From Pseudoduganella violacea (lineage in GTDB: Bacteria; Pseudomonadota; Gammaproteobacteria; Burkholderiales; Burkholderiaceae_D), in contig NZ_JACHXD010000007.1 in NCBI RefSeq assembly GCF_014191875.1, forward strand, positions 62,001 through 126,000: 64,000 nt of DNA, read 5' to 3'. Shown piece by piece: positions 1 to 64,000 of the stretch. The position numbers were made by a program, and so were the translations under genes. A model generated the notes under the pieces. That model ran no database searches. It saw nothing but the letters and a program-made list of their open reading frames with translations, and had not been told where the DNA came from. Each line of letters begins with the position of its first letter. The stretch's first letter is position 1.

Positions 1-647
1 GCCACCACGCCGGCCACCAGCACGCCGACCAGGGTGGGCCGGTTGGCCACCATGGGCACGGTGATGCAGATGATCGCCAGCGTGCCGGCAAAGCCCAGCC
101 CCCATTCGCTCGGTACGGCGCTGCCGAGGAAGATGCCGGCGATGGAGCCGACCTGCCAGGCCGCCCAGTTCGGATACAGCAAGCCTTTCAGATAGGACAG
201 CTTGCCCAGCTGCGGCTTTTCGTTCGGGTATTTCTGCAGGAAGATGGCGACCGTCATATCGCCCGAAACATAGCCGAGCGCGACGCGCTGGCGCCAGGGC
301 AGGTGCGAGAAATGCGGGGCCAGCAAGGCCGAAAAGATCACGAAACGCAGGTTGACCACCAGGGCGGTGGCGAAAATCACCCAGATCGGCGCGTTCGCCG
401 CGATCAGGGGCAGCGAAGCCAATTGGGCCGAGCCGGCGAAGACCAGCAGGGTCATGCCCAGCGCTTGCGGCACCGTCAGGCCGGTCTTGACCATGGCGAT
501 GCCAACCACCAGGCCCCAGGCGGCGATGCCGAAGAGCGTCGGCGTGCCGGTTTTCAAGCCTTCCCGCCACGAGGCTTCATGGTGGGCGTCGGCATCTACG
601 TGCGGCAAATTGACGGGCGGACGGGGTTCGGACAAGGGCTCACTCAT
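1..647 (-). CDS. azlC: AzlC family branched-chain amino acid permease, 3' end outside window
   Basis: The reverse strand is open from about 710 to the window edge and encodes a hydrophobic protein. It has the AzlC family pattern: a short polar N-terminus, then helices with small-residue motifs (FGIAAWGLVVG, LLVFAGSAQLASLPL) and a conserved loop with SHLPWRQR. AzlC is the large subunit of a two-part inner-membrane exporter of branched-chain amino acids, normally followed by the small AzlD subunit, which would lie beyond position 1. The ATG at 647 was preferred because the in-frame extension up to 710 has poor third-position GC. Neither start has a clear ribosome site. The family call is firm; the substrate is inferred. 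Confidence 0.82.
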   Translation of the reverse strand, partial: MSEPLSEPRPPVNLPHVDADAHHEASWREGLKTGTPTLFGIAAWGLVVGIAMVKTGLTVPQALGMTLLVFAGSAQLASLPLIAANAPIWVIFATALVVNLRFVIFSALLAPHFSHLPWRQRVALGYVSGDMTVAIFLQKYPNEKPQLGKLSYLKGLLYPNWAAWQVGSIAGIFLGSAVPSEWGLGFAGTLAIICITVPMVANRPTLVGVLVAGVV

Positions 648-782
648 GTGGTTTTCAGGCCACACATCAAAATCTATCGGTGTGGGCGATTGCATTGGGG
701 AAGCCATCATTTTACCGATGAATTCTGCTTGCTGCGCAGATCCGTTAAAATCGTGGTTTTTGATCTCCCGGAGCACAATACG

Positions 783-971
783 ATGAGCAACGCCACCCAG
801 CCAGTCGAACTCGAAGGCAAAGACCTGCCGGCCCACTGCCCTAACCCGGCCATGCCGCTGTGGTCCTCGCACCCGCGCGTGTTCCTGGAATTCAAGGATG
901 GCGCCGCCAAATGCCCTTACTGCGGTACGGAATACCGCCTGAAACCGGGCACCGTCGTTTCCCACCACTAA
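783..971 (+). CDS. Zinc-finger CHCC domain protein (62 aa)
   Basis: A very small protein whose second half has the zf-CHCC pattern: AHCPNPAMPLW, a histidine in SSHPRVF, then CPYCGTEYRL near the C-terminus. Such proteins bind one zinc ion and are common beside central-metabolism genes in betaproteobacteria; their role is unknown, although the fold is shared with the small NDUFS6 subunit of respiratory complex I. The ATG at 783 has a GGAG about nine bases upstream. Longer in-frame reading toward 303 is antisense to the AzlC gene and was discarded. Confidence 0.85.
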   Translation: MSNATQPVELEGKDLPAHCPNPAMPLWSSHPRVFLEFKDGAAKCPYCGTEYRLKPGTVVSHH

Positions 972-1002
972 AACACGGCCGGCCTTGCGGCCTGGAGCTT
1001 GC

Positions 1003-1422
1003 ATGAAAAAGAAGCAGTTGAACGGCAGCGCTGCCGAGGTTGAGGCCGCTTTCTACGATGCATTGAACCGGGCCGATATCGAGGCCCTGATGGCCCTCTG
1101 GTCCGACGAGGACGAAATCGTCTGCATCCATCCGGGCGGCGCGCGCCTGATCGGCCACCGCGCCATCCGCGAATCCTGGACCATGATCCTGGAACAGGGC
1201 GGCCTGCACATCCTGCCCTCGCAGCTGCACGAAACCCATACTTTGATGAGTTCGGTGCACACCGTGGTCGAGGGCGTCACCGCCGCCAGCGGCGAGCCGG
1301 CCCACCTGCTGGCCACCAATGTCTACGCCAAGACGCCCAAGGGCTGGCGCATGGTGCTGCACCATGTGTCTGTCGCGCCGGGCCCCGTGCCGAATGAGCC
1401 GCATGCCCAGATCCTGCACTGA
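1003..1422 (+). CDS. SnoaL/NTF2-like domain protein
   Basis: About 139 residues with the NTF2-like (DUF4440/SnoaL) pattern: an N-terminal helix (EVEAAFYDALNRADIEALMALW), an acidic DEDEIVCIHPGG loop, then a curved beta sheet ending in GWRMVLHHVS. Members form small dimeric alpha+beta barrels; some are enzymes and others bind small ligands, so the function cannot be assigned. The ATG at 1003 follows GGAGCTTGC; an upstream in-frame start at 985 lacks a ribosome site. It lies 31 bases after the zinc-finger gene and may share its transcript. Confidence 0.8.
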   Translation: MKKKQLNGSAAEVEAAFYDALNRADIEALMALWSDEDEIVCIHPGGARLIGHRAIRESWTMILEQGGLHILPSQLHETHTLMSSVHTVVEGVTAASGEPAHLLATNVYAKTPKGWRMVLHHVSVAPGPVPNEPHAQILH

Positions 1423-1469
1423 ATCCTCGCCGCCGGCCGCCGCGCCGGCTTATTGCCGCCGTGTGCGCC

Positions 1470-2450
1470 ATGGACTATCTCGCCCCCCGCTGGCTGCCTA
1501 ACGGCCACCTGCAAACCATTTATCCGGCGCTGTGTCTGCCGAAGCCGGCCGTGCATCTGCGGCGCGAGCGCTGGGACACACCGGACGGCGATTTCATCGA
1601 CGTCGATTTCGTCGACGGCGCGCCGGACCAACCCTTCGTGCTGATGTTCCACGGCCTCGAAGGCTCCTCGGCCAGCCATTACGCGCGCGCCATGATGGCC
1701 GAAGTCGCCGCGCGCGGCTGGTCGGGCGCCGTGCCGCATTTCCGCGGCTGCTCGGGCGAAGCCAACCGCGCGCCGCGCTTCTACCATTCCGGCGATTCGG
1801 CCGAGGCCGACTGGATCATCCGCCGCCTGCACCAGCGCGCCACGGGCAAGTTTTACGCCACCGGGGTTTCGCTGGGCGGCAATGTGCTGCTGCGCTGGCT
1901 GGGCGAATCCCAGCACCAGGCCGAGCTGATCGACGCCGCCTGCGCCGTCTCGGCCCCGCTCGACCTGGCGGCCGGCGGCAAGGCGCTATCAAACGGCCTC
2001 AACCGGCTGTACACGCGCATGTTCCTGCAAACGCTGAAACCCAAGTGCGAAGCCAAGCTGGCGCACTTCCCCGGCCTGTTCGACGTGCAGGCGCTGCGTG
2101 GCGCCCAAGACTTATATGCGTTCGACAACGTGGTGACGGCGCCGCTGCACGGCTACCGCGATACCGACGATTACTGGCACCGCGCCAGCGCGCGCCATGT
2201 GCTTGGCGATATCACCGTGCCGACCCTGGTACTGAATGCGCAAAACGATCCCTTCCTGCCCGGCATCCATTTGCCGCGGCGGGCGGCGGCGCGGGTGCTG
2301 CTCGACTATCCGGCCGAGGGCGGCCATGTGGGCTTTGCCAGCGGCCGCCTGCCGGGCAGCCTGGGCTGGCTGCCGCGCCGCCTGTTACACTTCCTGCATG
2401 ACGGCGCCGCGACCCGCGCGCCGCACACGGATTCCGTTTGCGAGGCATAA
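1470..2450 (+). CDS. YheT-type alpha/beta hydrolase
   Basis: A 326-residue cytoplasmic alpha/beta hydrolase of the YheT/EMB8 family. It has the LxHGLEGSS oxyanion region near residue 60, a nucleophile elbow GVSLGGN with Ser near 134, an Asp in NAQNDPFLP and a His in GGHVGF near the end, so the triad is complete. The family opening PRWLPNGHLQTIYP is present. Members are thought to be esterases or carboxylesterases, but the bacterial substrate is unknown. The ATG at 1470 was chosen over an upstream GTG at 1461 because it matches the family N-terminus. The next gene starts four bases after the stop, suggesting coupling. Confidence 0.88.
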   Translation: MDYLAPRWLPNGHLQTIYPALCLPKPAVHLRRERWDTPDGDFIDVDFVDGAPDQPFVLMFHGLEGSSASHYARAMMAEVAARGWSGAVPHFRGCSGEANRAPRFYHSGDSAEADWIIRRLHQRATGKFYATGVSLGGNVLLRWLGESQHQAELIDAACAVSAPLDLAAGGKALSNGLNRLYTRMFLQTLKPKCEAKLAHFPGLFDVQALRGAQDLYAFDNVVTAPLHGYRDTDDYWHRASARHVLGDITVPTLVLNAQNDPFLPGIHLPRRAAARVLLDYPAEGGHVGFASGRLPGSLGWLPRRLLHFLHDGAATRAPHTDSVCEA

Positions 2451-2453
2451 GGC

Positions 2454-3053
2454 ATGGATGAAATTGTTCGACAGGCGATGGCCAAATGGCCGAATGTTCC
2501 CCACTGCTATGGCTGGCTAGCGCTCGATGCGCGCGGCCACTGGCGCATGCGCGACGAGCGCGCCCAGCACCTGAACTTGGCCGGCGACAAGCTGAGCAAC
2601 CCGGCCCTGGTGGGGTTTATCGTGCGCAATTATCTGCGCGACGAGCGCGGCTGCTGGTATTTCCAGAACGGGCCGCAGCGCGTCTACCTGAATCTGGAAG
2701 CGACGCCCTTCATCGCCCACACCGACCCGGTACAAGGCTTTGTGCTGCATACCGGCGATCCGCTGGGCCCGGTCGATGGCGCCTGGCTCACCGAGCGCGG
2801 CGAACTGATCCTGCGCAGCGGCCATAACGTGGCCCAGCTCGACGACCGCGACACAGCCGAAGTGCTGGAACGCCTGCGCCTGGACGGCGAAGCGGCCAGC
2901 GACGATGCCCTGCTGGCCTGGCTCGACGCCAAGCATGCCGGCGCCGGCCACCTGACCCTGGACATCGGCGAGCGCCGCCTCAAGGTCGAACTGCTGGCGC
3001 ACGACGACGTGCCGCGCCGCCTCGGTTTCGTGCGCCTGCCGGCGCCCGATTAA
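2454..3053 (+). CDS. Conserved hypothetical protein beside yheT
   Basis: A 199-residue soluble protein with no signal peptide or membrane helix. It opens with DEIVRQAMAKWPNVPHCYGWLALDARGHWRMRDE and continues with conserved-looking Trp/Tyr-rich strands (FIVRNYLRDERGCWYFQNGPQRVYLNLE). I recognise it as a DUF-type protein that accompanies YheT hydrolases in betaproteobacteria, but I am not certain of the Pfam number and assign no function. It starts four bases after the hydrolase stop, so the two are probably translated from one message. Its stop overlaps the stop of the convergent M48 protease gene. Confidence 0.7.
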   Translation: MDEIVRQAMAKWPNVPHCYGWLALDARGHWRMRDERAQHLNLAGDKLSNPALVGFIVRNYLRDERGCWYFQNGPQRVYLNLEATPFIAHTDPVQGFVLHTGDPLGPVDGAWLTERGELILRSGHNVAQLDDRDTAEVLERLRLDGEAASDDALLAWLDAKHAGAGHLTLDIGERRLKVELLAHDDVPRRLGFVRLPAPD

Positions 3054-4642
3054 TCCTTTTTCTTCTCGCCCATCGCTTCGCGCCGGCGCGCCTGCAACTC
3101 GCGCTCGCGCGCATCGATCACGGCCTGGTCGTAGAAGGAGGCGTCGCTGGCCTTGCGCGCCAGCACCAACTGGTCGAGGGCGGCCATGGTGCCGCCTTGC
3201 AGCACATACGATTCGGCCAGCGCGATATGCTGCAGCGACATCTTGCCCTGCTTGGAATAGGCTTGCGCCAGCAGGTCGTACAGCTCCGGTTCTTCGCGGT
3301 ATTGCTGCACCTGGTCGCGCAGGAAGCGCGCCGCGTCCTCCAGCTTGCCGGACTTGATCAGCGCGTCGGCATACTGGTAGACGATGCCGCGCGACAGCGG
3401 GAAGCGCACATGGGCCGCGTCCGCTTCCTGCAAGGCTTGCTGGATGACGGCCGGCTTGTCTTCCTGCTCCAGCTTGATTTCCAGCGAGAGATAGGCCAGC
3501 ACGGTGGCCGTCTGCCCTTTCGGCACCGGTGAACTGAAAGCGCCCGCCGCCGGTGGACGGTCGATGGTGGCGCGACATTTGTCGAGCCATTTCTGGGCGG
3601 CGGCAAAGTCGCGTTTTTTCAGCGCCACCATGGCCAGGCCGTACTGGCCGGCCGCGATCTGCTGCCGGCTTTGCTGCTCGGTCTGGTTTTCGAAGAAGGC
3701 CGTGGCTTCGGCCAGGCCCTTGGTGCTCTCGTCCTGCAGCACGCGGGCGCGCGAACGCACCAGGAAGAAATCGAGGTTGTCCAGGCGCTGCTTGTACGGC
3801 TGCTCGCGGATGCGGGCCTGGATGTCGGCGATGCGCTCGGTGGTCAAAGGGTGCGTCAGCAGATAGGCTGGCAGCAGGTCGCTGTAATTGCGCGTGGCCG
3901 CCTGCATGCGCTGGAAGAAGGCCACCATGCCGCTGGTATCGAAACCGGCTTCGCCCATGATCTGGAAACCGACGCGATCGGCCTCACGCTCGGCGTCGCG
4001 GCCGAAATTGAGCTGGCGCTGGATGGCCAAGCCCTGTCCCGCCGTAAACACGCCCATGGCCGCGTCGCCGCTGGACTTGGCCGCCAGCGCCGCCAGGATC
4101 ATGGCCGCCAGCGGAATCAGCGAATCCTGGCGCTGCTGGCCCAGCTGGCGCGCGATATGGCGCTGCGCCACGTGGCCGATCTCGTGCGACAGCACCGAGG
4201 CCAGCTCGGACTCCGACTGCGCCGCCAGCAGCAGGGCCGAGTGCACGGCGATAAAGCCGCCCGGCAGCGCGAAGGCGTTCAGCATCGGATCGCGCACGGC
4301 GAAGAAGCTGTAATTGAAATTGGCGTCGCCGCGCGCGCCGGGGCGCGCCGTCACCAGGATATTGCCCAGATTATTCAGGTACTCGAGGATGGGCGGATCG
4401 TCCAGATAGTCGTGGTCGCGGCGGATGTCGCGCATGATTTCCTCGCCCAGCTTGCGCTCCATCACCGGCGACAGATCTTCGCTGGCGGCCTCGCCCAGAT
4501 TGGGCAGGTTCGGCGTTTTGGAGGCGGGCAATTGGGTCTGCGCCGTCGCCAGCGGGAAGGCGAGCAACAGGGAGGCGGCGAGAGAACTCAGCAGGCGGAG
4601 GGGGAAACGGTTTGCATTCACGGTGCTATCATACCTGTACAT
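3050..4642 (-). CDS. bepA: M48 family periplasmic metalloprotease, BepA-like
   Basis: A 530-residue precursor with an N-terminal hydrophobic signal segment (RLLSSLAASLLLAFPLATAQ). The M48 catalytic core carries HEIGHVAQRH near residue 150 and a downstream DAEREAD glutamate, the third zinc ligand. After that comes a TPR-rich C-terminal half (repeated Ala/Tyr helices). This is the BepA/YfgC architecture, a periplasmic protease and chaperone that supervises outer-membrane protein and LPS transporter assembly. The ATG at 4642 or the GTG at 4621 could be the start; both leave the signal peptide intact. A TATGAT box at 4629-4634 lies immediately upstream of the GTG, so a leaderless start is possible. 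Confidence 0.88.
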   Translation of the reverse strand: MYRYDSTVNANRFPLRLLSSLAASLLLAFPLATAQTQLPASKTPNLPNLGEAASEDLSPVMERKLGEEIMRDIRRDHDYLDDPPILEYLNNLGNILVTARPGARGDANFNYSFFAVRDPMLNAFALPGGFIAVHSALLLAAQSESELASVLSHEIGHVAQRHIARQLGQQRQDSLIPLAAMILAALAAKSSGDAAMGVFTAGQGLAIQRQLNFGRDAEREADRVGFQIMGEAGFDTSGMVAFFQRMQAATRNYSDLLPAYLLTHPLTTERIADIQARIREQPYKQRLDNLDFFLVRSRARVLQDESTKGLAEATAFFENQTEQQSRQQIAAGQYGLAMVALKKRDFAAAQKWLDKCRATIDRPPAAGAFSSPVPKGQTATVLAYLSLEIKLEQEDKPAVIQQALQEADAAHVRFPLSRGIVYQYADALIKSGKLEDAARFLRDQVQQYREEPELYDLLAQAYSKQGKMSLQHIALAESYVLQGGTMAALDQLVLARKASDASFYDQAVIDARERELQARRREAMGEKKKD

Positions 4643-4684
4643 TCTTAAGACCCGGCCGCAAGCGGCCTTTGCTTTTTTTGCGCG

Positions 4685-5173
4685 ATGAACGACCAGAATC
4701 CCGACCAGCTCACCCACTTCGACGCATCCGGCCAAGCACATATGGTGGACGTTGGCGCCAAACAGGAAACCCACCGCATCGCCGTGGCGACCGGCAGTAT
4801 CCGCATGAAAGCGGAAACCCTTGCCATTATTCTAGCGGGAACGGCCAAAAAGGGGGATGTGCTGGGCATCGCCCGCATCGCCGCCATCATGGGCGCGAAA
4901 AAGACCAGCGACCTGGTGCCGCTGTGCCACCCGCTGGCCCTGACCCGCGTCACGGTCGATTTCGAAACCGATGCAGCCGCTTCCAGCGTGCACTGCCGCG
5001 CCCAGGTCGAAACCTATGGCAAGACCGGGGTCGAGATGGAAGCGCTGACGGCCGTGCAGGTCGGCCTGCTCACGGTCTACGATATGTGCAAGGCGGTGGA
5101 CAAGGGCATGGTCATGGGCGAGATCCGCGTGCGCGAAAAACACGGGGGCAAGTCGGGCGATTGGTCGGCTTGA
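4685..5173 (+). CDS. moaC: Cyclic pyranopterin monophosphate synthase MoaC
   Basis: A 162-residue protein matching MoaC over its whole length: HMVDVGAK near the N-terminus, [30 protein letters not shown] in the middle (the hexamer active-site region) and [10 protein letters not shown]...[11 protein letters not shown] near the end. MoaC converts the GTP-derived cyclic dihydropterin into cyclic pyranopterin monophosphate in molybdenum cofactor synthesis. That cofactor is needed by the assimilatory nitrate reductase encoded later in this window. No other moa gene is adjacent. An SOS promoter begins directly after the stop codon. Confidence 0.95.
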
Positions 5174-5215
5174 TTGCCAAATCCTTAGCGGCTGTTATAC
5201 TGTATATACAAACAG
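5174..5215 (+). promoter_or_regulatory. Sigma-70 promoter overlapped by a consensus LexA (SOS) box
   Basis: A TTGCCA -35 (5174-5179), a 16-base spacer and a TATACT -10 (5196-5201) directly follow moaC. The 16-bp element CTGTATATACAAACAG at 5200-5215 fits CTGT-N8-ACAG, the LexA operator of beta- and gammaproteobacteria, and covers the -10 and start site. The recA promoter in this window has the same layout with the same -35 hexamer. It faces the ImmA-type protease gene; the start codon lies 83 bases beyond the box. Confidence 0.85.
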
Positions 5216-5298
5216 TGCAAATTTATTACTACGGCTTTAGCTTGTCTTTAGTATGATTTGCAATATTGGATTTTGGCTCGCACGACGGAGATTTTGAG

Positions 5299-5802
5299 AT
5301 GGCGGTAACCATGGTTCGCCCTCGCACCGGCAGCGAGGCGGCAAAAGAAATCCTGGAACAGTATTGGGACGGGCGTCTGCCCATCCGCCCTGAACAAATT
5401 GCCGAACGCATGCAGATGGCGATGGTGGGCAGAGGTGGCGCCGGCGATGAAGGCTACAATTTCAGCGGATATTTTTCGATGCGCAACGGCAAGCCGACCA
5501 TTGAATACAATGTCAATGATTCGCTGGTCAGACGGCGCTTCACGGTCGCCCATGAACTAGGCCATTATGTATTGGGCCATCAAGACGCCCCACGCGATTA
5601 TCCGGACAGCTTTGGCTCGAAAAATAGTAGCCCTATCGAACAACAGGCCAATAAATTTGCCGCCGAATTACTGATGCCTGCGTATGTGGTTAAGGCGATG
5701 GCGCTGGCAGGTTCGAATTCCTTAGACGAGCTCGCCAATATCTTCGTGGTTTCCAAGGTCGCCATGGGGCACCGCCTGAGTAATCTGAGTCTGAGCCTAT
5801 GA
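5299..5802 (+). CDS. ImmA/IrrE family metallo-endopeptidase, SOS-controlled
   Basis: A 167-residue protein of the ImmA/IrrE (COG2856) zinc peptidase family. It has HELGHYVLGH at residues 85-94 (zinc-binding HExxH) and a downstream EQQANKFAAELLMP stretch with the glutamate ligand region. Family members cut repressors, as ImmA does ImmR in ICEBs1 and IrrE/PprI does DdrO. There is no helix-turn-helix partner gene here, and the upstream control element is a LexA box, so induction by DNA damage is expected. The ATG at 5299 has GGAG eight bases upstream. The stop overlaps the next start (ATGA). Lower GC than the flanks suggests acquisition. The protease call is firm; its target is unknown. Confidence 0.85.
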   Translation: MAVTMVRPRTGSEAAKEILEQYWDGRLPIRPEQIAERMQMAMVGRGGAGDEGYNFSGYFSMRNGKPTIEYNVNDSLVRRRFTVAHELGHYVLGHQDAPRDYPDSFGSKNSSPIEQQANKFAAELLMPAYVVKAMALAGSNSLDELANIFVVSKVAMGHRLSNLSLSL

Positions 5803-6479
5803 ACCATCCGCCGCCGGATCCGTGGTCGACTAATAGCGATCCCGCAACCGGTGGCGCATCTGATTTCGCTGGCAGCGCAGACGCATCTGGGCGACGTCTG
5901 CATCCCACGGAAGATCTCGCCGGCGGTGATCATCTGGATCGACAAACCGCAAGCGGCGTTGATTTCTTCCATAAGCAAATTAAGAACATTTACTGGCTGC
6001 GCAATGCTGCCACCTTTGCTCTCGTCGTAACGCTGATTAGCCTGATTATTGCCTTGGGATGCACTCTCCATTCATTTACAAAGCAGATCGATAAAGCCAC
6101 GCCCGCCGTTAATCTGAAAGAGCTGGTCGCCACGCCCCCGGCTGGCCAGGCAAGCACCAGTACTACAGATAAGCCAGCTGCCGACAACGCGACAAGCAAA
6201 GCCAGCAATCCGACGCAACTGCATGCCGCCATCAGCGTCGATATTTCCTCAATCGGCAATTCGGTGGTCGCGGTGGTGAGCGTATTGGTCATTGCGATTG
6301 CCATACTTGCCATTTCCCTGCTGCGCGCGGCTTACTCCTTATCGGTGGAAGGGATCAGTAAAGGCCAAATCAGCAAGGAAGCCGACAATTCCCTACCCTG
6401 GCCTGGGGTGGAAATGGTCAAGGCCGTGGGCGATGCGCTGGCAACCGCCCTGAAAGGAATGCCGGGTAAAAAAGGATAG
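5799..6479 (+). CDS. Unknown two-helix membrane protein translationally coupled to ImmA-type protease
   Basis: A 226-residue protein with no family I recognise. Residues 1-55 are polar and Pro/Gly/Asp-rich. A first membrane helix lies at about 69-92, a Ser/Thr/Ala/Pro-rich linker at about 105-140, and a second helix at about 153-177. An amphipathic, Gly/Lys-ending tail follows. The linker and both helices suggest an inner-membrane hairpin with soluble ends. It overlaps the protease gene by four bases, so the two are made together from the LexA-controlled promoter. Possible roles are a membrane-acting toxin or effector, or a substrate or regulator of the protease; the sequence does not decide. 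Confidence 0.75.
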   Translation: MNHPPPDPWSTNSDPATGGASDFAGSADASGRRLHPTEDLAGGDHLDRQTASGVDFFHKQIKNIYWLRNAATFALVVTLISLIIALGCTLHSFTKQIDKATPAVNLKELVATPPAGQASTSTTDKPAADNATSKASNPTQLHAAISVDISSIGNSVVAVVSVLVIAIAILAISLLRAAYSLSVEGISKGQISKEADNSLPWPGVEMVKAVGDALATALKGMPGKKG

Positions 6480-6513
6480 GCCGCTTGCCGGTGAGCGTTG
6501 GTTACTTGCCACA

Positions 6514-6543
6514 GTGACAAAAATGTTGTCAAAGCCTTATAAT
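6514..6543 (+). promoter_or_regulatory. Sigma-70-like promoter of the PilZ gene
   Basis: GTGACA at 6514-6519, an 18-base spacer and a perfect TATAAT at 6538-6543 lie 32 bases before the GTG start of the PilZ gene. The element sits in the otherwise empty gap after the membrane-protein gene and gives the PilZ gene its own transcription start. Confidence 0.6.
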
Positions 6544-6575
6544 CGGCGGATCGGCCATTCAAAAAAGGCAATCCA

Positions 6576-7286
6576 GTGAGCGATGGGGCAGCGGCGGGCG
6601 AGGCGAAAACGCAGGGATATGAGTTCGAGCAGATGAATCTGCAGGTGGGCGGACGTATCCAGTTCATCACCCACCGCAGCATCAAGCCGGTCCAGCATTT
6701 TTCCACCATCATCGGCTGGCTCAAGGATGAATACCTGATCGTCAAAGTGCCGTTCGAAAACGGCGGTCCGATCGCCCTGCATGAAAACGACAAGCTCACC
6801 ATCCGCGTGTTTTCCGGCGTGAATGTGTGCGCCTTCCCCTGCACCGTCGAGCGCGTCTTTGGCCGCCCGCTGTTCTATGCCCACCTTTCCTTCCCGCGCA
6901 ATATCCAGGGCACCAGCTTGCGCGCGGCGATGCGGGTCAAGGTCGATATTCCGGCCCAGGTGGGTTGCGACGACGGCAGCTCGCTGTCGGTCTTCCTCGT
7001 CAATCTGAGCGTCTCGGGCGCGCTGATCGAGTCGAAACGCAAGCTGCACCAGGACGAGGGCGTGGTCGACCTGACGTTTACGCTGCTCAGCCAACCGGGC
7101 CAGCGCCAGGTGCGCATCGGCGCCAGGGCGCTGATCCGCAATATGACGGTGTTGAAGCCGGTCAGCGCGGCGGAGGAAGTGTTCAGCTATGGCGTGCAAT
7201 TCGTCGATCTCGATCCGGTGCATTACACCATGCTGCAAAACCTGACCTACGAGGCGCTGATCGCCGACCGCCAAAAAATCGTTTGA
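6576..7286 (+). CDS. PilZ domain protein, YcgR-like flagellar brake type
   Basis: A 236-residue protein with an N-terminal YcgR-like domain (about residues 20-110) followed by a PilZ domain. The c-di-GMP contacts are visible: RAAMR (RxxxR) near residue 117 and VNLSVSGAL (NxSxxG) near 143. PilZ proteins of this architecture bind cyclic di-GMP and slow flagellar rotation or modulate surface behaviour. The start is GTG at 6576 with a modest AAGG upstream. It stands alone under its own promoter and ends at a strong terminator shared with the convergent pilin gene. Confidence 0.87.
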   Translation: MSDGAAAGEAKTQGYEFEQMNLQVGGRIQFITHRSIKPVQHFSTIIGWLKDEYLIVKVPFENGGPIALHENDKLTIRVFSGVNVCAFPCTVERVFGRPLFYAHLSFPRNIQGTSLRAAMRVKVDIPAQVGCDDGSSLSVFLVNLSVSGALIESKRKLHQDEGVVDLTFTLLSQPGQRQVRIGARALIRNMTVLKPVSAAEEVFSYGVQFVDLDPVHYTMLQNLTYEALIADRQKIV

Positions 7287-7294
7287 ACGAAAAA

Positions 7295-7318
7295 AACCGG
7301 GCCGCAGCCCGGTTTTCT
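7295..7318. terminator. Bidirectional intrinsic terminator
   Basis: AACCGGGC, a four-base loop and GCCCGGTT form a perfect 8-bp stem flanked by an A run on the left and TTCT on the right. It lies between the convergent PilZ and pilin genes and can end both transcripts. Confidence 0.85.
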
Positions 7319-7336
7319 CTATCCAGCTAAGCCAGA

Positions 7337-7807
7337 TCAGATATTGTTTTTCTCAACCGCGGCTTTGACTGCCTTGTTGGTGGACGTCGTTTCGGTCTTC
7401 CAGGTCATGGTGCTGTTGTTGGCCGTCAGCGTCGGGGTGAAGGTGATGGTTTTGCCGTCGACGTCGGTGGCGATGCCGGTGGCCAGGGTCAGGGTGATCA
7501 CGCCATCGGCCACGGCGGCGGAAGCAACTTCCTTGGTGGCTTTGAAGTCGGAATCCTTCGGCACGCCATTGCTGTCGCTATCGCACTTGGTCAGGTCGCC
7601 GCCATTTTCCTGGGCGCACAGGGCAACCGCCGTTTTCAGCGAGTCGGCGGCGGAAATCGCATTGGCGGTCTTGGCTTTGGCGGTGTAGTCGCTGTACGCA
7701 GGAATGGCCACCGCAGCCAGAATACCGATGATGGCAACGACGATCATCAGTTCGATCAGGGTGAAGCCGGCTTGAGCTTGTTGCTTCATCATTTTCATGG
7801 ATTTCAT
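7337..7807 (-). CDS. pilA: Type IV pilin PilA
   Basis: A 156-residue prepilin: a short basic leader ending AQAG, then the class III methylation motif [18 protein letters not shown], with Glu at mature position 5 and the hydrophobic assembly helix. Two cysteines (ALCAQENGG...TKCDSD) lie in the globular part. PilD cleaves after the glycine and the mature subunit polymerises into the type IV pilus for twitching, adhesion and DNA uptake. The ATG at 7807 is preceded by GAGGAG at seven bases. A sigma-54 promoter lies upstream and a terminator follows. No other pil gene is adjacent. Confidence 0.93.
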
Positions 7808-7859
7808 TTTGCTGCTCCTCAGGTAAAAAACTAGAAATTGGGTGAGACACAGGACATAG

Positions 7860-7876
7860 TGCAATCGCCGTGCCAG
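7860..7876 (-). promoter_or_regulatory. Sigma-54 promoter of pilA
   Basis: On the reverse strand CTGGCACGGCGATTGCA matches the -24/-12 consensus YTGGCACGRNNNTTGCW at every defined position, about 50 bases before the pilA start codon. pilA genes in several proteobacteria are sigma-54 dependent and activated by PilR. Confidence 0.88.
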
Positions 7877-7926
7877 CCCGTTTTTGCCGTCGGAGTGACG
7901 AAATCCGGCCCTCCAGGCGCAGGAAT

Positions 7927-8004
7927 TGTCAGTTTCAGTATGCTAGCTTGCCGTTTTTTGTCAGCCCGGCCCGCCAAAAAGCGTCAGCTGACGATTTTTG
8001 TCAG
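7927..8004 (-). promoter_or_regulatory. Repeated TGTCAG elements upstream of the pilA promoter, candidate PilR sites
   Basis: TGTCAG occurs at 7927-7932, 7959-7964 and 7999-8004, and GTCAGCTGAC at 7983-7992, in the gap between pilA and the FHA gene. They lie 50 to 130 bases beyond the -24 box, where enhancer-binding proteins act. PilR of Pseudomonas recognises repeated TGTC elements; assigning these to PilR is inference. Confidence 0.4.
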
Positions 8005-8618
8005 GGCAGGCGGAAGGCCATCAGGGTGCCGCCGAGGTCGATGACGTCGTCGGGCAGCAGGCGCTGGGCGGCGCGGCCGAGCGGGGTGCCGTTGAGCAGG
8101 GGGGCGGCCAGACCTTCGACGTGGGAAATGGTGTAGCCGCCCGCCGCGCGGGCGATGACCACCACCTGCACGCCGGGCCGGCCGAGCGAGGTCAGGGTTT
8201 TGAGCAGGGTGAGCTGTTTGCCCATATTGCTGCCGTTTAAGACTTCGATGCGGGCGGGCGGGCCTTCGGCCGGGGGCGACACGGTGGCCGCGGGTCGGCT
8301 GGCGGCCTGGGCGGCGGCCAGCGGCCGGATGCCGTCGGCCAGGAATTCGATCTGGTACTTGGCCAGCTTGATCAGGTCTTTGTGCTGCAGGAAATGCTTG
8401 CCGATGCGGTGGCCGTTGACGAAGGTGCCATTGGTGCTGTGCAAGTCTTCCAGGAAGGAATCGTCGAGGATGGTGGTGATCAGGGCGTGCTGGCCGCTGA
8501 CGGCCGGGTGGTTGAGCACAATATCGTTGTGGCGATGGCGGCCCACGCTCATGCTCTCCTTGCTGAGCTGGATCTGCTGTTCCACCACGCCGTCCCGCGA
8601 CACGATAATCTTCGCCAA
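8001..8618 (-). CDS. FHA domain protein
   Basis: A 205-residue protein. Residues 1-95 are a canonical forkhead-associated domain with phosphothreonine-binding motifs VGRHRHNDIVL, VSGQHALI and LHSTNGTFVNG. After a Pro/Ala linker, residues 120-205 read like a second, degenerate FHA fold (LGRPGVQVVV, LLNGTPLG, LPDDVIDLGG) without the usual Ser/His pair. FHA proteins bind phosphothreonine partners; the kinase and partner are unknown. The start codon is TTG at 8618 with GGAGG five bases upstream. An intrinsic terminator separates it from sucD, so it probably has its own promoter. Confidence 0.85.
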   Translation of the reverse strand: MAKIIVSRDGVVEQQIQLSKESMSVGRHRHNDIVLNHPAVSGQHALITTILDDSFLEDLHSTNGTFVNGHRIGKHFLQHKDLIKLAKYQIEFLADGIRPLAAAQAASRPAATVSPPAEGPPARIEVLNGSNMGKQLTLLKTLTSLGRPGVQVVVIARAAGGYTISHVEGLAAPLLNGTPLGRAAQRLLPDDVIDLGGTLMAFRLP

Positions 8619-8630
8619 ATCCGCCTCCGG

Positions 8631-8660
8631 AAAATAAAAACGGGGAGCCGAAGCTCCCCG
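8631..8660 (-). terminator. Intrinsic terminator after sucCD
   Basis: On the reverse strand CGGGGAGC, loop and GCTCCCCG form an 8-bp perfect stem followed by TTTTTATTTT. It lies between the sucD stop and the start of the FHA gene. Confidence 0.88.
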
Positions 8661-8686
8661 CTATTATTACTGCAAAGCAGGCAATA

Positions 8687-9568
8687 TTACAGCATTGCTT
8701 TCAGCAGACGCGCCATTTCGGACGGGTTTTTGGTCACGGTGATGCCGCAGGCTTCCATGATTTCCAGTTTGGCTTGCGCGGTGTCGGCGCCGCCGGAGAT
8801 CAGCGCGCCGGCGTGGCCCATGCGCTTGCCCGGAGGAGCGGTGACGCCGGCGATGAAGCCGACCACTGGTTTCTTCATATTGTCCTTGATCCAACGGGCC
8901 GCATTGGCTTCGTCAGGACCGCCGATTTCGCCGATCATGATGACCGCGTCGGTGTCCGGATCGTCGTTGAAGGCTTTCATCACGTCGATGTGCTTCAGAC
9001 CGTTGATCGGGTCGCCGCCGATGCCCACGGCCGAGGATTGGCCCAGGCCCAGCGCGGTCAGCTGCGCCACGGCTTCATAGGTCAGGGTGCCCGAACGGGA
9101 CACCACGCCGATGCGGCCTTTACGGTGGATGTGGCCTGGCATGATGCCGATCTTGATTTCGTCAGGGGTGATCAGGCCTGGGCAGTTCGGGCCCAGCAGC
9201 AGGGTTTTGGAACCGGCTTTGGCCATGCGGTCTTTGACTTCCATCATGTCGCGCACTGGAATGCCTTCGGTGATGCAAATCGCCAGGTCCAGCTCGGCTT
9301 CCACGGCTTCCCAGATCGCGGCGGCCGCGCCTGCTGGTGGGACGTAGATCACGGAAACGGTCGCGCCGGTTTCCGATTTGGCTTCTTTGACGGAAGCGTA
9401 GATAGGAATGCCTTCGAAGTCTTCGCCAGCTTTCTTCGGGTTCACGCCAGCGACGAAGGCGTTTTTGCCGTTCGCGTATTCGCGGCACATACGGGTGTGG
9501 AACTGGCCGGTTTTGCCGGTGATACCCTGGGTGATGACTTTGGTGTCTTTATTGATCAGAATAGACAT
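8687..9568 (-). CDS. sucD: Succinyl-CoA synthetase alpha subunit
   Basis: A 293-residue protein matching SucD throughout: ITGKTGQFHT near the N-terminus (CoA-binding Rossmann fold), GPNCPGLITP, and the phosphohistidine loop GHAGALISGG near residue 246. With SucC it converts succinyl-CoA, ADP (or GDP) and phosphate into succinate, CoA and nucleoside triphosphate in the citric acid cycle. Length equals the family norm. It starts 13 bases after sucC on the same message and ends at an intrinsic terminator. Confidence 0.97.
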   Translation of the reverse strand: MSILINKDTKVITQGITGKTGQFHTRMCREYANGKNAFVAGVNPKKAGEDFEGIPIYASVKEAKSETGATVSVIYVPPAGAAAAIWEAVEAELDLAICITEGIPVRDMMEVKDRMAKAGSKTLLLGPNCPGLITPDEIKIGIMPGHIHRKGRIGVVSRSGTLTYEAVAQLTALGLGQSSAVGIGGDPINGLKHIDVMKAFNDDPDTDAVIMIGEIGGPDEANAARWIKDNMKKPVVGFIAGVTAPPGKRMGHAGALISGGADTAQAKLEIMEACGITVTKNPSEMARLLKAML

Positions 9569-9581
9569 GTTGATTCCTTAA

Positions 9582-10748
9582 TTATTTACCGGCAGCGGCT
9601 GCAACAACGCTCTTGGCTGCGTCTTCCATGGTGTCGGCGGCGATGATCGGCAGACCGGAGTCGGCCAGCATCTTCTTGCCCAGGTCTTCGTTGGTGCCCT
9701 TCATGCGGACCACCAGCGGCACGTTCAGCGACACGGCTTTGGAAGCGGTGATCACGCCTTCGGCGATCACGTCGCAGCGCATGATGCCGCCGAAGATGTT
9801 GACCAGAATGGCTTTCAGTTCTGGGTTTTTCAGCATGATCTTAAACGCTTCGGTCACTTTCTCGGCCGTTGCGCCACCGCCCACGTCCAGGAAGTTGGCC
9901 GGCTCGCCGCCGAACAGCTTGATGGTGTCCATGGTCGCCATGGCCAGGCCGGCGCCGTTCACCAGGCAGCCGATATTGCCGTCCAGGGAGATGTAGGCCA
10001 GGTCGAATTTCGAGGCTTCGACTTCGGCTGGATCTTCTTCGTCCAGATCGCGGTAAGCGACGATTTCAGGGTGGCGGAACAGGGCGTTGGCGTCGAAGTT
10101 GAACTTGGCGTCCAGGGCGATCACTTTGCCGGAACCGGTCAGGATCAGCGGGTTGATCTCGGCCAGCGATGCGTCGGTTTCCCAGTAGGCTTTGTACAGG
10201 CCTTGCAGGTTGGCGCGCGCGTCGGCGATCGATTCGGCTGGCACGCCGATCTTGGCGGCCACGTCGTCGGCGTCGGCGTCGGTCAGGCCCACGGCCGGAT
10301 CGATCACCACGTTGTGGATCAGTTCTGGGTGTTTTTCAGCGACTTCTTCGATGTCCATGCCGCCTTCGGAGGAGGCCATCAGCACCACGCGCTGGGTGAC
10401 GCGGTCGGTCACCAGGGAAACGTACAGTTCTTTCTTGATGTCGGCGCCTTCTTCGATCATCAGGCGGCGCACTTTCTGGCCTTCCGGACCGGTCTGGTGG
10501 GTCACCAGCTGCATGCCCATGATCTGGTCAGCGTATTCCTTCACTTGTTCCATGGACTTGGCCACTTTCACGCCGCCGCCTTTGCCGCGGCCGCCAGCAT
10601 GGATCTGCGCCTTCACTACCCACACCGGGCCGCCCAGGGTTTCAGCAGCTTTGACTGCCTCTTCCACGGACATGCACGGAATGCCGCGCGGAACCGTCAC
10701 TCCGAATTTTCGGAGGATCTCTTTGCCTTGATACTCATGGATTTTCAT
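9582..10748 (-). CDS. sucC: Succinyl-CoA synthetase beta subunit
   Basis: A 388-residue protein, the exact length of E. coli SucC, starting [17 protein letters not shown]. An ATP-grasp domain covers the first 240 residues ([21 protein letters not shown]). The C-terminal ligase domain has [19 protein letters not shown] and [11 protein letters not shown]. The ATG at 10748 follows AAGAAGGGAAGC. In-frame reading continues upstream to 11228 but is antisense-like and overlaps the DUF2889 gene, so it was discarded. First gene of the sucCD operon; the upstream gap is AT-rich, with a long T run. Confidence 0.97.
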
Positions 10749-10831
10749 GCTGGCTTCCCTTCTTCTGATACTGATGTGAAATACGGTTAATGTTACAAAA
10801 AAAATAGACAGCTCATGCAGCGCGGCTGGAC

Positions 10832-11407
10832 CTAGACACCGGCCCCAGGCGTGGCCGCCCAGCGTGGATAAAACTGCGCCACGGCGCCGCCATCGGTGCG
10901 CAGGGCGTGGCAGCGGTCGAGCTGGAACGGTTGGGTGCTGGCTTGGGGAGTGACGCTGGCGGTGTCGTGCGTAGGCCAGACATCGCTGGCAAAAGCTTGC
11001 ACGGCGGCCGTGGGCAGGATCTGGGCCAGTTCCGTCAGATGGGTACAGCCGGCAATGCCTGCCAGCCGCTGCTTCAGCTCCTGGCGGAAGCCCTTCATCA
11101 GGTTCAGGCCGACCAGCTGCGCATATGCCGGGCCGATGGTATTGCAGAAACCGGGATAGGGCACGGCGTCCGATACCGCTTCGGCGGCGACGATGGTGAG
11201 CTGGTGGTCCACGGTGATGCGCAGCCACAGGTCATGCAGCGGCTGGCCGCCCGGACGCTGGCCGGAAGCCAACAGGGTGTCCTTTACTTTGATGTCCGTG
11301 ATATGGGCGTCAAGATCCCACAGGCCATCGTCGCGCGCGAACGCTCGGATGTCTATGGCGCGCGTATGGCGGAGCTCACGTCGGGAGACTGGAGTTGACA
11401 GGGACAT
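10832..11407 (-). CDS. DUF2889 domain protein
   Basis: A 191-residue soluble protein with the DUF2889 pattern: [32 protein letters not shown], then [10 protein letters not shown], a [24 protein letters not shown] helix and AGCTHLTEL near the C-terminal third. The conserved Asp, His and Cys residues are typical of the family, whose function is unknown. The ATG at 11407 was chosen because upstream codons are out of character and the family begins close to this point. It precedes sucC on the same strand, but an AT-rich gap and T run separate them. Confidence 0.82.
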
Positions 11408-11755
11408 AAGACGGTGCCGCTCGCGCGGCGCAATTAGTAAGCAGCGATGTACTGTTAAGCACGTTGCCGCAGCTTCTACGGACAACCCACCGCACCCGCG
11501 GTGCTGCATAAAACCCCAAAAGTGTAGCACAACGCATGATTCCTGCGCGAAAAAAGCAGTGCCGGTAGGCTGAAGCAGGACGGCACCGGCCCCTGCCGCG
11601 CCGACATGGACGGGGGCGGACCGTGACGCGCGTATCAGAAACTAGCTATTGCTTCGGCCGCGGCGCTTCGCTACGATGTGCAATATTGCATATTTAAATA
11701 CTCATTGATGCAATAAATAAGCTTTTCTTTCCTCATCGCACATTTAGGAGTGTTC
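11408..11755. other. Intergenic region with hairpin and 12-bp palindrome
   Basis: This 348-base gap separates divergent genes. It holds a GCCGGT...ACCGGC hairpin (11561-11590) and, closer to the PEP-CTERM gene, the perfect palindrome TGCAATATTGCA at 11679-11690 inside an AT-rich stretch. A further partial copy (TGATGCAAT) follows at about 11706. The palindrome is a plausible operator for the downstream gene; its binder is unknown. No convincing -35/-10 pair or RNA gene was seen. Confidence 0.4.
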
Positions 11756-12547
11756 ATGTACCGTCAAGCATTCGCCGCCATCCTGGTGGCTACCGCCAGC
11801 CTCACCCTGTCCAGCAGCGCCAGCGCCGCGCACAGCACCACGGCGCAAGCCAGCCTCAGCAATCTCAAACTGGGCGTGATCGACCTGACGCCGAATGACG
11901 GCGTGGCCGCCGGCTACCAGTTGGGCAGCCGCAGCACCCAGGTAGCCGTCGCCGGCCAATGGCTGGAGAATGGCCAAGCGGCCGGCAGCTCCAACCGTCA
12001 GCAGTTCGAGTTTCCCGTCCCGGTCAACTTCCAGGTCGCGCATGGCGGCTTGAAGGCGCAGGCCCAGCTCAGCGGCAGCCTGGGCACGCTCAAAAGCAGC
12101 GTCACCGGCACGCCGGAACTGGGCTGGAATGGCCAGTCTATGACGGGCGACGCCAGCCAGACCGTGCGCGTGCTGTTGAAGGCGCATACGGCGCTGCGCA
12201 TCAGCGGCGACTACAGCGCCCTGCTGTCCACCCAGAATCCTGGCTATTTCAATCTGCCCGGCCAGACCCAGCTTGGCGTGAGCTTCGACAGCCTGTCGAT
12301 GCCGGGCCTGATCAGCGAGCGCTTCAACAAGAGCTGGTCCCTGGCGCCGGGCTCGGCCGGCGAATCGGCCAGCGGCGGCTTCTCCCTGCTGGCCAGCAAT
12401 AACACGGATGACGATATCGAAGCCAGCCTGGGCTTTTACGTGGGCAGCAGCGTCTCCCTGGCCCCCGTGCCGGAGCCGACCACCTGGCTGATGCTCGGCG
12501 CCGGCATGCTGGTGCTGGCGGGCCGCCGCCGTTTCGACCGCGGCTAA
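11756..12547 (+). CDS. PEP-CTERM sorting domain protein
   Basis: A 263-residue exported protein with an N-terminal signal peptide (AAILVATASLTLSSSASAA), a beta-rich Gly/Ser/Asn middle, and a C-terminal PEP-CTERM signal: VPEPTTWLMLGAGMLVLAG followed by RRRFDRG. Exosortase (EpsH/XrtA type) recognises this tag and releases such proteins to the surface or extracellular matrix. The body has no domain I recognise. The ATG at 11756 has AGGAG five bases upstream. No exosortase or EPS genes are near, which is normal for scattered PEP-CTERM substrates. Confidence 0.88.
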   Translation: MYRQAFAAILVATASLTLSSSASAAHSTTAQASLSNLKLGVIDLTPNDGVAAGYQLGSRSTQVAVAGQWLENGQAAGSSNRQQFEFPVPVNFQVAHGGLKAQAQLSGSLGTLKSSVTGTPELGWNGQSMTGDASQTVRVLLKAHTALRISGDYSALLSTQNPGYFNLPGQTQLGVSFDSLSMPGLISERFNKSWSLAPGSAGESASGGFSLLASNNTDDDIEASLGFYVGSSVSLAPVPEPTTWLMLGAGMLVLAGRRRFDRG

Positions 12548-12555
12548 ATCAAGAC

Positions 12556-12576
12556 GGCGGCGGGCCGGCCGCCGCC
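12556..12576. terminator. GC-rich hairpin between convergent genes
   Basis: GGCGGCGG (12556-12563) pairs with CCGCCGCC (12569-12576) between the PEP-CTERM gene and recX. There is no good T tract in either direction, so termination here may be weak. Confidence 0.5.
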
Positions 12577-13034
12577 TATTCTTCGTCGGGGTCGTAGCCG
12601 CGCATGGCGGCTTTCACGGCGCGCTGGGAAAAGCCGCGGCCGATCAGGAAACGCATCTGCTTGCTGCGGCCTTCGGCGTCCTCGGCCACGGCGCCGAATT
12701 TGCGGCGCCACACCTCGCAACAGCGCGCCACTTCGTCTTCGGCCAGGCCGGCTTTCAATTCCTGCAGGGCGTCGCCGTCGATGCCGTGGCTTTGCAGCTC
12801 GGCCACGATGCGGCTATTGCCGTAGCGCGCGGCGCGGCGGTGGATCAGGGATTCGGAAAAGCGTTCCTGCGACAGCCATTTATTCTGTTCCAGCCAATTG
12901 AGCAGGGCTTCGACTTCCTCTTCACCGTCTTCGGCGTGGCGGGCCAGCTTGCGGGCCAGTTCCAGACGGCTGTGCTCGCGCGTGGACAGCAGGCGCAGGG
13001 CGCGCGCTTTCAGGCTGATGGGCGGGGCGGGCAT
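12576..13034 (-). CDS. recX: Regulatory protein RecX
   Basis: A 152-residue RecX: three-helix repeats with [58 protein letters not shown] and [20 protein letters not shown]. RecX binds RecA filaments and limits their growth and coprotease activity. The ATG at 13034 is preceded by GGAG and AGGAAT. It lies 78 bases downstream of recA across an attenuator hairpin, so it is expressed by read-through from the SOS-controlled recA promoter. Confidence 0.92.
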
Positions 13035-13055
13035 ATTCCTGTACTCCAAATGCAA

Positions 13056-13090
13056 TCGCCACCGCGCCGCGCGCGGCGGGACGGTGGCGA
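13056..13090 (-). terminator. recA-recX intercistronic attenuator hairpin
   Basis: TCGCCACCG (13056-13064) and CGGTGGCGA (13082-13090) form a perfect 9-bp stem with an inner GC-rich palindrome, between the recA stop and the recX start. No T run follows on the reverse strand, which suits partial termination giving less RecX than RecA, as known in E. coli. Confidence 0.7.
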
Positions 13091-13112
13091 CGGGTTCAAA
13101 CCGGACGCGGTC

Positions 13113-14192
13113 TTAGTCGACGGCTTTCAGCTTCGGCGCCGGCGCTTCGCCGTCATCGTCGCTGGCCGGCGGCAACTCGCGCACGCCGAGCGAAGCGCGC
13201 ACCTTGTTTTCGATCTCGCGCGCCAGCGCTGGACGCTCTTTCAGGTAGACGCGGGCGTTGTCCTTGCCCTGGCCGATACGTTCGCCGTTATAGCTGTACC
13301 AGGAGCCGGACTTCTCGACGATCTTCGCTTCCACGCCGAGGTCGATGATTTCGCCTTCGCGCGAGGTGCCTTCGCCATACAGGATGTCGAAGTGGGCTTC
13401 CTTGAACGGCGGCGCGATCTTGTTCTTGACCACTTTGACCTTGGTTTCGTTGCCGATCACTTCGTCGCCCGACTTGATCGAGCCGGTGCGGCGGATGTCC
13501 AGGCGCACGGAGGCGTAGAATTTCAAGGCATTGCCGCCGGTCGTCGTTTCCGGGCTGCCGAACATGACGCCGATCTTCATGCGGATCTGGTTGATGAAGA
13601 TCACCAGGGTATTGGTGCGGTTGATCGAACCGGTCAGCTTGCGCAACGCTTGCGACATCAGGCGCGCCTGCAGGCCCGGCAGGGAGTCGCCCATATCGCC
13701 TTCGATCTCGGCGCGCGGGGTCAGGGCCGCCACCGAGTCCACCACCACCATATCGACACTGCCGGAACGCACCAGGGCGTCGCAGATTTCCAGCGCCTGT
13801 TCGCCGGTGTCGGGCTGGGAGATCAGCAGTTCGTGCAGATTGACGCCCAGTTTCTGCGCATACCCCACGTCCAGCGCGTGTTCGGCGTCGATAAAGGCGC
13901 AGGTGCCGCCGATTTTCTGCATTTCGGCGATGGTCTGCAGGGTCAGCGTGGTCTTACCGGACGATTCGGGACCGTAGATTTCCACCACGCGGCCGCGCGG
14001 CAGGCCACCCACGCCGAGCGCGATATCCAGGCCCAGGGAGCCGGTGGAGACGGTCTGCACTTCCTCGATCGGTGCCGAGGCGTCCATGCGCATCACGGAG
14101 CCTTTGCCGAACTGCTTCTCAATCTGGGCCAGCGCGGCGGCCAGCGCCTTGGCTTTTTCCGATGCCGGTACTACAGCTTTTTTATCGTCCAT
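13113..14192 (-). CDS. recA: DNA recombination and SOS protein RecA
   Basis: A 359-residue RecA with the Walker A motif GPESSGKTT near residues 74-82, the Walker B region [13 protein letters not shown]1/L2 DNA-binding loops ([12 protein letters not shown] and [26 protein letters not shown]) and an acidic C-terminal tail. It forms filaments on single-stranded DNA, exchanges strands in homologous recombination and triggers LexA self-cleavage. A LexA box covers its promoter. recX follows after an attenuator hairpin. Confidence 0.99.
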
Positions 14193-14233
14193 AATCTTCT
14201 TTCGCGCGGTGGGTTGGTGTCGCTACAAGCGAT

Positions 14234-14262
14234 ACTGTATAAAAAAACAGTGCTTTTGGCAA
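14234..14262 (-). promoter_or_regulatory. recA promoter with LexA box
   Basis: On the reverse strand TTGCCA (14257-14262), a 17-base spacer and TACAGT (14234-14239) form the promoter. The LexA operator CTGTTTTTTTATACAG (14235-14250, CTGT-N8-ACAG) overlaps the -10. Its form defines the LexA site used by this organism and supports the equivalent element before the ImmA-type gene. Confidence 0.9.
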
Positions 14263-14354
14263 GCACCTTCTTCAGGCAGGTTTAATCCACATCAAAAGCT
14301 GCCGACAATGCGTAAAATGAAACACAATGAAAGTCTCTTGAGCCGGATTGCGTG

Positions 14355-15047
14355 ATGCGTATTTTACTTGCCGAAGATGACAGCGTGCTGGCCGACGGCC
14401 TGACCCGCTCCCTGCGCCAGTCGGGCTATGCCATCGACTGCGTGAAAAACGGGCAGGAGGCCGACGCCGCCCTGTCCACCCAGGAATTCGACCTGCTGAT
14501 CCTCGACCTGGGCTTGCCCAAGATGAGCGGGCTGGACGTGTTGCGCCGGCTGCGCGCGCGCGCCTCGCTGCTGCCGGTGCTGATCCTGACCGCGGCCGAC
14601 TCGGTCGAGCAGCGCGTCAACGGCCTCGATCTCGGGGCCGACGATTATATGGCCAAACCCTTCGCCCTGTCGGAACTGGAGGCGCGCGTGCGCGCCCTGA
14701 CCCGGCGCGGCCAGGGCGGCGGCGCGGCCCTGGTGCGCCACGGCCCGCTGACCTATGACCAGGTCGGGCGCAGCGCCTATATCCATGAGCAGATGCTGGA
14801 ATTGTCGGCGCGCGAGCTGGGCTTGCTGGAAATCCTGCTGGCGCGCAGCGGCCGCCTGGTGTCGAAGGAGCAGTTGGTCGACCACCTGTGCGAATGGGGC
14901 GAGGAAGTCAGCAATAACGCGATCGAGGTGTATGTGCACCGGCTGCGCAAGAAGATCGAGGTGGGCGGCATCCGCATCGCCACCGTGCGCGGCCTCGGCT
15001 ACTGCCTGGAAAAATTCAATCCGGGCGCGGGGACCGAGGCCAAGTGA
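14355..15047 (+). CDS. OmpR/PhoB-family response regulator (TctD/QseB-like)
   Basis: A 230-residue regulator. The receiver domain (residues 1-115) has acidic pocket DD near 8-9, the phospho-acceptor Asp in LLILDLGLPKMSG (near 51) and Lys in DYMAKPFAL. A C-terminal winged helix carries LSARELGLLEILLARSGRLVSKEQL, YVHRLRKKIE and GLGYCLE. The ATG at 14355 was chosen; a GTG lies one codon upstream. Its stop overlaps the kinase GTG start. It probably controls the adjoining symporter operon in response to a carboxylate-like substrate, by analogy with TctD. Confidence 0.9.
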   Translation: MRILLAEDDSVLADGLTRSLRQSGYAIDCVKNGQEADAALSTQEFDLLILDLGLPKMSGLDVLRRLRARASLLPVLILTAADSVEQRVNGLDLGADDYMAKPFALSELEARVRALTRRGQGGGAALVRHGPLTYDQVGRSAYIHEQMLELSARELGLLEILLARSGRLVSKEQLVDHLCEWGEEVSNNAIEVYVHRLRKKIEVGGIRIATVRGLGYCLEKFNPGAGTEAK

Positions 15048-16582
15048 ATCCGCGCGCGGCCGAGGCGGACGAGGAAGGCGCGGCCAGCCAGGCCGCCTGG
15101 GATCTGCCATCGGCCGGCCACAGCAATGAAGTCCAGCACTCGCTGTTCGGCGAAATCCTGGACTGGATGCTGGCCCCGCTGCTGCTGCTGTGGCCGATGA
15201 GCATCGCCATCACCTATCTGGTGGCGAAATCGATCGCCAACCAGCCGTTCGACCACGCGCTGGAAGACAGCGTGACCGTGCTCAGCCAGCAGGTGCGCAG
15301 CGTCGACGGCGTGCCGGCGCCGCGGCTGCCGGGCGCGGCGCGCGACATCCTGCGCGCCGACGATATCGACAGCGTGTATTTCCAGATCGTGGGCGCCAGT
15401 GGCGCCGTGCTGGACGGCGACCGCGACTTGCCGCGTCCGCGCGAGGACGAGGAGGACGTGCGCGCCGGCGCCGTCCACTTCCGCAACGACACCCTGCACG
15501 GCACGCCGATCCGCATCGCCTACACTTATGTGCAGCAGGGCGCGCCCGGCCCGGCGCCGGCGCCGCAACTGGCCCTGGTGCAGGTGGCCGAGACGCTGGA
15601 AAAGCGCGCCAAGCTGGCCAATGAAATCATCAAGGGCGTGATCCTGCCCCAGTTCATCATCCTGCCCGTGGTGCTGGCCCTGGTCTGGTTCGCGCTCTCG
15701 CGCGGCCTGTCGCCGCTGGCCCAGTTGCAGGAACGCATCCGCGCGCGCCGCTCGGACGACCTCAGTCCGATCGAGCCGAACCAGGTGCCCGAGGAAATCA
15801 CGCCCCTGGTCAATTCGCTCAACGAGATGCTGGCGCGGCTGGCGCAATCGATGGAAATGCAAAAGCGCTTCATCGCCGACGCCGCCCACCAGATGAAGAC
15901 GCCGCTGGCCGGCATGCGCACCCAGTCCGAGCTGGCGCTGCGCCAGACCGACCAGCTGGAAATCCACCGTTCGCTGGAACAGCTGGCCAAGAGTTCGGAG
16001 GCGGCCACGCGCCTGGTCAACCAGCTGCTGGCCCTGGCGCGCGCCGAGCACCAGCCGCAGGCCGGCGCGGTGCACGTGGCGGTCGAGCTGGGCGAGCTGG
16101 CGCGCAGCACGGTGCACGACTGGGTGCAAGCCTCGTTCGCCTACCGCATCGACCTCGGCTTCGAAGGACCGGCCGAGGCAGTGCGCATCCAGGGCAATTC
16201 TTTGATGCTGCGCGAAATGCTGTCGAACCTGATCGACAATGCGCTGCGCTACACGCCGGCCGGCGGCAGCGTCACGGTGCGCGTGCGCGGCGATGCCGCC
16301 CAGGCCATGCTGGAAGTCGAGGATACCGGCCCCGGCATCCCGGCCGCCGAGAGGCCGCATGTGTTCGACCGCTTTTACCGCATCCTCGGCAGTAATATGC
16401 CGGGCAGCGGCCTGGGCCTGGCCATCGTGCGCGAGATCGCCCAGCAGCACGCGGCCGAAGTCGATATCTTTGCCAATCCGCGCGCCGGCCATGCCAAGCT
16501 GCCCGGCAGCCTGTTCCGCGTCAGCTTCCCGCTGCTGCCACCGCCCGCGCCGCCCACCGAGGATGAGCCTTACTATGGATGA
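15044..16582 (+). CDS. Sensor histidine kinase (TctE-like)
   Basis: A 512-residue kinase starting at a GTG that overlaps the regulator's stop. There is a first membrane helix around residues 45-65, a periplasmic sensor domain (about 65-195), a second helix (about 200-220), and a HAMP-like linker. HisKA follows with the phospho-accepting His in DAAHQMKTPLAGM. The HATPase domain shows N-box NLIDNALRYTP, G1 DTGPGIP and G2 GSGLGLAIV. This is the QseC/TctE type. The gene runs eight bases into the DUF4212 gene, so sensor, regulator and transporter are co-produced. Confidence 0.9.
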   Translation: MNPRAAEADEEGAASQAAWDLPSAGHSNEVQHSLFGEILDWMLAPLLLLWPMSIAITYLVAKSIANQPFDHALEDSVTVLSQQVRSVDGVPAPRLPGAARDILRADDIDSVYFQIVGASGAVLDGDRDLPRPREDEEDVRAGAVHFRNDTLHGTPIRIAYTYVQQGAPGPAPAPQLALVQVAETLEKRAKLANEIIKGVILPQFIILPVVLALVWFALSRGLSPLAQLQERIRARRSDDLSPIEPNQVPEEITPLVNSLNEMLARLAQSMEMQKRFIADAAHQMKTPLAGMRTQSELALRQTDQLEIHRSLEQLAKSSEAATRLVNQLLALARAEHQPQAGAVHVAVELGELARSTVHDWVQASFAYRIDLGFEGPAEAVRIQGNSLMLREMLSNLIDNALRYTPAGGSVTVRVRGDAAQAMLEVEDTGPGIPAAERPHVFDRFYRILGSNMPGSGLGLAIVREIAQQHAAEVDIFANPRAGHAKLPGSLFRVSFPLLPPPAPPTEDEPYYG

Positions 16583-16847
16583 CACGCCACGCGCGCGCCA
16601 CTGGCGCCAGACCCGCCGCCTGACGGCCCTGCTCTTGCTGGCCTGGCTGCTGACCGGCTTCTGCGCCGTCTTTTTCGCGCGCGAGCTGAGCGGACTGACG
16701 CTGTTCGGCTGGCCGCTCTCTTTCTATCTGGCGGCCCAGGGCGCGTCGCTGGTCTATCTGGCCATCATCGCCTTCTACGCCTGGCGCATGCGCCGCCTCG
16801 ACCGCCAGTATGCGGCGCAGGTGCAAGCCGGGGAGCCGGTCCGATGA
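16575..16847 (+). CDS. DUF4212 small subunit of sodium/solute symporter
   Basis: A 90-residue protein with two membrane helices (TALLLLAWLLTGFCAVFFA and SFYLAAQGASLVYLAIIAFYAW), an RHWRQTRRLT N-terminus and a basic RMRRLDRQY tail. This is the DUF4212/TIGR03647-type small partner of VC_2705-like symporters. It overlaps the kinase gene by eight bases and the symporter gene by four. An in-frame ATG at 16563 is an alternative start. Its exact role in transport is not known. Confidence 0.88.
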   Translation: MDDTPRARHWRQTRRLTALLLLAWLLTGFCAVFFARELSGLTLFGWPLSFYLAAQGASLVYLAIIAFYAWRMRRLDRQYAAQVQAGEPVR

Positions 16848-18904
16848 GCCAGCCGCGCAGCTATTTCCAGCGCCTGACGCACTATTACGCCATCTTCACG
16901 CTGTGCTTCGCCGGCTTCCTGGTCGCCCTGGCCGTGCTGGAAAAAGAAGGCATGCCGCGCGTGTGGATCGGCTATCTCTTCATGTTCGCCACCATCGTGC
17001 TGTATGCGCTGATCGGCGTGGTCAGCCGCACGTCCAAGGTGACGGAATATTATGTGGCGGGGCGGCGCGTGCCGGCCCTGTACAACGGCATGGCGACGGC
17101 GGCCGACTGGATTTCGGCGGCCAGCTTCATCAGCCTGGCGGGCGGGCTCTACCACTACGGCTTCGACGGCCTGGCTTATATCATGGGCTGGACCGGCGGC
17201 TACTGCCTGGTGGCGCTGCTGATCGCGCCCTATCTGCGCAAATTCGGCCAGTACACGATTCCCGACTTCCTGGCGGCGCGCTACGGCGACGCCGACAACG
17301 GCCGCCTGATCCGCATGCTCGGCGTGGCGGCCACCATCATGGTGTCCTTCATCTATGTGGTGGCGCAGATTTACGCCGTGGGCCTGATCGCCTCGCGCTT
17401 TACCGGCGTCGACTTCTCGGTCGGCATCTTCCTCGGCCTGGCCAGCATCCTGGTCTGCTCCTTCCTGGGCGGCATGCGCGCCATCACCTGGACCCAGGTG
17501 GCGCAGTACATCATCATCCTGGTGGCCTTTCTGATTCCCGTGATGTGGATGTCGGCCAAGCATGGCGGCAATCCGGTGCCGCTGGTCGCCTACGGCAAGC
17601 TGCTGCCGGAAATCAGCGCGCGCGAAGCGGTGCTCAAGGACGACAGCAAGGAGCGCGAGGTGCGCGCCATCTTCCGCCAGCGCGCCGAGGACTATGAACA
17701 GCGCCTGCGCGCCCTGCCCGCCTCCTGGGAAGCGGGGCGCCAGGAAGCCCAGCGCCAGCTCGACCGCGTCAAGCAGCGCAATGCTTCGCTGGCCGAGGTG
17801 CGCAATGCCGAACGCGCGCTGCTCTCCTATCCGAAAAATGCCGACGAGGCCGTCACCGCCTGGACCGCGGCGCGCGACTACAACCGCGCCCGCGCGCGTC
17901 CGATCGTGCCGCATGCCCTGCCCTTTCCCGGCGCCGACCGCGAACAGTCCGATATCAAGCGCAATAATTTCCTGGCCCTGGCCTTTTGCCTGATGCTGGG
18001 CACGGCCGCGCTGCCGCATATCCTGATGCGCTCCTACACCACACCCTCGGTGCACGAGGCGCGCCAATCGGTGTTCTGGACCCTGTTCTTCATCCTGCTG
18101 ATTTACCTGACGATTCCGGCGCTGGCGGTGCTGGTCAAATACGATATCTACCACGCGCTGGTCGGCACCGAATTCTCGCGCCTGCCCACGTGGATTTCCT
18201 ACTGGGCCAATGTGGACAAGCTGCATCCCCTGGTCAGCATCACCGACATCAACCACGACGGCATCGTGCAGCTGGCCGAAATCGCCATCGACGCCGACGT
18301 ACTGGTGCTGGCCACGCCGGAAATCGCCGGCCTGCCCTATGTGATCTCGGGCCTGGTGGCGGCGGGCGGGCTGGCGGCGGCCCTCTCCACCGCCGACGGC
18401 CTGCTGCTGGCGATCTCGAACGCGCTGTCGCACGATATCTATTACAAGATCGTCGATCCCAACGCCTCGACCCAGAAGCGGGTCACGATTTCCAAGCTGC
18501 TGCTGCTGGCCGTGGCCTTCATCGCCGCTTACGCCGCCTCCACCAAGCCGGGCGACATCCTGTCCCTGGTCGGCGCCGCCTTCTCGCTGGCCGCCTCCAC
18601 CCTCTTCCCGGTGCTGGTGCTGGGCGTGTTCTGGCCGCGCGCCAACCGCGCCGGGGCGGTGGCCGCCATGCTCGGCGGCCTGGGCGTGTGCATTTATTAC
18701 ATGCTGCGCACCCATCCGGTGCTGGGCGAAGGCGCGGCCGGCCAGTGGTTCCATATCGCGCCGATCTCGGCCGGCATCTTCGGCGTGCCGGCCGGCATGC
18801 TGGTGCTGGTCTTGGTCAGCCTGCTGACGCCGCCGCCCGGCCGGCGCAGCCTGTCGCTGCTGGCCCATGTGCGCGCGCCGGACGAGGCCGCACCGCCGCA
18901 TTAG
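16844..18904 (+). CDS. Sodium:solute symporter, VC_2705/ActP-like
   Basis: A 686-residue member of the solute:sodium symporter family (large subunit type, related to acetate permease ActP). The membrane core has typical motifs: TEYYVAGRRVPALYNGMATAADWISAASF, and VAAGGLAAALSTADGLLLAISNALSHD. Residues about 240-372 form a charged insert rich in Arg, Glu and Ala, predicted helical or coiled coil. Residues 468-479 (DINHDGIVQLAE) match an EF-hand calcium loop at the key positions. The likely substrate is a short carboxylate. It is the last gene of the four-gene overlapping operon. Confidence 0.88.
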   Translation: MSQPRSYFQRLTHYYAIFTLCFAGFLVALAVLEKEGMPRVWIGYLFMFATIVLYALIGVVSRTSKVTEYYVAGRRVPALYNGMATAADWISAASFISLAGGLYHYGFDGLAYIMGWTGGYCLVALLIAPYLRKFGQYTIPDFLAARYGDADNGRLIRMLGVAATIMVSFIYVVAQIYAVGLIASRFTGVDFSVGIFLGLASILVCSFLGGMRAITWTQVAQYIIILVAFLIPVMWMSAKHGGNPVPLVAYGKLLPEISAREAVLKDDSKEREVRAIFRQRAEDYEQRLRALPASWEAGRQEAQRQLDRVKQRNASLAEVRNAERALLSYPKNADEAVTAWTAARDYNRARARPIVPHALPFPGADREQSDIKRNNFLALAFCLMLGTAALPHILMRSYTTPSVHEARQSVFWTLFFILLIYLTIPALAVLVKYDIYHALVGTEFSRLPTWISYWANVDKLHPLVSITDINHDGIVQLAEIAIDADVLVLATPEIAGLPYVISGLVAAGGLAAALSTADGLLLAISNALSHDIYYKIVDPNASTQKRVTISKLLLLAVAFIAAYAASTKPGDILSLVGAAFSLAASTLFPVLVLGVFWPRANRAGAVAAMLGGLGVCIYYMLRTHPVLGEGAAGQWFHIAPISAGIFGVPAGMLVLVLVSLLTPPPGRRSLSLLAHVRAPDEAAPPH

Positions 18905-18917
18905 AAGCCGGCCACCA

Positions 18918-18946
18918 TTGCCAAAGCGATAAGGCGGTGATACTGT
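18918..18946 (+). promoter_or_regulatory. Candidate promoter of the S9 peptidase cluster
   Basis: TTGCCA at 18918-18923, a 17-base spacer and TACTGT at 18941-18946 lie about 45 bases before the first peptidase start, in the gap after the symporter. The -10 is imperfect. Confidence 0.45.
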
Positions 18947-18989
18947 AGGGAAATTATTCAATAAGCAATAAACTGAACAAGAAACCCCT

Positions 18990-21059
18990 ATGGCAAACAC
19001 AATCAGAAGCATCGTCCCCGCTTTGCGGGCGCTGGCTTTCTCCATCGGCCTGACCGCCGGAGCGGCGGCATGGATGCCCGCGACGGCGGCGGTGCCGATC
19101 GAAGCCTTCTTCACCAATCCGGAATTCAGCGAAGCCCGCCTCTCGCCCAGCGGCAATTATGTGGCCGCCAAAGCCAGCCATAACGGCCAGCGCATGCGGC
19201 TGATCGTGGTCGACCTGCAAAACAATGCGGCCAAGGTCGTGGCCCAATTTGCCAGGGCCGATATCCGGGATTTCCAGTGGATCAGCGACCAGCGCCTGCT
19301 CTTCAATCTGACCGACCGCAGCGTCGGCCAAGGCGATGTGGCGCATGCGCCAGGCTTGTTTGCGGTCGACCGCGACGGCGGCAATTTCCGCCAACTGGTC
19401 AACCGTACCGGCCACGTCCTGAGCACGCCGGCGGCGGCGCGCATGCTGCCCTGGTATCACTTCATGCTGGACCAGAGCGGCAGCATGGATTCGGAATCGG
19501 TGTACGTCATCCGGCGTAATTTTCAAAATGAAAACGCGGACGAACTGGTCTTCGGAGAGCTGCTGCACCTGAACACGCTTACCGGCCAGACCAAATATGT
19601 GCCGCGCCCGCCCGATTCCGTGGGCTGGCTGCTCGACACCCGGGGCGAGCCGCGGCTCGCCGTCGGCATGGAAAAGAATCAGAAAAAAATCTATGTGCGC
19701 GCGCAAGGCCAGCAGGAATGGCGCCAGATCGCCAGTTTTGCCGCCGTGGGTAAGAGCGAGGGTGGGTTCACCCCGTTAGCCCTGACCGCCGACGACAAAC
19801 TCTATGTCAGCAGTACCGCCGCGGGCGACAAGGCCGCCGTGCACACCCTCGATCTGGCCACCGGCAAACTCAGTAAAGACCCGCTGGTCCTGCTGGATGG
19901 CTATGATTTCGATGGCCATCTGCTGTTCCGCAATGACACCCTGATCGGCCTGCGCTTTACCAGCGACGCCCTGGGTACGCAGTGGTTGGACCCGGCCATG
20001 AAAGCGCTGCAGGAGGAAGTCGACGCCCTGCTGCCCGCCACGGTCAATCTGCTGAGCCCACCACAGCAGGCCGATGCGCCCAATCTGCTGGTGCAGTCCT
20101 ATTCCGACCGCCAGCCCATCCTGACCTATATCTACCATCGCGCCAGCAAGAAGCTGAACCAGGTGGGCGCCAACCGCAGCCTGATCCAGCCGCAGCAGAT
20201 GGCACAGCAGCAATTCCTGCGCTACAAGGCGCGCGACGGCCTGCCCATTCCCGCCCTGCTGACGGTTCCCGCCCATGCCAAAGGGCAGAAGCTGCCGCTG
20301 GTGGTGCTGGTGCATGGCGGCCCCTATGTGCGCGGCAACAGCTGGGGCTGGCATCCCGATTCGCAATTTCTCGCCTCGCGCGGCTATGCCGTGCTGGAGC
20401 CGGAGTTTCGTGGCAGCAGGGGCTTCGGCACACGCCACTTCTTTGCCGGCTTCAAGCAATGGGGTTTGAAGATGCAGGACGATATCGCCGACGGCGCGCG
20501 CTGGGCCATCGACCAGGGCCTGGCCGATCCGCAACGCATCTGCATCGCTGGCGCCAGCTATGGCGGCTATGCCACCCTGATGGGCCTGATCAACGATCCC
20601 GAGCTGTACAAATGCGGCGTCAACTGGGTGGGCGTCACCGACATCAAGCTGATGTACACCGACACCTGGGCCAGCCGTTCCGATGTCACACTGTTCGCAA
20701 AACGCTATGGCATGCCGGAAATGATCGGCGATCTGGAAAAGGATGCAGAACAATTGAAAGCCACCTCGCCGCTGCTGCAAGCGCACCGCCTGAAACAACC
20801 GCTGCTGATGGCCTATGGCGGTTCGGATATGCGCGTGCCCCAGTTTCATGGCAATAAGTTCCGCGACGCCGTCAGCGCCACCAACCAGGACGTCGAGTGG
20901 ATCGTGTATCCGGAAGAGGGCCATGGCTGGGTGCTGCCGCACAACCGCATCGATTTCTGGCGCCGGGTCGAACAATTCCTGGACCGGAATATCGGTCCTG
21001 CCTCTCAACACAAGAAGCAGCCCGCCGCCGCCATGCCGCCTAAGGAGTCCCCGCCATGA
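18990..21059 (+). CDS. S9 family peptidase (prolyl oligopeptidase type), copy 1
   Basis: A 689-residue exported serine peptidase. It has a signal peptide (residues 1-34, ending MPATAA), a seven-bladed-propeller-like domain (about 40-400), and an alpha/beta hydrolase domain with HGGPYVRG, nucleophile GASYGGY near residue 522, Asp in GGSDMRVP and His in EEGHGW. Members cleave short peptides, often acyl- or Xaa-dipeptides. The C-terminal tail (QHKKQPAAAMPPKESPP) is unique to this copy. Its stop overlaps the start of copy 2. It is the most diverged of three tandem copies. Confidence 0.88.
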   Translation: MANTIRSIVPALRALAFSIGLTAGAAAWMPATAAVPIEAFFTNPEFSEARLSPSGNYVAAKASHNGQRMRLIVVDLQNNAAKVVAQFARADIRDFQWISDQRLLFNLTDRSVGQGDVAHAPGLFAVDRDGGNFRQLVNRTGHVLSTPAAARMLPWYHFMLDQSGSMDSESVYVIRRNFQNENADELVFGELLHLNTLTGQTKYVPRPPDSVGWLLDTRGEPRLAVGMEKNQKKIYVRAQGQQEWRQIASFAAVGKSEGGFTPLALTADDKLYVSSTAAGDKAAVHTLDLATGKLSKDPLVLLDGYDFDGHLLFRNDTLIGLRFTSDALGTQWLDPAMKALQEEVDALLPATVNLLSPPQQADAPNLLVQSYSDRQPILTYIYHRASKKLNQVGANRSLIQPQQMAQQQFLRYKARDGLPIPALLTVPAHAKGQKLPLVVLVHGGPYVRGNSWGWHPDSQFLASRGYAVLEPEFRGSRGFGTRHFFAGFKQWGLKMQDDIADGARWAIDQGLADPQRICIAGASYGGYATLMGLINDPELYKCGVNWVGVTDIKLMYTDTWASRSDVTLFAKRYGMPEMIGDLEKDAEQLKATSPLLQAHRLKQPLLMAYGGSDMRVPQFHGNKFRDAVSATNQDVEWIVYPEEGHGWVLPHNRIDFWRRVEQFLDRNIGPASQHKKQPAAAMPPKESPP

Positions 21060-23092
21060 ATGTCTTCGCCCTGCTGCTGAGTGCCGTTCTCAGCCTTCCC
21101 TTGGCTGCGCAGGCAGCCCAGCCCGCCGCGCCGGTGCCGCTGGCCGCCTTCTTCGACAATGCCGAGTTCGGCGAGGCCGTGCTCTCGCCCAGCGGCAAAT
21201 ACCTGGCGGCCAAGGTCGGCGGCGGCGACCAGCGCGAGGGGCTGGTCGTGGTCGACCTGAGCCAGATCTCCTTACAGGTGGTGGCGCGCTTTGCCGACGT
21301 CGATATCAATCATGTGCAGTGGGTGAATGAGGAGCGGCTGCTGTTCGACACCATCGACAAGCGCATCGGCGTGGGTGACGTCCGCTTCGCGCCCGGCCTG
21401 TTCGCGGTCGACCGCGACGGCAAGAATTTCCGCCAGCTGGCCAACCGCAACGCCAACTTCGTCCAGCCGTCCGGCGCGGCGCGCCTGCTGCCCTGGCATA
21501 CCTTCATGATGGAGCAGCGCGGCGCGCAGAATTCCGATTACGTCTATGTGCGCAGCCAGAAGATCGACGGTCCCGGCGAACTGCGCTATGAGGAATTGCT
21601 GCGTCTGAACACGCGCAACGGCCATGCGACCTCGTTCGGCCGGCCCGCCGATACCCGCGGCTGGATGCTGGACGATAAAGGCGAACCGCGCTTGACCTGG
21701 GGCCACGAGAAAGGCGTGCAGACCATTTACCTGCGCGAGCAGGATGGCGAGAAAGGCAGTTGGCGCAAGCTGGCTTCCTTCAATGCCTATGGCATCGCTA
21801 AACAAGGTTTCGATCCGCTCGCCTTCGGCCCGGACGGCACGCTGTATGTGGTCAGCCATCACGCCGGGGATGATAAGAAGGCGGTGCATACCCTGGACCT
21901 GGCCACGGGCCAGGTCAGCGCCAAGCCCCTGGTCCAGCTCGACGGCTTCGATTTTTCCGGCCATCTGATTTTCGGACGCGGCAAACTGCTGGGCGTGCGC
22001 TATGTGCGCGAAGCGCGCGACACGCTGTGGCTGGACCCGGAGATGAAGCAGATGCAGGCCGAGATCGACGCCAAACTGCCGAATACGATCAATCTGCTGA
22101 CCGTGCCAAGCCGCCCGGAAACGCCGAATGTGCTGGTACGCGCCTATTCCGACCGCCAGCCCGCCGTGACCCTGATCTATAACAGCGAGGCCAAGACCTT
22201 CAACAAGGTCGGCGACAGCCGCCCGCAGATCCGCGCCGCCGAGATGGCGGGCCAGCGCTTCCTGCGCTACAAGGCGCGCGACGGCCTGGAGATTCCCACC
22301 CTGTTGACCGTGCCCAACGAGAAGGAAGGCCAGAAACTGCCGCTGGTGGTGCTGGTGCACGGCGGTCCCTGGGTACGCGGCAGCAGCTGGGGCTGGGATG
22401 CCAACGCCCAGTTCCTGGCCTCGCGCGGCTATGCCGTGCTGGAACCGGAATTCCGCGGCAGCACCGGCTTCGGCGGGCGCCATCTGCAGGCCGGCTTCAA
22501 GCAATGGGGCTTGAAGATGCAGGACGATATCGCCGACGGCGCGCGCTGGGCCATCGCCGAAGGCATAGCCGATCCGCAGCGCATCTGCATTGCCGGCGCC
22601 AGCTACGGCGGCTACGCCACGCTGATGGGTCTGGCGCGCAATCCCGAGCTGTTCAAGTGCGGCATCAACTGGGTTGGCGTCACCGATATCAAGCTGATGT
22701 ACACGGGCCACTGGAGCGCCATTTCCGACCTGTCGGAACAATGGAAGGAATATGGCATGCCGCAGCTGATCGGCGATCTGGAAAAGGATGCGGAACAATT
22801 GAAAGCCACCTCGCCCCTGCTGCTGGCCGAACGCATCCGCCAACCCCTGCTGCTGGCCTATGGCGGCGCCGACCAACGCGTACCCATCTACCACGGCACC
22901 AAGTTCCGCGACGCCGTCAAAGCGCATAACAAGGAGGTTGAGTGGGTCGAGTATGCGGAGGAAGGCCATGGCTGGACGCTGCCGAAAAACCGCATCGATT
23001 TCTGGGGTAGGGTCGAAAAATTCCTCGACCGGAATATCGGCGCGGGCGCCAGCCGCCCCGATCCGGGCCCGGGCGCGCCGCAAGCAAAATAA
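21056..23092 (+). CDS. S9 family peptidase (prolyl oligopeptidase type), copy 2
   Basis: A 678-residue paralogue of copies 1 and 3, with a short signal peptide (residues 1-20), a propeller domain and a hydrolase domain containing HGGPWVRG, GASYGGY, GGADQRVP and EEGHGW, so the triad is intact. The ATG at 21056 is preceded by AAGGAG and overlaps the copy 1 stop, so copies 1 and 2 are co-translated. About 150 bases at the 3' end are almost identical to copy 3, pointing to recent duplication or gene conversion. Substrate unknown; a periplasmic role in peptide use is likely. Confidence 0.88.
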   Translation: MNVFALLLSAVLSLPLAAQAAQPAAPVPLAAFFDNAEFGEAVLSPSGKYLAAKVGGGDQREGLVVVDLSQISLQVVARFADVDINHVQWVNEERLLFDTIDKRIGVGDVRFAPGLFAVDRDGKNFRQLANRNANFVQPSGAARLLPWHTFMMEQRGAQNSDYVYVRSQKIDGPGELRYEELLRLNTRNGHATSFGRPADTRGWMLDDKGEPRLTWGHEKGVQTIYLREQDGEKGSWRKLASFNAYGIAKQGFDPLAFGPDGTLYVVSHHAGDDKKAVHTLDLATGQVSAKPLVQLDGFDFSGHLIFGRGKLLGVRYVREARDTLWLDPEMKQMQAEIDAKLPNTINLLTVPSRPETPNVLVRAYSDRQPAVTLIYNSEAKTFNKVGDSRPQIRAAEMAGQRFLRYKARDGLEIPTLLTVPNEKEGQKLPLVVLVHGGPWVRGSSWGWDANAQFLASRGYAVLEPEFRGSTGFGGRHLQAGFKQWGLKMQDDIADGARWAIAEGIADPQRICIAGASYGGYATLMGLARNPELFKCGINWVGVTDIKLMYTGHWSAISDLSEQWKEYGMPQLIGDLEKDAEQLKATSPLLLAERIRQPLLLAYGGADQRVPIYHGTKFRDAVKAHNKEVEWVEYAEEGHGWTLPKNRIDFWGRVEKFLDRNIGAGASRPDPGPGAPQAK

Positions 23093-23119
23093 ATTATAAA
23101 AATATTATTTATCAGCTAT

Positions 23120-23150
23120 GATTTTAATTATTTAATTGATAATTAAAATC
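23120..23150. repeat. Perfect AT-rich inverted repeat abutting the start codon of copy 3
   Basis: GATTTTAATTAT (23120-23131) and ATAATTAAAATC (23139-23150) are exact reverse complements separated by seven bases. The right arm ends at the base before the ATG at 23151. The stretch 23093-23150 is extremely AT-rich in a GC-rich genome and contains no Shine-Dalgarno. It could be a repressor operator, an RNA hairpin at the start codon, or a remnant of an insertion. Confidence 0.85.
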
Positions 23151-25154
23151 ATGCCCACCTACCGCTTCCCCGCCCTCGCCGCCTTCCTGGCTGCCGCCAG
23201 CACCCTGCTGCATGGCGCCGCCGCGGCGGCGCCCATTCCGATCGAATACTTCTTCGAGCAGCCCGAATTCAGCCAAGCCCTGCTTTCGCCCAGCGGCAAA
23301 TACCTGGCCGCCAAGGTGGCGGCGCGCGGCAGCCGCGAAGGGCTGGTCGTGGTTGACCTGGTCAATAACAGCGCGCGGAAAGTCGCCCAGTTTTCCGATG
23401 CGGATATCGGCAACGTGCACTGGATCAGCGAGGAACGCCTGCTGTTCGACACCGAGGATAAGCGGCTGGGGCTGCGCGATATCGAATACGGTCCCGGCCT
23501 GTACGCCGTGGACCGCGACGGCCAGCATTTGCGCCAGCTGGCCGACCGCAGCGGCGCGGCCCTGCGCGAGCGCAGCATCCGTACCCTGCTGCCCTGGCAC
23601 ACCTTCATGCTGGAACAGCCCGGCGCCCAGGACTCCGACTATGTCTACGTGGCCGACCGCAAATACGAGTGGCCCGGCGTGCTGCGCCGCGAAGGCTTGC
23701 TGCGCCTGAATACGCGTACCGGCCAGTCCACGGCCGTGCTGCGTCCCGCCGACACGGAAGACTGGTTGCTCGACTATCAGGGCGAGCCGCGTCTGGCCTG
23801 GGCCTTCGAGAAGAATATGGCCACCCTGTATCTGCGCGAGGCGGCCGATAATAGCTGGCGCAAGCTGCATACCCACGATATATACAAGCCTGGCAGCGAC
23901 AGCTTCACGCCACTCGCTTTCGGTCCGGACAAGCAGCTGTATGTCCGTTCGCACCAGAGCGGCGACAAGAGCGCCGTGCATGTGTTCGATAGCACGAGCG
24001 GCAAGATCAGCAAGACCCCCCTGGTGCAGCTCGACGGCTTTGACTTCAGCGGTCACCTCATCTTCGGCAAGGGCAGGCTGCTCGGCGTACGCCATCTGAG
24101 CGAGGCCTGGGAAACCAGCTGGGTCGACGCTGCCATGAAGAAGGTGCAGGAGGATGTCGATGCGCGCCTGCCGCAGACCATCAACCGCATCGACCTGCCG
24201 GCACGGCCGGAGACCGACAATATCCTGGTCACGGCCGAATCCGACCGCCAGCCGCCCCTGACCTATGTGTACAACACCCAGGCCAAGACCTTTAACAAGG
24301 TGGGCGAGAGCTATAGCCGGATCGATCCGGCGCGCATGGCGCCGCAGCAGTTCCTGCGCTACAAGGCACGCGATGGCCTGGAAATTCCCGCCTTGCTGAC
24401 CTTGCCTGAGGGCAGCAAGGGCAAGAAACTGCCGATGCTGGTCCTGGTGCATGGCGGCCCTTGGGCGCGCGCCAGTATCTGGGGCTGGAATCCGTCGGCC
24501 CAGTTTCTGGCCTCGCGCGGCTACGCCGTGCTGGAACCGGATTTCCGTGGCAGCACCGGCTATGGCGACGCGCATCTGGCAGCAGGGTTCAAGCAGTGGG
24601 GCTTGAAGATGCAGGATGATGTGGCCGACGGCGCGCGCTGGGCCATCGCTCAGGGCTGGGCCGATCCGCAACGCATCTGCATCGCCGGCGCCAGCTATGG
24701 CGGCTATGCCACGCTGATGGGGCTGCTGCGCGACCCCGAACTGTTCAAATGCGGCATCAACTGGGTCGGCGTCACCGATATTCAGCTGATGTACAGCGGC
24801 CACTGGAGCGCGCTGTCCGACCAGTCCGAGCGCTGGCGGGAATACGGCATGCCGCAGCTGATCGGCGATCCCGAAAAGGACGCCGAGCAATTGAAAGCCA
24901 CCTCCCCGCTGCTGCAGGCCGCGCGCATCCGCCAGCCCCTGCTGCTGGCCTATGGCGGCGTCGACCGCCGCGTGCCGCTGTATCACGGCACCAAATTCCG
25001 CGACGCGGTGAAAGCGCATAACAAGGAGGTCGAGTGGGTCGAGTACGCGGAGGAAGGCCATGGCTGGACGCTGCCGAAAAACCGCATCGATTTCTGGGGC
25101 CGGGTCGAGAAATTCCTCGACCGGCATATCGGCGCGGGGGCGAAAACGGAGTAA
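23151..25154 (+). CDS. S9 family peptidase (prolyl oligopeptidase type), copy 3
   Basis: A 667-residue third copy, with a signal peptide (residues 1-25, ending HGAAAAA), propeller domain, and hydrolase domain with HGGPWARA, GASYGGY, GGVDRRVP and EEGHGW. It is closest to copy 2. The ATG at 23151 gives the natural signal peptide; a TTG 15 bases upstream falls inside the inverted repeat. Unlike copies 1 and 2 it is not translationally coupled. It is preceded by 58 AT-rich bases with a perfect inverted repeat and no ribosome site, so its expression is probably regulated separately. Confidence 0.88.
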   Translation: MPTYRFPALAAFLAAASTLLHGAAAAAPIPIEYFFEQPEFSQALLSPSGKYLAAKVAARGSREGLVVVDLVNNSARKVAQFSDADIGNVHWISEERLLFDTEDKRLGLRDIEYGPGLYAVDRDGQHLRQLADRSGAALRERSIRTLLPWHTFMLEQPGAQDSDYVYVADRKYEWPGVLRREGLLRLNTRTGQSTAVLRPADTEDWLLDYQGEPRLAWAFEKNMATLYLREAADNSWRKLHTHDIYKPGSDSFTPLAFGPDKQLYVRSHQSGDKSAVHVFDSTSGKISKTPLVQLDGFDFSGHLIFGKGRLLGVRHLSEAWETSWVDAAMKKVQEDVDARLPQTINRIDLPARPETDNILVTAESDRQPPLTYVYNTQAKTFNKVGESYSRIDPARMAPQQFLRYKARDGLEIPALLTLPEGSKGKKLPMLVLVHGGPWARASIWGWNPSAQFLASRGYAVLEPDFRGSTGYGDAHLAAGFKQWGLKMQDDVADGARWAIAQGWADPQRICIAGASYGGYATLMGLLRDPELFKCGINWVGVTDIQLMYSGHWSALSDQSERWREYGMPQLIGDPEKDAEQLKATSPLLQAARIRQPLLLAYGGVDRRVPLYHGTKFRDAVKAHNKEVEWVEYAEEGHGWTLPKNRIDFWGRVEKFLDRHIGAGAKTE

Positions 25155-25189
25155 GCTGGCTGCTCCGTCAAGCACAGGGAGGAGAGAGC

Positions 25190-26404
25190 ATGGGATCGGG
25201 CAAAATTCTGGTGGCGCAGGGCGGTGGACCGACCGCCGTCATCAACCAGTCGCTGGTGGGGGTGGCGCTGGAGGCGCGCCGCTTCCGCGAGGTGACGCGG
25301 GTGTATGGCGCGCAGTTCGGGGTGCGCGGCATCGTCAACGAAGATTTTCTCGACCTGACCCAGGAAACCAGCAATAACCTGGAACTGGTGGCGGCCACGC
25401 CCGCCTCGGCCCTCGGCTCGACGCGCGACAAGCCCGACCTGAAGTATTGCGAAGAGATTTTCAAGGTGCTGCGCGCGCATGAGATCGAGCACTTCTTCTA
25501 CATCGGCGGCAATGACTCGTCGGACACGGTGCGCATCGTCAGCGAGCAGGCGCGCGCGGCCGGCTATCCGCTGCGCGCCATCCATATTCCCAAGACCATC
25601 GACAACGATCTGGTCGGCAATGACCACACGCCCGGCTTCCCCTCGGCCGCGCGCTTCGTGGCCCAGGCCTTCGCCGGCGCCAACCTGGATAACGCCTCCC
25701 TGCCCGGCGTGTATGTGGGCGTGGTGATGGGGCGCCACGCGGGCTTTCTTACGGCCGCCTCGGCGCTGGGCAAGAAGTTCCCGGACGATGGGCCGCACCT
25801 GATCTATCTGCCCGAGCGCGTGTTCTCGCTCGACAGCTTCCTGGCCGACGTGAAAGCCATGTACGAGCAGCACGGGCGCTGCGTGATCGCGGTGTCGGAA
25901 GGCATCCACGACGCCTCGGGCGAGCCGATCGCCACCTTGCTGGCCAAGGAGGTCGAGCGCGACGCGCACGGCAATGTGCAGCTCTCGGGCACGGGCGCGC
26001 TGGCCGACCTGCTGTGCGACGAGATCCGGGCCAAGCTGGGCATCAAGCGCGTGCGCGGCGACACCTTCGGCTATCTGCAGCGCTCCTTCATCGGCTGCGT
26101 GTCGGACGTGGACCAGCGCGAGGCGCGCGAAGTGGGCGAAAAGGCGGTGCAATTTGCCATGTGGGGTGGCCGCGACGGCTCGGTGGCGATCCGCCGCACC
26201 GGCTTCTACTCGGTCGACTACGATCTGCTGCCGCTGGCGGCGGTGGCGGGCAAGACGCGCACGATGGAGGATGAATTCATCGCCGCCAGCGGCACCGACA
26301 TCACCGACGCCTTCCGCCTCTACCTGCGTCCCCTGCTCGGCTCCGGCATGCCCGACGCCTTCCGCCTGCGTCCCGCGCCGGTGCCGAAAATTCTCAAGCG
26401 TTAG
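25190..26404 (+). CDS. pfp: 6-phosphofructokinase, pyrophosphate-dependent type
   Basis: A 404-residue phosphofructokinase. The N-terminus has GGGPTAVINQSL. The phospho-donor loop reads GGNDSSDT instead of the GGDGS of ATP enzymes, and the catalytic motif is PKTIDND (Lys as in PPi enzymes, where ATP enzymes have PGTIDND). A GRHAGFLTAASAL segment follows. These point to PPi-dependent phosphorylation of fructose 6-phosphate, a reversible glycolytic step; donor use is inferred from motifs. The ATG at 25190 has a strong GGGAGGAG upstream. A terminator follows the stop immediately. Confidence 0.88.
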   Translation: MGSGKILVAQGGGPTAVINQSLVGVALEARRFREVTRVYGAQFGVRGIVNEDFLDLTQETSNNLELVAATPASALGSTRDKPDLKYCEEIFKVLRAHEIEHFFYIGGNDSSDTVRIVSEQARAAGYPLRAIHIPKTIDNDLVGNDHTPGFPSAARFVAQAFAGANLDNASLPGVYVGVVMGRHAGFLTAASALGKKFPDDGPHLIYLPERVFSLDSFLADVKAMYEQHGRCVIAVSEGIHDASGEPIATLLAKEVERDAHGNVQLSGTGALADLLCDEIRAKLGIKRVRGDTFGYLQRSFIGCVSDVDQREAREVGEKAVQFAMWGGRDGSVAIRRTGFYSVDYDLLPLAAVAGKTRTMEDEFIAASGTDITDAFRLYLRPLLGSGMPDAFRLRPAPVPKILKR

Positions 26405-26443
26405 AAAAAAGGCGGGGCATGCCGTGCATGCGCCGCCTTTTTT
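26405..26443. terminator. Intrinsic terminator after pfp
   Basis: An A run, GGCGG with an inner GCATGC repeat, CCGCC and a TTTTTT run form a long symmetric hairpin immediately after the pfp stop. It can end both pfp and the convergent purM transcript. Confidence 0.85.
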
Positions 26444-26473
26444 ATGGGGGGCTGCGCGCGGCAGCCGCCGGGG

Positions 26474-27514
26474 TCAGACCACGATGGTCTGGTGTTCGCC
26501 TTCCTTGCGGGCGCGGATGGTGCCGATGCGGCTGACGGTTTCACCGGCGGCGCTCAGCTGGGCGATGGCGGCGTCGGCGTTGTCAGCCGAGACGATCACG
26601 GTCATGCCGATGCCGCAGTTGAAGACGCGGTGCATTTCGGCGTCGGCCACGCCGCCATGTTCCTGCAGCCATTTGAACAGCGGCGGCATGGTCCAGGAGG
26701 CGCCGTCCAGTTCCGCGGTCAGGTTATCGGCCAGCACGCGCGGGATGTTTTCCACCAGGCCGCCGCCGGTGATGTGCACCAGGCCTTTGACTTCCATCGC
26801 TTCCATCAGCGCCAGCAGCGGCTTGACGTAGATGCGGGTCGGCTCCATCAGCACGTCGGCCAGCTTGCGGCCGTGGAAGTCGGCGTCCAGGTCGGGCTTG
26901 GCCACTTCGATGATCTTGCGCACCAGCGAATAACCGTTGGAGTGGGCGCCGGACGAGGCCAGGCCCAGCACCACGTCGCCGGGGGCGATCTTGCTGCCGT
27001 CGATCAGTTTCGATTTTTCCACCGCGCCGACGGCGAAGCCGGCCAGGTCGTATTCGCCGGCCGGGTACATGCTTGGCATTTCGGCCGTTTCGCCGCCGAT
27101 CAGGGCGCAGCCGGAACGTTCGCAACCGAGGGCGATGCCCTTGATGACGTCGGTGGCGATGGCCACATCGAGCTTGCCGCAGGCGAAGTAGTCGAGGAAG
27201 AACAGCGGCTCGGCGCCCTGCACCAGGATGTCGTTGACGCTCATGGCCACCAGGTCGATGCCCACGGTATCGTGACGGTTCAGCTCAAACGCCAGTTTCA
27301 GCTTGGTGCCCACGCCGTCGGTGCCGGACACCAGAACGGGCTCCTTGAACTTCTTGCTGATCTCGAACAGCGCGCCGAAACCGCCGATGCCCCCCATCAC
27401 GCCTTCGCGCAGGGTGCGCTTGGCAAAGGGCTTGATCGCTTCAACTAAGGCGTCACCCGCGTCGATATCGACGCCGGCGTCACGGTAGGACAGGGAAACA
27501 TTAGGTTGGCTCAT
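26474..27514 (-). CDS. purM: Phosphoribosylformylglycinamidine cyclo-ligase
   Basis: A 346-residue PurM starting with [14 protein letters not shown]. Conserved blocks are [60 protein letters not shown] and [10 protein letters not shown]. The enzyme closes the imidazole ring to give AIR, the fifth step of purine synthesis, using ATP. Length equals the family norm. It is divergent from the AI-2E family gene, as often seen in Oxalobacteraceae and Burkholderiaceae. Confidence 0.97.
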
Positions 27515-27653
27515 GGTGTATTTCGCAGCGGAGGCGGTAAAATAGAAAGCGGTGCCCGTTCCGCGCCGCGCAAGACGCGAAATTGGGTAAGTCCGCTATT
27601 CTAGCAAAACACCCGGTCCAACTGCCTTTTTTCACAGAAATTCCAACCAGTCC

Positions 27654-28736
27654 ATGCCATTTCCCCTCAGCTCAGAACAAAAACAAACGGCATTCTGGGT
27701 CGCGGTCTGGCTGGGTTTCCTCTTCCTGCTGGTCACATTGGGGCCGGTGTTGACGCCTTTCCTGGCCGCCGCCATCATCGGCTACGCCCTGAATCCGGGC
27801 GTGGACCGGCTCGACCGCCTGCGCTTCGGCCGCTTCCAGATGCCGCGCGCGCTGTCGGTGGCCCTGGTCATGCTGGTCTTTTTTGCTGCGATCATCGCCC
27901 TGGTGCTGATCGTGCTGCCGGTGCTGGAAAAGGAAATTCCCCTGCTGAAGGCGGCCATCCCCGCCTTCCTGGCCAAGCTGAACGACTTGCTCGGGCCGCG
28001 CCTGCACGAGATGGGCGTCAAGGTGCGCCTGGATTCGACCGGCATCCGCCGCATCGTCAGCGAGCAGATGGCTTCCAGCGGCGACCAAATCTGGAGCTCC
28101 ATCCTCGATTCGGCCCGCGTCGGCGGCACGGCGGTGCTGGGCTGGCTGGCCATGCTGGCCCTGATCCCGGTGGCCCTGTTCTACCTGCTGCTGGACTGGC
28201 ACCCGATGCTGGCGCGCATCGCCGGCGCCGTGCCGCGCCGCTGGATCGGCAGCACCCTGACCATGGCCGAGGAGGCCGACACCCTGCTGGCCCAGTATCT
28301 GCGCGGCCAGCTGCTGGTGATGCTGGTGATGGCCGTGTACTACTCGGTGGGCTTGACGATTGCCGGCTTCGAAGTGGCGCTGCCGGTCGGCATCTTGACC
28401 GGCCTGCTGATCTTCATCCCCTACCTGGGCTTCGGCCTGGGCCTGCTGCTGGCGCTGATGTCGGCCATGCTGCAATTTTCGGACTGGAGCGGCCTGGTGG
28501 CCGTCGCCATCATCTACGGCAGCGGCCAGATCATCGAAGGTTTCTTCCTCACGCCGCGCCTGGTGGGCGAGCGCATCGGCCTCAATCCGCTGGCCGTGAT
28601 CTTCGCCCTGCTCGCCTTCGGCCAGCTGTTCGGCTTCGTCGGCGTGCTGCTGGCGCTGCCCGCTTCGGCCCTGCTGATGGTGGCTTTCCGCCATCTGCGC
28701 CGCCACTACCTGGGCAGCAGCTTTTATAATGCATGA
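27654..28736 (+). CDS. AI-2E family transporter (permease)
   Basis: A 360-residue polytopic protein: two N-terminal helices (AVWLGFLFLLVTLGPVLTPFLAAAIIGYALNPGVDRL), a third helix, a soluble amphipathic region (about 110-165), then five more helices. It includes the family stretches IPYLGFGLGLLLAL and QIIEGFFLTPRLVGERIGLNPLAVIFALLAFG. The family includes the TqsA exporter and Na+/H+ antiporter-like members; substrate unknown. It lies 45 bases before hda, as in related genomes. Confidence 0.85.
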   Translation: MPFPLSSEQKQTAFWVAVWLGFLFLLVTLGPVLTPFLAAAIIGYALNPGVDRLDRLRFGRFQMPRALSVALVMLVFFAAIIALVLIVLPVLEKEIPLLKAAIPAFLAKLNDLLGPRLHEMGVKVRLDSTGIRRIVSEQMASSGDQIWSSILDSARVGGTAVLGWLAMLALIPVALFYLLLDWHPMLARIAGAVPRRWIGSTLTMAEEADTLLAQYLRGQLLVMLVMAVYYSVGLTIAGFEVALPVGILTGLLIFIPYLGFGLGLLLALMSAMLQFSDWSGLVAVAIIYGSGQIIEGFFLTPRLVGERIGLNPLAVIFALLAFGQLFGFVGVLLALPASALLMVAFRHLRRHYLGSSFYNA

Positions 28737-28781
28737 TGTGATGGACAAAAACGTTATGCAAAAGGAAACAGGGCGGCGGGC

Positions 28782-29450
28782 ATGAAACAACTGGTGCTGG
28801 ATCTGGGCGCCGAGCCGGTGCACACCCTCGAATCCTTCGAGGTGGGACGCAACGCGGAAGTGGCGGCGCTGATGCGCCAATTCGCGGACCGGACGTCGCC
28901 CGAGCATTTCGCCTATCTGTGGGGCGAAATCGGCGCAGGCAAAAGCCACCTGCTGAAGGCGCTCGCCTCGACCGAGAGGGCGCGCTACATCTCGCCGTTC
29001 TCGATCGAGACGGAGTTCCTGTATTCGCCGGAGGTGGACCTGTACCTGCTGGACGACTGCGAAAAGCTGTCGCCGGTGGCGCAGATTGACGCGTTCGCGC
29101 TGTTCAATGAAATCCGCGCCAACCAGGCTTTCATGGTGTGCAGCGGCGCCGTGGCGCCGGCCGTGCTGCCGGTGCGCGAAGACCTGCGCACGCGCATGGG
29201 CTGGGGCCTGATCTACCAGATCCATGGCCTGAGCGACGACGAGAAGGTGGCGGCCCTGAGCCAGGCTGCTGCCGCCCGCGGCTTGACGCTGTCGCCGGGC
29301 GTGTTACCCTATTTGCTGTCCCATTTCCGGCGCGATATGCGTTCGCTCTCGGCGATGCTGGACTCCCTCGACCAATATTCCCTGGAGACCCAACGTCCAA
29401 TCACCTTGCCGCTGCTGCGCGAGTGGTTGCAGGCGGAGGCAAAAGAATGA
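28782..29450 (+). CDS. hda: DnaA regulatory inactivator Hda
   Basis: A 222-residue DnaA-related AAA protein. The N-terminus MKQLVLDL is a beta-clamp binding motif. It has Walker A-like GEIGAGKSHLLKAL, a Walker B region VDLYLLDDCEKL and a sensor region DLRTRMGWGLIYQI. It lacks the DnaA DNA-binding domain. Hda with the DNA-loaded clamp stimulates ATP hydrolysis by DnaA and prevents re-initiation of replication. Its stop overlaps the HAD gene start. Confidence 0.92.
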   Translation: MKQLVLDLGAEPVHTLESFEVGRNAEVAALMRQFADRTSPEHFAYLWGEIGAGKSHLLKALASTERARYISPFSIETEFLYSPEVDLYLLDDCEKLSPVAQIDAFALFNEIRANQAFMVCSGAVAPAVLPVREDLRTRMGWGLIYQIHGLSDDEKVAALSQAAAARGLTLSPGVLPYLLSHFRRDMRSLSAMLDSLDQYSLETQRPITLPLLREWLQAEAKE

Positions 29451-30121
29451 CCAAACTGGCCCTGTTCGACCTCGATCACACTTTGCTGCCCATAGACTCG
29501 GACTACGAGTGGGGCCAATTCCTGTGCCGTATCGGCGCGGTGGACGCGGCCGAATTCGGCCGCCGCAACGACGCCTTCTTCGCCCAGTACCAGGCCGGCA
29601 CGCTGGACCCGGTGGAATATCTGGAATTTTCGCTCGGCACCCTGGCCGCCTTCGAGCCGGCGCGCCTGGCCGCGATGCAGCAGCAGTTCATGGACGAGGT
29701 GATCCTGCCCGCCATCCGCCCTGCCGCGCGCGCGCTGCTGCAAAAGCACCTAGATGCGGGCGACCTGGTATGCATCGTCACCGCCACCAACCACTTCGTG
29801 ACGGCGCCCATCGCCAAGGCCTTCGGCGTGGAGCACCTGATCGCCGCCATGCCGGAAACGGCCGGCGACGGCCGCCTCACCGGCCGCCTGCTCGGCACCC
29901 CGACCCAGGGCGAAGGCAAGATCGTGCACACCAAGGCCTGGCTGGAAAAGATGGGCAAGACGCTGGAAAGCTTCGACACCGTCTACTTCTACAGCGATTC
30001 GCATAACGACCTGCCCTTGCTGTCCATCGTCAGCCATCCCGTAGCGACCAACCCCAACGCCAAGCTGTCCACGCACGCTGCCGCACAAGGCTGGCCTTCA
30101 CTCCATCTATTCAATGATTAA
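29447..30121 (+). CDS. HAD-IB family phosphatase (SerB-like)
   Basis: A 224-residue HAD hydrolase with motif I LFDLDHTLL (nucleophile and acid Asp), motif II IVTATNHF, a Lys in GEGKIVHTKAW and motif IV YFYSDSHNDLPLL, plus the helical cap of subfamily IB. Members dephosphorylate small molecules such as phosphoserine or histidinol phosphate; the substrate here is open. The ATG at 29447 overlaps the hda stop. The 3' end overlaps pcnB by eight bases. This hda-HAD-pcnB-folK order is conserved in the group. Confidence 0.87.
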   Translation: MTKLALFDLDHTLLPIDSDYEWGQFLCRIGAVDAAEFGRRNDAFFAQYQAGTLDPVEYLEFSLGTLAAFEPARLAAMQQQFMDEVILPAIRPAARALLQKHLDAGDLVCIVTATNHFVTAPIAKAFGVEHLIAAMPETAGDGRLTGRLLGTPTQGEGKIVHTKAWLEKMGKTLESFDTVYFYSDSHNDLPLLSIVSHPVATNPNAKLSTHAAAQGWPSLHLFND

Positions 30122-31718
30122 GAAATTCATCCGTAAAATCCTGGGCGTCAAAGGCAAGAAAGCGCGCAATACCAGCGAGCCGAATGTGCTGGGTCCAAAA
30201 CAGCATGGCATCGATCCCAAGCTGCTGTCCTCAAACGCCGTGCGCGTCACCAGCACCCTGCAGGAAGCCGGCTTCCAGGCCTTCGTGGTGGGCGGCGCCG
30301 TGCGCGATCTGCTGCTGAACGTCAAACCCAAGGACTTCGACATCGCCACCAACGCCACGCCGGAGCAGGTCAAGCGCCTGTTCCGCCGCGCCTTCATCAT
30401 CGGCAAGCGCTTCCAGATCGTGCACGTGATGTTCGGCCAGGACCTGCTGGAGGTGACCACCTTCCGCGGCACCGCCGCCGCCAACGCGCCCAAGGATGAA
30501 CATGGCCGCGTCCTGCGCGACAACACCTTCGGCTCGCAGGCGGAAGACGCGGAACGGCGCGACTTCACCATCAACGCCATGTACTACAACCCGGCCACCC
30601 AGGAAGTGCTGGACTACCACGGCGGCATCGAGGATATCCGCGCCAAGACCCTGCGCATCATCGGCGTGCCGGAAGCGCGCTACCGCGAAGACCCGGTGCG
30701 CATGCTGCGCGTGGTGCGCTTTGCCGCCAAGCTGAAATTCCAGATCGAGCCGACCACGGCGGAGCCGATCCGCGTCATGGCCCCGCTGATCAACAATGTG
30801 CCGGCCGCGCGCGTGTTCGACGAGATGCTGAAGCTGCTGATGAGCGGCCAGGCGCTGGCCTGCCTGCAGCAGCTGCGCAAGGAAGGCCTGCACCACGGTC
30901 TGCTGCCGCTGCTGGACGTGGTGCTGGAACAGCCGCTGGGCATCAAGTTCGTGACGCTGGCATTGGATTCGACCGACCGCCGCATCGCGGCCGGCAAGAC
31001 CGTGTCGCCGGGCTTCCTGTTCGCCTCCCTGCTGTGGCATCAGGTGCTGGAAAAGTGGACGGCATACCAGGCGGCGGGCGAGTTCCCGATTCCGGGCCTG
31101 CACCTGGCGGCCGACGACGTGCTCGATTCGCAGACCGAGAAGCTGGCCCTGCAGCGCAAGATCGGCTCCGATATGCGCGACATCTGGGCCATGCAGCCGC
31201 GCTTCGAGCGCCGCAACGGCAAGAATCCTTACAAGCTGCTGGAGCACCTGCGCTTCCGCGCCGGCTACGACTTCCTGCTGCTGCGCTGCGCTTCGGGCGA
31301 GATCGACGCCGAGCTGGGCGAGTGGTGGACCGCCTTCTACGAGGGCGATGAAATCACCCGCGCCGACCTGGTGGCGAATGTGGGCAGCGGTAACGGTCCA
31401 AAGCGCAAGCGCGCGCCGCGCCGTGGTCCGCGCAAGACACTGGGCGAGCAGGCCGAGGGCGGCGAGTTCGCCGAAGGCAGCGCCGCGCCAAATGAATACG
31501 ATGGCGAAGCCGAGCGCCCCGCTCCGCGCGCGCGCCGCCGCAGCGGCAGCGCAGCCGGCACCGAGGTGGCCGAAGGCGCCAACGCATCCTTCGACGGCGA
31601 AGACGCGGAAGCCGGCGCCGGCGAAGGCAGCGAGGGCGCGCCGCGCAAGCGCCGCCGCCGTGGCCCGCGCCGCAGCGGCGAAGCGCGCTCCCAGGGCGGC
31701 GAATCGTCCGGCGAATGA
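30114..31718 (+). CDS. pcnB: Poly(A) polymerase PcnB
   Basis: A 534-residue protein of the class II nucleotidyltransferase family: VGGAVRDLLLNVKPKDFDIATNATPEQVKRLFR with the catalytic DFD, the RIIG(K/V)PEARYREDPVRMLRVVRFAAKL signature, and helical neck and body domains up to about residue 430. It adds 3' poly(A) tails that speed RNA decay. The last ~100 residues are low complexity, alternating Arg/Lys-rich and Glu/Gly/Ala-rich blocks, likely a flexible RNA-binding tail. A CCA-adding enzyme is less likely given the length and the basic tail. It overlaps folK by four bases. Confidence 0.92.
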   Translation: MIKKFIRKILGVKGKKARNTSEPNVLGPKQHGIDPKLLSSNAVRVTSTLQEAGFQAFVVGGAVRDLLLNVKPKDFDIATNATPEQVKRLFRRAFIIGKRFQIVHVMFGQDLLEVTTFRGTAAANAPKDEHGRVLRDNTFGSQAEDAERRDFTINAMYYNPATQEVLDYHGGIEDIRAKTLRIIGVPEARYREDPVRMLRVVRFAAKLKFQIEPTTAEPIRVMAPLINNVPAARVFDEMLKLLMSGQALACLQQLRKEGLHHGLLPLLDVVLEQPLGIKFVTLALDSTDRRIAAGKTVSPGFLFASLLWHQVLEKWTAYQAAGEFPIPGLHLAADDVLDSQTEKLALQRKIGSDMRDIWAMQPRFERRNGKNPYKLLEHLRFRAGYDFLLLRCASGEIDAELGEWWTAFYEGDEITRADLVANVGSGNGPKRKRAPRRGPRKTLGEQAEGGEFAEGSAAPNEYDGEAERPAPRARRRSGSAAGTEVAEGANASFDGEDAEAGAGEGSEGAPRKRRRRGPRRSGEARSQGGESSGE

Positions 31719-32200
31719 GCGTGCAAGCGTTTATCGGCATCGGCGCCAATCTGGGCGATGCCCGCGCCAATGTGCTGGATGCGGTGGAGCGCCTGCGCCG
31801 CCAGCCGGGCTGCGAGCTGCTGGCAGTCTCCAGCCTGTACCGCACCGCGCCCATCGATTCCAGCGGCGACGATTACATCAACGCGGTGGCGCGCATCGCC
31901 ACCACGCTCGATGCGGCAAGCCTGCTGCAGGCGCTGCACGGCATCGAACTGGCGCATGGCCGCGAACGGCCTTACCGCAATGCGCCGCGCACCCTGGACC
32001 TGGATCTGCTGCTGTACGGCGACGAGCAGATCGCCAGCGCCACGCTCACCGTGCCGCATCCGCGCATGACGCAGCGCGCCTTCGTACTGGTCCCGCTGCT
32101 GGAAGTGGCGCCTGACATCATCGTTCCCGGCCTTGGCCCGGCGGCCGCGTTTGCGGCCGGCGTGGCGGATCAGGCCATCACCCGCCTGGCCCAAGCCTAA
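31715..32200 (+). CDS. folK: 2-amino-4-hydroxy-6-hydroxymethyldihydropteridine pyrophosphokinase
   Basis: A 161-residue HPPK with the signatures GIGANLGDARANV near the N-terminus, YRTAPIDSSGDDYINAVARI, and the phosphate-binding RPYRNAPRTLDLDLLLYG, followed by PHPRMTQRAFVLVPL. It transfers pyrophosphate from ATP to the pterin precursor in folate synthesis. The start overlaps the pcnB stop. The pcnB-folK pairing with panB nearby is common in betaproteobacteria. Confidence 0.96.
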   Translation: MSVQAFIGIGANLGDARANVLDAVERLRRQPGCELLAVSSLYRTAPIDSSGDDYINAVARIATTLDAASLLQALHGIELAHGRERPYRNAPRTLDLDLLLYGDEQIASATLTVPHPRMTQRAFVLVPLLEVAPDIIVPGLGPAAAFAAGVADQAITRLAQA

Positions 32201-32216
32201 ACACGAGATTCACATC

Positions 32217-32552
32217 ATGCAAACCTTCCTACTGCTTGCCGCCTCCAATATCTTCATGACGGTGGCCTGGTATTGGCATCTCAAAGGCGGCATGAACAAG
32301 CCGCTTTTCACCGTGATCCTCATCAGCTGGGCGATCGCCTTTGTCGAGTACTGCTTGGCGGTTCCGGCCAACCGGATCGGCTTTGCCAGCGGCTGGAGTG
32401 CGGGGCAGCTGAAAGTGGTCCAGGAAGCCATCGCACTCGTCGTCTTTGGCGTCTTCATGGTCACGGTGCTGGGCGAGCCGCTCCATTGGCGGCATTTCGC
32501 CGCTTTCGCCTGCATCATGGGCGCGGTGGGCTTCCTGTTCGTCGGAAAGTAG
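32217..32552 (+). CDS. DUF486/DMT family small membrane protein
   Basis: A 111-residue protein with four predicted membrane helices and the DUF486 pattern: [57 protein letters not shown] and [23 protein letters not shown]. It belongs to the drug/metabolite transporter superfamily, but no substrate is known. The ATG at 32217 opens directly into the first helix. It sits between folK and panB and may be read from the same message. Confidence 0.87.
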
Positions 32553-32622
32553 CCGCGTTAGAATACGCGGTTTGGCGTATGGGATTACACTGTGCGCCCT
32601 GGCATTCATTTTGAGGACAACA

Positions 32623-33495
32623 ATGTCTGGTTATCTGCAAGGAAAAGAGATGTCGAGCGCCCCAGCGGCCACCGGCACCCCCGCCCCCGCCAAAACGGTG
32701 GCAAGCAAGGCTGTCACCGTCACCACGCTGAGCGCGCAGCGCGCCGCCGGCGAAAAGATCACCATGCTGACCTGCTATGACGCGAGCTTCGCTTCGCTGA
32801 TGGACCGCTGCGGCGTGGAAGTGCTGCTGATCGGCGATTCGCTGGGCATGGTGTGCAATGGCCACCACTCCACGCTGCCCGTCACGCTGCAGGAAGTGGC
32901 GTACCACACGGCCGCCGTGGCGCGCGGCGCCAAGTCGGCGCTGATCGTGGCCGATATGCCTTTCGGCAGCTACGGCACGCCGGAGCAGGCCTTCAACAAT
33001 GCGGTGCAGCTGATGCAGGCTGGCGCGCATATGGTAAAAATCGAAGGCGGCGCCTGGCTGGGCGATACCATCCGCTTCCTGACCGAGCGCGCGATTCCGG
33101 TCTGCGCCCACATCGGCCTGACGCCGCAGTCGGTGCACCAGCTGGGCGGCTACAAGGTGCAGGGCAAGACCACGGAAAGCGCCGAGCAGCTGAAAGCCGA
33201 CGCGCTGGCCGTGCAGGCTGCGGGCGCTTCGCTGGTAGTGATCGAGGCCATTCCGACCGCCCTGGGCAAGGAAGTGACCGAGACGCTGCATATTCCGACC
33301 ATCGGCATCGGCGCGGGCCCTGACTGCTCCGGCCAGGTGCTGGTGATGCACGATATGCTGGGCGTCTTCCCCGGCCGCAAAGCGCGCTTCGTGCGCAATT
33401 TCATGGATGGCGCGACCAGCATCGACGCCGCCATCTCCGCCTACGTCAGCGCGGTCAAGGACGGCAGCTTCCCTGCGCTGGAACACTGCTTCTGA
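32623..33495 (+). CDS. panB: 3-methyl-2-oxobutanoate hydroxymethyltransferase
   Basis: A 290-residue Pan[34 protein letters not shown] with metal-binding Asp, [41 protein letters not shown] and [21 protein letters not shown]. It adds a hydroxymethyl group from methylenetetrahydrofolate to 2-oxoisovalerate, the first step of pantothenate synthesis. The N-terminus (about 40 residues, Ala/Pro/Thr-rich) is longer than typical; the ATG at 32623 has GAGG nearby, while an ATG at 32650 is the alternative. No panC is visible in the window. Confidence 0.95.
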
Positions 33496-33561
33496 TACAA
33501 AAACCTGCCGCCACGCTTCTCCTGCCGCCGCGAATTAGAGGCTTTGCTCAAGATAACGATC

Positions 33562-33590
33562 TTGTCGCAAAGAAATTCAATTAATACAAT
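33562..33590 (+). promoter_or_regulatory. Sigma-70-type promoter of the exported protein/M15-like pair
   Basis: TTGTCG (33562-33567), a 17-base spacer and TACAAT (33585-33590) lie 55 bases before the GTG start of the exported protein. AT content around it is well above the surroundings. Confidence 0.6.
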
Positions 33591-33645
33591 GGGGATGCAG
33601 CGCTACCAGCGCTGAATCTTCACTGGCCGGCAAACAGGAGAAGTC

Positions 33646-34092
33646 GTGAAATTCAGGTTTTTGTGTATGGCAAGTGCAGTTCTAATGACAATCGGCGCCA
33701 GTCCGATTGCCAGCGCCCACCCAGCCGGCAGCGCATGGCGATACATCGGCAGCTATACGAACACCGTAACATCATCGGAAAGTGGGGACTGCGACGGTTT
33801 CACCGTCCAGTTGTGGGAAAACACGCCCAAGCGGGGCAGCAATTCCGTGATCGGCACGTTTTCCCTGGCGGAAGGGCCATGCGATGCGCCAGCCCGCCCC
33901 ATTTTTGACGCAACTTACAACCACCGTACCGGGAAACTATCCTTTTCGACTTTTATCAATCCGGAACATCCGGCGGCAACGCTGCGATTCCAGGGAAAAC
34001 TCAGCGCAAACACACTGTCTGGCGTAGTCCAATCCGTCCAGGATGGCGGGGCCGGCTTCAATATGTCGATCCAGCTGGATAGAAAAAAATAA
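33646..34092 (+). CDS. Hypothetical exported protein, possible partner of downstream M15-like peptidase
   Basis: A 148-residue protein starting at GTG with AGGAG five bases upstream. It has a signal peptide (residues 1-24, ending PIASA), then a soluble beta-rich body with two cysteines (SGDCDGF and EGPCDAP) that could form a disulfide. I recognise no family. It is followed after 35 bases by a gene for a peptidoglycan peptidase-like protein without signal peptide. An exported protein next to a signal-less wall hydrolase is the usual arrangement of effector and immunity genes, but that role is only a hypothesis here. Confidence 0.75.
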   Translation: MKFRFLCMASAVLMTIGASPIASAHPAGSAWRYIGSYTNTVTSSESGDCDGFTVQLWENTPKRGSNSVIGTFSLAEGPCDAPARPIFDATYNHRTGKLSFSTFINPEHPAATLRFQGKLSANTLSGVVQSVQDGGAGFNMSIQLDRKK

Positions 34093-34127
34093 GCGCTGCT
34101 TTCTCAATCAAGACAAAAGGGGTCGAT

Positions 34128-34763
34128 ATGGACACAGTAGTTATTGTAGGTTCGCGCGAAACAGGATGGGATTTCACTCCCGATTACCTGAATTCGTACC
34201 AAAATCAAATGAACACCATCCAGAATCTGGTGGCGCCGCATCCTGAATGGATGCGTCTGCACTATCTGGACATGTTGGCGGATCAGGGCATCGATCCAAG
34301 CGATATGGGCGGCCCGGGCCAATCCTTCCCGACCACGGAGAAAAAAACCGTGCACCTGTCGTCGCAGCAGAATGTCGCCGTCACCTTCGACCCGAACGCC
34401 GACCACGCGGTCACGCAGTCGATGCAAACGGCGTTCAACGAGATCGTAGGCTCGGTGAAGGATCTGAGCTCGCTGAACATCTCCGCCACGACCAACGGCC
34501 ACGTCGTCGGTTCCAACCACGAGATCGGCGATGCCGTCGACATCAACTGGATGAACGGCGTTCACATCAGCAACAGCGGCAAAGGCCTGGAAATGGCCAA
34601 GGCACTGGAAGCCGCCGCCATGATGAATCCGAATATCCGTTTTGTTGAAGGCCCGATCGGCAACTTCGCGCGCTCGGAACCAGGCGGCAAGTGGTACCCC
34701 TCCCCATTCCTGGGCAAGTCGAATTTCACCCACGTGCATTTCGACGTCTTCCCCAAGAAGTAA
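34128..34763 (+). CDS. M15-like (D-Ala-D-Ala/endolysin type) metallopeptidase without signal peptide
   Basis: A 211-residue protein. The C-terminal half has the LAS/M15 zinc-peptidase layout: SNHEIGDAVDIN (His131 and Asp138 as ligands in the SxHxxGxAxD pattern) and THVHFDVF (His202/His204) near the end. This suggests cleavage of D-amino-acid bonds in peptidoglycan. The first 65 residues (DTVVIVGSRETGWDFTP...) are not a signal peptide and match nothing I know. Without export signals the protein would need lysis or a dedicated secretion system to reach the wall. It follows an exported small protein and ends at a strong terminator. The fold call is moderate, the biological role open. Confidence 0.68.
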   Translation: MDTVVIVGSRETGWDFTPDYLNSYQNQMNTIQNLVAPHPEWMRLHYLDMLADQGIDPSDMGGPGQSFPTTEKKTVHLSSQQNVAVTFDPNADHAVTQSMQTAFNEIVGSVKDLSSLNISATTNGHVVGSNHEIGDAVDINWMNGVHISNSGKGLEMAKALEAAAMMNPNIRFVEGPIGNFARSEPGGKWYPSPFLGKSNFTHVHFDVFPKK

Positions 34764-34774
34764 GCAACTCACGA

Positions 34775-34801
34775 AACGGCTGCCTTGGCAGCCGTTTTTT
34801 T
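34775..34801 (+). terminator. Intrinsic terminator after M15-like gene
   Basis: AACGGCTGC (34775-34783), a four-base loop and GCAGCCGTT form a 9-bp stem running into a T tract up to 34801. It closes the two-gene unit and lies just before the convergent paiB end. Confidence 0.9.
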
Positions 34802-34816
34802 CGCGCTGACGGCGGG

Positions 34817-35455
34817 CTAGCGCTGCTCCTTCGCCTCCGCGTGGGCCAGCATGGCGTCGCCGATCCTATGCTTGCCCTGCTCCTTCAGCCCTTCTCCGGC
34901 ACCGCGTATATCGCGCGCGTCCTTATGCTGGCTCAGTTTCGACTTGCCGAGCAGGCGCGTGATTTCGATCTCGATGCCGACGATCTCCGTCAGGAGCGTA
35001 TCGATAAAGTCCTTGGGCGCATCGCCCATCTTCCACGGAACGGACTGCGATACCTCGTGAGTGCGGGTCAGGCGCGCCACCACGCCGCGCACATAACGCT
35101 CGTCGTCGCGCGCGGTCAAACGGCCATAGGCATGGACCACCACATAATTCCAGGTCGGTACTTCCTTATGCGTCTCCTGCTTGCCCGGATACCATTGCGG
35201 CGAGATGTAGGCGTCAACCGCCTGGAACACGACTAGGACTTCGCCATTGCCCACATCCTGCCAGACCGGGTTCTTGCGGGCCGCATGGGCGCGCAGCACG
35301 CCAAACTCCCCTTCACTGGCATCGAGTTCAAACGGAAGATGGGTGGCATCCAGGCCATTCGAACCGTAGGTGATCAGCGTTCCCAAAGGGTGCTGCTGAA
35401 TCAGGGCATGCAGCGCTTCGGTGCGCTGCTCGGCAAATTCGGCGGGGACGTACAT
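34817..35455 (-). CDS. paiB: PaiB-type FMN-binding transcriptional regulator
   Basis: A 212-residue protein of the PaiB/FMN_bind_2 family: MYVPAEFAEQRTEALHALIQQHPLGTLIT at the start, THLPFELD, HAARKNPVW, AYISPQWYPGK(Q)ETHKEVPTWNYVVVHAYG, and FKDxIVGIEIEI-like segment near 150. It has a split-barrel flavin-binding fold. Members are annotated as negative regulators of sporulation or protease genes in Bacillus; in proteobacteria the role is unclear. It is divergent from a MocR regulator, which probably controls it. Confidence 0.88.
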   Translation of the reverse strand: MYVPAEFAEQRTEALHALIQQHPLGTLITYGSNGLDATHLPFELDASEGEFGVLRAHAARKNPVWQDVGNGEVLVVFQAVDAYISPQWYPGKQETHKEVPTWNYVVVHAYGRLTARDDERYVRGVVARLTRTHEVSQSVPWKMGDAPKDFIDTLLTEIVGIEIEITRLLGKSKLSQHKDARDIRGAGEGLKEQGKHRIGDAMLAHAEAKEQR

Positions 35456-35506
35456 TTCTGGAACTCCTTGGTAAATGGGATTGCATGCGTTTCCACTGAA
35501 TTCTCT

Positions 35507-35534
35507 TGCTAAAATGGTTCAATGTGTAGAGCCA
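35507..35534 (+). promoter_or_regulatory. Extended -10 promoter and candidate operator of mocR/paiB
   Basis: TGCTAAAAT (35507-35515) is an extended -10 without a good -35. Immediately after it, TGGTTC (35515-35520) and GAGCCA (35529-35534) form a near-inverted repeat spaced by eight bases. This lies between the divergent paiB and mocR-like genes, where MocR-type regulators usually bind. Confidence 0.45.
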
Positions 35535-35564
35535 ATTTCACAGCAATTTACTAGACCAGAATTT

Positions 35565-37046
35565 ATGCCGAGACGACCGAAAGCCGTTGAACTGCCCGCC
35601 ATCGGAGCGTTGGACCGTAGCGCAGGCAATCTGGGGCGCCAGCTTGCGCAGGCGCTGCGCGAAGCGGTGCGCAGCGGCGGCCTGAAACCAGGCGAATTTC
35701 TGCCCTCCACGCGCCTGCTGGCCAAGTCGCTTGGACTGGCGCGCGGAACGGTGGTCGAAACTTTTGAGCAGCTGACGGCGGAAGGCATCCTGGAATCGCA
35801 AACCGGCGCTGGCACCCGCGTGGCACAGGCGCTGGAGGTGCCGTTCAAAACCGTCGGCACAACACCCTTCCCTATCGCGGTCCAACAGTCGGTAACCCTG
35901 TCGCCGCGCGCCACCGCCTTCGCCAAACTCGCGCAGCAGCTCACGCCATTGCCGCCGCAGCCCTTCTCCGTCTCGGTTCCAGTGGGACGCACCGCGCCGC
36001 TGGACGACTGGCGGCGCATCGGCAACCGCATCCGCGCCACGGCGGCCGGCGCGCCTGCGGGTTACGATCATCCGCAAGGCGTGCCTGCGCTGCGCGAAGC
36101 GGTGGCCGAGTACATTCGGCGTTCGCGCTCGGTGCGCTGCCATCCCGACCAGATCATCATCACCTCCGGCACGCAGCAAGGCCTGTACCTGTCCTGCCAA
36201 GTCTTGCTGGAGGCGGGCGATACGGCGTGGGTCGAGAATCCCGCCTATCCAGGCATCACCTCCATTCTTGAAAATACGGGATGGCGGGACCGCGTCGCGC
36301 GTGTGCCGGTCGACGCCGAGGGTATCGATGTGGCGGCAGGCATCGAACTGGCGCCACAGGCGCGCGCAGCTTTCGTCACGCCCTCCCACCAATACCCGCT
36401 GGGCATGCCGATGAGTATGGCGCGGCGCAAGGCGCTGCTGGCTTGGGCCCAAGCGCACAATGCCTGGATTGTGGAGGACGACTACGACAGCGAGATGCGC
36501 TACGCCGGCCATCCCTTCCCTTCGCTACAAGGTTTGGGGCCGGAACGCGTGGTTTATCTCGGCACCTTCAGCAAGATCCTGTTTCCCTCGCTGCGGCTGG
36601 GCTATGCCGTCGTCCCGGAAGGCATGACTGCCGCCTTTTGCGGCGCGCGGGCGCTGATGGACCGCCATCCACCGAGCGCCGACCAGCATGTGCTTGCCGC
36701 CTTCATTCAGGAGGGACATCTGGACCGGCATATCCGCCGCATCCGCAACGTGTATGCGGAGCGCCGCGAACAGTTGGTGGCAATGCTGGAACGGCTGCTG
36801 CCGGCCGGTCTGGCCTGGGTCCAGCCTTGCGACCAGGGGCTGCACCTGCTGGTCTGGCTGGCCGACTCGATTGACGATTGCCGCTTATCCGCCCAAGCGC
36901 TGGAGGTCGGAGTGTCGGTACGGCCCGTGTCGCCCATGTATGCGGGTAAAGGGCGGCCAGGCCTGATTCTGGGCTTGGGGGATTTCAGCACGGAGCAAAC
37001 CGAGGCCGCCGCCAAACGGCTTGCTGACACTATTTCGCTTGTATAG
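35565..37046 (+). CDS. MocR-type (GntR HTH plus aminotransferase) regulator
   Basis: A 493-residue fusion. Residues about 15-85 are a GntR winged helix (LARQLAQALREAVRSGGLKPGEFLPSTRLLAKSLGLARGTVVETFEQL). The rest is a fold-type I aminotransferase domain with ITSGTQQGLYL, EDDYDSEMRY and the PLP lysine in LGTFSKILFPSLRLGY. Such regulators bind PLP and often control vitamin B6, GABA or divergent neighbour genes. The ATG at 35565 follows the likely promoter; an in-frame start at 35475 would lie upstream of it. It is divergent from paiB, which it may regulate. Confidence 0.88.
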   Translation: MPRRPKAVELPAIGALDRSAGNLGRQLAQALREAVRSGGLKPGEFLPSTRLLAKSLGLARGTVVETFEQLTAEGILESQTGAGTRVAQALEVPFKTVGTTPFPIAVQQSVTLSPRATAFAKLAQQLTPLPPQPFSVSVPVGRTAPLDDWRRIGNRIRATAAGAPAGYDHPQGVPALREAVAEYIRRSRSVRCHPDQIIITSGTQQGLYLSCQVLLEAGDTAWVENPAYPGITSILENTGWRDRVARVPVDAEGIDVAAGIELAPQARAAFVTPSHQYPLGMPMSMARRKALLAWAQAHNAWIVEDDYDSEMRYAGHPFPSLQGLGPERVVYLGTFSKILFPSLRLGYAVVPEGMTAAFCGARALMDRHPPSADQHVLAAFIQEGHLDRHIRRIRNVYAERREQLVAMLERLLPAGLAWVQPCDQGLHLLVWLADSIDDCRLSAQALEVGVSVRPVSPMYAGKGRPGLILGLGDFSTEQTEAAAKRLADTISLV

Positions 37047-37120
37047 AAGCTCACTGAAGACGGGACAAAATGGAGTAAAAATTCCCCTGAGTATTTCTTT
37101 GTGCCATCTCAAATACCTAT

Positions 37121-37143
37121 GGAGATTTCTTTCTAGAATCTCC
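37121..37143. repeat. Small inverted repeat downstream of mocR-like gene
   Basis: GGAGATT (37121-37127) and AATCTCC (37137-37143) are perfect complements with a nine-base loop, in AT-rich DNA. There is no T tract, so it is not a classic terminator; it may mark the left edge of the transposon remnant. Confidence 0.45.
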
Positions 37144-37154
37144 TATGTAATTCC

Positions 37155-37265
37155 CTTCGCGCTGACGTGTTCGATTACATTGAAAGGTTTTATAACCCTA
37201 GACGAAAGCATTCAACACTGGGCTACATTAGCCCGGTAGAATTCGAATCCCTTAAATGCGCCTAG
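37155..37265 (+). pseudogene. IS3-family transposase remnant (C-terminal ~36 codons)
   Basis: Read in frame, this stretch gives [18 protein letters not shown] followed by [12 protein letters not shown], the well-known C-terminus of IS3-family OrfB integrases (rve domain end), then a TAG stop at 37263-37265. Everything upstream of the motif is missing. Six bases beyond the stop, a sequence starting AGTGTCCGTCACATTGGG resembles IS3-type right ends. Lower GC and different codon use than the neighbours agree with a transferred element. The remnant lies between the mocR-like gene and the aldehyde dehydrogenase gene. Confidence 0.85.
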
Positions 37266-37307
37266 ACGAAGTGTCCGTCACATTGGGTGAATGCCACCAA
37301 GGAATAA

Positions 37308-37336
37308 GTCTGGCCCCGAACAATCAGGGCCAAGAC
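37308..37336 (-). terminator. Weak hairpin after the aldehyde dehydrogenase gene
   Basis: On the reverse strand GTC-TGGCCC pairs with GGGCCA-GAC around a ten-base loop, just after the aldehyde dehydrogenase stop. No run of T follows, so it is only a candidate. Confidence 0.35.
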
Positions 37337-37344
37337 CACCCTTC

Positions 37345-38856
37345 TTATTGGATCTGAATCCAGGTCGTTTTCAACTCCGTATACTTGTCAAAGGCGTGCA
37401 GCGATTTGTCGCGACCGTTGCCGGATTGCTTGTAGCCGCCGAAGGGGACGGTGATGTCGTCGCCGTCGTACTGGTTCACGTGCACAGTGCCGGCGCGCAG
37501 GGCGCGCGAGGTCTGGATGGCTTTACTCAGGTTCGAGGTCCAGATGGCGGCATGCAGGCCGTAGGGTGTGGCGTTGGCCTGCTTCACCGCATCCTGCAGG
37601 TCGGTGAAACTGAGCACCGACAGCACAGGGCCGAAGATTTCTTCATTGGCGATGCTCATGCCGCTGTCGACACGGTCGAACAGGGTGGGAGCGACGTAGT
37701 AGCCACCGCTCTCTTTCTTCACTTGTTCGCCGCCGGCCAGCAAGCGCGCGCCGGCCTGTTTGCCTTGTTCGATATAGCCCATCACGGTGCGCAGCTGGAT
37801 GTCGTCGACGATGGCGCCCATCACGGTCTTGTCGTCGAGCGGATCGCCCGGGGCGAAGGATGGCACCATGGCCAGCGCTTTTTCGAGGAAGCGTTCGCGG
37901 ATCGATTCTTCCACGAACAGGCGCGAGGGGGCGTTGCAGCTTTCGCCCTGGTTGAAGTAGATGGAGCCGATGGCGGCCGACACGGCGGCGTCGAGGTCGG
38001 GGCAGTCGGCGCACACGATGTTGGCGGATTTGCCGCCCAGCTCAGTCCAGGCACGCTTCAAATTCGACTGCCCCGCCATCTGCATGATCTGCTTGCCGAC
38101 GCGGGTGGAGCCGGTGAAGGCGATGCAGTCCACGTCCATATGCAGGGCGAGCGCGCTGCCCGCTTCATTGCCGTAGCCGGGCAGCACATTGAGAACGCCG
38201 GGCGGCACGCCCGCAGCCAGCGCCAGTTCGGCCAGGCGCAGCGCGGTCAGCGGCGATTTTTCGGAGGGCTTGAGGACGACGCTATTGCCGGCGGCCAGCG
38301 CGGGCGCGATCTTCCAGGAAGCCATCAGCATCGGATAGTTCCAGGGCACGATGGCGCCCACCACGCCGACCGCTTCGCGCGTGATCAGGGCCAGGCTGTG
38401 TGAAGGCGCGGGGGCGATTTCACCATACACTTTGTCGATGGCTTCGCCGTACCAGCGGATGCAGTTGGCGGCGCCCGCCACGTCGACGCTCTGGCTGTAT
38501 TGGATCGGCTTGCCCATGTCGAGGGTTTCCAGCAGGGCCAGTTCGGCGGCGTTCTGCTGCAGCAGGTCGGCGAAGCGGATCAGGATGCGTTTGCGTTTGG
38601 CCGGCGCCAAATTGACCCAGCGGCCATCTTCGAAGGCGGCACGGGCGGCAGTGACGGCGATGTCCACGTCGGCTTTATCGCAGCGGGCCACGGCGGCCAG
38701 CTTGCGGCCGTCGATGGGGGAATGGCTGTCGAATTGCTGTTCGCTGCAGGCCCAGACGCGCTGGCCGTTGATGAAGGCGCGTCCGTCGATGCTGAGCTGG
38801 GCGGCGCGCTCGTGCCATGAGGTGGCGGGGGATTTTGCGGTGCTGTTCTCGGCCAT
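37345..38856 (-). CDS. puuC: Aldehyde dehydrogenase, PuuC-like
   Basis: A 503-residue NAD(P)-dependent aldehyde dehydrogenase. Visible are VGAIVPWNYPMLM, the FTGSTRVGKQI cofactor loop, catalytic Glu in ELGGKSANIV and nucleophile Cys in NQGESCNAPSR, with EEIFGPVLSV and PFGGYKQSGNGRDKSLHAFDKYTELK at the end. The last motif is typical of gamma-glutamyl-gamma-aminobutyraldehyde dehydrogenases, the PuuC step of putrescine breakdown. Context (puuA, puuD, spuC, pot genes) supports this. It is last in the potGHI-puuC unit. Confidence 0.9.
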   Translation of the reverse strand: MAENSTAKSPATSWHERAAQLSIDGRAFINGQRVWACSEQQFDSHSPIDGRKLAAVARCDKADVDIAVTAARAAFEDGRWVNLAPAKRKRILIRFADLLQQNAAELALLETLDMGKPIQYSQSVDVAGAANCIRWYGEAIDKVYGEIAPAPSHSLALITREAVGVVGAIVPWNYPMLMASWKIAPALAAGNSVVLKPSEKSPLTALRLAELALAAGVPPGVLNVLPGYGNEAGSALALHMDVDCIAFTGSTRVGKQIMQMAGQSNLKRAWTELGGKSANIVCADCPDLDAAVSAAIGSIYFNQGESCNAPSRLFVEESIRERFLEKALAMVPSFAPGDPLDDKTVMGAIVDDIQLRTVMGYIEQGKQAGARLLAGGEQVKKESGGYYVAPTLFDRVDSGMSIANEEIFGPVLSVLSFTDLQDAVKQANATPYGLHAAIWTSNLSKAIQTSRALRAGTVHVNQYDGDDITVPFGGYKQSGNGRDKSLHAFDKYTELKTTWIQIQ

Positions 38857-38910
38857 GCTGGACTCCCTTTCCGTTTCCGGTTCAGGAGTCCATTGTAACG
38901 CTGGCGCGAT

Positions 38911-39759
38911 TTACTCGGCGTCGCCTTTGAAGGCGGCGGCGATCTGTTTCTGGCGCAGGCGCTCGGCGCGGGCCAGGTAGATGCTGGAGGCGATCACGCC
39001 GATCGACACCACTAGGATGGTGATGGCGGCGACGGCATTCACGCGCGGGTCGAGGCCGAGGCGGGCGCGCGAGAAGATCACCAGCGGCATGGTGGAGGAA
39101 CCAGGACCGGACAGGAAGGCCGACAGCACCACATCGTCCAGCGACAGGGTGAAGGTCAGCAGCCAGGCCGATGCCAGCGCCTGCTTGATATTCGGCAGCG
39201 TCACCAGGAAGAAGACCTGGAAGGGCTTGCAGCCCAGGTCCATGGCCGCTTCTTCCAGCGACTTGCTCATCTCCTGCAGGCGCGATTGCACCACCACGGC
39301 GGCATAGGCCATGCCGAGCAGGGTGTGGCCTATCCAGATGGTGGTCAGGCCGCGCTCAGGGAAGCCGAAGACCTTTTGCACCGACACCAGCATCAGCAGC
39401 AGCGAGAGGCCGATGATCACTTCGGGCATCACCAGCGGCGCGCTGGCCATGCCGGAGAACAGGGTGCGGCCGGGGAAGCGGCGATAGCGGTCCAGCACGA
39501 AAGCGACGAAGGTGCCCAGCAGAACCGAGCTGCAGGCGGTGAGCACGGCGATCCGCAGCGACAGGCCAAAGCCGGACAGGATTTCGCCATCCTTTACCAG
39601 TTCGGCGTACCAGCGCAGCGAAAAGCCGCTCCACACCATGTCCTGGCGCGATTCGTTGAAGGAGAACACCACCAGCACCACGATGGGCAGGTAGAGGAAG
39701 CAGTAGCCGAGCGAAAGCCAGCCACGGCCAAACCAGCGCTGAATCCAGGAGCCTTTCAT
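38911..39759 (-). CDS. potI: Polyamine ABC transporter permease PotI-like
   Basis: A 282-residue inner-membrane permease with about six helices, starting WIQRWFGRGWLSLGYCFLYLPIVVLVVFSFNES. It carries the binding-protein-dependent transport EAA loop (EEAAMDLGCKPFQVFFLVTLPNIKQAL) that contacts the ATPase. The closest type is PotI/SpuH of putrescine importers. It starts within the stop of the upstream permease gene (four-base overlap), so the two permeases are made in equal amounts. Confidence 0.92.
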   Translation of the reverse strand: MKGSWIQRWFGRGWLSLGYCFLYLPIVVLVVFSFNESRQDMVWSGFSLRWYAELVKDGEILSGFGLSLRIAVLTACSSVLLGTFVAFVLDRYRRFPGRTLFSGMASAPLVMPEVIIGLSLLLMLVSVQKVFGFPERGLTTIWIGHTLLGMAYAAVVVQSRLQEMSKSLEEAAMDLGCKPFQVFFLVTLPNIKQALASAWLLTFTLSLDDVVLSAFLSGPGSSTMPLVIFSRARLGLDPRVNAVAAITILVVSIGVIASSIYLARAERLRQKQIAAAFKGDAE

Positions 39760-40673
39760 TTGTGGCCTCCTTCGCGCTGTTCGGCCTGATATTTGTTCAG
39801 GATCGCCATCGGCACCAGAATCAGCAGAATCACAACCACCGTGACGGAGGACGCCATCGGCCAGTCGTTATTGGTAAAGAATTCGTCCCACAGCACGCGG
39901 CCGATCATCAGCGTTTCCGGACCGCCCAGCAGTTCCGGAATCACGTACTCGCCCACGGCTGGAATGAAGACCAGCATGGCGCCGGCGATGATGCCCGACT
40001 TCGACAGCGGCACGGTGATGCGCCAGAAAGCCTGCATCGGCGTGGCGCCCAGGTCGGCCGCCGCTTCCAGGAAGCGCATGTCCATCTTGGACAGGTTGGC
40101 GTACAGCGGCAGGATCATGAAGGGCAGGTACGCGTACACCATGCCGATCACCAGCGAGAACGGGGTGTTCATCAGGTGCAGCGGTTCCTGGATCACGCCC
40201 AGCGCCATCAGCGCGTGGTTGACGATGCCGTGGTTGGCCAGGATGCCTTTCCAGGCGTAGATGCGCAGGAGGAAGGAAGTCCAGAACGGCATCATCACCA
40301 TCATCAGCAGCACCGGCCGCAGCGAAGCGCGGGCGCGCGCCATGAAGTAGGCGAAAGGGTAACCGATCACCAGACAGCACACGGTGGTGATGGCGGCGTA
40401 TTTAAGCGAGCTGAGATAAGTCAGCACATACAGCTCGTCGCCCCAGATGAAGAGGTAGTTGGCAATCTTCACCTTGATGTTGACGATGCCGTCGGCATAG
40501 GTCAGCAAGGTGCCGAAGGGATTGCCGGCATCGACTTCGCTAAAGCTGATGCGCGCGACGATCAGGAAGGGGATCAGGAAGGCGAACACCAGCCAGACGA
40601 AAGGCACGGCGATGACGAAGCGCCGTCCGGTCAGCCAGCGCAAGGTCAGCAGATCGGTAAGGAATTTCAGCAT
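39756..40673 (-). CDS. potH: Polyamine ABC transporter permease PotH-like
   Basis: A 305-residue permease with about six helices: RFVIAVPFVWLVFAFLIPFLIVARISFSE at the N-terminus, YPFAYFMARA, MMPFWTSFLLRIYAWKGIL, and the EAA loop EAAADLGATPMQAFWRITVPLSK. This matches PotH/SpuG of putrescine uptake systems. The ATG at 40673 follows GAGGGCGGCC; longer in-frame starts overlap the ATPase gene. It pairs with the PotI-like subunit encoded next. Confidence 0.92.
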   Translation of the reverse strand: MLKFLTDLLTLRWLTGRRFVIAVPFVWLVFAFLIPFLIVARISFSEVDAGNPFGTLLTYADGIVNIKVKIANYLFIWGDELYVLTYLSSLKYAAITTVCCLVIGYPFAYFMARARASLRPVLLMMVMMPFWTSFLLRIYAWKGILANHGIVNHALMALGVIQEPLHLMNTPFSLVIGMVYAYLPFMILPLYANLSKMDMRFLEAAADLGATPMQAFWRITVPLSKSGIIAGAMLVFIPAVGEYVIPELLGGPETLMIGRVLWDEFFTNNDWPMASSVTVVVILLILVPMAILNKYQAEQREGGHK

Positions 40674-40681
40674 GGCCGCCC

Positions 40682-41827
40682 TCAGCTGGTCAGCACGACA
40701 ACGTCGCTGCCATCCCACCAGGCCCACACGCGCTGGCCGCGCTGGAAGCCCGACTCTTCGTGGCGGGCCGCATTGGTGCGCGCCACTTTCAGGTCCATGC
40801 CGGAAGCAAGGCGGACCACATAGTGGGTCTCGTTGCCGAAGTAGGAAATCGAGGCGATCGTGCCCTGCATGCAGTTGCGGCCATTCTCGCCCTGGTGGCT
40901 GCGCTGCTCGGGCAGTGGCGCTTCCAGCTGCAGCACGATTTTTTCCGGACGCACGGCCACGCTCACTTCCATGCGCTCGGTGCCGGTGATGCCGTGGGTG
41001 ACGTAGTGCTGGCCTTCCGGCGTGTCGATGATGACGTGGTCCGGCTCGTCCTCGGTGACGCGGCCCTGGAACAGATTGACCGAACCGATGAAGTCGGCCA
41101 CGAAGCGGCAGTTCGGGGTTTCGTAGATTTCGCCCGGCGCGCCCACTTGCAGGATGCGGCCTTCGCTCATGACGGCGATGCGGGTGGCCATGCTCATGGC
41201 CTCGTCCTGGTCGTGCGTGACCATCACGCAGGTCACGCCGACCTGCTCGATGATGTTCACCAGTTCGACCTGGGTGCGTTCGCGCAGTTTCTTATCGAGG
41301 GCGCCGAGCGGCTCGTCCAGCAGCAGCAGTTGCGGGCGTTTCGCCAGGCTGCGCGCCAGCGCCACGCGCTGCTGCTGGCCGCCGGACAGCTGGTGCGGCT
41401 TGCGCTTGCCATAGGCCGAGAGCTGCACCAGGGACAACATCTTGTCGACACGGGCGGCGATTTCGTCTTTCGGCAGGCCGTCGCGGCGCAGGCCGAAGGC
41501 GATATTGTCCCAGACCGTCAGGTGCGGGAACAGCGCATAGGACTGGAACATCATATTGATCGGGCGCTCGTAGGGCGGCACCGAGATGATGTCCTGCCCG
41601 CCCAGCTGGATGGCGCCGGAGGTGGGCGTTTCAAAGCCTGCCAGCATGCGCAGCAGCGTCGATTTGCCGCAGCCGGAGCTGCCCAGCAGGGCAAAAATCT
41701 CGCCCTTGTTGATCGTGACCGATACGTCGTTTACGGCACGGACACCGTCGAAATCCTTGACCAGATTGCGGATAAACAGAAATGGCTGGCCAGCTGCAGC
41801 AGATGCGGCGGGAGAGGCAGTCGTCAT
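40682..41827 (-). CDS. potG: Polyamine ABC transporter ATPase PotG-like
   Basis: A 381-residue ATPase: Walker [11 protein letters not shown]-loop [13 protein letters not shown], signature LSGGQQQR, Walker [13 protein letters not shown], and H-loop [11 protein letters not shown]-terminal TOBE domain follows ([13 protein letters not shown]). This is the PotA/PotG type that powers putrescine or spermidine import. A palindromic element and a perfect TATAAT lie upstream. No binding-protein gene (potF) lies next to it, which is unusual. Confidence 0.92.
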
Positions 41828-41866
41828 ATGGGCGATTTATTAACTTTGTTGAAAGTGCAAGGGCTG

Positions 41867-41889
41867 CGTTTTGCAAAACGGTGATTATA
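41867..41889 (-). promoter_or_regulatory. potGHI-puuC promoter with 14-bp palindromic operator
   Basis: On the reverse strand TATAAT (41884-41889) is a perfect -10 without a good -35. Starting four bases downstream and covering the predicted transcription start, CGTTTTGCAAAACG (41867-41880) is a perfect palindrome. The position suits a repressor, and the poor -35 suggests activator need. The binder is unknown. Confidence 0.6.
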
Positions 41890-41934
41890 AATGCAGCGCT
41901 TTCAAGAAAACCATAAATCGCTGGTCTGGATGCT

Positions 41935-43341
41935 CTAAATCCAGCCGCGGGCCTCCACGTCCTCCAGGGTGCGGTCGAGACAGAAGCGGATCAGGGCCAC
42001 CATTTCGTCGATCTGCGCCCGGCCCATGACCAGGGGCGGGGCCACGATCATGCGCTCGCCGACGGCGCGCATGATCATGCCATTGTTGAACATATGGCCA
42101 CGGCAGACCATGCCCACGCCCAGCGCCGGGTCGAAACGCAGCTGGTCATGCAGGCGGGCGGCCTTGCCGCGCACCAGATTCAGGCCGGCTACGAAGCCGC
42201 AAGTCTCGGCCACGCCGACCAGGGGATGGGCGGCCAGGCTGGCAAAACGCTGGCGCAGATAGGGACCGGTATCCTCGGCCACGCGCTCGACCAGCTTTTC
42301 CTCCTCGATGATGCGGATATTTTCCAGCGCCGCCGCGCAAGCCACCGGGTGGCCGGAATAGGTGAAGCCGTGGGTGAACTCGCCGCCGTCCATCACCACC
42401 TTGGCCACGCGGTCGCTCACCAGCACCCCGCCCAGCGGCACATAGCCGGAGGTCACGCCCTTGGCGAAGGTGATCAGGTCCGGTTCGATGCCGAACAATT
42501 CGGAGCCGAACCAGCGGCCCAGACGGCCGAAGCCAGTAATCACTTCGTCCGCAATCAGCAGCACGTCGTACTTGCGGCAGATGCGGCGGATTTCGGGCCA
42601 GTAGGTATCGGGCGGGATCACTACCCCGCCCGCGCCCTGGATTGGCTCGCCGATGAAGGCGCCCACCTTGTCCGCGCCGATTTCGAGGATTTTCTTTTCC
42701 AGCCAGCCGGCGGCGCGCAGGCCGAAGTCCTCCGGCGTCATGCCGACGCCATCGTCGAAATAATGGGGCTGGCCGATGTGGACGATGCCGGGAATCGGCA
42801 AGCCGCCCTGCTCGTGCATGCCGCTCATGCCGCCCAGGGAAGCGCCGGCCATGGTGCTGCCGTGATAGGCATTGCGGCGGCTGATGATGACGTGACGGTC
42901 AGGATAACCCATCAGATCCCAGTAGCGCCGCACCATGCGCACATTGGTGTCGTTGGCCTCGGAGCCGGAGCCGGTGTAGAACACGTGCTGGAAGCCGGGC
43001 GGCGCCAGCTCGGCCAGTTTGGCCGCCAGCTGCACCGCCGGCACATTCGAGGTATTGAAGAAGCTGTTATAGAAAGGCAGCACATCCATCTGCTTGTGCA
43101 CTGCCTGGGCGATGCTGCTGCGGCCATACCCCACATTCACGCACCACAAGCCGGACATGCCGTCCAGGATCTTCTTGCCCTCCGAGTCCCAGAGATAAAT
43201 CCCGTCGCCGCGCACGATCATGCGCGAACCTTTGCTGTGCAATTGCGTATGGTCGGTGAAGGGATGCAGATAATGCGCCGCGTCCTGCGCTTGCAGGGCC
43301 AGGGTATCCGGCATTTCCGGAACGACGGGATTGGTGGTCAT
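41935..43341 (-). CDS. spuC: Class III aminotransferase, putrescine-pyruvate type (SpuC-like)
   Basis: A 468-residue PLP enzyme. It has HPFTDHTQLHSKGSRMIVRGDG at the start, GSGSEANDTNVRMVRRYW, YHGSTMAGASLGG, the LLIADEVITGFGR cofactor Asp region, and catalytic Lys in LITFAKGVTSGYVPLGG. Best fit is the SpuC/putrescine or gamma-glutamylputrescine-linked aminotransferase group used in polyamine catabolism. It lies between puuA and the pot genes and is probably transcribed with puuD-puuA. Confidence 0.9.
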   Translation of the reverse strand: MTTNPVVPEMPDTLALQAQDAAHYLHPFTDHTQLHSKGSRMIVRGDGIYLWDSEGKKILDGMSGLWCVNVGYGRSSIAQAVHKQMDVLPFYNSFFNTSNVPAVQLAAKLAELAPPGFQHVFYTGSGSEANDTNVRMVRRYWDLMGYPDRHVIISRRNAYHGSTMAGASLGGMSGMHEQGGLPIPGIVHIGQPHYFDDGVGMTPEDFGLRAAGWLEKKILEIGADKVGAFIGEPIQGAGGVVIPPDTYWPEIRRICRKYDVLLIADEVITGFGRLGRWFGSELFGIEPDLITFAKGVTSGYVPLGGVLVSDRVAKVVMDGGEFTHGFTYSGHPVACAAALENIRIIEEEKLVERVAEDTGPYLRQRFASLAAHPLVGVAETCGFVAGLNLVRGKAARLHDQLRFDPALGVGMVCRGHMFNNGMIMRAVGERMIVAPPLVMGRAQIDEMVALIRFCLDRTLEDVEARGWI

Positions 43342-43357
43342 GGCACACCTCCATTTT

Positions 43358-44728
43358 TTAAACGTGCAGCAGCAGATGCTCGCGTTCCCACGGGCTGATG
43401 ACAGTCATGAATTCCTGATGTTCCAGATCCTTGATGGCGGCATAGACGTCGATGAAGCGTTCGCCCAGCACGGTGCGCAGCTTGTCCTCGGCGCGCAGGG
43501 CTTGCAGCGCTTCGGGCAGGCCTTGCGGCAATTCGTATTTCATATCGTAGGCGCTGCCGGTGGTGATGGGGCTTGGCTCCAGGCGCTCGGTCATGCCGAG
43601 ATAGCCGCAGGCCAGCGTGACCGCCAGCGCCAGATAGGGATTGGCGTCAGCGCCGATGATGCGGTTTTCCACGCGCCTATCCTGCACGCTGGATTCGGGG
43701 ATGCGGAAGCCCACGGTGCGGTTGTCCATGCCCCATTGGATATTGATGGGCGCGGCCGTGTGACGCACCAGGCGACGATAGGAGTTCACATAAGGGGCGA
43801 CGATGGCCATGGCCGACGGCATATAGCGCTGCAGGCCGCCGATGTAGTACTTGAACAGCGGCGAAGGAGAACCATCCTGGTTGCTGAAGATATTCCAGCC
43901 GGTTTTGGCATCGACCACGCTCTGGTGCACGTGCATGGCCGATCCCGGCTCGCCCGCCATGGGCTTGGCCATGAAGGTGGCGTACATATTGTGCTTGAGC
44001 GCAGCTTCACGCAAGGTGCGCTTGAAGAAGAAGACCTTGTCGCCCAGCCCCAGCGGCTCGCCATGCAGGAAGTTGATTTCCATCTGGCCGGCGCCGATTT
44101 CGTGGATCAGCGTGTCCACGTCGAGGCCCATCAGGTCGCAGTAGTCGTAGATATCCTCGAACAGCGGGTCGAATTCATTGACGGCATCGATGCTGTAGAC
44201 CTGGCGCGAGGTTTCGGCACGGCCGCTGCGGCCGATCGGCGCTTTCAGCGGCAGGTCGGGATCGGCGTTCTTGTCGGTCAGGTAAAACTCCAGCTCGGGC
44301 GCCACCACGGGACTCCAGCCTTTGTCCTCATACAGTTTCAGCACGCGGCGCAGCACGGTGCGCGGCGCGAAGTCCACCAGCTTGCCATCGGAGAAGTAGC
44401 AGTCGTGGATCACCTGCGCGGTGGGATCGGTGGCCCACGGCACCATGGTGATGGTGGTGGGATCGGCGCGCAGGACCATATCGCGGTCGGTGGACGAGAT
44501 GGCGCGGTCGTAGCCCGCATCATCGACCGGGTAGTTGCCGGTCACGGTCATGCCCAGCACCGCTTCCGGAATGCGCATGCCGCGCTCCTGGGTGAATTTA
44601 CCGCGCGGCAGAATTTTGCCGCGCGCCACGCCGGTCAGGTCCGGCACCAGGCATTCGATTTCGGTGACTCGTTTTTCGTTGAGCCACTCGTCCATATCGG
44701 TATAAGTAAAGTTTTCGCGGATTGCCAT
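43358..44728 (-). CDS. puuA: Gamma-glutamylputrescine synthetase PuuA
   Basis: A 456-residue glutamine synthetase-family enzyme. Recognisable parts are FTQERGMRIPEAVLGMTVTGN, EIGAGQMEINFLHG (metal ligands), PMAGEPGSAMHVHQSV, and NRIIGADANPYLALA. GlnA regulatory features such as the adenylylated Tyr loop are absent. It joins glutamate to putrescine using ATP, the first step of the Puu pathway. Context with puuD, a class III aminotransferase and a PuuC-like dehydrogenase makes the assignment strong. Confidence 0.93.
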   Translation of the reverse strand: MAIRENFTYTDMDEWLNEKRVTEIECLVPDLTGVARGKILPRGKFTQERGMRIPEAVLGMTVTGNYPVDDAGYDRAISSTDRDMVLRADPTTITMVPWATDPTAQVIHDCYFSDGKLVDFAPRTVLRRVLKLYEDKGWSPVVAPELEFYLTDKNADPDLPLKAPIGRSGRAETSRQVYSIDAVNEFDPLFEDIYDYCDLMGLDVDTLIHEIGAGQMEINFLHGEPLGLGDKVFFFKRTLREAALKHNMYATFMAKPMAGEPGSAMHVHQSVVDAKTGWNIFSNQDGSPSPLFKYYIGGLQRYMPSAMAIVAPYVNSYRRLVRHTAAPINIQWGMDNRTVGFRIPESSVQDRRVENRIIGADANPYLALAVTLACGYLGMTERLEPSPITTGSAYDMKYELPQGLPEALQALRAEDKLRTVLGERFIDVYAAIKDLEHQEFMTVISPWEREHLLLHV

Positions 44729-44802
44729 TTTTTGCTCCCAAAGGTTTTAACTGGCGCGTGCAAATGAGGCGCGCGCCGCCGTGCGTCCGTATGCGGGAGC
44801 AG

Positions 44803-45564
44803 CTAAGGGACGCCGTTCTGTTCGAGATACGCGATGCAGGCCTTACCGAAAGCAAGGAAGATCTTCGTCGAATCGGGGTTATCGGTGACGCGCCACTCGG
44901 GGTGCCATTGCACCGCCAGCGCGAAGCTGCGCGCATTGGCGACGCTGTACGCTTCCACCAGCCCATCCGGCGCCACGGCTTCCACGGCAAGGCCGGGAGC
45001 CAGCTTGGCTATTCCCTGTCCATGCAGGGAGTTGACCTGGATTTCGGCGGGATTGCCGAGAATTTCGGCCAGGACGCCGCCACGGGTCAAACGGATCGGA
45101 TGCGCGGGGCCGTACTGCACTTCCATCGCATCCTGTGGCCGGTCGCGGTGATCGAGCATGCCGGATACTTCCTGCACCGCTTGATGCAGGGTGCCGCCCA
45201 ATGCCACATTCATTTCCTGGAAGCCGCGGCAAATGCCAAGTATCGGAATGCCGCGTTCCAGCGCGGCGCGGATCAGCGGCAAGGTGGTGGCGTCGCGCGC
45301 GGCATCGAGCGGCAGCGCGGGGTCGTGGATAGTTTGACCGTACAGGTCCGCATGCACATTCGATGCGGAGCCGGTCAGCATCACGCCATCGGCCACGGAA
45401 AGGACCGCGTCCACATCGGCCAGCTCGCCCAGCGCCGGCAATACCAGAGGCATGCAGCGCGCGCCAAGGACGACGGCGTTGACATACTTGTGCTGCGCAG
45501 CGTGATTGGGATGCTCGCCAATCAGCCGGGTGCAGGCTGGAACAATGACGATGGGACGGCGCAT
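44803..45564 (-). CDS. puuD: Gamma-glutamyl-GABA hydrolase PuuD
   Basis: A 253-residue class I glutamine amidotransferase-like hydrolase (peptidase C26). It has the nucleophile loop GICRGFQEMNVALGG, the family stretch VMLTGSASNVHADLYG, VNSLHGQGI and the catalytic His/Glu in VQWHPEW. It frees GABA from gamma-glutamyl-GABA, the last Puu step. The ATG at 45564 has AAGGTGG upstream. First gene of the minus-strand polyamine unit; divergent from an MFS gene. Confidence 0.92.
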   Translation of the reverse strand: MRRPIVIVPACTRLIGEHPNHAAQHKYVNAVVLGARCMPLVLPALGELADVDAVLSVADGVMLTGSASNVHADLYGQTIHDPALPLDAARDATTLPLIRAALERGIPILGICRGFQEMNVALGGTLHQAVQEVSGMLDHRDRPQDAMEVQYGPAHPIRLTRGGVLAEILGNPAEIQVNSLHGQGIAKLAPGLAVEAVAPDGLVEAYSVANARSFALAVQWHPEWRVTDNPDSTKIFLAFGKACIAYLEQNGVP

Positions 45565-45674
45565 GTAAATCCACCTTGCTAAAGGGTGTTTAAGTCAATT
45601 TATCACAATTTCGACTATCATTGGCTTACTGTTAAACCGTATCACCCTCCAATGCACTTATTCCCAACAGCGCC

Positions 45675-46835
45675 ATGAAGAATCTGCCATGGCGTGAATT
45701 TTTCGCCCTTGTTATCAGTATCGGCGTGGTCGGCCTCGGACTAGGCGCCACGATTCCTCTTACCGCACTGACGCTGGACCAGCGCGGCGCAGGGACGCAT
45801 GTCATCGGCATCGTCACGGCCATCAGTGCGCTCGGCATTCTCGCCTCGGCGCCTTTCGTGACGGGCTGGGTGGCGCGCTTCGGGCCGCGCCGCATGATGA
45901 TGGTCTCGGTCTGGGTGGCCGCACTGACCACGGCGCTGATGCAGGTGACCGACAATATCTATGCCTGGAGCGTGCTGCGTTTCCTGTTCGGCGGCGTGAT
46001 GGGCGTGCTGTTCACGCTGGGCGAAGCGTGGGTCAACCGCATCGCGCCCGACAATTCGCGTGGCCGTGTGGTGGCGATTTACGCCACCAGCTTCACGCTG
46101 TTCCAGCTGACCGGCCCCGCGCTGGTGGCTGCGGTGCAGGGCAAGATCACGTATAGCTTCGCCGCCTGCGGCCTGCTCTTCCTCGGCGCCTTGCCGGGCC
46201 TGGCGCTGCTGAACGGCGCCAATCCCGCCGCCGATGAGGGAGAAGAAGAGCACAGCCGCTGGCAAAGCGTGCTGCCGAAGATGCCGATGATCTTGCTGGG
46301 CGCGGCCTTCTTCGCGCTGTTCGATACGCTGATCCTGAGCTTCCTGCCAGTGTATGCGATGCGCCAGGGCATAGTCATGGAACTGGCGTTGCTCTCGGCC
46401 ACCGTGGTGCTGGTGGGCGACACCGTGCTGCAATTCGCCATGGGCTGGCTGGCCGACCATTTCGGCCGCTGGCGCGTGCATGTGGCTTGCGGCATCGCGG
46501 TCTGCCTGCTGCTGCCCTTGCTGCCGCTGGCGGCGCGCCATCCCTGGCTATGGTGGACGGTGCTGGTGGCGCTGGGCGCGGCGGCGGGCGCCATCTATAT
46601 GCTGGCGCTGGTCGCCTGCGGCGAACGATTCAACGGCGGTGCATTGACCACGGCCAGCGCGCTGGTGAATGTGGGCTGGGGAGCGGCCAGCGCCGGCGGG
46701 CCGCTGCTGACCGGTGCGCTGATGCAGAACGTGGGCATCAATGCCCTGCCCGGCGTTCTGTTCGGCGGCTGCGCGATCTTCCTGCTCAGCGCAGCGTGGG
46801 AGGCGTGGAGCGAGCGCAAGGCAACCAAGGCTTAA
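45675..46835 (+). CDS. MFS transporter (YcaD-like)
   Basis: A 386-residue protein with about 12 hydrophobic helices in two halves, the motif A-like GWVARFGPRR after helix 2 and GWLADHFGRWRVH in the second half, and YATSFTLFQLTGPALVAAVQG. It fits the YcaD/quinolone-resistance-like MFS group; no substrate can be assigned. It starts 110 bases from divergent puuD and ends only six bases before the convergent end of nasA, with no terminator between. Confidence 0.85.
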   Translation: MKNLPWREFFALVISIGVVGLGLGATIPLTALTLDQRGAGTHVIGIVTAISALGILASAPFVTGWVARFGPRRMMMVSVWVAALTTALMQVTDNIYAWSVLRFLFGGVMGVLFTLGEAWVNRIAPDNSRGRVVAIYATSFTLFQLTGPALVAAVQGKITYSFAACGLLFLGALPGLALLNGANPAADEGEEEHSRWQSVLPKMPMILLGAAFFALFDTLILSFLPVYAMRQGIVMELALLSATVVLVGDTVLQFAMGWLADHFGRWRVHVACGIAVCLLLPLLPLAARHPWLWWTVLVALGAAAGAIYMLALVACGERFNGGALTTASALVNVGWGAASAGGPLLTGALMQNVGINALPGVLFGGCAIFLLSAAWEAWSERKATKA

Positions 46836-46841
46836 GCCGCA

Positions 46842-49550
46842 TCAGGATTCGGCGGCAGCTTCGGCCAACGTTTCGGCCAGCAGTTTTTTCAACTCCGGCA
46901 CGCAAGATCCGCAATTGCCGCCAGCCTTCACGCAAGCCGTGACTTGCGCCACCGATTTCAGATCCTGCTCGCGGATCGCGCCGCAAATCGTATTGCGGCC
47001 CACACCGAAGCAGGAGCAAACGGCGGGGCCGGCATCCTCGCCTTGCGCGATGGCGCGGCCAGCGAGCAGGCCGGCGCGGTCGGCATCGTCGAGCATCTCC
47101 TTGCCGAACAAGCCCGCCAGCCAGCTGCGCGCAGGCAGGTCGGGACGGGATGAGACGAAGATGCATTGCTCGATGCGGTCGTCAACGATATGCACAGCGC
47201 GGTACATGCCTTCGCTGCGGTCGGCGTATTCCAGCCAGTCGGCATCATCGCCATTCACACCCAACAGGGATTTGGCCCACAGGCCGAAATCCTCGATGCT
47301 GTTGCGACCAGCCAGCTCGTAGCGGGCAAAACCCCTGCCCTGCGCGCGCGTCCAGTGCGCCACGCCACCCAGATTCACATCGGCGCGACTCAGGATGAAG
47401 CCATGCCATTTCACGGGGAAGCGCTCGACGCGCACCGGCGTGTGCTTGAATTCCGGTTCACCGGAAACCGGACATACGGCTGGATTCACCAGCGCCCCGA
47501 CGCGGGCATCGGACGCCGTCTGCCCGTTCCAGTGGATAGGAATGAAGACGCTGCCGCGCGCAATGCCGCCGCCGTGCTGAACCCGCGCCACCATGGCGCC
47601 CCATTGCGTCGTGACGCGCGCCAATTCGCCTTCGCGCACGCCGCTCAGCAAAGCATCCTGCGGGTGCATATCGACGAAGGATTCGGGAATATGCTCGGAC
47701 AGCTTGGGCGCGCGGCCGGTACGCGTCATCGTGTGCCACTGGTCGCGCACGCGGCCGGTGTTCAGCGCAAAGGGATAATCTTCGTCGCGCTCGTTGACGG
47801 GAAGACGCGGCGCGGCAGCGATGAAACGCGCGCGACCGTCAGGATGAGAAAAGTGGCCGTCGCCAAACAGTCTTGCGCTGCCTTGTTGCGATTCGTCCTC
47901 TGCCTTCAATGGCCATTGCACAGGCTCTAGCGCATCGTAGGCGGCTGCACCAAGCTTTGCCAGGCCGCCGATATCCAGAACGCGGGGCAGCTCCTGCGGC
48001 GTATTGCGGAAGGCGGTCAGGCGCGCGTGCTCCGCAAAAATCTGCTGCGGGCTTTCGTAGTCGAACCCGGCGTACCCCATGCGCTGAGCGAATTGCGCCA
48101 ATATCCGCCAGTCGGCGCGCGCTTCGCCAGGAGCAGGCAGGAAAGCGCGCTGGCGCGAGATGCGGCGCTCGGAGTTGGTAACGGTGCCGTCCTTCTCGCC
48201 CCAGCCCAGCGCGGGCAGCAGGACGTGTGCGAAGGCATTGGTGTCGGTATCCTGCACGATGTCGGAAGCCACCACCAGCTCGCACTTCTGCAAGGCGCGC
48301 CGCGCCTGGTCGGCATCCGGCAGACTGACGATGGGATTGGTGGCGATGATCCACACCGCCTTGACGCGGCCCGCTTCGATGGCCTGGAACAGATCGACCG
48401 CTTTCAGGCCCGGCTTGTCGGCAATGCGCGGCGAAGCCCAGAAAGTCTGCACGGCTTCGCGGTGCGCGGCCTTGTCGATATCCAGATGCGCGGCCAGCAT
48501 ATTCGCCAGACCGCCCACTTCCCTGCCGCCCATGGCGTTCGGCTGGCCAGTGAGGGAGAACGGTCCCATGCCCGGCTTGCCGATGCGGCCCGTCAACAGG
48601 TGGCAATTGATGATGCTGTTGGCCTTGTCCGTGCCGGCCGAGGATTGATTCACGCCCATGGAGAAGCCGGTAATCACTTTCTCCGTTGCGGCAAAGGATT
48701 CGTAGAAGCCCAGCAGATCGTCCAGATTCAGCTTGCAGGCCTTGGCCACCGCCTCCGGTTCCAGATCGGCAACTGCCAGCGCATCGTCCAACCCGAGCGT
48801 ATGCGTTGCAACGAAGGCCGCATTTGCCGCGCCGCGCTTGGCCAGATAGTTGAGCAGGCCGTTGAACAGCCACACATCGGTGCCCGGTTTGACCGGCAGA
48901 TGCAAGTCCGCCAGCTCGCAAGTGGCGGTGCGGCGCGGATCGATCACCACCAGCTTGACGCCAGGCCGCTGCTCGCGGATGCGGGCGATGCGCTGGAACA
49001 GGATGGGATGGCACCAGGCGGCATTGGAGCCGACCAGCACGATCATGTCGGCCAGCTCCAGATCGTCGTAGCAGACCGGCACCACATCCTCGCCAAACGC
49101 GCGCTTGTGCGCCGCCACGGCGGAGGACATGCACAGCCGCGAATTGGTGTCGATATTGGCGCTGCCGATATAGCCCTTCATCAGCTTGTTGGCGACGTAG
49201 TAGTCCTCCGTCAGCAGTTGGCCCGATACGTAGAAGGCCACCGCGTCCGGCCCATGCTCGGCGATGATCGACTGCCACTTATCCGCCACACGGTCCAGCG
49301 CCTCGTCCCACGATGCGCGGCGCAGCGCCCCTTGCTCGCGCAGTTGAGGATACAGCAGGCGTCCTTCCAGGCCGATGGTTTCACCCAGCGCCGAGCCCTT
49401 CACGCAAAGCCGGCCCGCGTTGGCGGGATGGTCGGCATCGCCCGCAATATCGAAGCCGCCATCGGCGCGCGGCGTGGCTTTCACGCCGCAGCCCACGCCG
49501 CAGTAGGCGCATGTGGTTCGTACCGCCAAATGGTCCTGGGACAGGTTCAC
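46842..49550 (-). CDS. nasA: Assimilatory nitrate reductase catalytic subunit NasA
   Basis: A 902-residue molybdopterin oxidoreductase. The N-terminal 4Fe-4S motif reads CAYCGVGCGVKA with a later Cys (RLCVKGSALGE). The bis-MGD domains include RLCMSSAVAAHKRAFGEDVVP, GSNAAWCHPI and GMNQSSAGTDKANSIIN-like pocket residues. The C-terminus adds a BFD-like 2Fe-2S domain (CSCFGVGRNTICGAI...GGNCGSCVPELKKLL). It reduces cytoplasmic nitrate to nitrite. The GTG at 49550 gives the natural start; longer reading overlaps the upstream gene. Last gene of the nas operon. Confidence 0.95.
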   Translation of the reverse strand: MNLSQDHLAVRTTCAYCGVGCGVKATPRADGGFDIAGDADHPANAGRLCVKGSALGETIGLEGRLLYPQLREQGALRRASWDEALDRVADKWQSIIAEHGPDAVAFYVSGQLLTEDYYVANKLMKGYIGSANIDTNSRLCMSSAVAAHKRAFGEDVVPVCYDDLELADMIVLVGSNAAWCHPILFQRIARIREQRPGVKLVVIDPRRTATCELADLHLPVKPGTDVWLFNGLLNYLAKRGAANAAFVATHTLGLDDALAVADLEPEAVAKACKLNLDDLLGFYESFAATEKVITGFSMGVNQSSAGTDKANSIINCHLLTGRIGKPGMGPFSLTGQPNAMGGREVGGLANMLAAHLDIDKAAHREAVQTFWASPRIADKPGLKAVDLFQAIEAGRVKAVWIIATNPIVSLPDADQARRALQKCELVVASDIVQDTDTNAFAHVLLPALGWGEKDGTVTNSERRISRQRAFLPAPGEARADWRILAQFAQRMGYAGFDYESPQQIFAEHARLTAFRNTPQELPRVLDIGGLAKLGAAAYDALEPVQWPLKAEDESQQGSARLFGDGHFSHPDGRARFIAAAPRLPVNERDEDYPFALNTGRVRDQWHTMTRTGRAPKLSEHIPESFVDMHPQDALLSGVREGELARVTTQWGAMVARVQHGGGIARGSVFIPIHWNGQTASDARVGALVNPAVCPVSGEPEFKHTPVRVERFPVKWHGFILSRADVNLGGVAHWTRAQGRGFARYELAGRNSIEDFGLWAKSLLGVNGDDADWLEYADRSEGMYRAVHIVDDRIEQCIFVSSRPDLPARSWLAGLFGKEMLDDADRAGLLAGRAIAQGEDAGPAVCSCFGVGRNTICGAIREQDLKSVAQVTACVKAGGNCGSCVPELKKLLAETLAEAAAES

Positions 49551-49563
49551 GATGATTTCCGCT

Positions 49564-50778
49564 TCACGCGGCCTGGGCGCACAGCGCCTGGCCAAACAAT
49601 AAGTGGCTGCGCATCGAGGAGATATCGGTGCGCTTCTGGATCAGGTCGAAATACCAGGGACCGTCCTGCACGTCGCCGTACAGCACCGCGCCAGCAATGC
49701 GGTTGCCGCGCAGGACCAGGCGCTTGTAGACGCCGCGCCGGGCGTCGCGCAGCACCAGATCTTCGCTGTCCTCGCCGCCGATGAAGTCGCCCGCCGAATA
49801 CAGCTCGACGCCGGTTACTTTCAGCCGCGTGGCGCAAGCCTGCTGCACATAGCGGCGATGCCCCGCTCCGGCCAGATGCGCGGCGCAGACACGCGCCTGC
49901 TCCCAGATCGGCGCGACCAGCCCGAAGGTGGCGCTGCGGTGCTGCACGCATTCGCCCACGGCGTACACCCGCGGATCGTAAGTCTGCAAGGTGTCGTCCA
50001 CCACGATGGCGCGTTCGCAATGCAGACCGGATTGCTGAGCCAGTGCGATATTCGGACGCACGCCCGCCGTCATCACCACCAGGTCGGCCGGAATCTCGCT
50101 GCCGTCCTTGAAGCGCACGGCACGCACGCGGTCTTCGCCCACGATCTCGCTGGTCTGCGCTTCCAGCATGAAGCGCAAGCCCTTCCCTTCCAGCGCCTTT
50201 TGCAGCAGCTGGGCGGCGGGCTTGTCGAGCTGCTGGTTCATCAGCGCGTCGGTCACATGCACCACCGTCACGTCCATGCCTTGGCGCTGCAAGCCATTGG
50301 CCGCTTCCAGTCCCAGCAGGCCGCCGCCGATGATGACGGCGTGGCGATGGTTGCGCGCCGCTTCCAGCATGGTTTCCACGTCCTTTATATCGCGGAAGGC
50401 GATCACGCCCGGCAGCTTGTGTCCCGGAACCGGGATGATGAAAGGCCGGGAGCCAGTCGCCAGTAGCAGGCGGTCGTAACGCACTTCGCGTCCCGAACGG
50501 GCGCGCACCACGCGGCGCTTGCGGTCGATGCGCTCGACGGGATCGCCGGCATGCAGGGTGATGCCGTGATGCTCGTACCATTCGCGGGTATTGAGCATGA
50601 TGTCGTCCACCGTCTTCTCGCCCGCCAGCACCGGCGAGAGCAGGATGCGGTTGTAATTGCCATGCGGTTCCGCGCCGAACACGGTGATATCGTAGTGCCG
50701 CGGATCGAACTTGAGCAGTTCCTCCACCGTGCGCATGCCGGCCATGCCGTTGCCCACCACCACCAGCGCGGGTTTCAT
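49564..50778 (-). CDS. FAD-dependent NAD(P) oxidoreductase of the nas operon
   Basis: A 404-residue flavoprotein: N-terminal GxGxxG (VVVGNGMAGMRTVEEL), a second nucleotide fold IIGGGLLGLEAANGLQ, and the FAD-binding VYAVGECVQHR segment. It closely resembles the N-terminal half of NirB. In Klebsiella-type clusters NasC, a related flavoprotein, passes electrons from NADH to NasA, and the position directly before nasA favours that role. The ATG at 50778 overlaps the nirD stop by four bases. Confidence 0.88.
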   Translation of the reverse strand: MKPALVVVGNGMAGMRTVEELLKFDPRHYDITVFGAEPHGNYNRILLSPVLAGEKTVDDIMLNTREWYEHHGITLHAGDPVERIDRKRRVVRARSGREVRYDRLLLATGSRPFIIPVPGHKLPGVIAFRDIKDVETMLEAARNHRHAVIIGGGLLGLEAANGLQRQGMDVTVVHVTDALMNQQLDKPAAQLLQKALEGKGLRFMLEAQTSEIVGEDRVRAVRFKDGSEIPADLVVMTAGVRPNIALAQQSGLHCERAIVVDDTLQTYDPRVYAVGECVQHRSATFGLVAPIWEQARVCAAHLAGAGHRRYVQQACATRLKVTGVELYSAGDFIGGEDSEDLVLRDARRGVYKRLVLRGNRIAGAVLYGDVQDGPWYFDLIQKRTDISSMRSHLLFGQALCAQAA

Positions 50779-51125
50779 GCGCCGACCCAGACCTTTCCGC
50801 CATCGATGCGGGCCGGATAGGTCGGCACCGAATGCTCGGGCACTTCCACGCATTCGCCGGTCTGCAGATCGAAGTGATGCTTGTAGATGGGCGAGGCAAC
50901 GACGATGCGTTCTCCCAGATTGCCGATCAGGCCACGCGATAGCACGGCCGCATCCGAATTCGGATCGTAATTGCCGATGGCGAAAACGCGCTGCTCGCCG
51001 CTGGCATTCAGGCGGAACACGGCCACCTGCTCGCCTTGCAGCAGCGCGCACACGCCAGTGTTCGGCACAATGTCTTCCACTGCGCAAACGGCAGTCCAGG
51101 TTCCGGGTTGGGTATCGCGGTGCAT
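50775..51125 (-). CDS. nirD: Nitrite reductase small subunit NirD
   Basis: A 116-residue Rieske-fold protein: WTAVCAVEDIVPNTGVCALLQGEQVAVFRL, AIGNYDPNSDAAVLSRGLIG and SPIYKHHFDLQTGECVEVPEHSV. The Cys-His pairs of true Rieske centres are missing, as in other NirD proteins, so it is structural rather than redox active. It forms the NADH nitrite reductase with NirB, encoded 24 bases upstream. Confidence 0.95.
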   Translation of the reverse strand: MHRDTQPGTWTAVCAVEDIVPNTGVCALLQGEQVAVFRLNASGEQRVFAIGNYDPNSDAAVLSRGLIGNLGERIVVASPIYKHHFDLQTGECVEVPEHSVPTYPARIDGGKVWVGA

Positions 51126-51149
51126 ATCGTTCTCCTTTGATGGGACAGT

Positions 51150-53675
51150 TCAAGCCTGCTTCATGATCGGGATGCGTTTGCGCTCTTCGATGGTGGCGGG
51201 ACGAATCTGGCCGCGCTCCTCCATGAAGACCACGTTATTGTCTTTTTCCTCGCTGTTGACGAAGTGGCGGAAGCGCTGGCGCGTTTCAGGATTGGTGACG
51301 GCTTCTTTCCATTCGCAGGCATAGGTATCGACCACGCGCTGCATATCGGCTTCCATCTCGGCGACGATGCCCAGCTTGTCGCCGATGACCACGGACTTCA
51401 GGTAATCCAGACCGCCCTCCAGGTTCTCGCGCCAGGTGCTGGTGCGCTGCAGGCGGTCGGCGGTACGGCTGTAGAACATCAGGAAGCGGTCGATGTAGCG
51501 CACCAGCGTGGCCTTATCCAGGTCGGCGGCGAACAGCTCGGCGTGGCGCGGCTTCATGCCGCCGTTGCCGCAAACGTAGAGGTTCCAGCCTTTTTCGGTG
51601 GCGATGATGCCGACGTCCTTGCCCTGGGCCTCGGCGCACTCGCGCGTGCAGCCGGAGACGCCGAACTTGATCTTGTGCGGCGTGCGCAAACCCTTGTAGC
51701 GGTTTTCCAGTTCGATCGCCAGGCCTACGCTATCGTCCACGCCGTAGCGGCACCAGGTGGAACCGACGCAGGATTTCACAGTGCGCAGCGATTTGCCGTA
51801 AGCGTGGCCGGTTTCGAAGCCGGCCGCGATCAGCTCTTCCCAAATGGAGGGAAGTTGCTCGACGCGGGCGCCGAACAGGTCGACGCGCTGGCCGCCGGTG
51901 ATCTTGGTGTACAGGCCGTACTTCTTGGCGACCATGCCGACGGCGATCAGGCCGTCGGCCGTGACTTCGCCACCCGGCATGCGCGGCACCACGGAGTAGG
52001 TGCCATCCTTCTGGATATTGCCGAGGAAGTAGTCGTTCGAATCCTGCAGGCTGGCATGCTCCTTCTTCAGCACGAAATCGTTCCAGCAGGTTGCCAGGAT
52101 GGAGGCTGCCAGCGGCTTGCAGATATCGCAGCCCAGGCCTTTGCCATGCTGGGACAGCAGCACGTCGAAGGTCTTGATCTGGCCAACGCGGATCAGGTGG
52201 AACAGCTCCTGGCGCGAATAGGCGAAGTGTTCGCAGATATGGTTGTTCACGTCCATGCCCAGCTTCTTCATCTCGGCCTTCATGATCTGCGTCACCAGCG
52301 GCACGCAGCCGCCGCAAGACGTGCCGGCGCCGGTGCATTTCTTCAGCGCGCCGATGCTGGTGGCGCCGCCCGCTACCGCCTCGCACAGCGCGCCTTTCGA
52401 CACATCGTTGCAGGAGCATATCTGCGCTGCGGCTGGCAAAGCTTCCACGCCCAGGCCCGGCCTGGCCTTGCCGTCGGATTGCGGCAGGATCAGGAATTCG
52501 GGCGCTTCCGGCAGCTCGATCTTGTTCAGCATCATTTGCAGCAGCGAGCCGTATTCGCCGGCATCGCCCACCAGCACGCCGCCCAGCAGATATTTGCCGC
52601 AGTCGGAAACGACGATTTTCTTGTATACCTGCTTGCGCTCGTCGGTGAACTGGTAGCTGCGGCAGCCTTCGTGCTTGCCGTGCGGGTCGCCGATACTGGC
52701 CACGTCCACACCCATCAGTTTCAGTTTGGTGCTCATGTCGGCGCCGGCGAAAGCCGCCTGCTGACCGGCGATATGCCGTGCCGCTACGCGCGCCATATCG
52801 TAGCCGGGAGCGACCAGACCGAAGACCTGGCCGCTCCACTGCGCGCATTCGCCGATCGCATACACGTCCGGATCGGAAGTCAGGCAAGCATCATCGATGG
52901 CGATGCCGCCGCGCGCGCCGATCTCCAGACCGCATTCGCGAGCCAGGTAATCGCGTGGACGGATGCCCGCCGAGAAGACAATCATATCAGTGTCGAGGTG
53001 GCTGCCGTCGGCGAAGTTCATGCGGTGCGTGCCGTTCTCACCATCGACAATTTCCAGCGTGTTCTTGCCGGTGTGGACGGTCACGCCCAGCTCCTCGATG
53101 CGGCTGCGCAGAACGCGGCCGCCGCCATCGTCCACCTGCACCGCCATCAGGCGCGGCGCGAATTCCACCACATGGGTTTCCAGGCGCATATCGCGCAGCG
53201 CCTTGGCGCATTCCAGGCCAAGCAGGCCGCCGCCGATCACCACGCCGCTGCGCGAGCGCTGGCCGCATTCCAGCATCGCTTCCAGATCCTCGATGGTGCG
53301 GTAGACGAAGCAGTCCTTGCGTTCCTTGCCAGGCAGCGGCGGCACGAAGGGGAAGGAGCCGGTGGCGAAGACCAGCTTGTCGTAAGGCAGAGCTTCGCCG
53401 CCGTTCGTCGTCACCGTCCTGGCTTCGCGGTCCACGGCCACGGCGCGCGCGTTCAGCTTGAGCACCATGTCCGCGCGTTCGAAGAAGCCGGGTTTGACCA
53501 GCGACAGATCTTCGGCGCTTTTCCCGGCAAAGAACTCGGACAGGTGCACGCGGTCGTAAGCGGGCCGTGGTTCCTCGCACAGCACGGTCACGTCCAGCTG
53601 CTGCGCACCGCTCTCCGCCAGGCACTCCAGGAATTTGTGGCCGACCATGCCATGGCCGATGACGACGATTTTCAT
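51150..53675 (-). CDS. nirB: NADH-dependent nitrite reductase large subunit NirB
   Basis: An 841-residue enzyme with all modules in order: an FAD/NAD domain (VVIGHGMVGHKFLE; VIGGGLLGLECAKAL), a BFD-like 2Fe-2S domain (ICSCNDVSKGALC...GTSCGGCVPL) near 420-470, and the nitrite/sulfite reductase domains with siroheme/4Fe-4S cysteines CVGSTWCRYG and VSGCTRECAEAQGKD. It reduces nitrite to ammonium in the cytoplasm. Full length. It follows the transporter gene and precedes nirD. Confidence 0.97.
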   Translation of the reverse strand: MKIVVIGHGMVGHKFLECLAESGAQQLDVTVLCEEPRPAYDRVHLSEFFAGKSAEDLSLVKPGFFERADMVLKLNARAVAVDREARTVTTNGGEALPYDKLVFATGSFPFVPPLPGKERKDCFVYRTIEDLEAMLECGQRSRSGVVIGGGLLGLECAKALRDMRLETHVVEFAPRLMAVQVDDGGGRVLRSRIEELGVTVHTGKNTLEIVDGENGTHRMNFADGSHLDTDMIVFSAGIRPRDYLARECGLEIGARGGIAIDDACLTSDPDVYAIGECAQWSGQVFGLVAPGYDMARVAARHIAGQQAAFAGADMSTKLKLMGVDVASIGDPHGKHEGCRSYQFTDERKQVYKKIVVSDCGKYLLGGVLVGDAGEYGSLLQMMLNKIELPEAPEFLILPQSDGKARPGLGVEALPAAAQICSCNDVSKGALCEAVAGGATSIGALKKCTGAGTSCGGCVPLVTQIMKAEMKKLGMDVNNHICEHFAYSRQELFHLIRVGQIKTFDVLLSQHGKGLGCDICKPLAASILATCWNDFVLKKEHASLQDSNDYFLGNIQKDGTYSVVPRMPGGEVTADGLIAVGMVAKKYGLYTKITGGQRVDLFGARVEQLPSIWEELIAAGFETGHAYGKSLRTVKSCVGSTWCRYGVDDSVGLAIELENRYKGLRTPHKIKFGVSGCTRECAEAQGKDVGIIATEKGWNLYVCGNGGMKPRHAELFAADLDKATLVRYIDRFLMFYSRTADRLQRTSTWRENLEGGLDYLKSVVIGDKLGIVAEMEADMQRVVDTYACEWKEAVTNPETRQRFRHFVNSEEKDNNVVFMEERGQIRPATIEERKRIPIMKQA

Positions 53676-53685
53676 TCCATTCTCC

Positions 53686-54984
53686 TTAAGCTACGGCCTT
53701 GGCGATGGCCGGTTCTTCCGCGGCCGCGCCGAAGCGGGCGGCAATCGCGCACAGGGCCGAGGCGGCAACCAGCAGACCGAGCACGCTCAATGTCTGCTGG
53801 GTATCTCCCAGGCCTTTCATCAGGAAGCCAGCGGCCACCGCGCCCACATTGCCGCCCGCGCCGATGATGCCGGCCACGCCGCCCAGGGCGCGCTTATCCA
53901 CGAAGGGCACCAGCGCATACGTGGCGCCGCAAGCCATATGGGTGAACAGGCCGAAGACCAGCATGGCGGTCACCGCGAAGGCCACGCTCTGCGCTTGCGA
54001 GAACCACAGCAGGCCAGCGCCCTCGCCGATCATCATCACGAACAGCAGGGTGACGCGGCTATTCAGGCTGCCGCGCAGGGCAGCTTTGTCCGACAACCAG
54101 CCGCCGAGGGCACGAGCGAACAGGGCCAGCAAGCCGAAGCTGCCCGCCGCCATGCCCGCCTCTTTCAGGGACAGCTTGAAGTGATCGACGTAGTAGATGG
54201 CGGCGATGTTGTGGATGAAGATTTCCACGCCAAAGCAAGCGCCGTAGGTCACGAACAGCAGCCACACGCGGTAGTTCGAGGCGGCCATGCGGAAACTGGC
54301 CCAGCCGCCCTTCTTGCCGCTTTCCAGCTCCACCCCGGCGGCGCGCAGTTCGGCGTAATTCCCGTCCGGGCAGTCCTGCGTAAAGCGGTAGTAGACGAAG
54401 GCCATGACCAGCATCAGCACGCCCGGTACGATCAGCGCGGCGCGCCAGCCCATGGCATCGTTCACGCCCAGCATAACGAGGGCCGCCATCAGCAGCGGCA
54501 TCAGCGCCTGCGCCACGCCGCCGCCCGCGTTGCCCCATCCCGCGGCGGCCGCATTGGCGGTGCCGACGATGCGCGGCGCGAACATCACCGAGGTGTGGTA
54601 CTGGGTGATGACGAAGCTGGCGCCGACCGCGCCGATCAAGAGGCGGAAGAAGAGGAAGCCTTCATACGTCTGCGCCGCCGCCACCCCCAGCACCGGGATG
54701 GAACCCAGCAGCAGCAAACCCGTATAGGTTTTGCGCGGACCATAGCGGTCGCACAGCGGGCCGACAATCAGCCGCACCACGATGGTGATGGCGACGGCGG
54801 CGATATTGATATTGGCGATCTGCGCCGGCGTCAGCCCGAATTCACCCTTGATGACGGGCATCAGCGGCGCGCAGGCAAACCACGCGAAGAAGCAGATGAA
54901 GAAGGCCATCCAGGTCAGATGGAAGGCACGCATTTGCGGCGTGTGGAAGGTAAAGAGGTCGATGCTGCTTGCTTTGCTGGCCAT
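53686..54984 (-). CDS. Nitrate/nitrite MFS transporter (NarK/NasA-type)
   Basis: A 432-residue nitrate/nitrite porter: start MRAFHLTWMAFFICFFAWFACAPLMPVIKGEFGL, nitrate signature regions RLLIGAVGASFVITQYHTSVMFAP and GWGNAGGGVAQALMPLL, then GIIGAGGNVGAVAAGFLM. It imports nitrate and/or nitrite for the reductases encoded next. The ATG at 54984 is preceded by AGGGATAAGAAA. It is the first gene of the operon and sits behind an attenuator leader and a sigma-54 promoter. Confidence 0.93.
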   Translation of the reverse strand: MASKASSIDLFTFHTPQMRAFHLTWMAFFICFFAWFACAPLMPVIKGEFGLTPAQIANINIAAVAITIVVRLIVGPLCDRYGPRKTYTGLLLLGSIPVLGVAAAQTYEGFLFFRLLIGAVGASFVITQYHTSVMFAPRIVGTANAAAAGWGNAGGGVAQALMPLLMAALVMLGVNDAMGWRAALIVPGVLMLVMAFVYYRFTQDCPDGNYAELRAAGVELESGKKGGWASFRMAASNYRVWLLFVTYGACFGVEIFIHNIAAIYYVDHFKLSLKEAGMAAGSFGLLALFARALGGWLSDKAALRGSLNSRVTLLFVMMIGEGAGLLWFSQAQSVAFAVTAMLVFGLFTHMACGATYALVPFVDKRALGGVAGIIGAGGNVGAVAAGFLMKGLGDTQQTLSVLGLLVAASALCAIAARFGAAAEEPAIAKAVA

Positions 54985-55008
54985 TTTCTTATCCCTGTTC
55001 AGAAAACA

Positions 55009-55086
55009 AAAAGGCGTCCGCGCAGCAGACCATGCAGGCCTTGCCGGGCGGACGCCGTTGTCCTGCCGGTCCTTCGTTAGACCGGC
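55009..55086 (-). promoter_or_regulatory. ANTAR-type antitermination leader: two hexaloops and overlapping terminator
   Basis: Reading the reverse strand: hairpin 1 (55065-55086) has stem GCCGGTC/GACCGGC closed by a U-G pair around hexaloop AACGAA. One base later hairpin 2 (55050-55063) has stem GGAC/GTCC around hexaloop AACGGC. Both loops have A at position 1 and G at position 4, the ANTAR signature. The terminator stem GGCGTCCGC (55048-55056) with GCGGACGCC (55013-55021) is followed by TTTTTGTTTT. Its 5' arm shares seven bases with hairpin 2, so the two structures exclude each other. NasT, an ANTAR protein, is encoded just upstream. Confidence 0.88.
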
Positions 55087-55129
55087 GCATATGTTGGGGA
55101 GGATCGCCATTGACCCTTGCCTACCTCTT

Positions 55130-55146
55130 TGCAAAAGCCGTGCCAG
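55130..55146 (-). promoter_or_regulatory. Sigma-54 promoter of the nas operon
   Basis: On the reverse strand CTGGCACGGCTTTTGCA carries TGGCAC-N5-TTGCA, a full -24/-12 match. Predicted transcription starts near 55119, giving a leader of about 135 bases that contains both hexaloops and the terminator. Confidence 0.88.
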
Positions 55147-55240
55147 CAGCGAACGAACGTGCTTTCAGAGGGAGGCGGCGGTTTTTCTGCTACAGCGGCA
55201 GCGCTTTCGGTGGTGGGAATGACTTATCGCGGTGCAGGCC

Positions 55241-55257
55241 TGCCCATAAATGGTGCA
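55241..55257 (-). promoter_or_regulatory. Candidate NtrC enhancer site of the nas operon
   Basis: Read on the reverse strand, TGCACCATTTATGGGCA resembles the 17-bp NtrC site (TGCAC-N7-GTGCA), with one good half; a further TGCACC half-site follows at 55231-55236. It is about 100 bases beyond the -24 element, a usual enhancer distance. The rest of 55147-55285 shows nothing else I can name. Confidence 0.4.
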
Positions 55258-55285
55258 GCGCAGCGTTGCCGGGTACGCTCGCCGT

Positions 55286-56428
55286 TCAGCCGGCGCTCAA
55301 AGGGAAACCAGCCGCGTAGCGCGCCGGATCGCTGCCGTCCCACACCGTGCCGTCCATCAGCGTGGAGCGGCGCAGCATGGCCATGGGCGCGTCCACTTCG
55401 GCCATCGCGGCCGCCTCGCGGTAGAGCGCGAGGCGCTGCACCGACTGTGCCACGGCGAGGTAATCTGGCTCCGTCTTGAGCAAGCCCCAGCGGCGGAACT
55501 GGGTCATGAACCACATGCCGTCCGATAAATACGGCAGGTTGGCCGCGCCCTCCTGGTGGAAGTGCAGACAGTCGCGGTCTTCCCAGCGCTGGCCCATGCC
55601 ATTGTCGTAGTGGCCGAGGATGCGCTCGCAGATCGCGTCCTTGCCGGTGTTGACGTAGTGCGGAGCGGAGATGATTTCGGCCATGGCCATGCGGTTGGCG
55701 GCGCTGGCGTCGATCCAGCGGCTCGCGTCCAGAACGGCGGCGACCATGGCGCGGCAAGTATTGGGGTTGGCCTGCACAAAATCGGCGCTGGCGGCCAGCA
55801 CCTTTTCCGGGTGGTTGGGCCATATCTGCTGGCTGGTGGCGATGGTGACGCCCACGCCATCCATCATGGCGCGCTGGTTCCACGGCTCGCCGGCGCAGAA
55901 GCCGTCGATATGGCCGCCGGCCAGGTTGGCCACCATCTGCGCCGGTGGAATGGTGATGGTGCGCGCATCGCGCTGCGGATGAATGCCGTGCGCCGCCAGC
56001 CAATAGTAGAGCCACATGGCATGGGTGCCGGTCGGGAAGGTCTGGGCGAAGCTGAAGCGGCGCGCGCTGGAACGCATCAACAGCGCCAGCGTGGCGCCGT
56101 CCACCGCGCCCTGCCGCGCCAGCGCCGACGACAGCGTGATGGCCTGGCCGTTGCGGTTCAAATTCATCAGCACCGCCATATCCTTGCGCGGCGAGCCGAT
56201 GCCGAGCTGGGTGCCATACACCATGCCATATAGGGCGTGGGCCGCATCCAGTTCGCCGCCGAGCAGTTTGTCGCGCACGGCCGACCACGAGGATTCCTTG
56301 CGGAGCACGATGCGGATGCCGTATTTGCGGTCGAAGCCCAGCACGGCGGCCATGACGACGGAAGCGCAATCGCTCAGCGGGTTGAAGCCGATGCGGACCG
56401 TCTCTTTCTCCAGTTGTATTTTCTGCAT
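55286..56428 (-). CDS. nasS: Nitrate/nitrite sensor NasS
   Basis: A 380-residue protein of the NrtA/CmpA binding-protein family: VRIGFNPLSDCASVVMAAVLGFDRKYGIRIVLRKE, then QTFPTGTHAMWLYYWLAAHGI, GHIDGFCAGEPWNQRAM and MWFMTQFRRWGLL. There is no signal peptide, so it is cytoplasmic. That fits NasS, which holds NasT inactive until it binds nitrate or nitrite. It follows nasT on the same strand and lies between nasT and the nas promoter. Confidence 0.9.
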   Translation of the reverse strand: MQKIQLEKETVRIGFNPLSDCASVVMAAVLGFDRKYGIRIVLRKESSWSAVRDKLLGGELDAAHALYGMVYGTQLGIGSPRKDMAVLMNLNRNGQAITLSSALARQGAVDGATLALLMRSSARRFSFAQTFPTGTHAMWLYYWLAAHGIHPQRDARTITIPPAQMVANLAGGHIDGFCAGEPWNQRAMMDGVGVTIATSQQIWPNHPEKVLAASADFVQANPNTCRAMVAAVLDASRWIDASAANRMAMAEIISAPHYVNTGKDAICERILGHYDNGMGQRWEDRDCLHFHQEGAANLPYLSDGMWFMTQFRRWGLLKTEPDYLAVAQSVQRLALYREAAAMAEVDAPMAMLRRSTLMDGTVWDGSDPARYAAGFPLSAG

Positions 56429-56469
56429 ATTGACTCCAGCGGGGCGGGCGCACCAAATGCGTGCATGCC

Positions 56470-57069
56470 TCAGCCCAGCAAATCCTCCACGTCGAGAATG
56501 CGCTGGGCCACTTCCGCCAGCTTCAGGTTCTTGTTCATCGCCAGCGTGCGCAGCTTCTGGTAGGCCTGGTCCTCGCTCAGTCCATGGCGCAGCATGAGCA
56601 AGCCCTTGGCGCGGTCGATCACCTTGCGCTCGGCCAGTTTATGCCTGGTGCTCTCCAATTCCTCGCGCAGCTTCTGTTCATGGCGAAAGCGCGCCAGCGC
56701 CACGTTGAGCACCGGCTTGATGCGCTCCGCCTGCAGGCCAGCCACGATATAGGCGCTGACGCCCGCTTCCAGCGCGGCTTCCATGGCGCAGGTATCCTCA
56801 TCCTCGGTGAACATGACGATGGGGCGGCGCTCGTTGCGCGTGGCGAGCACGATGTGTTCGAGCACGTCGCGCGCATCCGATTCGGCGTCGATGATGATCA
56901 TATCCGGCTGCAGCCGCGCAATCTGCTCGGGCAGGTGCAGATCGGCCGGCAGCGAGGCGATGATCTGGTAGCCAGCCTCCTTCAGGCCCGCATGCAGAGC
57001 ATGCGCGCGCAGCGACGCCTCGCTTTCGGCGGGGGGATGGATGACAAGGATGCGTAGATGGCGGCTCAT
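56470..57069 (-). CDS. nasT: ANTAR-domain antiterminator NasT
   Basis: A 199-residue protein with a receiver-like N-terminal domain (RILVIHPPAESE; MIIIDAESDARD), a coiled-coil helix (RFRHEQKLREELESTRHKLAER) and a C-terminal ANTAR domain (KVIDRAKGLLMLRHGLSEDQAYQKLRTLAMNKNLKLAEVAQRI). ANTAR proteins bind paired hexaloop RNA hairpins and prevent terminator formation. The target is visible in the nas leader. NasS, encoded next, is the expected partner. Confidence 0.93.
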   Translation of the reverse strand: MSRHLRILVIHPPAESEASLRAHALHAGLKEAGYQIIASLPADLHLPEQIARLQPDMIIIDAESDARDVLEHIVLATRNERRPIVMFTEDEDTCAMEAALEAGVSAYIVAGLQAERIKPVLNVALARFRHEQKLREELESTRHKLAERKVIDRAKGLLMLRHGLSEDQAYQKLRTLAMNKNLKLAEVAQRILDVEDLLG

Positions 57070-57111
57070 GCGTCTGACTGAGCAAGAAGCGCGCCAGCTA
57101 CGGTGGAGGCC

Positions 57112-58068
57112 TTAGCGCTGCATCCCCCAGCGCCGCACGGTGACGCGCTCCAGGGTGGCGAAGACGAGATTCTCGGCCAACAGGCCAATCAGGATGACGG
57201 CAGCCAGTCCAGCGAATACCTTGTCGGTATACAGTTCATTGCGGTTCTGGAAGATGTACCAGCCCAAGCCGCCCTGCCCCGCCGACGCGCCGAAGATCAG
57301 CTCCGCCGCGATCAGGGTGCGCCAGGCGAAGGCCCAGCTGATCTTCAGGCCGGACAGGATGCTGGGCGCGGCGGCTGGAATCAGAATCTGCACCACAAAG
57401 GGAAGACCGCGCAAGCCATAGTTGCGGCCCGCCATGCGCAGGGTTTCCGGCACGCTCTGGAAACCGCTGCCGGTCGCTAGCGCCAGCGGCCAAAGCACGG
57501 CGTGGATCAGCACAAAGGACAGGCTGGCCTGGCCCAGACCCAGCCACAGCATGGCCAGCGGCAGCAAGGCGATGGCGGGCAAGGGATTGAACATGGCAAC
57601 CAGGGTTTCCAGCAGGTCGCGGCCAAAGCGCGTGGAGACTGCCAGCGCGGTCAGCAAAAAGGCGGCCAGCACGCCCGCCACATAGCCTTTCAGCAGCGCC
57701 GCCAGCGACACGCTGACTTTAGCCAGCAGCTCGCCGGAGGCAAGTCCGCCAGCAAAAGCATGCGCTGTCTGCAGAAAGCTGGGCAGCATCAGATCGTTGT
57801 TCTGCCAGCGCGCACCCAATTCCCAGACCAGGGCCAGCGCCAGCAGCAGCAAGCCTTTGCGCAGCCAGGCCTGGCGTCCGGCCCACTGCCGCACCGCGCC
57901 GCCGCTCAGCCACGCGCGGTTCGCCATCGCAGCTTCCGCCTCCGTCCTTGCTTCCGCCGTAGGTGGAGCCGCATCGCGCTGGCGGCCAGGTAGTTGCACC
58001 AGCCAGGGCAAGGCGGCAGGATATTCCAGCTCGGGGCGGATCGGCGGATCGACGAATGGCGCGTTCAT
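57112..58068 (-). CDS. ABC transporter permease, taurine/sulfonate/nitrate type
   Basis: A 318-residue permease of the TauC/SsuC/NrtB family. A long polar N-terminal extension (about 70 residues) precedes the first helix LLLLALALVWELGARW; the EAA loop is SVPETLRMAGRNYGLRGLPFVVQILIPAAAPSILSGLK. It overlaps the ATPase gene by four bases. Together with the binding protein and dioxygenase genes upstream it suggests uptake of an organosulfur compound rather than nitrate, despite the adjoining nasT. Confidence 0.87.
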   Translation of the reverse strand: MNAPFVDPPIRPELEYPAALPWLVQLPGRQRDAAPPTAEARTEAEAAMANRAWLSGGAVRQWAGRQAWLRKGLLLLALALVWELGARWQNNDLMLPSFLQTAHAFAGGLASGELLAKVSVSLAALLKGYVAGVLAAFLLTALAVSTRFGRDLLETLVAMFNPLPAIALLPLAMLWLGLGQASLSFVLIHAVLWPLALATGSGFQSVPETLRMAGRNYGLRGLPFVVQILIPAAAPSILSGLKISWAFAWRTLIAAELIFGASAGQGGLGWYIFQNRNELYTDKVFAGLAAVILIGLLAENLVFATLERVTVRRWGMQR

Positions 58069-58964
58069 GCCTGCCTCGCCGTTTCGGCATCGGCGGCGGC
58101 CGGGGTAAGCGCCGTGCCTTGCGCAGCCGGATGCGGCGCCGCTTCATGGGCAGCGCCATCGGCGCCAAACAGGAGGTGGTGGATGCGCTGGCTGGCGGCC
58201 TGGAACTCGGCGCCGCCCGCGCTGTGCAAATCGAACTGGTGGCTGTTGATCTCGGCCCGCACCCGGCCCGGATGCGGCGACAGCAGCAGAATGCGGTTGC
58301 CCACCACCAGCGCTTCTTCGATCGAATGCGTGACGAAGAGCAGCGTAAAGCGCGCCTCTTCCCACAGGCGGCCCAGCTCTTCCTGCATCTTGCGCCGGGT
58401 CAGGGCGTCGAGGGCGGCGAAGGGCTCGTCCATCAGCAGCACTTCCGGCTCCATGGCCAGGGCGCGCGCAATCGCCACGCGCTGCTTCATGCCGCCGGAC
58501 AGGGTGTGCGGATAAGCGTCGGCAAAGCCGTCCAGGCCCACCTTGGCGATCCAGTGCAAGGCGCGTTCCTCGGCCTCGTGGCGCTTGGCGCGGCCCGAAG
58601 CGAGCAAGGGGAACATCACGTTCTGCTTCACCGTCTTCCAAGGCGGAAGCTGGTCGAATTCCTGGAACACGGCCATGCGCTGCGGTCCCGGCCCACGCAC
58701 TAATTCGCCGCCGACGCTGATGCTGCCCGCGGCCGGCGCCACGAAACCTCCCGCCGCCTTGAGCAGCGAGGACTTGCCGCAGCCCGAAGGTCCGAGCAGC
58801 ACAAAACGGTCGCCGCGATACACGTCAAAGCTGACGCCATCGGTGGCCCGCAGCACGCGCCCTTCGCTGCGGTATTCCAGCGTCACATTGCGTGCCCGCA
58901 GCAGCGGTTCAGCGACGCTGGTCGGCGGCACCAGATGCAGGGCTTGCGCCGCCATCTCAACCAC
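58065..58964 (-). CDS. ABC transporter ATPase, taurine/sulfonate type
   Basis: A 299-residue ATPase: Walker A GPSGCGKSS, Q-loop AVFQEFDQLPPW, signature LSGGMKQRVAIARAL, Walker B VLLMDEPFAALD and H-loop FVTHSIEEAL. The pattern is that of TauB/SsuB/NrtD. A poorly conserved Ala-rich C-terminal tail follows. It overlaps both neighbouring transporter genes, so the complex is co-translated. Confidence 0.9.
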   Translation of the reverse strand: MVEMAAQALHLVPPTSVAEPLLRARNVTLEYRSEGRVLRATDGVSFDVYRGDRFVLLGPSGCGKSSLLKAAGGFVAPAAGSISVGGELVRGPGPQRMAVFQEFDQLPPWKTVKQNVMFPLLASGRAKRHEAEERALHWIAKVGLDGFADAYPHTLSGGMKQRVAIARALAMEPEVLLMDEPFAALDALTRRKMQEELGRLWEEARFTLLFVTHSIEEALVVGNRILLLSPHPGRVRAEINSHQFDLHSAGGAEFQAASQRIHHLLFGADGAAHEAAPHPAAQGTALTPAAADAETARQA

Positions 58965-59961
58965 CCTGCCCGATCAAGGGATCGTCGAAGAAATAATCCT
59001 TCCAGCTGGCCGGCTGGTTCTTGATGACGCCGACGCGGTGCATGAACTGCGCCAGCACAAAGGTGTTCTGCGGCGCGATACGGAACTGCACTTCGGGATT
59101 GCGGATGATCTTCAGCAGCAGGTCGCGCTCGATCTTGGACTTGTTGAGGCGCTGATAGATGTCGGCGGCGCCTTCCGGATTCTTGTTCACATAATCGGCC
59201 GCTTCCGCCAGCGCCGCCGTGAAGGCACGGTAAGTCTTGGGATTCTCGCTGCGGTATTTTTCGGTCGCGTACAAGACCGTCGAAGAAGTCGGGCCGCCCT
59301 GCACGTCATAGGATTTCAACACGATGCGTGCATTCGGATTTTGCGCCAGCTCCTGTTCCTGGTATGGCGGCGTGGCGAAGTGGCCGGTGATCTCGGTGCC
59401 GCCGGCGATGATGGCCGCCGTCGCGTCGGGATGCGGCAGCGTCTGCGTGATCTTGTCCAGACGCGCATATTCCTTGTCGCCCCACTGCTTGGCGGCCGCC
59501 ATCTGCAGGATGCGCGCCTGCACCGACACCACGGCGGCGGGCAGGCCGATGCGGTCCTTGTCGGTGAAGTCGGCAATCGTCTTGACCTTGGGATTATTGC
59601 TGATCAGGTAGTAAGGGAAGCTGCCCAGCGCCGCCACGCCGCGCACATTCTGGCGGCCATTGGTGCGGTCCCACACCGTCAGCAGCGGCCCCACGCCCGC
59701 GCCGACGATATCAATGGCGCCGGACAACAACGCATCGTTGGCGGCGGCGCCGCCAGAGAGCTGGGTCCATTCCACCTTGACGTCCACCCCGGCGCGCTTG
59801 CCGTGCTTCTCGATCAGCTTCTGGTCCTGCACCACGTTCAGCAGCAGGTACACGATGCCGTACTGTTCGGCGATGCGGATGCGGCCTTCGGCCTGCGCCG
59901 CATGCGCGGCGAGAGCAAAGCCGAGGGCGGCCAGCGTAGTACGCAGCAGGGTCTTCTTCAT
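58957..59961 (-). CDS. ABC transporter substrate-binding protein, taurine/sulfonate type
   Basis: A 334-residue periplasmic binding protein with a signal peptide (KKTLLRTTLAALGFALAAHAAQA), then IRIAEQYGIVYLLLNVVQDQKLIEKHGKRAG and GGAAANDALLSGAIDIVGAGVGPLL, typical of the SsuA/TauA/NMT1-like family. The ATG at 59961 opens the signal peptide; longer reading is unsupported. It overlaps the ATPase gene by eight bases and lies 13 bases after the dioxygenase gene. The ligand is unknown, probably an alkyl- or arylsulfonate. Confidence 0.9.
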   Translation of the reverse strand: MKKTLLRTTLAALGFALAAHAAQAEGRIRIAEQYGIVYLLLNVVQDQKLIEKHGKRAGVDVKVEWTQLSGGAAANDALLSGAIDIVGAGVGPLLTVWDRTNGRQNVRGVAALGSFPYYLISNNPKVKTIADFTDKDRIGLPAAVVSVQARILQMAAAKQWGDKEYARLDKITQTLPHPDATAAIIAGGTEITGHFATPPYQEQELAQNPNARIVLKSYDVQGGPTSSTVLYATEKYRSENPKTYRAFTAALAEAADYVNKNPEGAADIYQRLNKSKIERDLLLKIIRNPEVQFRIAPQNTFVLAQFMHRVGVIKNQPASWKDYFFDDPLIGQGG

Positions 59962-59974
59962 GCAGTCTCCAGGA

Positions 59975-60862
59975 TCAGTAAGGACGGTCGCCTTCGATGG
60001 TGGTGCGGTACAGGGTGCGGCGCTGCTCAAACGGGCAGCCGGTCGCCAGATGCATCAGCGAGCGGTTGTCCCAGAACAGCAGGTCATGCGGCTGCCAGCG
60101 GTGGCGGTAAATGTGTTCGGGCTTGACGCTGTGGGCGAACAGCTCCTGCAGCAGTTCGCGGCTTTCATCCTCGGGCAGGCCAAGGATGCGGGTGGTGAAA
60201 TGTTCGCTGATAAAAAGTGCGCGGCGTCCCGTTTCGGGATGCACGCGCACGACAGGATGGCTTACGGGTAGGACTTCGTGAATCTGCTCCGGCGTGAGCG
60301 CCGGCCGCCAGGGACTGTGACGGCGCAGCTCCTCATAACGCGCCAGATAACTGTGTTCGGCCCGAGCACCCTGCACGGCGCGGCGCAACGCGACAGGCAG
60401 GGTGTCGTATGCCAGGTGCATATTGGCGAATAGTGTGTCACCTCCTTTCGATGGCAGCTCCTGCGCATGCAATAGAGAGCCCAGACTGGGTTTCTCCTTG
60501 TACGACAGATCCGAGTGCCAGAACACACCCGCATCGCCCAATCCCGCCGGTTTGCCGTCCTTCAGGACATTCGATACCACCAGAACTTCCGGATGCCCCG
60601 ACAACTGGAAGTTCCGCAGCACATGGATTTGCAGCTGGCCGAAACGCCGGCTGAAATCGATCTGTTGCTGCGGCGTGATACGCTGCCCCCGGAACACCAG
60701 CAAGTGATGGTCCAGGTGGGTGGCATGAATCCGCAAGAAGTCCATATCGCTGAGCGGTTGGGACAAATCGAGGCCTGTAATTTCCGCACCCAGAGGAGCC
60801 TCCAGGATATGGATCTCGAAATCCGAATCAACGCTAAGGTCTTCAAAAAGAACGGCTGACAT
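59975..60862 (-). CDS. TauD/TfdA-family Fe(II)/2-oxoglutarate dioxygenase
   Basis: A 295-residue enzyme with the facial triad visible: HSD in VFWHSDLSYKEKP, a distal His in NRSLMHLAT and the 2-oxoglutarate Arg in RRTLYRTTIEG. The fold features GAEITGLDLSQPLSD and LLVFRGQ are typical of TauD/TfdA. It probably hydroxylates a sulfonate or related substrate imported by the ABC system behind it, releasing sulfite. First gene of the four-gene unit, divergent from the DUF2238 gene. Confidence 0.88.
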   Translation of the reverse strand: MSAVLFEDLSVDSDFEIHILEAPLGAEITGLDLSQPLSDMDFLRIHATHLDHHLLVFRGQRITPQQQIDFSRRFGQLQIHVLRNFQLSGHPEVLVVSNVLKDGKPAGLGDAGVFWHSDLSYKEKPSLGSLLHAQELPSKGGDTLFANMHLAYDTLPVALRRAVQGARAEHSYLARYEELRRHSPWRPALTPEQIHEVLPVSHPVVRVHPETGRRALFISEHFTTRILGLPEDESRELLQELFAHSVKPEHIYRHRWQPHDLLFWDNRSLMHLATGCPFEQRRTLYRTTIEGDRPY

Positions 60863-60971
60863 GATTGTGCGATGCGGGGGTTGCTGGAGATTCCAGTCTA
60901 GGCCTGGCTTAACGTATTGGAAACGAATTCATTTTGATATTAATATGCGCTTTTCGATTCGGCGAACGCGC

Positions 60972-61592
60972 ATGAATACATCCTCTTCCCGGCTTCATCT
61001 GCTGCTGACGGCGGCCATGTTTGCAGTGCTGATCTGGTCCGGCCTGGCGCCGTATGACCGCGCCACCTGGCTGATGGAAGTGGCGCCCGTCCTGATTGCC
61101 TTCCCGCTCATGCTGGCGACCTACCGCCGCTTTCCGCTGACCGATCTGCTGTATGTGCTGATCCTGCTGCATGCGATCGTGCTGATGGTGGGCGGCGCCT
61201 ACACCTATGCGCGCGTGCCTTTCGGCTTCGATCTGCAGCAGTGGCTGGGACTGGGCCGCAATCCCTACGACAAGATCGGCCACTTCTTCCAGGGCTTCGT
61301 GCCGGCCCTGGTGGCGCGCGAGATCCTGCTGCGCGGGCGGCATATCGCGGGCCGCAAGATGCTGGCCTTCGTGGTGGTGTGCATTGTGCTGGCGATCAGC
61401 GCCACGTATGAGCTGATCGAATGGGGTGCGGCGGTCGCCATGGGCCAGGGCGCGGACGAATTTCTCGGCACGCAGGGCGATCAGTGGGATACGCAATCGG
61501 ATATGTTCACGGCGCTGATCGGCAGCATCGCCGCCCTGCTCCTGCTGGCGCGCTGGCAGGACCGGCAGATCGCCGCTATCGAACGGATTTAG
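60972..61592 (+). CDS. DUF2238 (YjdF-like) membrane protein
   Basis: A 206-residue protein with about six helices and the DUF2238 pattern: LIWSGLAPYDRATWLMEVAPVLI, YKxxVFxD-like PLTDLLYVLILLHAIVLMVGGAYTYARVPFGFD, YDKIGHFFQGFVPALVAREIL, SATYELIEWGAA and the family ending GTQGDQWDTQSDMFTALIGSI. The conserved Asp, His and Glu in membrane segments suggest metal or proton binding, but the function is unknown. The ATG at 60972 was chosen; 60945 is the alternative. Its stop overlaps the convergent udgX stop. Confidence 0.85.
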   Translation: MNTSSSRLHLLLTAAMFAVLIWSGLAPYDRATWLMEVAPVLIAFPLMLATYRRFPLTDLLYVLILLHAIVLMVGGAYTYARVPFGFDLQQWLGLGRNPYDKIGHFFQGFVPALVAREILLRGRHIAGRKMLAFVVVCIVLAISATYELIEWGAAVAMGQGADEFLGTQGDQWDTQSDMFTALIGSIAALLLLARWQDRQIAAIERI

Positions 61593-63043
61593 GAGTCAGC
61601 CAGCCGCCACGCGGTGCGCAAGGCGGCGACGATGGCGGCCAGCGCATCCTGGCGCGCCTGCGCATCGGGCACGCGCAGCGCATACGCCGGATGGTAAGTG
61701 GCGACAACCCAGCGGCCCTCATGCCGCACCGGCTCGTCCATGTAATCCTTCAGATTGACGCGGCCATCCTGCAGAACCGATTTGAGCGCCGTGCTGCCAA
61801 GCGCCAGCACCACACTGGGGCCGATCTGCTTCAGCTCTTCTTCCAGCCAGTAGTGGCAGGCCAGGACTTCGCGCTGGGCCGGCGTCTTGTGCAGACGGCG
61901 TTTGCCGCGCAGCTCCCATTTGAAATGCTTGACCGCGTTGGTGATGTAGACGGCGCGGCGGTCCACGCCGGCTTGCTCCATGGCCCGCTCCAGCAGCTCG
62001 CCGGCCGGACCGACGAAGGGCTTGCCCGCCAAATCCTCCTGATCGCCGGGCTGTTCGCCCACCAGCATGATCCTGGCGTGGCGCGGGCCTTGTCCACCCA
62101 CGGCCTGGGTGGCGTTCTGCCACAGCTCGCAGCGGCGGCACTCGTCCAGGGTGCGCGGCTGCTCGCGCTCGGGCTGGGCCTTTTCCGCGCTGACCGGAAT
62201 CGTCGTGCCGCTGCGGCGGCCAACGGCCGTGCTCTGGCCCGTGCTGCGCGCACCGGCGGCCGCTTGCGTGACCATCTCCGGCACGACGGCCGCTTCCGGC
62301 AAATGCTTCCAGAAGCGCGCAGTGATATGGCTGTGCATCAGGTCCGCGTTCAAGCGCGCGGGATTGAAGATGCTGCGGTAATAGGTCAGCCATAGCGCCT
62401 CGCCTGCGTCTTCGATATCGGCGGGGCCGCGCAGCAGCGCCGCGGTATGGTGCAATTGCGCGCCGTCCCAGAGCACCGTGGCGTCGGGCGTGGCGATCAT
62501 CCAGCTGATGCGGCCCATGCGGCGCACGAAGTGTTGCGCCACCTGGGGCAGGACATCGTGCGCCGGTTCGAACCAGGCGATGAAACGCGGCGCGCCCTTG
62601 TCTTCAGGGCGTTCGCGAAAGCGCAGGTAGGCGTGCATATCATGTTCTTCGCGGCGCACCGCCTTCGCCATGGCTTGCAAACGCGCGCCATCGTCGTCGG
62701 CCATCGACAATACCTCCTGTTCGCCATGCTGCCAGCGCCACAGCACGCGGTAGAGAAAAGCCCAGCGGTCGGCCGCGCGAAAGCAGGCGGCGCGCTCCAG
62801 CATTTCCATCAGCGCGCGCGGGATGCGCAGAGCCGGGCCGTCAGCGCTGGCAACGGCAGCGGAAGGCAACGGCGCATCGCTCAACAGATCGATCTCGCCA
62901 GCGCGCTGCATCCATTGTACGGACTCGGGTGGCACACGGCGCACGATCAGGCGGCGCGCCGCCGCGCGCCATTCGGCAAAGTCACACGCCAGCACGGGGC
63001 CGGCGGGCCAGTCCGGCGCTGGCGCGGATGCGGCCCCGCTCAT
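61589..63043 (-). CDS. udgX: UdgX-type uracil-DNA glycosylase fused to DUF4130-like domain
   Basis: A 484-residue fusion. The first ~260 residues resemble the DUF4130/TIGR03915 domain found with DNA repair radical-SAM proteins. A Ser/Thr/Pro linker leads to a family IV/V-like UDG domain with RRCELWQNATQAVGG, GEQPGDQEDLAGKPFVGPAG, ITNAVKHFKWELRGKRRLHKTP and the ending VVATYHPAYALRV. The KRRLHK loop is the UdgX hallmark; its His forms a covalent bond with the uracil site. The start overlaps the radical-SAM gene's stop by four bases. Confidence 0.9.
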   Translation of the reverse strand: MSGAASAPAPDWPAGPVLACDFAEWRAAARRLIVRRVPPESVQWMQRAGEIDLLSDAPLPSAAVASADGPALRIPRALMEMLERAACFRAADRWAFLYRVLWRWQHGEQEVLSMADDDGARLQAMAKAVRREEHDMHAYLRFRERPEDKGAPRFIAWFEPAHDVLPQVAQHFVRRMGRISWMIATPDATVLWDGAQLHHTAALLRGPADIEDAGEALWLTYYRSIFNPARLNADLMHSHITARFWKHLPEAAVVPEMVTQAAAGARSTGQSTAVGRRSGTTIPVSAEKAQPEREQPRTLDECRRCELWQNATQAVGGQGPRHARIMLVGEQPGDQEDLAGKPFVGPAGELLERAMEQAGVDRRAVYITNAVKHFKWELRGKRRLHKTPAQREVLACHYWLEEELKQIGPSVVLALGSTALKSVLQDGRVNLKDYMDEPVRHEGRWVVATYHPAYALRVPDAQARQDALAAIVAALRTAWRLADS

Positions 63044-64000
63044 GCCACCTGCAGTTCCGGCCAGAGCGTGAGCTGCTGCTGGCGCTCGGCCATGGCGCGG
63101 CGCAGCGTTTCGGAAGGCGTACCGTCGCGCGCGGGCGTGTAGTCGGCCGTGATGATGAAGGGCGCGACCTTCTTCATGCTGCAACGCAGGCGCGACAGGT
63201 CGGCATAGCGCACGCGCCGCATGCGGCGCAGCTCCACAATGCGCTTGGCGTTGAGCAAGCCGATGCCCGGCACGCGCGCGATCATCGCCAGGTCGGCGCG
63301 GTTCAGGTCGAGCGGAAAGTGCTGGCGGTTGGCCAGCGCCCACGCCAGCTTGGGGTCGATGTCGAGCGCCAGATTGCCCGCCTGCGGCAGCAGCTCGCTA
63401 ACCTGGAAGCCATAGCCGCGCAGCAGAAAGTCAGCCTGGTACAGCCGGTGTTCGCGCAGCAGCGGCGGTGGCGCCAGCGGCACGCTTTTCGGACTGTGCG
63501 GGATGGGACTGAAAGCCGAGTAGTAGACGCGCTTGAGTTTATAACTGCCGTACAGGGTTTCGGCCGTGCTCAGAATGCGCTGGTCGTCGCTGGCGTCGGC
63601 GCCGACGATCATCTGCGTACTTTGTCCGGCCGGCGCGAAACGCGGCGCTTTCGGTTCATCCGCCTTTTCATCCAGCTTGAGGCGGATGGCGCCCATCGCC
63701 AGCTTGATGGTATGCACGCTCTTTTCCGGCGCCAGGCGCTCGATGCTGGTCTGGGTCGGCAATTCGATATTCACGCTGAGCCGGTCGGCGTAGCGGCCGG
63801 CCGCCTCGATCAGCGCCGGGTCGGCATCGGGAATCGTCTTCAGGTGGATATAGCCGCGAAACTGGTGCACTTCGCGCAGTTCGCGCGCGATCGCCACCAG
63901 CTGCTCCATCGTGTAATCGGCCGACTGGATGATGCCGGAGCTGAGGAACAGTCCCTCGATGTAATTGCGCAGGTAGAAATCGACGGTGAGCTTGACCACT
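63040..64000 (-). CDS. Radical-SAM DNA modification/repair-associated protein, 5' end outside window
   Basis: The C-terminal 319 residues of a protein of the TIGR03916 type (putative DNA modification/repair radical SAM). The segment VKLTVDFYLRNYIEGLFLSSGII belongs to the radical-SAM barrel; the cysteine motif would lie beyond 64000. Near the end a helix-hairpin-helix ARVPGIGLLNAKRIVELRRMRRVRY is suited to DNA binding. It is always found with the DUF4130/UdgX partner encoded next, here coupled by a four-base overlap. The substrate lesion is unknown. Confidence 0.87.
   Translation of the reverse strand, partial: VVKLTVDFYLRNYIEGLFLSSGIIQSADYTMEQLVAIARELREVHQFRGYIHLKTIPDADPALIEAAGRYADRLSVNIELPTQTSIERLAPEKSVHTIKLAMGAIRLKLDEKADEPKAPRFAPAGQSTQMIVGADASDDQRILSTAETLYGSYKLKRVYYSAFSPIPHSPKSVPLAPPPLLREHRLYQADFLLRGYGFQVSELLPQAGNLALDIDPKLAWALANRQHFPLDLNRADLAMIARVPGIGLLNAKRIVELRRMRRVRYADLSRLRCSMKKVAPFIITADYTPARDGTPSETLRRAMAERQQQLTLWPELQVA

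Follow-up and report, generated by a model that had tools for sequence, protein, structure and literature searches.

The window analysed here is a 64,000-nucleotide stretch of Pseudoduganella violacea, and in its chromosomal DNA a small operon of 1.3 kb fills the interval between moaC (4685–5173) and a PilZ gene (6576–7286), both flanking genes being assigned by Pfam. The operon consists of two genes, one for a short M78 (ImmA/IrrE) zinc protease and one for a membrane protein with two transmembrane (TM) segments, which are joined by an ATGA overlap at 5799–5802 (Table 1). Such an overlapping pair, with no repressor gene alongside, was the core of the original prediction, and this is what the analysis found: the first product matches the M78 family with E 8e-22 (77.7 bits against a cut-off of 22) and keeps its motif intact, the second belongs to no known family, and no repressor gene lies between moaC and the PilZ gene. 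The GC content is likewise lower than that of the flanks, as had been stated, at 0.54 and 0.56 for protease and partner versus 0.63 and 0.61 for the flanking genes, and the third-position values (GC3) are 0.61 and 0.59 versus 0.80 and 0.82. A second M78 domain of this genome lies at C2:129988-130323 (L007), within a 398-aa open frame.

Table 1. Features of the operon, in window coordinates
Feature	Position	Strand	Remarks
Sigma-70-type promoter TTGCCA-16-TATACT, TG before -10	5174..5201	+	10/12 matches
LexA box CTGTATATACAAACAG	5200..5215	.	Perfect CTGTN8ACAG; overlaps end of -10
Ribosome-binding site GGAG, protease gene	5287..5290	+	From sequence
Short M78 (ImmA/IrrE) zinc protease gene	5299..5802	+	167 aa; Pfam PF06114
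Two-TM membrane protein gene	5799..6479	+	226 aa; no family above cut-off
First TM segment of partner, residues 70-88	6006..6062	+	Kyte-Doolittle; helix 45-100 in low-confidence model
Second TM segment of partner, residues 156-174	6264..6320	+	Kyte-Doolittle; among most conserved stretches; low-confidence model
C-terminal helix of partner, residues 204-219	6408..6455	+	Alignment A1; low-confidence model

Operator, protease and partner

The operon had been predicted to carry a consensus LexA box covering a good sigma-70 promoter. The box is perfect and of the same type as those at recA and lexA, and it does overlap the -10 element of a promoter with 10 of 12 matches; however, it covers the final two bases of the -10 only, not the entire promoter, and promoter-like sites are not above chance by count (2 in the window versus a mean of 1.2 in shuffles). 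The number of boxes is not significant by itself either, since the 64-kb window holds 2 perfect CTGTN8ACAG sites, shuffled windows hold 0.49 on average and 10 of 100 of them reach 2. The window's other perfect box (14235-14250) precedes the recA open reading frame (Pfam RecA, E 7e-142) by 42 bp. Across the genome (6.25 Mb) there are 32 such sites versus 15 for the reversed control pattern, and two of them (C4:347242 and C4:347259) directly precede lexA, whose LexA_DNA_bind match starts at C4:347285. What places box and promoter beyond chance is conservation: the string TGnTATACTGT-N8-ACAG is kept in all three chromosomal loci that carry the pair, the window, L008 (box CTGTATGAATAAACAG) and L009 (box CTGTACCCATATACAG), although the N8 differs. 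The distance from box to start codon is 98–112 bp across these loci. With a LexA operator at its promoter, as in members of the SOS regulon, the window operon would be induced by DNA damage through LexA. Just past the window there are two more perfect A/T-rich LexA-type boxes (C7:126284-126299 and C7:135244-135259).

In the protease, H85, E86, H89 and E114, that is HELGH and a glutamate further on, are the same in all 27 aligned relatives; we take Glu114 to be the downstream glutamate that goes with the HEXXH metal site in M78 peptidases. The AlphaFold2 model is good (pLDDT 87.5) and has the IrrE/CapP fold of M78 peptidases; in Foldseek, CapP is nearest (E 1.1e-5), followed by IrrE (5e-5) and ssDNA-bound PprI (3e-4). 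The best PADLOC match is also capP, with E 1e-26. At the C-terminus there are two helices (142-149 and 153-162) that are helix-turn-helix (HTH)-like in appearance. CapP and PprI are reported to be activated by ssDNA, for which a partly buried HTH leaves space in PprI, and to cut the regulators CapH and DdrO, respectively (PMC13373217, PMC10904395). Because these relatives respond to ssDNA and the window protease ends in HTH-like helices, ssDNA is, by analogy, its probable trigger too, which would add a second check besides LexA. At E 1e-3 the protease has 315 homologues, itself included, of which the best 120 were listed.

The partner has two TM segments by a Kyte-Doolittle hydropathy scan, and a variable linker connects the second of them to a C-terminal helix that reads PGxELVKAxGEALATxLKG in the family (alignment A1). 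Nothing above cut-off was obtained for it in Pfam or NCBIfam, and nothing at all in PADLOC; PHROGs gave a single weak match (E 0.002). A holin match was found for it in neither Pfam nor PHROGs, and two relatives reach one only at E 0.08–0.09. No related solved structures were found, and the AlphaFold2 model is poor (pLDDT 52), so that pore formation is without structural support. There are 11 homologues of the partner, itself included.

A horizontally mobile cassette and its phage relatives

A profile scan of genome contigs with the partner alignment returned two relatives, one in Massilia sp. BJB1822 (L008), at this locus the nearest relative with a name, where the pair occupies the same site between moaC and PilZ, and one in Pseudoduganella namucuonensis (L009), where it lies at another site between tRNA-Leu copies. 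The ATGA overlap is present in all three chromosomal loci, and in none of them does a further gene stand between the pair and the flanking genes. In L009, four tRNA-Leu(CAG) copies flank the module at 6892-8947, two on each side. An additional partner homologue occurs in Massilia sp. YIM B04103 (P0003), while L133 is identical to part of L008 and was not counted as a further genome. The partner was present in 1 of 195 sampled genomes of the family, namely its own, and an order-level search with A1 in 399 genomes gave, besides the own genome, only the weak L011 (E 6e-4). We took L011 as a chance match, as its gene neighbourhood is unrelated and its genome is without any M78 match.

The site itself was surveyed through the PilZ gene, which had a match in 35 of 40 congeneric genomes and returned 30 loci. 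Two of these carry the module, the own genome and one with a stretch identical to L008; moaC and pilZ are both in reach and the module is absent in 23, and the other five have no moaC inside the stretch examined. Given this absence from 23 congeneric loci and the low GC3, the pair is an acquired, horizontally mobile cassette and not a remnant. Among 11 moaC-pilZ gaps read for open reading frames, four hold PIN-domain (VapC-like) genes by Pfam, so the gap seems to serve as a place where small cargo of the toxin-antitoxin type integrates. These four are L143, L147, L156 and L160, and L142 has a shorter open reading frame of similar look.

Relatives of the protease at E 1e-5 come from 36 phage and 72 plasmid records. 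They include the P2-like phages Carl1 of Burkholderia (49% identity to the window protease), MET_P1_103_31 of Salmonella and ACA1 of Pseudoalteromonas, a genome labelled P2, and Gordonia phages; among the plasmid matches listed, a number are annotated as XRE regulators. Eight of these 108 phage and plasmid records were examined, and the next gene encodes a two-TM protein in seven of seven (L042-L048), the eighth (L049) ending at the protease. The E. coli chromosomal counterpart of L049 is L164, whose partner has one segment above the hydropathy threshold and a second one recognised on inspection and from its alignment with relatives that have two.

The pairing was also counted in viral contigs at loci selected on protease sequence alone. 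The window protease alone gave no match there, nor did the partner's own sequence or A1; the scan with the protease alignment A2 gave 291 loci, of which the best 80 were kept. A readable protease open reading frame was present in 79 of the 80, which reduced to 41 representatives at 80% identity, 38 of them with at least 500 bp downstream. A two-TM open reading frame, called by a Kyte-Doolittle window and not by a trained predictor, lies directly downstream in 36 of these 38, versus 5 of 275 other open reading frames in the same loci. The exceptions are L074, whose partner has one segment above threshold and whose cluster mates have two, and L085, where the open reading frame begins further upstream than the range allowed.

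Bacterial genomes, 369 of which were searched at class level with matches at E 1e-12 in 48, agree with this. Leaving the own genome aside, the five top-ranking proteases (L166-L170, E 8e-34 or better) all have a two-TM partner, whereas at the weaker loci (L171-L194, 24 in number, 7 unreadable) a two-TM open reading frame comes next in 0 of 17 readable cases. Conversely, a P2-type partner used as query found three phage records, two of them copies of one genome, and three plasmid records, and all six are in the protease list; the Carl1 partner matched Carl1 alone. Since close proteases are paired, weaker ones are not, and a partner query leads back to protease records, the two-TM pairing is a property of this protease clade and not of M78 enzymes at large. 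Two other arrangements were seen beside it. In L018 (700-1869), a 185-aa open reading frame with two hydrophobic stretches lies directly upstream of a 203-aa M78 gene, possibly an order-swapped version of the module; in L171 and L176, what seems to be another M78 pairing joins a short M78 gene to a following protein of about 370 aa that has no TM segments and, in both loci, a similar motif (RINIHL) at its C-terminus.

In two E. coli P2 prophages the pair sits between gene A (replication endonuclease) and the portal gene Q; the window copy is chromosomal and lies outside such an interval. The A-Q interval is described as a cos-adjacent anti-phage hotspot, which holds old and tin in P2 (PMC9122126). 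The word 'ImmA' is absent from the main text of that paper, and the pair may be in its tables, which cover 169 systems. Gordonia phage Polly has the pair in the interval from tail genes to integrase, and a small gene annotated as helix-turn-helix follows three genes past the protease. In ACA1, the annotation calls the protease an antirepressor, and a LexA-like gene, gp4, comes three genes further along; no repressor gene is annotated beside the pair in Carl1 or in the two E. coli P2 prophages. No description of the M78/two-TM pair, and no experimental result on any member, was found among the titles, abstracts and passages of open-licence papers examined. Prophage Tritos of E. coli LF82, in which an ImmA/IrrE gene and its neighbour are reported to be expressed in lysogens (PMC9928086), was considered as expression evidence and rejected: matched by position and annotation only, the RefSeq stretch has no short ImmA/IrrE protease annotated, and the pair in question is likely a helix-turn-helix protein and its neighbour.

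Partner diversity and the distribution of LexA boxes

Judged by eye, most partners begin with a polar stretch, carry a basic residue behind the second of their two TM segments and finish with a short C-terminal helix. Of 95 partner sequences, 83 fall into one group at E 1e-4, and there are 23 clusters at 1e-8; an earlier single-linkage clustering with composition correction off had given one cluster of 85 and was replaced. In profile comparisons, the window cluster (17 members) is linked at 95% probability to each of the clusters of L076 and L051, at 91% to the Carl1 cluster over 14 columns only, and at 12–62% to five further clusters. Many partner groups thus show no detectable homology to the window partner, and a common ancestry of all partners is not shown, since 14 of 22 comparisons fell below 5% (one of them, L085, used the wrong open reading frame) and similar TM segments can link unrelated proteins.

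A second partner type, with a GGTL-EVFG...LF-like ending, is found in L164 (an E. coli lambdoid prophage), Gordonia phage Polly and L170; the coordinates of this type are 4084-5187 in L164 and 2980-3845 in L048. The L164 partner matches those of L170 (E 3e-24) and Polly (E 2e-6), and this lambdoid type is common, with 80% or more of the L164 query present in 429 of 5426 complete E. coli genomes. The P2-type partner is rarer, with 49 matching genomes, three of them over 80% of the query. P2-type partners belong to phrog_8096 and lambdoid ones to phrog_5346, both listed as of unknown function, and the window partner matches neither. Similarities of protease and partner correlate over 45 representatives, L048, L164 and L085 being left out (Mantel r 0.56, a value that none of 2000 permutations reached; Spearman 0.32). 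Such correlated divergence fits a protease-partner interaction, and it is also expected from co-inheritance as an operon.

We found LexA boxes in part of the phage relatives. The 400 bp upstream of the 41 viral representatives hold six perfect boxes in 16,639 bp versus two in 218,671 bp elsewhere, a 39-fold enrichment (Poisson P 1.5e-8), and the reversed control pattern occurs in neither. Carl1 has an additional perfect box at -165, and none was found upstream in the E. coli P2 and lambdoid loci examined. Upstream of 87 proteases there are five one-mismatch boxes, and among other LexA operators the alpha types gave 0, the actinobacterial type 0 and the Gram-positive type 1. The check proposed at the outset, whether the pair recurs with a LexA box, came out positive for the three chromosomal loci and Carl1, but only six of the 41 viral representatives have a perfect box within 400 bp. 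As 35 of 41 are without one, the module does not come with SOS control throughout; on this sequence pattern, such control is a recurrent option of the module and not a defining trait.

Comparison with known systems and proposed function

The nearest known enzyme, CapP, which acts with CapH in CBASS and other immune operons, resembles the window protease in PADLOC match, fold and DNA-damage logic. However, CapP works with an HTH repressor, CapH, next to an immune operon, whereas the window unit has a LexA box, a two-TM partner and no adjacent HTH repressor, its neighbours being moaC, the two-TM gene and PilZ. PprI/IrrE of Deinococcus, for which ssDNA activation is reported, shares the M78 fold with HTH-like helices, but its solved chains are of about 290–300 aa and it works with the radiation-response regulator DdrO; the window protease has 167 aa, no DdrO, and belongs to mobile cargo. 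The MpaR/ImmA antirepressors of prophages and integrative conjugative elements are M78 mobile-element cargo like the window pair, and the activity of MpaR is reported to be raised by DNA damage. They are described as acting on a repressor encoded alongside, while the constant neighbour in the window clade is a membrane protein, and an adjacent XRE-type repressor, as in ImmR-ImmA, is present in none of the window, L008 and L009.

Two further groups resemble the pair in layout. Toxin-antitoxin surveys describe COG2856 (M78) proteases of about 160 aa in mobile, phage-abundant two-gene units (PMC2701414), and an ImmA/IrrE peptidase is reported within the validated defence system PD-lambda-2 (PMC9519451); the partners described there are Xre, PIN or RelE/HigB-type proteins, whereas the window partner is a membrane protein. 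Prophage exclusion pairs such as lambda RexAB and CarolAnn gp43/gp44 are, like this pair, two-gene prophage cargo with one predicted membrane protein, but the CarolAnn proteins are described as one with four TM segments (gp43) and one that matches DUF4747 weakly and is not a protease (gp44). In function, the closest idea comes from the bacterial gasdermins, in which a protease releases a membrane-damaging partner. The likeness is an analogy only, as gasdermins assemble into large protein pores and depend on different proteases.

Our best reading, plausible though falling just short of probable, is that the pair forms a defence or exclusion module gated by DNA damage, its CapP-like protease sensing ssDNA and controlling a membrane effector. 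LexA would repress the operon, and DNA damage, including that of phage attack, would inactivate LexA so that both proteins are made. The compact protease of CapP/PprI type, with its HTH-like C-terminal helices, may then need ssDNA as a second trigger. The two-TM protein would be its dedicated target or regulator; that it could act as both substrate or restraint and effector is suggested by the lack of an adjacent repressor together with the near-constant membrane-protein neighbour. It might be cut in the variable linker, ahead of its conserved C-terminal helix, or be released from the protease, and once freed it would act on the membrane to arrest or kill the damaged or infected cell, presumably to the benefit of the resident prophage or kin. 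Such a role would suit both SOS control and carriage by temperate phages. The system would be of a temperate-phage cargo type, present in the window as a stand-alone chromosomal cassette. A defence or programmed-dormancy module had been among the original suggestions, and it gains indirect support from the temperate-phage cargo, the old/tin hotspot and the PIN genes in the same gap. The more specific idea of an undescribed prophage-borne immunity, in which a compact ssDNA-sensing M78 protease has a dedicated two-TM effector substrate in place of a repressor and LexA serves as a second lock in some lineages, is possible but rather doubtful.

Two alternatives, both of them unlikely in our view, deserve more weight than the rest. 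In the first, the pair is an antirepressor switch, the protease made after DNA damage cleaving a CI-like repressor encoded elsewhere, as MpaR does in Listeria, with the membrane protein tethering or restraining it and the chromosomal copy being a relic or acting on other prophages. The LexA-controlled gene tum of coliphage 186 is an antirepressor gene and counts for this explanation, as does the family itself, since M78/DUF955 proteases include MpaR, reported as a proven antirepressor. The annotation of the ACA1 protease, with its LexA-like gp4, and the helix-turn-helix gene of Polly make a repressor target conceivable in phages. However, no repressor gene stands between the pair and its flanking genes in the window, L008 or L009, and none is annotated beside it in Carl1 or the two E. 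coli P2 prophages; what constantly adjoins the protease is a two-TM protein, for which an antirepressor has no need.

In the second, to which we give a similarly small chance, the pair follows toxin-antitoxin logic, either the two-TM protein or the protease being toxic and the other restraining it until DNA damage or infection. This would suit the overlapping genes and the PIN-domain genes in the moaC-pilZ gap of four congeneric loci. Moreover, the COG2856 proteases of about 160 aa are described as putative toxins with Xre partners, linked to PIN and RelE toxins (PMC2701414), and the Xre-peptidase component of PD-lambda-2 is reported to be toxic alone (PMC9519451). Together with the weak homology among partners, these reports slightly lower the odds of the defence or exclusion module and of the prophage-borne immunity, and raise those of toxin-antitoxin logic. 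On the other hand, SOS would induce both genes together, the window locus has no Xre partner, and relatives of the protease are reported to be activated by ssDNA.

Stress signalling without killing, in which the protease has a chromosomally encoded regulator or a protein of the envelope as its target and the partner is its membrane anchor, is improbable: PprI and CapP are indeed reported to cut the regulators DdrO and CapH, but the patchy, mobile distribution, with the partner in a single one of the family genomes sampled, argues against a house-keeping regulon. The earlier suggestion of a degraded mobile-element remnant without function, which the low GC and a foreign cassette with no other mobile genes alongside might have favoured, is very improbable and finds no support, because both genes are intact, the active-site motif, the ATGA overlap and the operator are kept in three loci, and pair and operator are conserved together at two chromosomal sites.

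The characterised M78 proteases PprI, CapP, ImmA and MpaR are described as acting by cutting a transcriptional repressor. A large clade with a nearly constant membrane-protein neighbour suggests another output for this kind of DNA-damage sensor, straight to the membrane. While the protease family is known, its combination with a two-TM partner looks like an undescribed cargo system, perhaps a defence one, and there is a fair chance that the pair is a distinct class of DNA-damage-gated membrane effector. The unit is small and portable; as the pair occurs in E. coli P2 prophages at a hotspot of validated defence and the second partner type in about 430 of 5426 genomes, it can be tested in standard E. 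coli strains. If the prophage-borne immunity is real, DNA damage would be converted directly into membrane attack, and the one protease would have acquired two types of partner that look unrelated, phrog_8096-like and phrog_5346-like.
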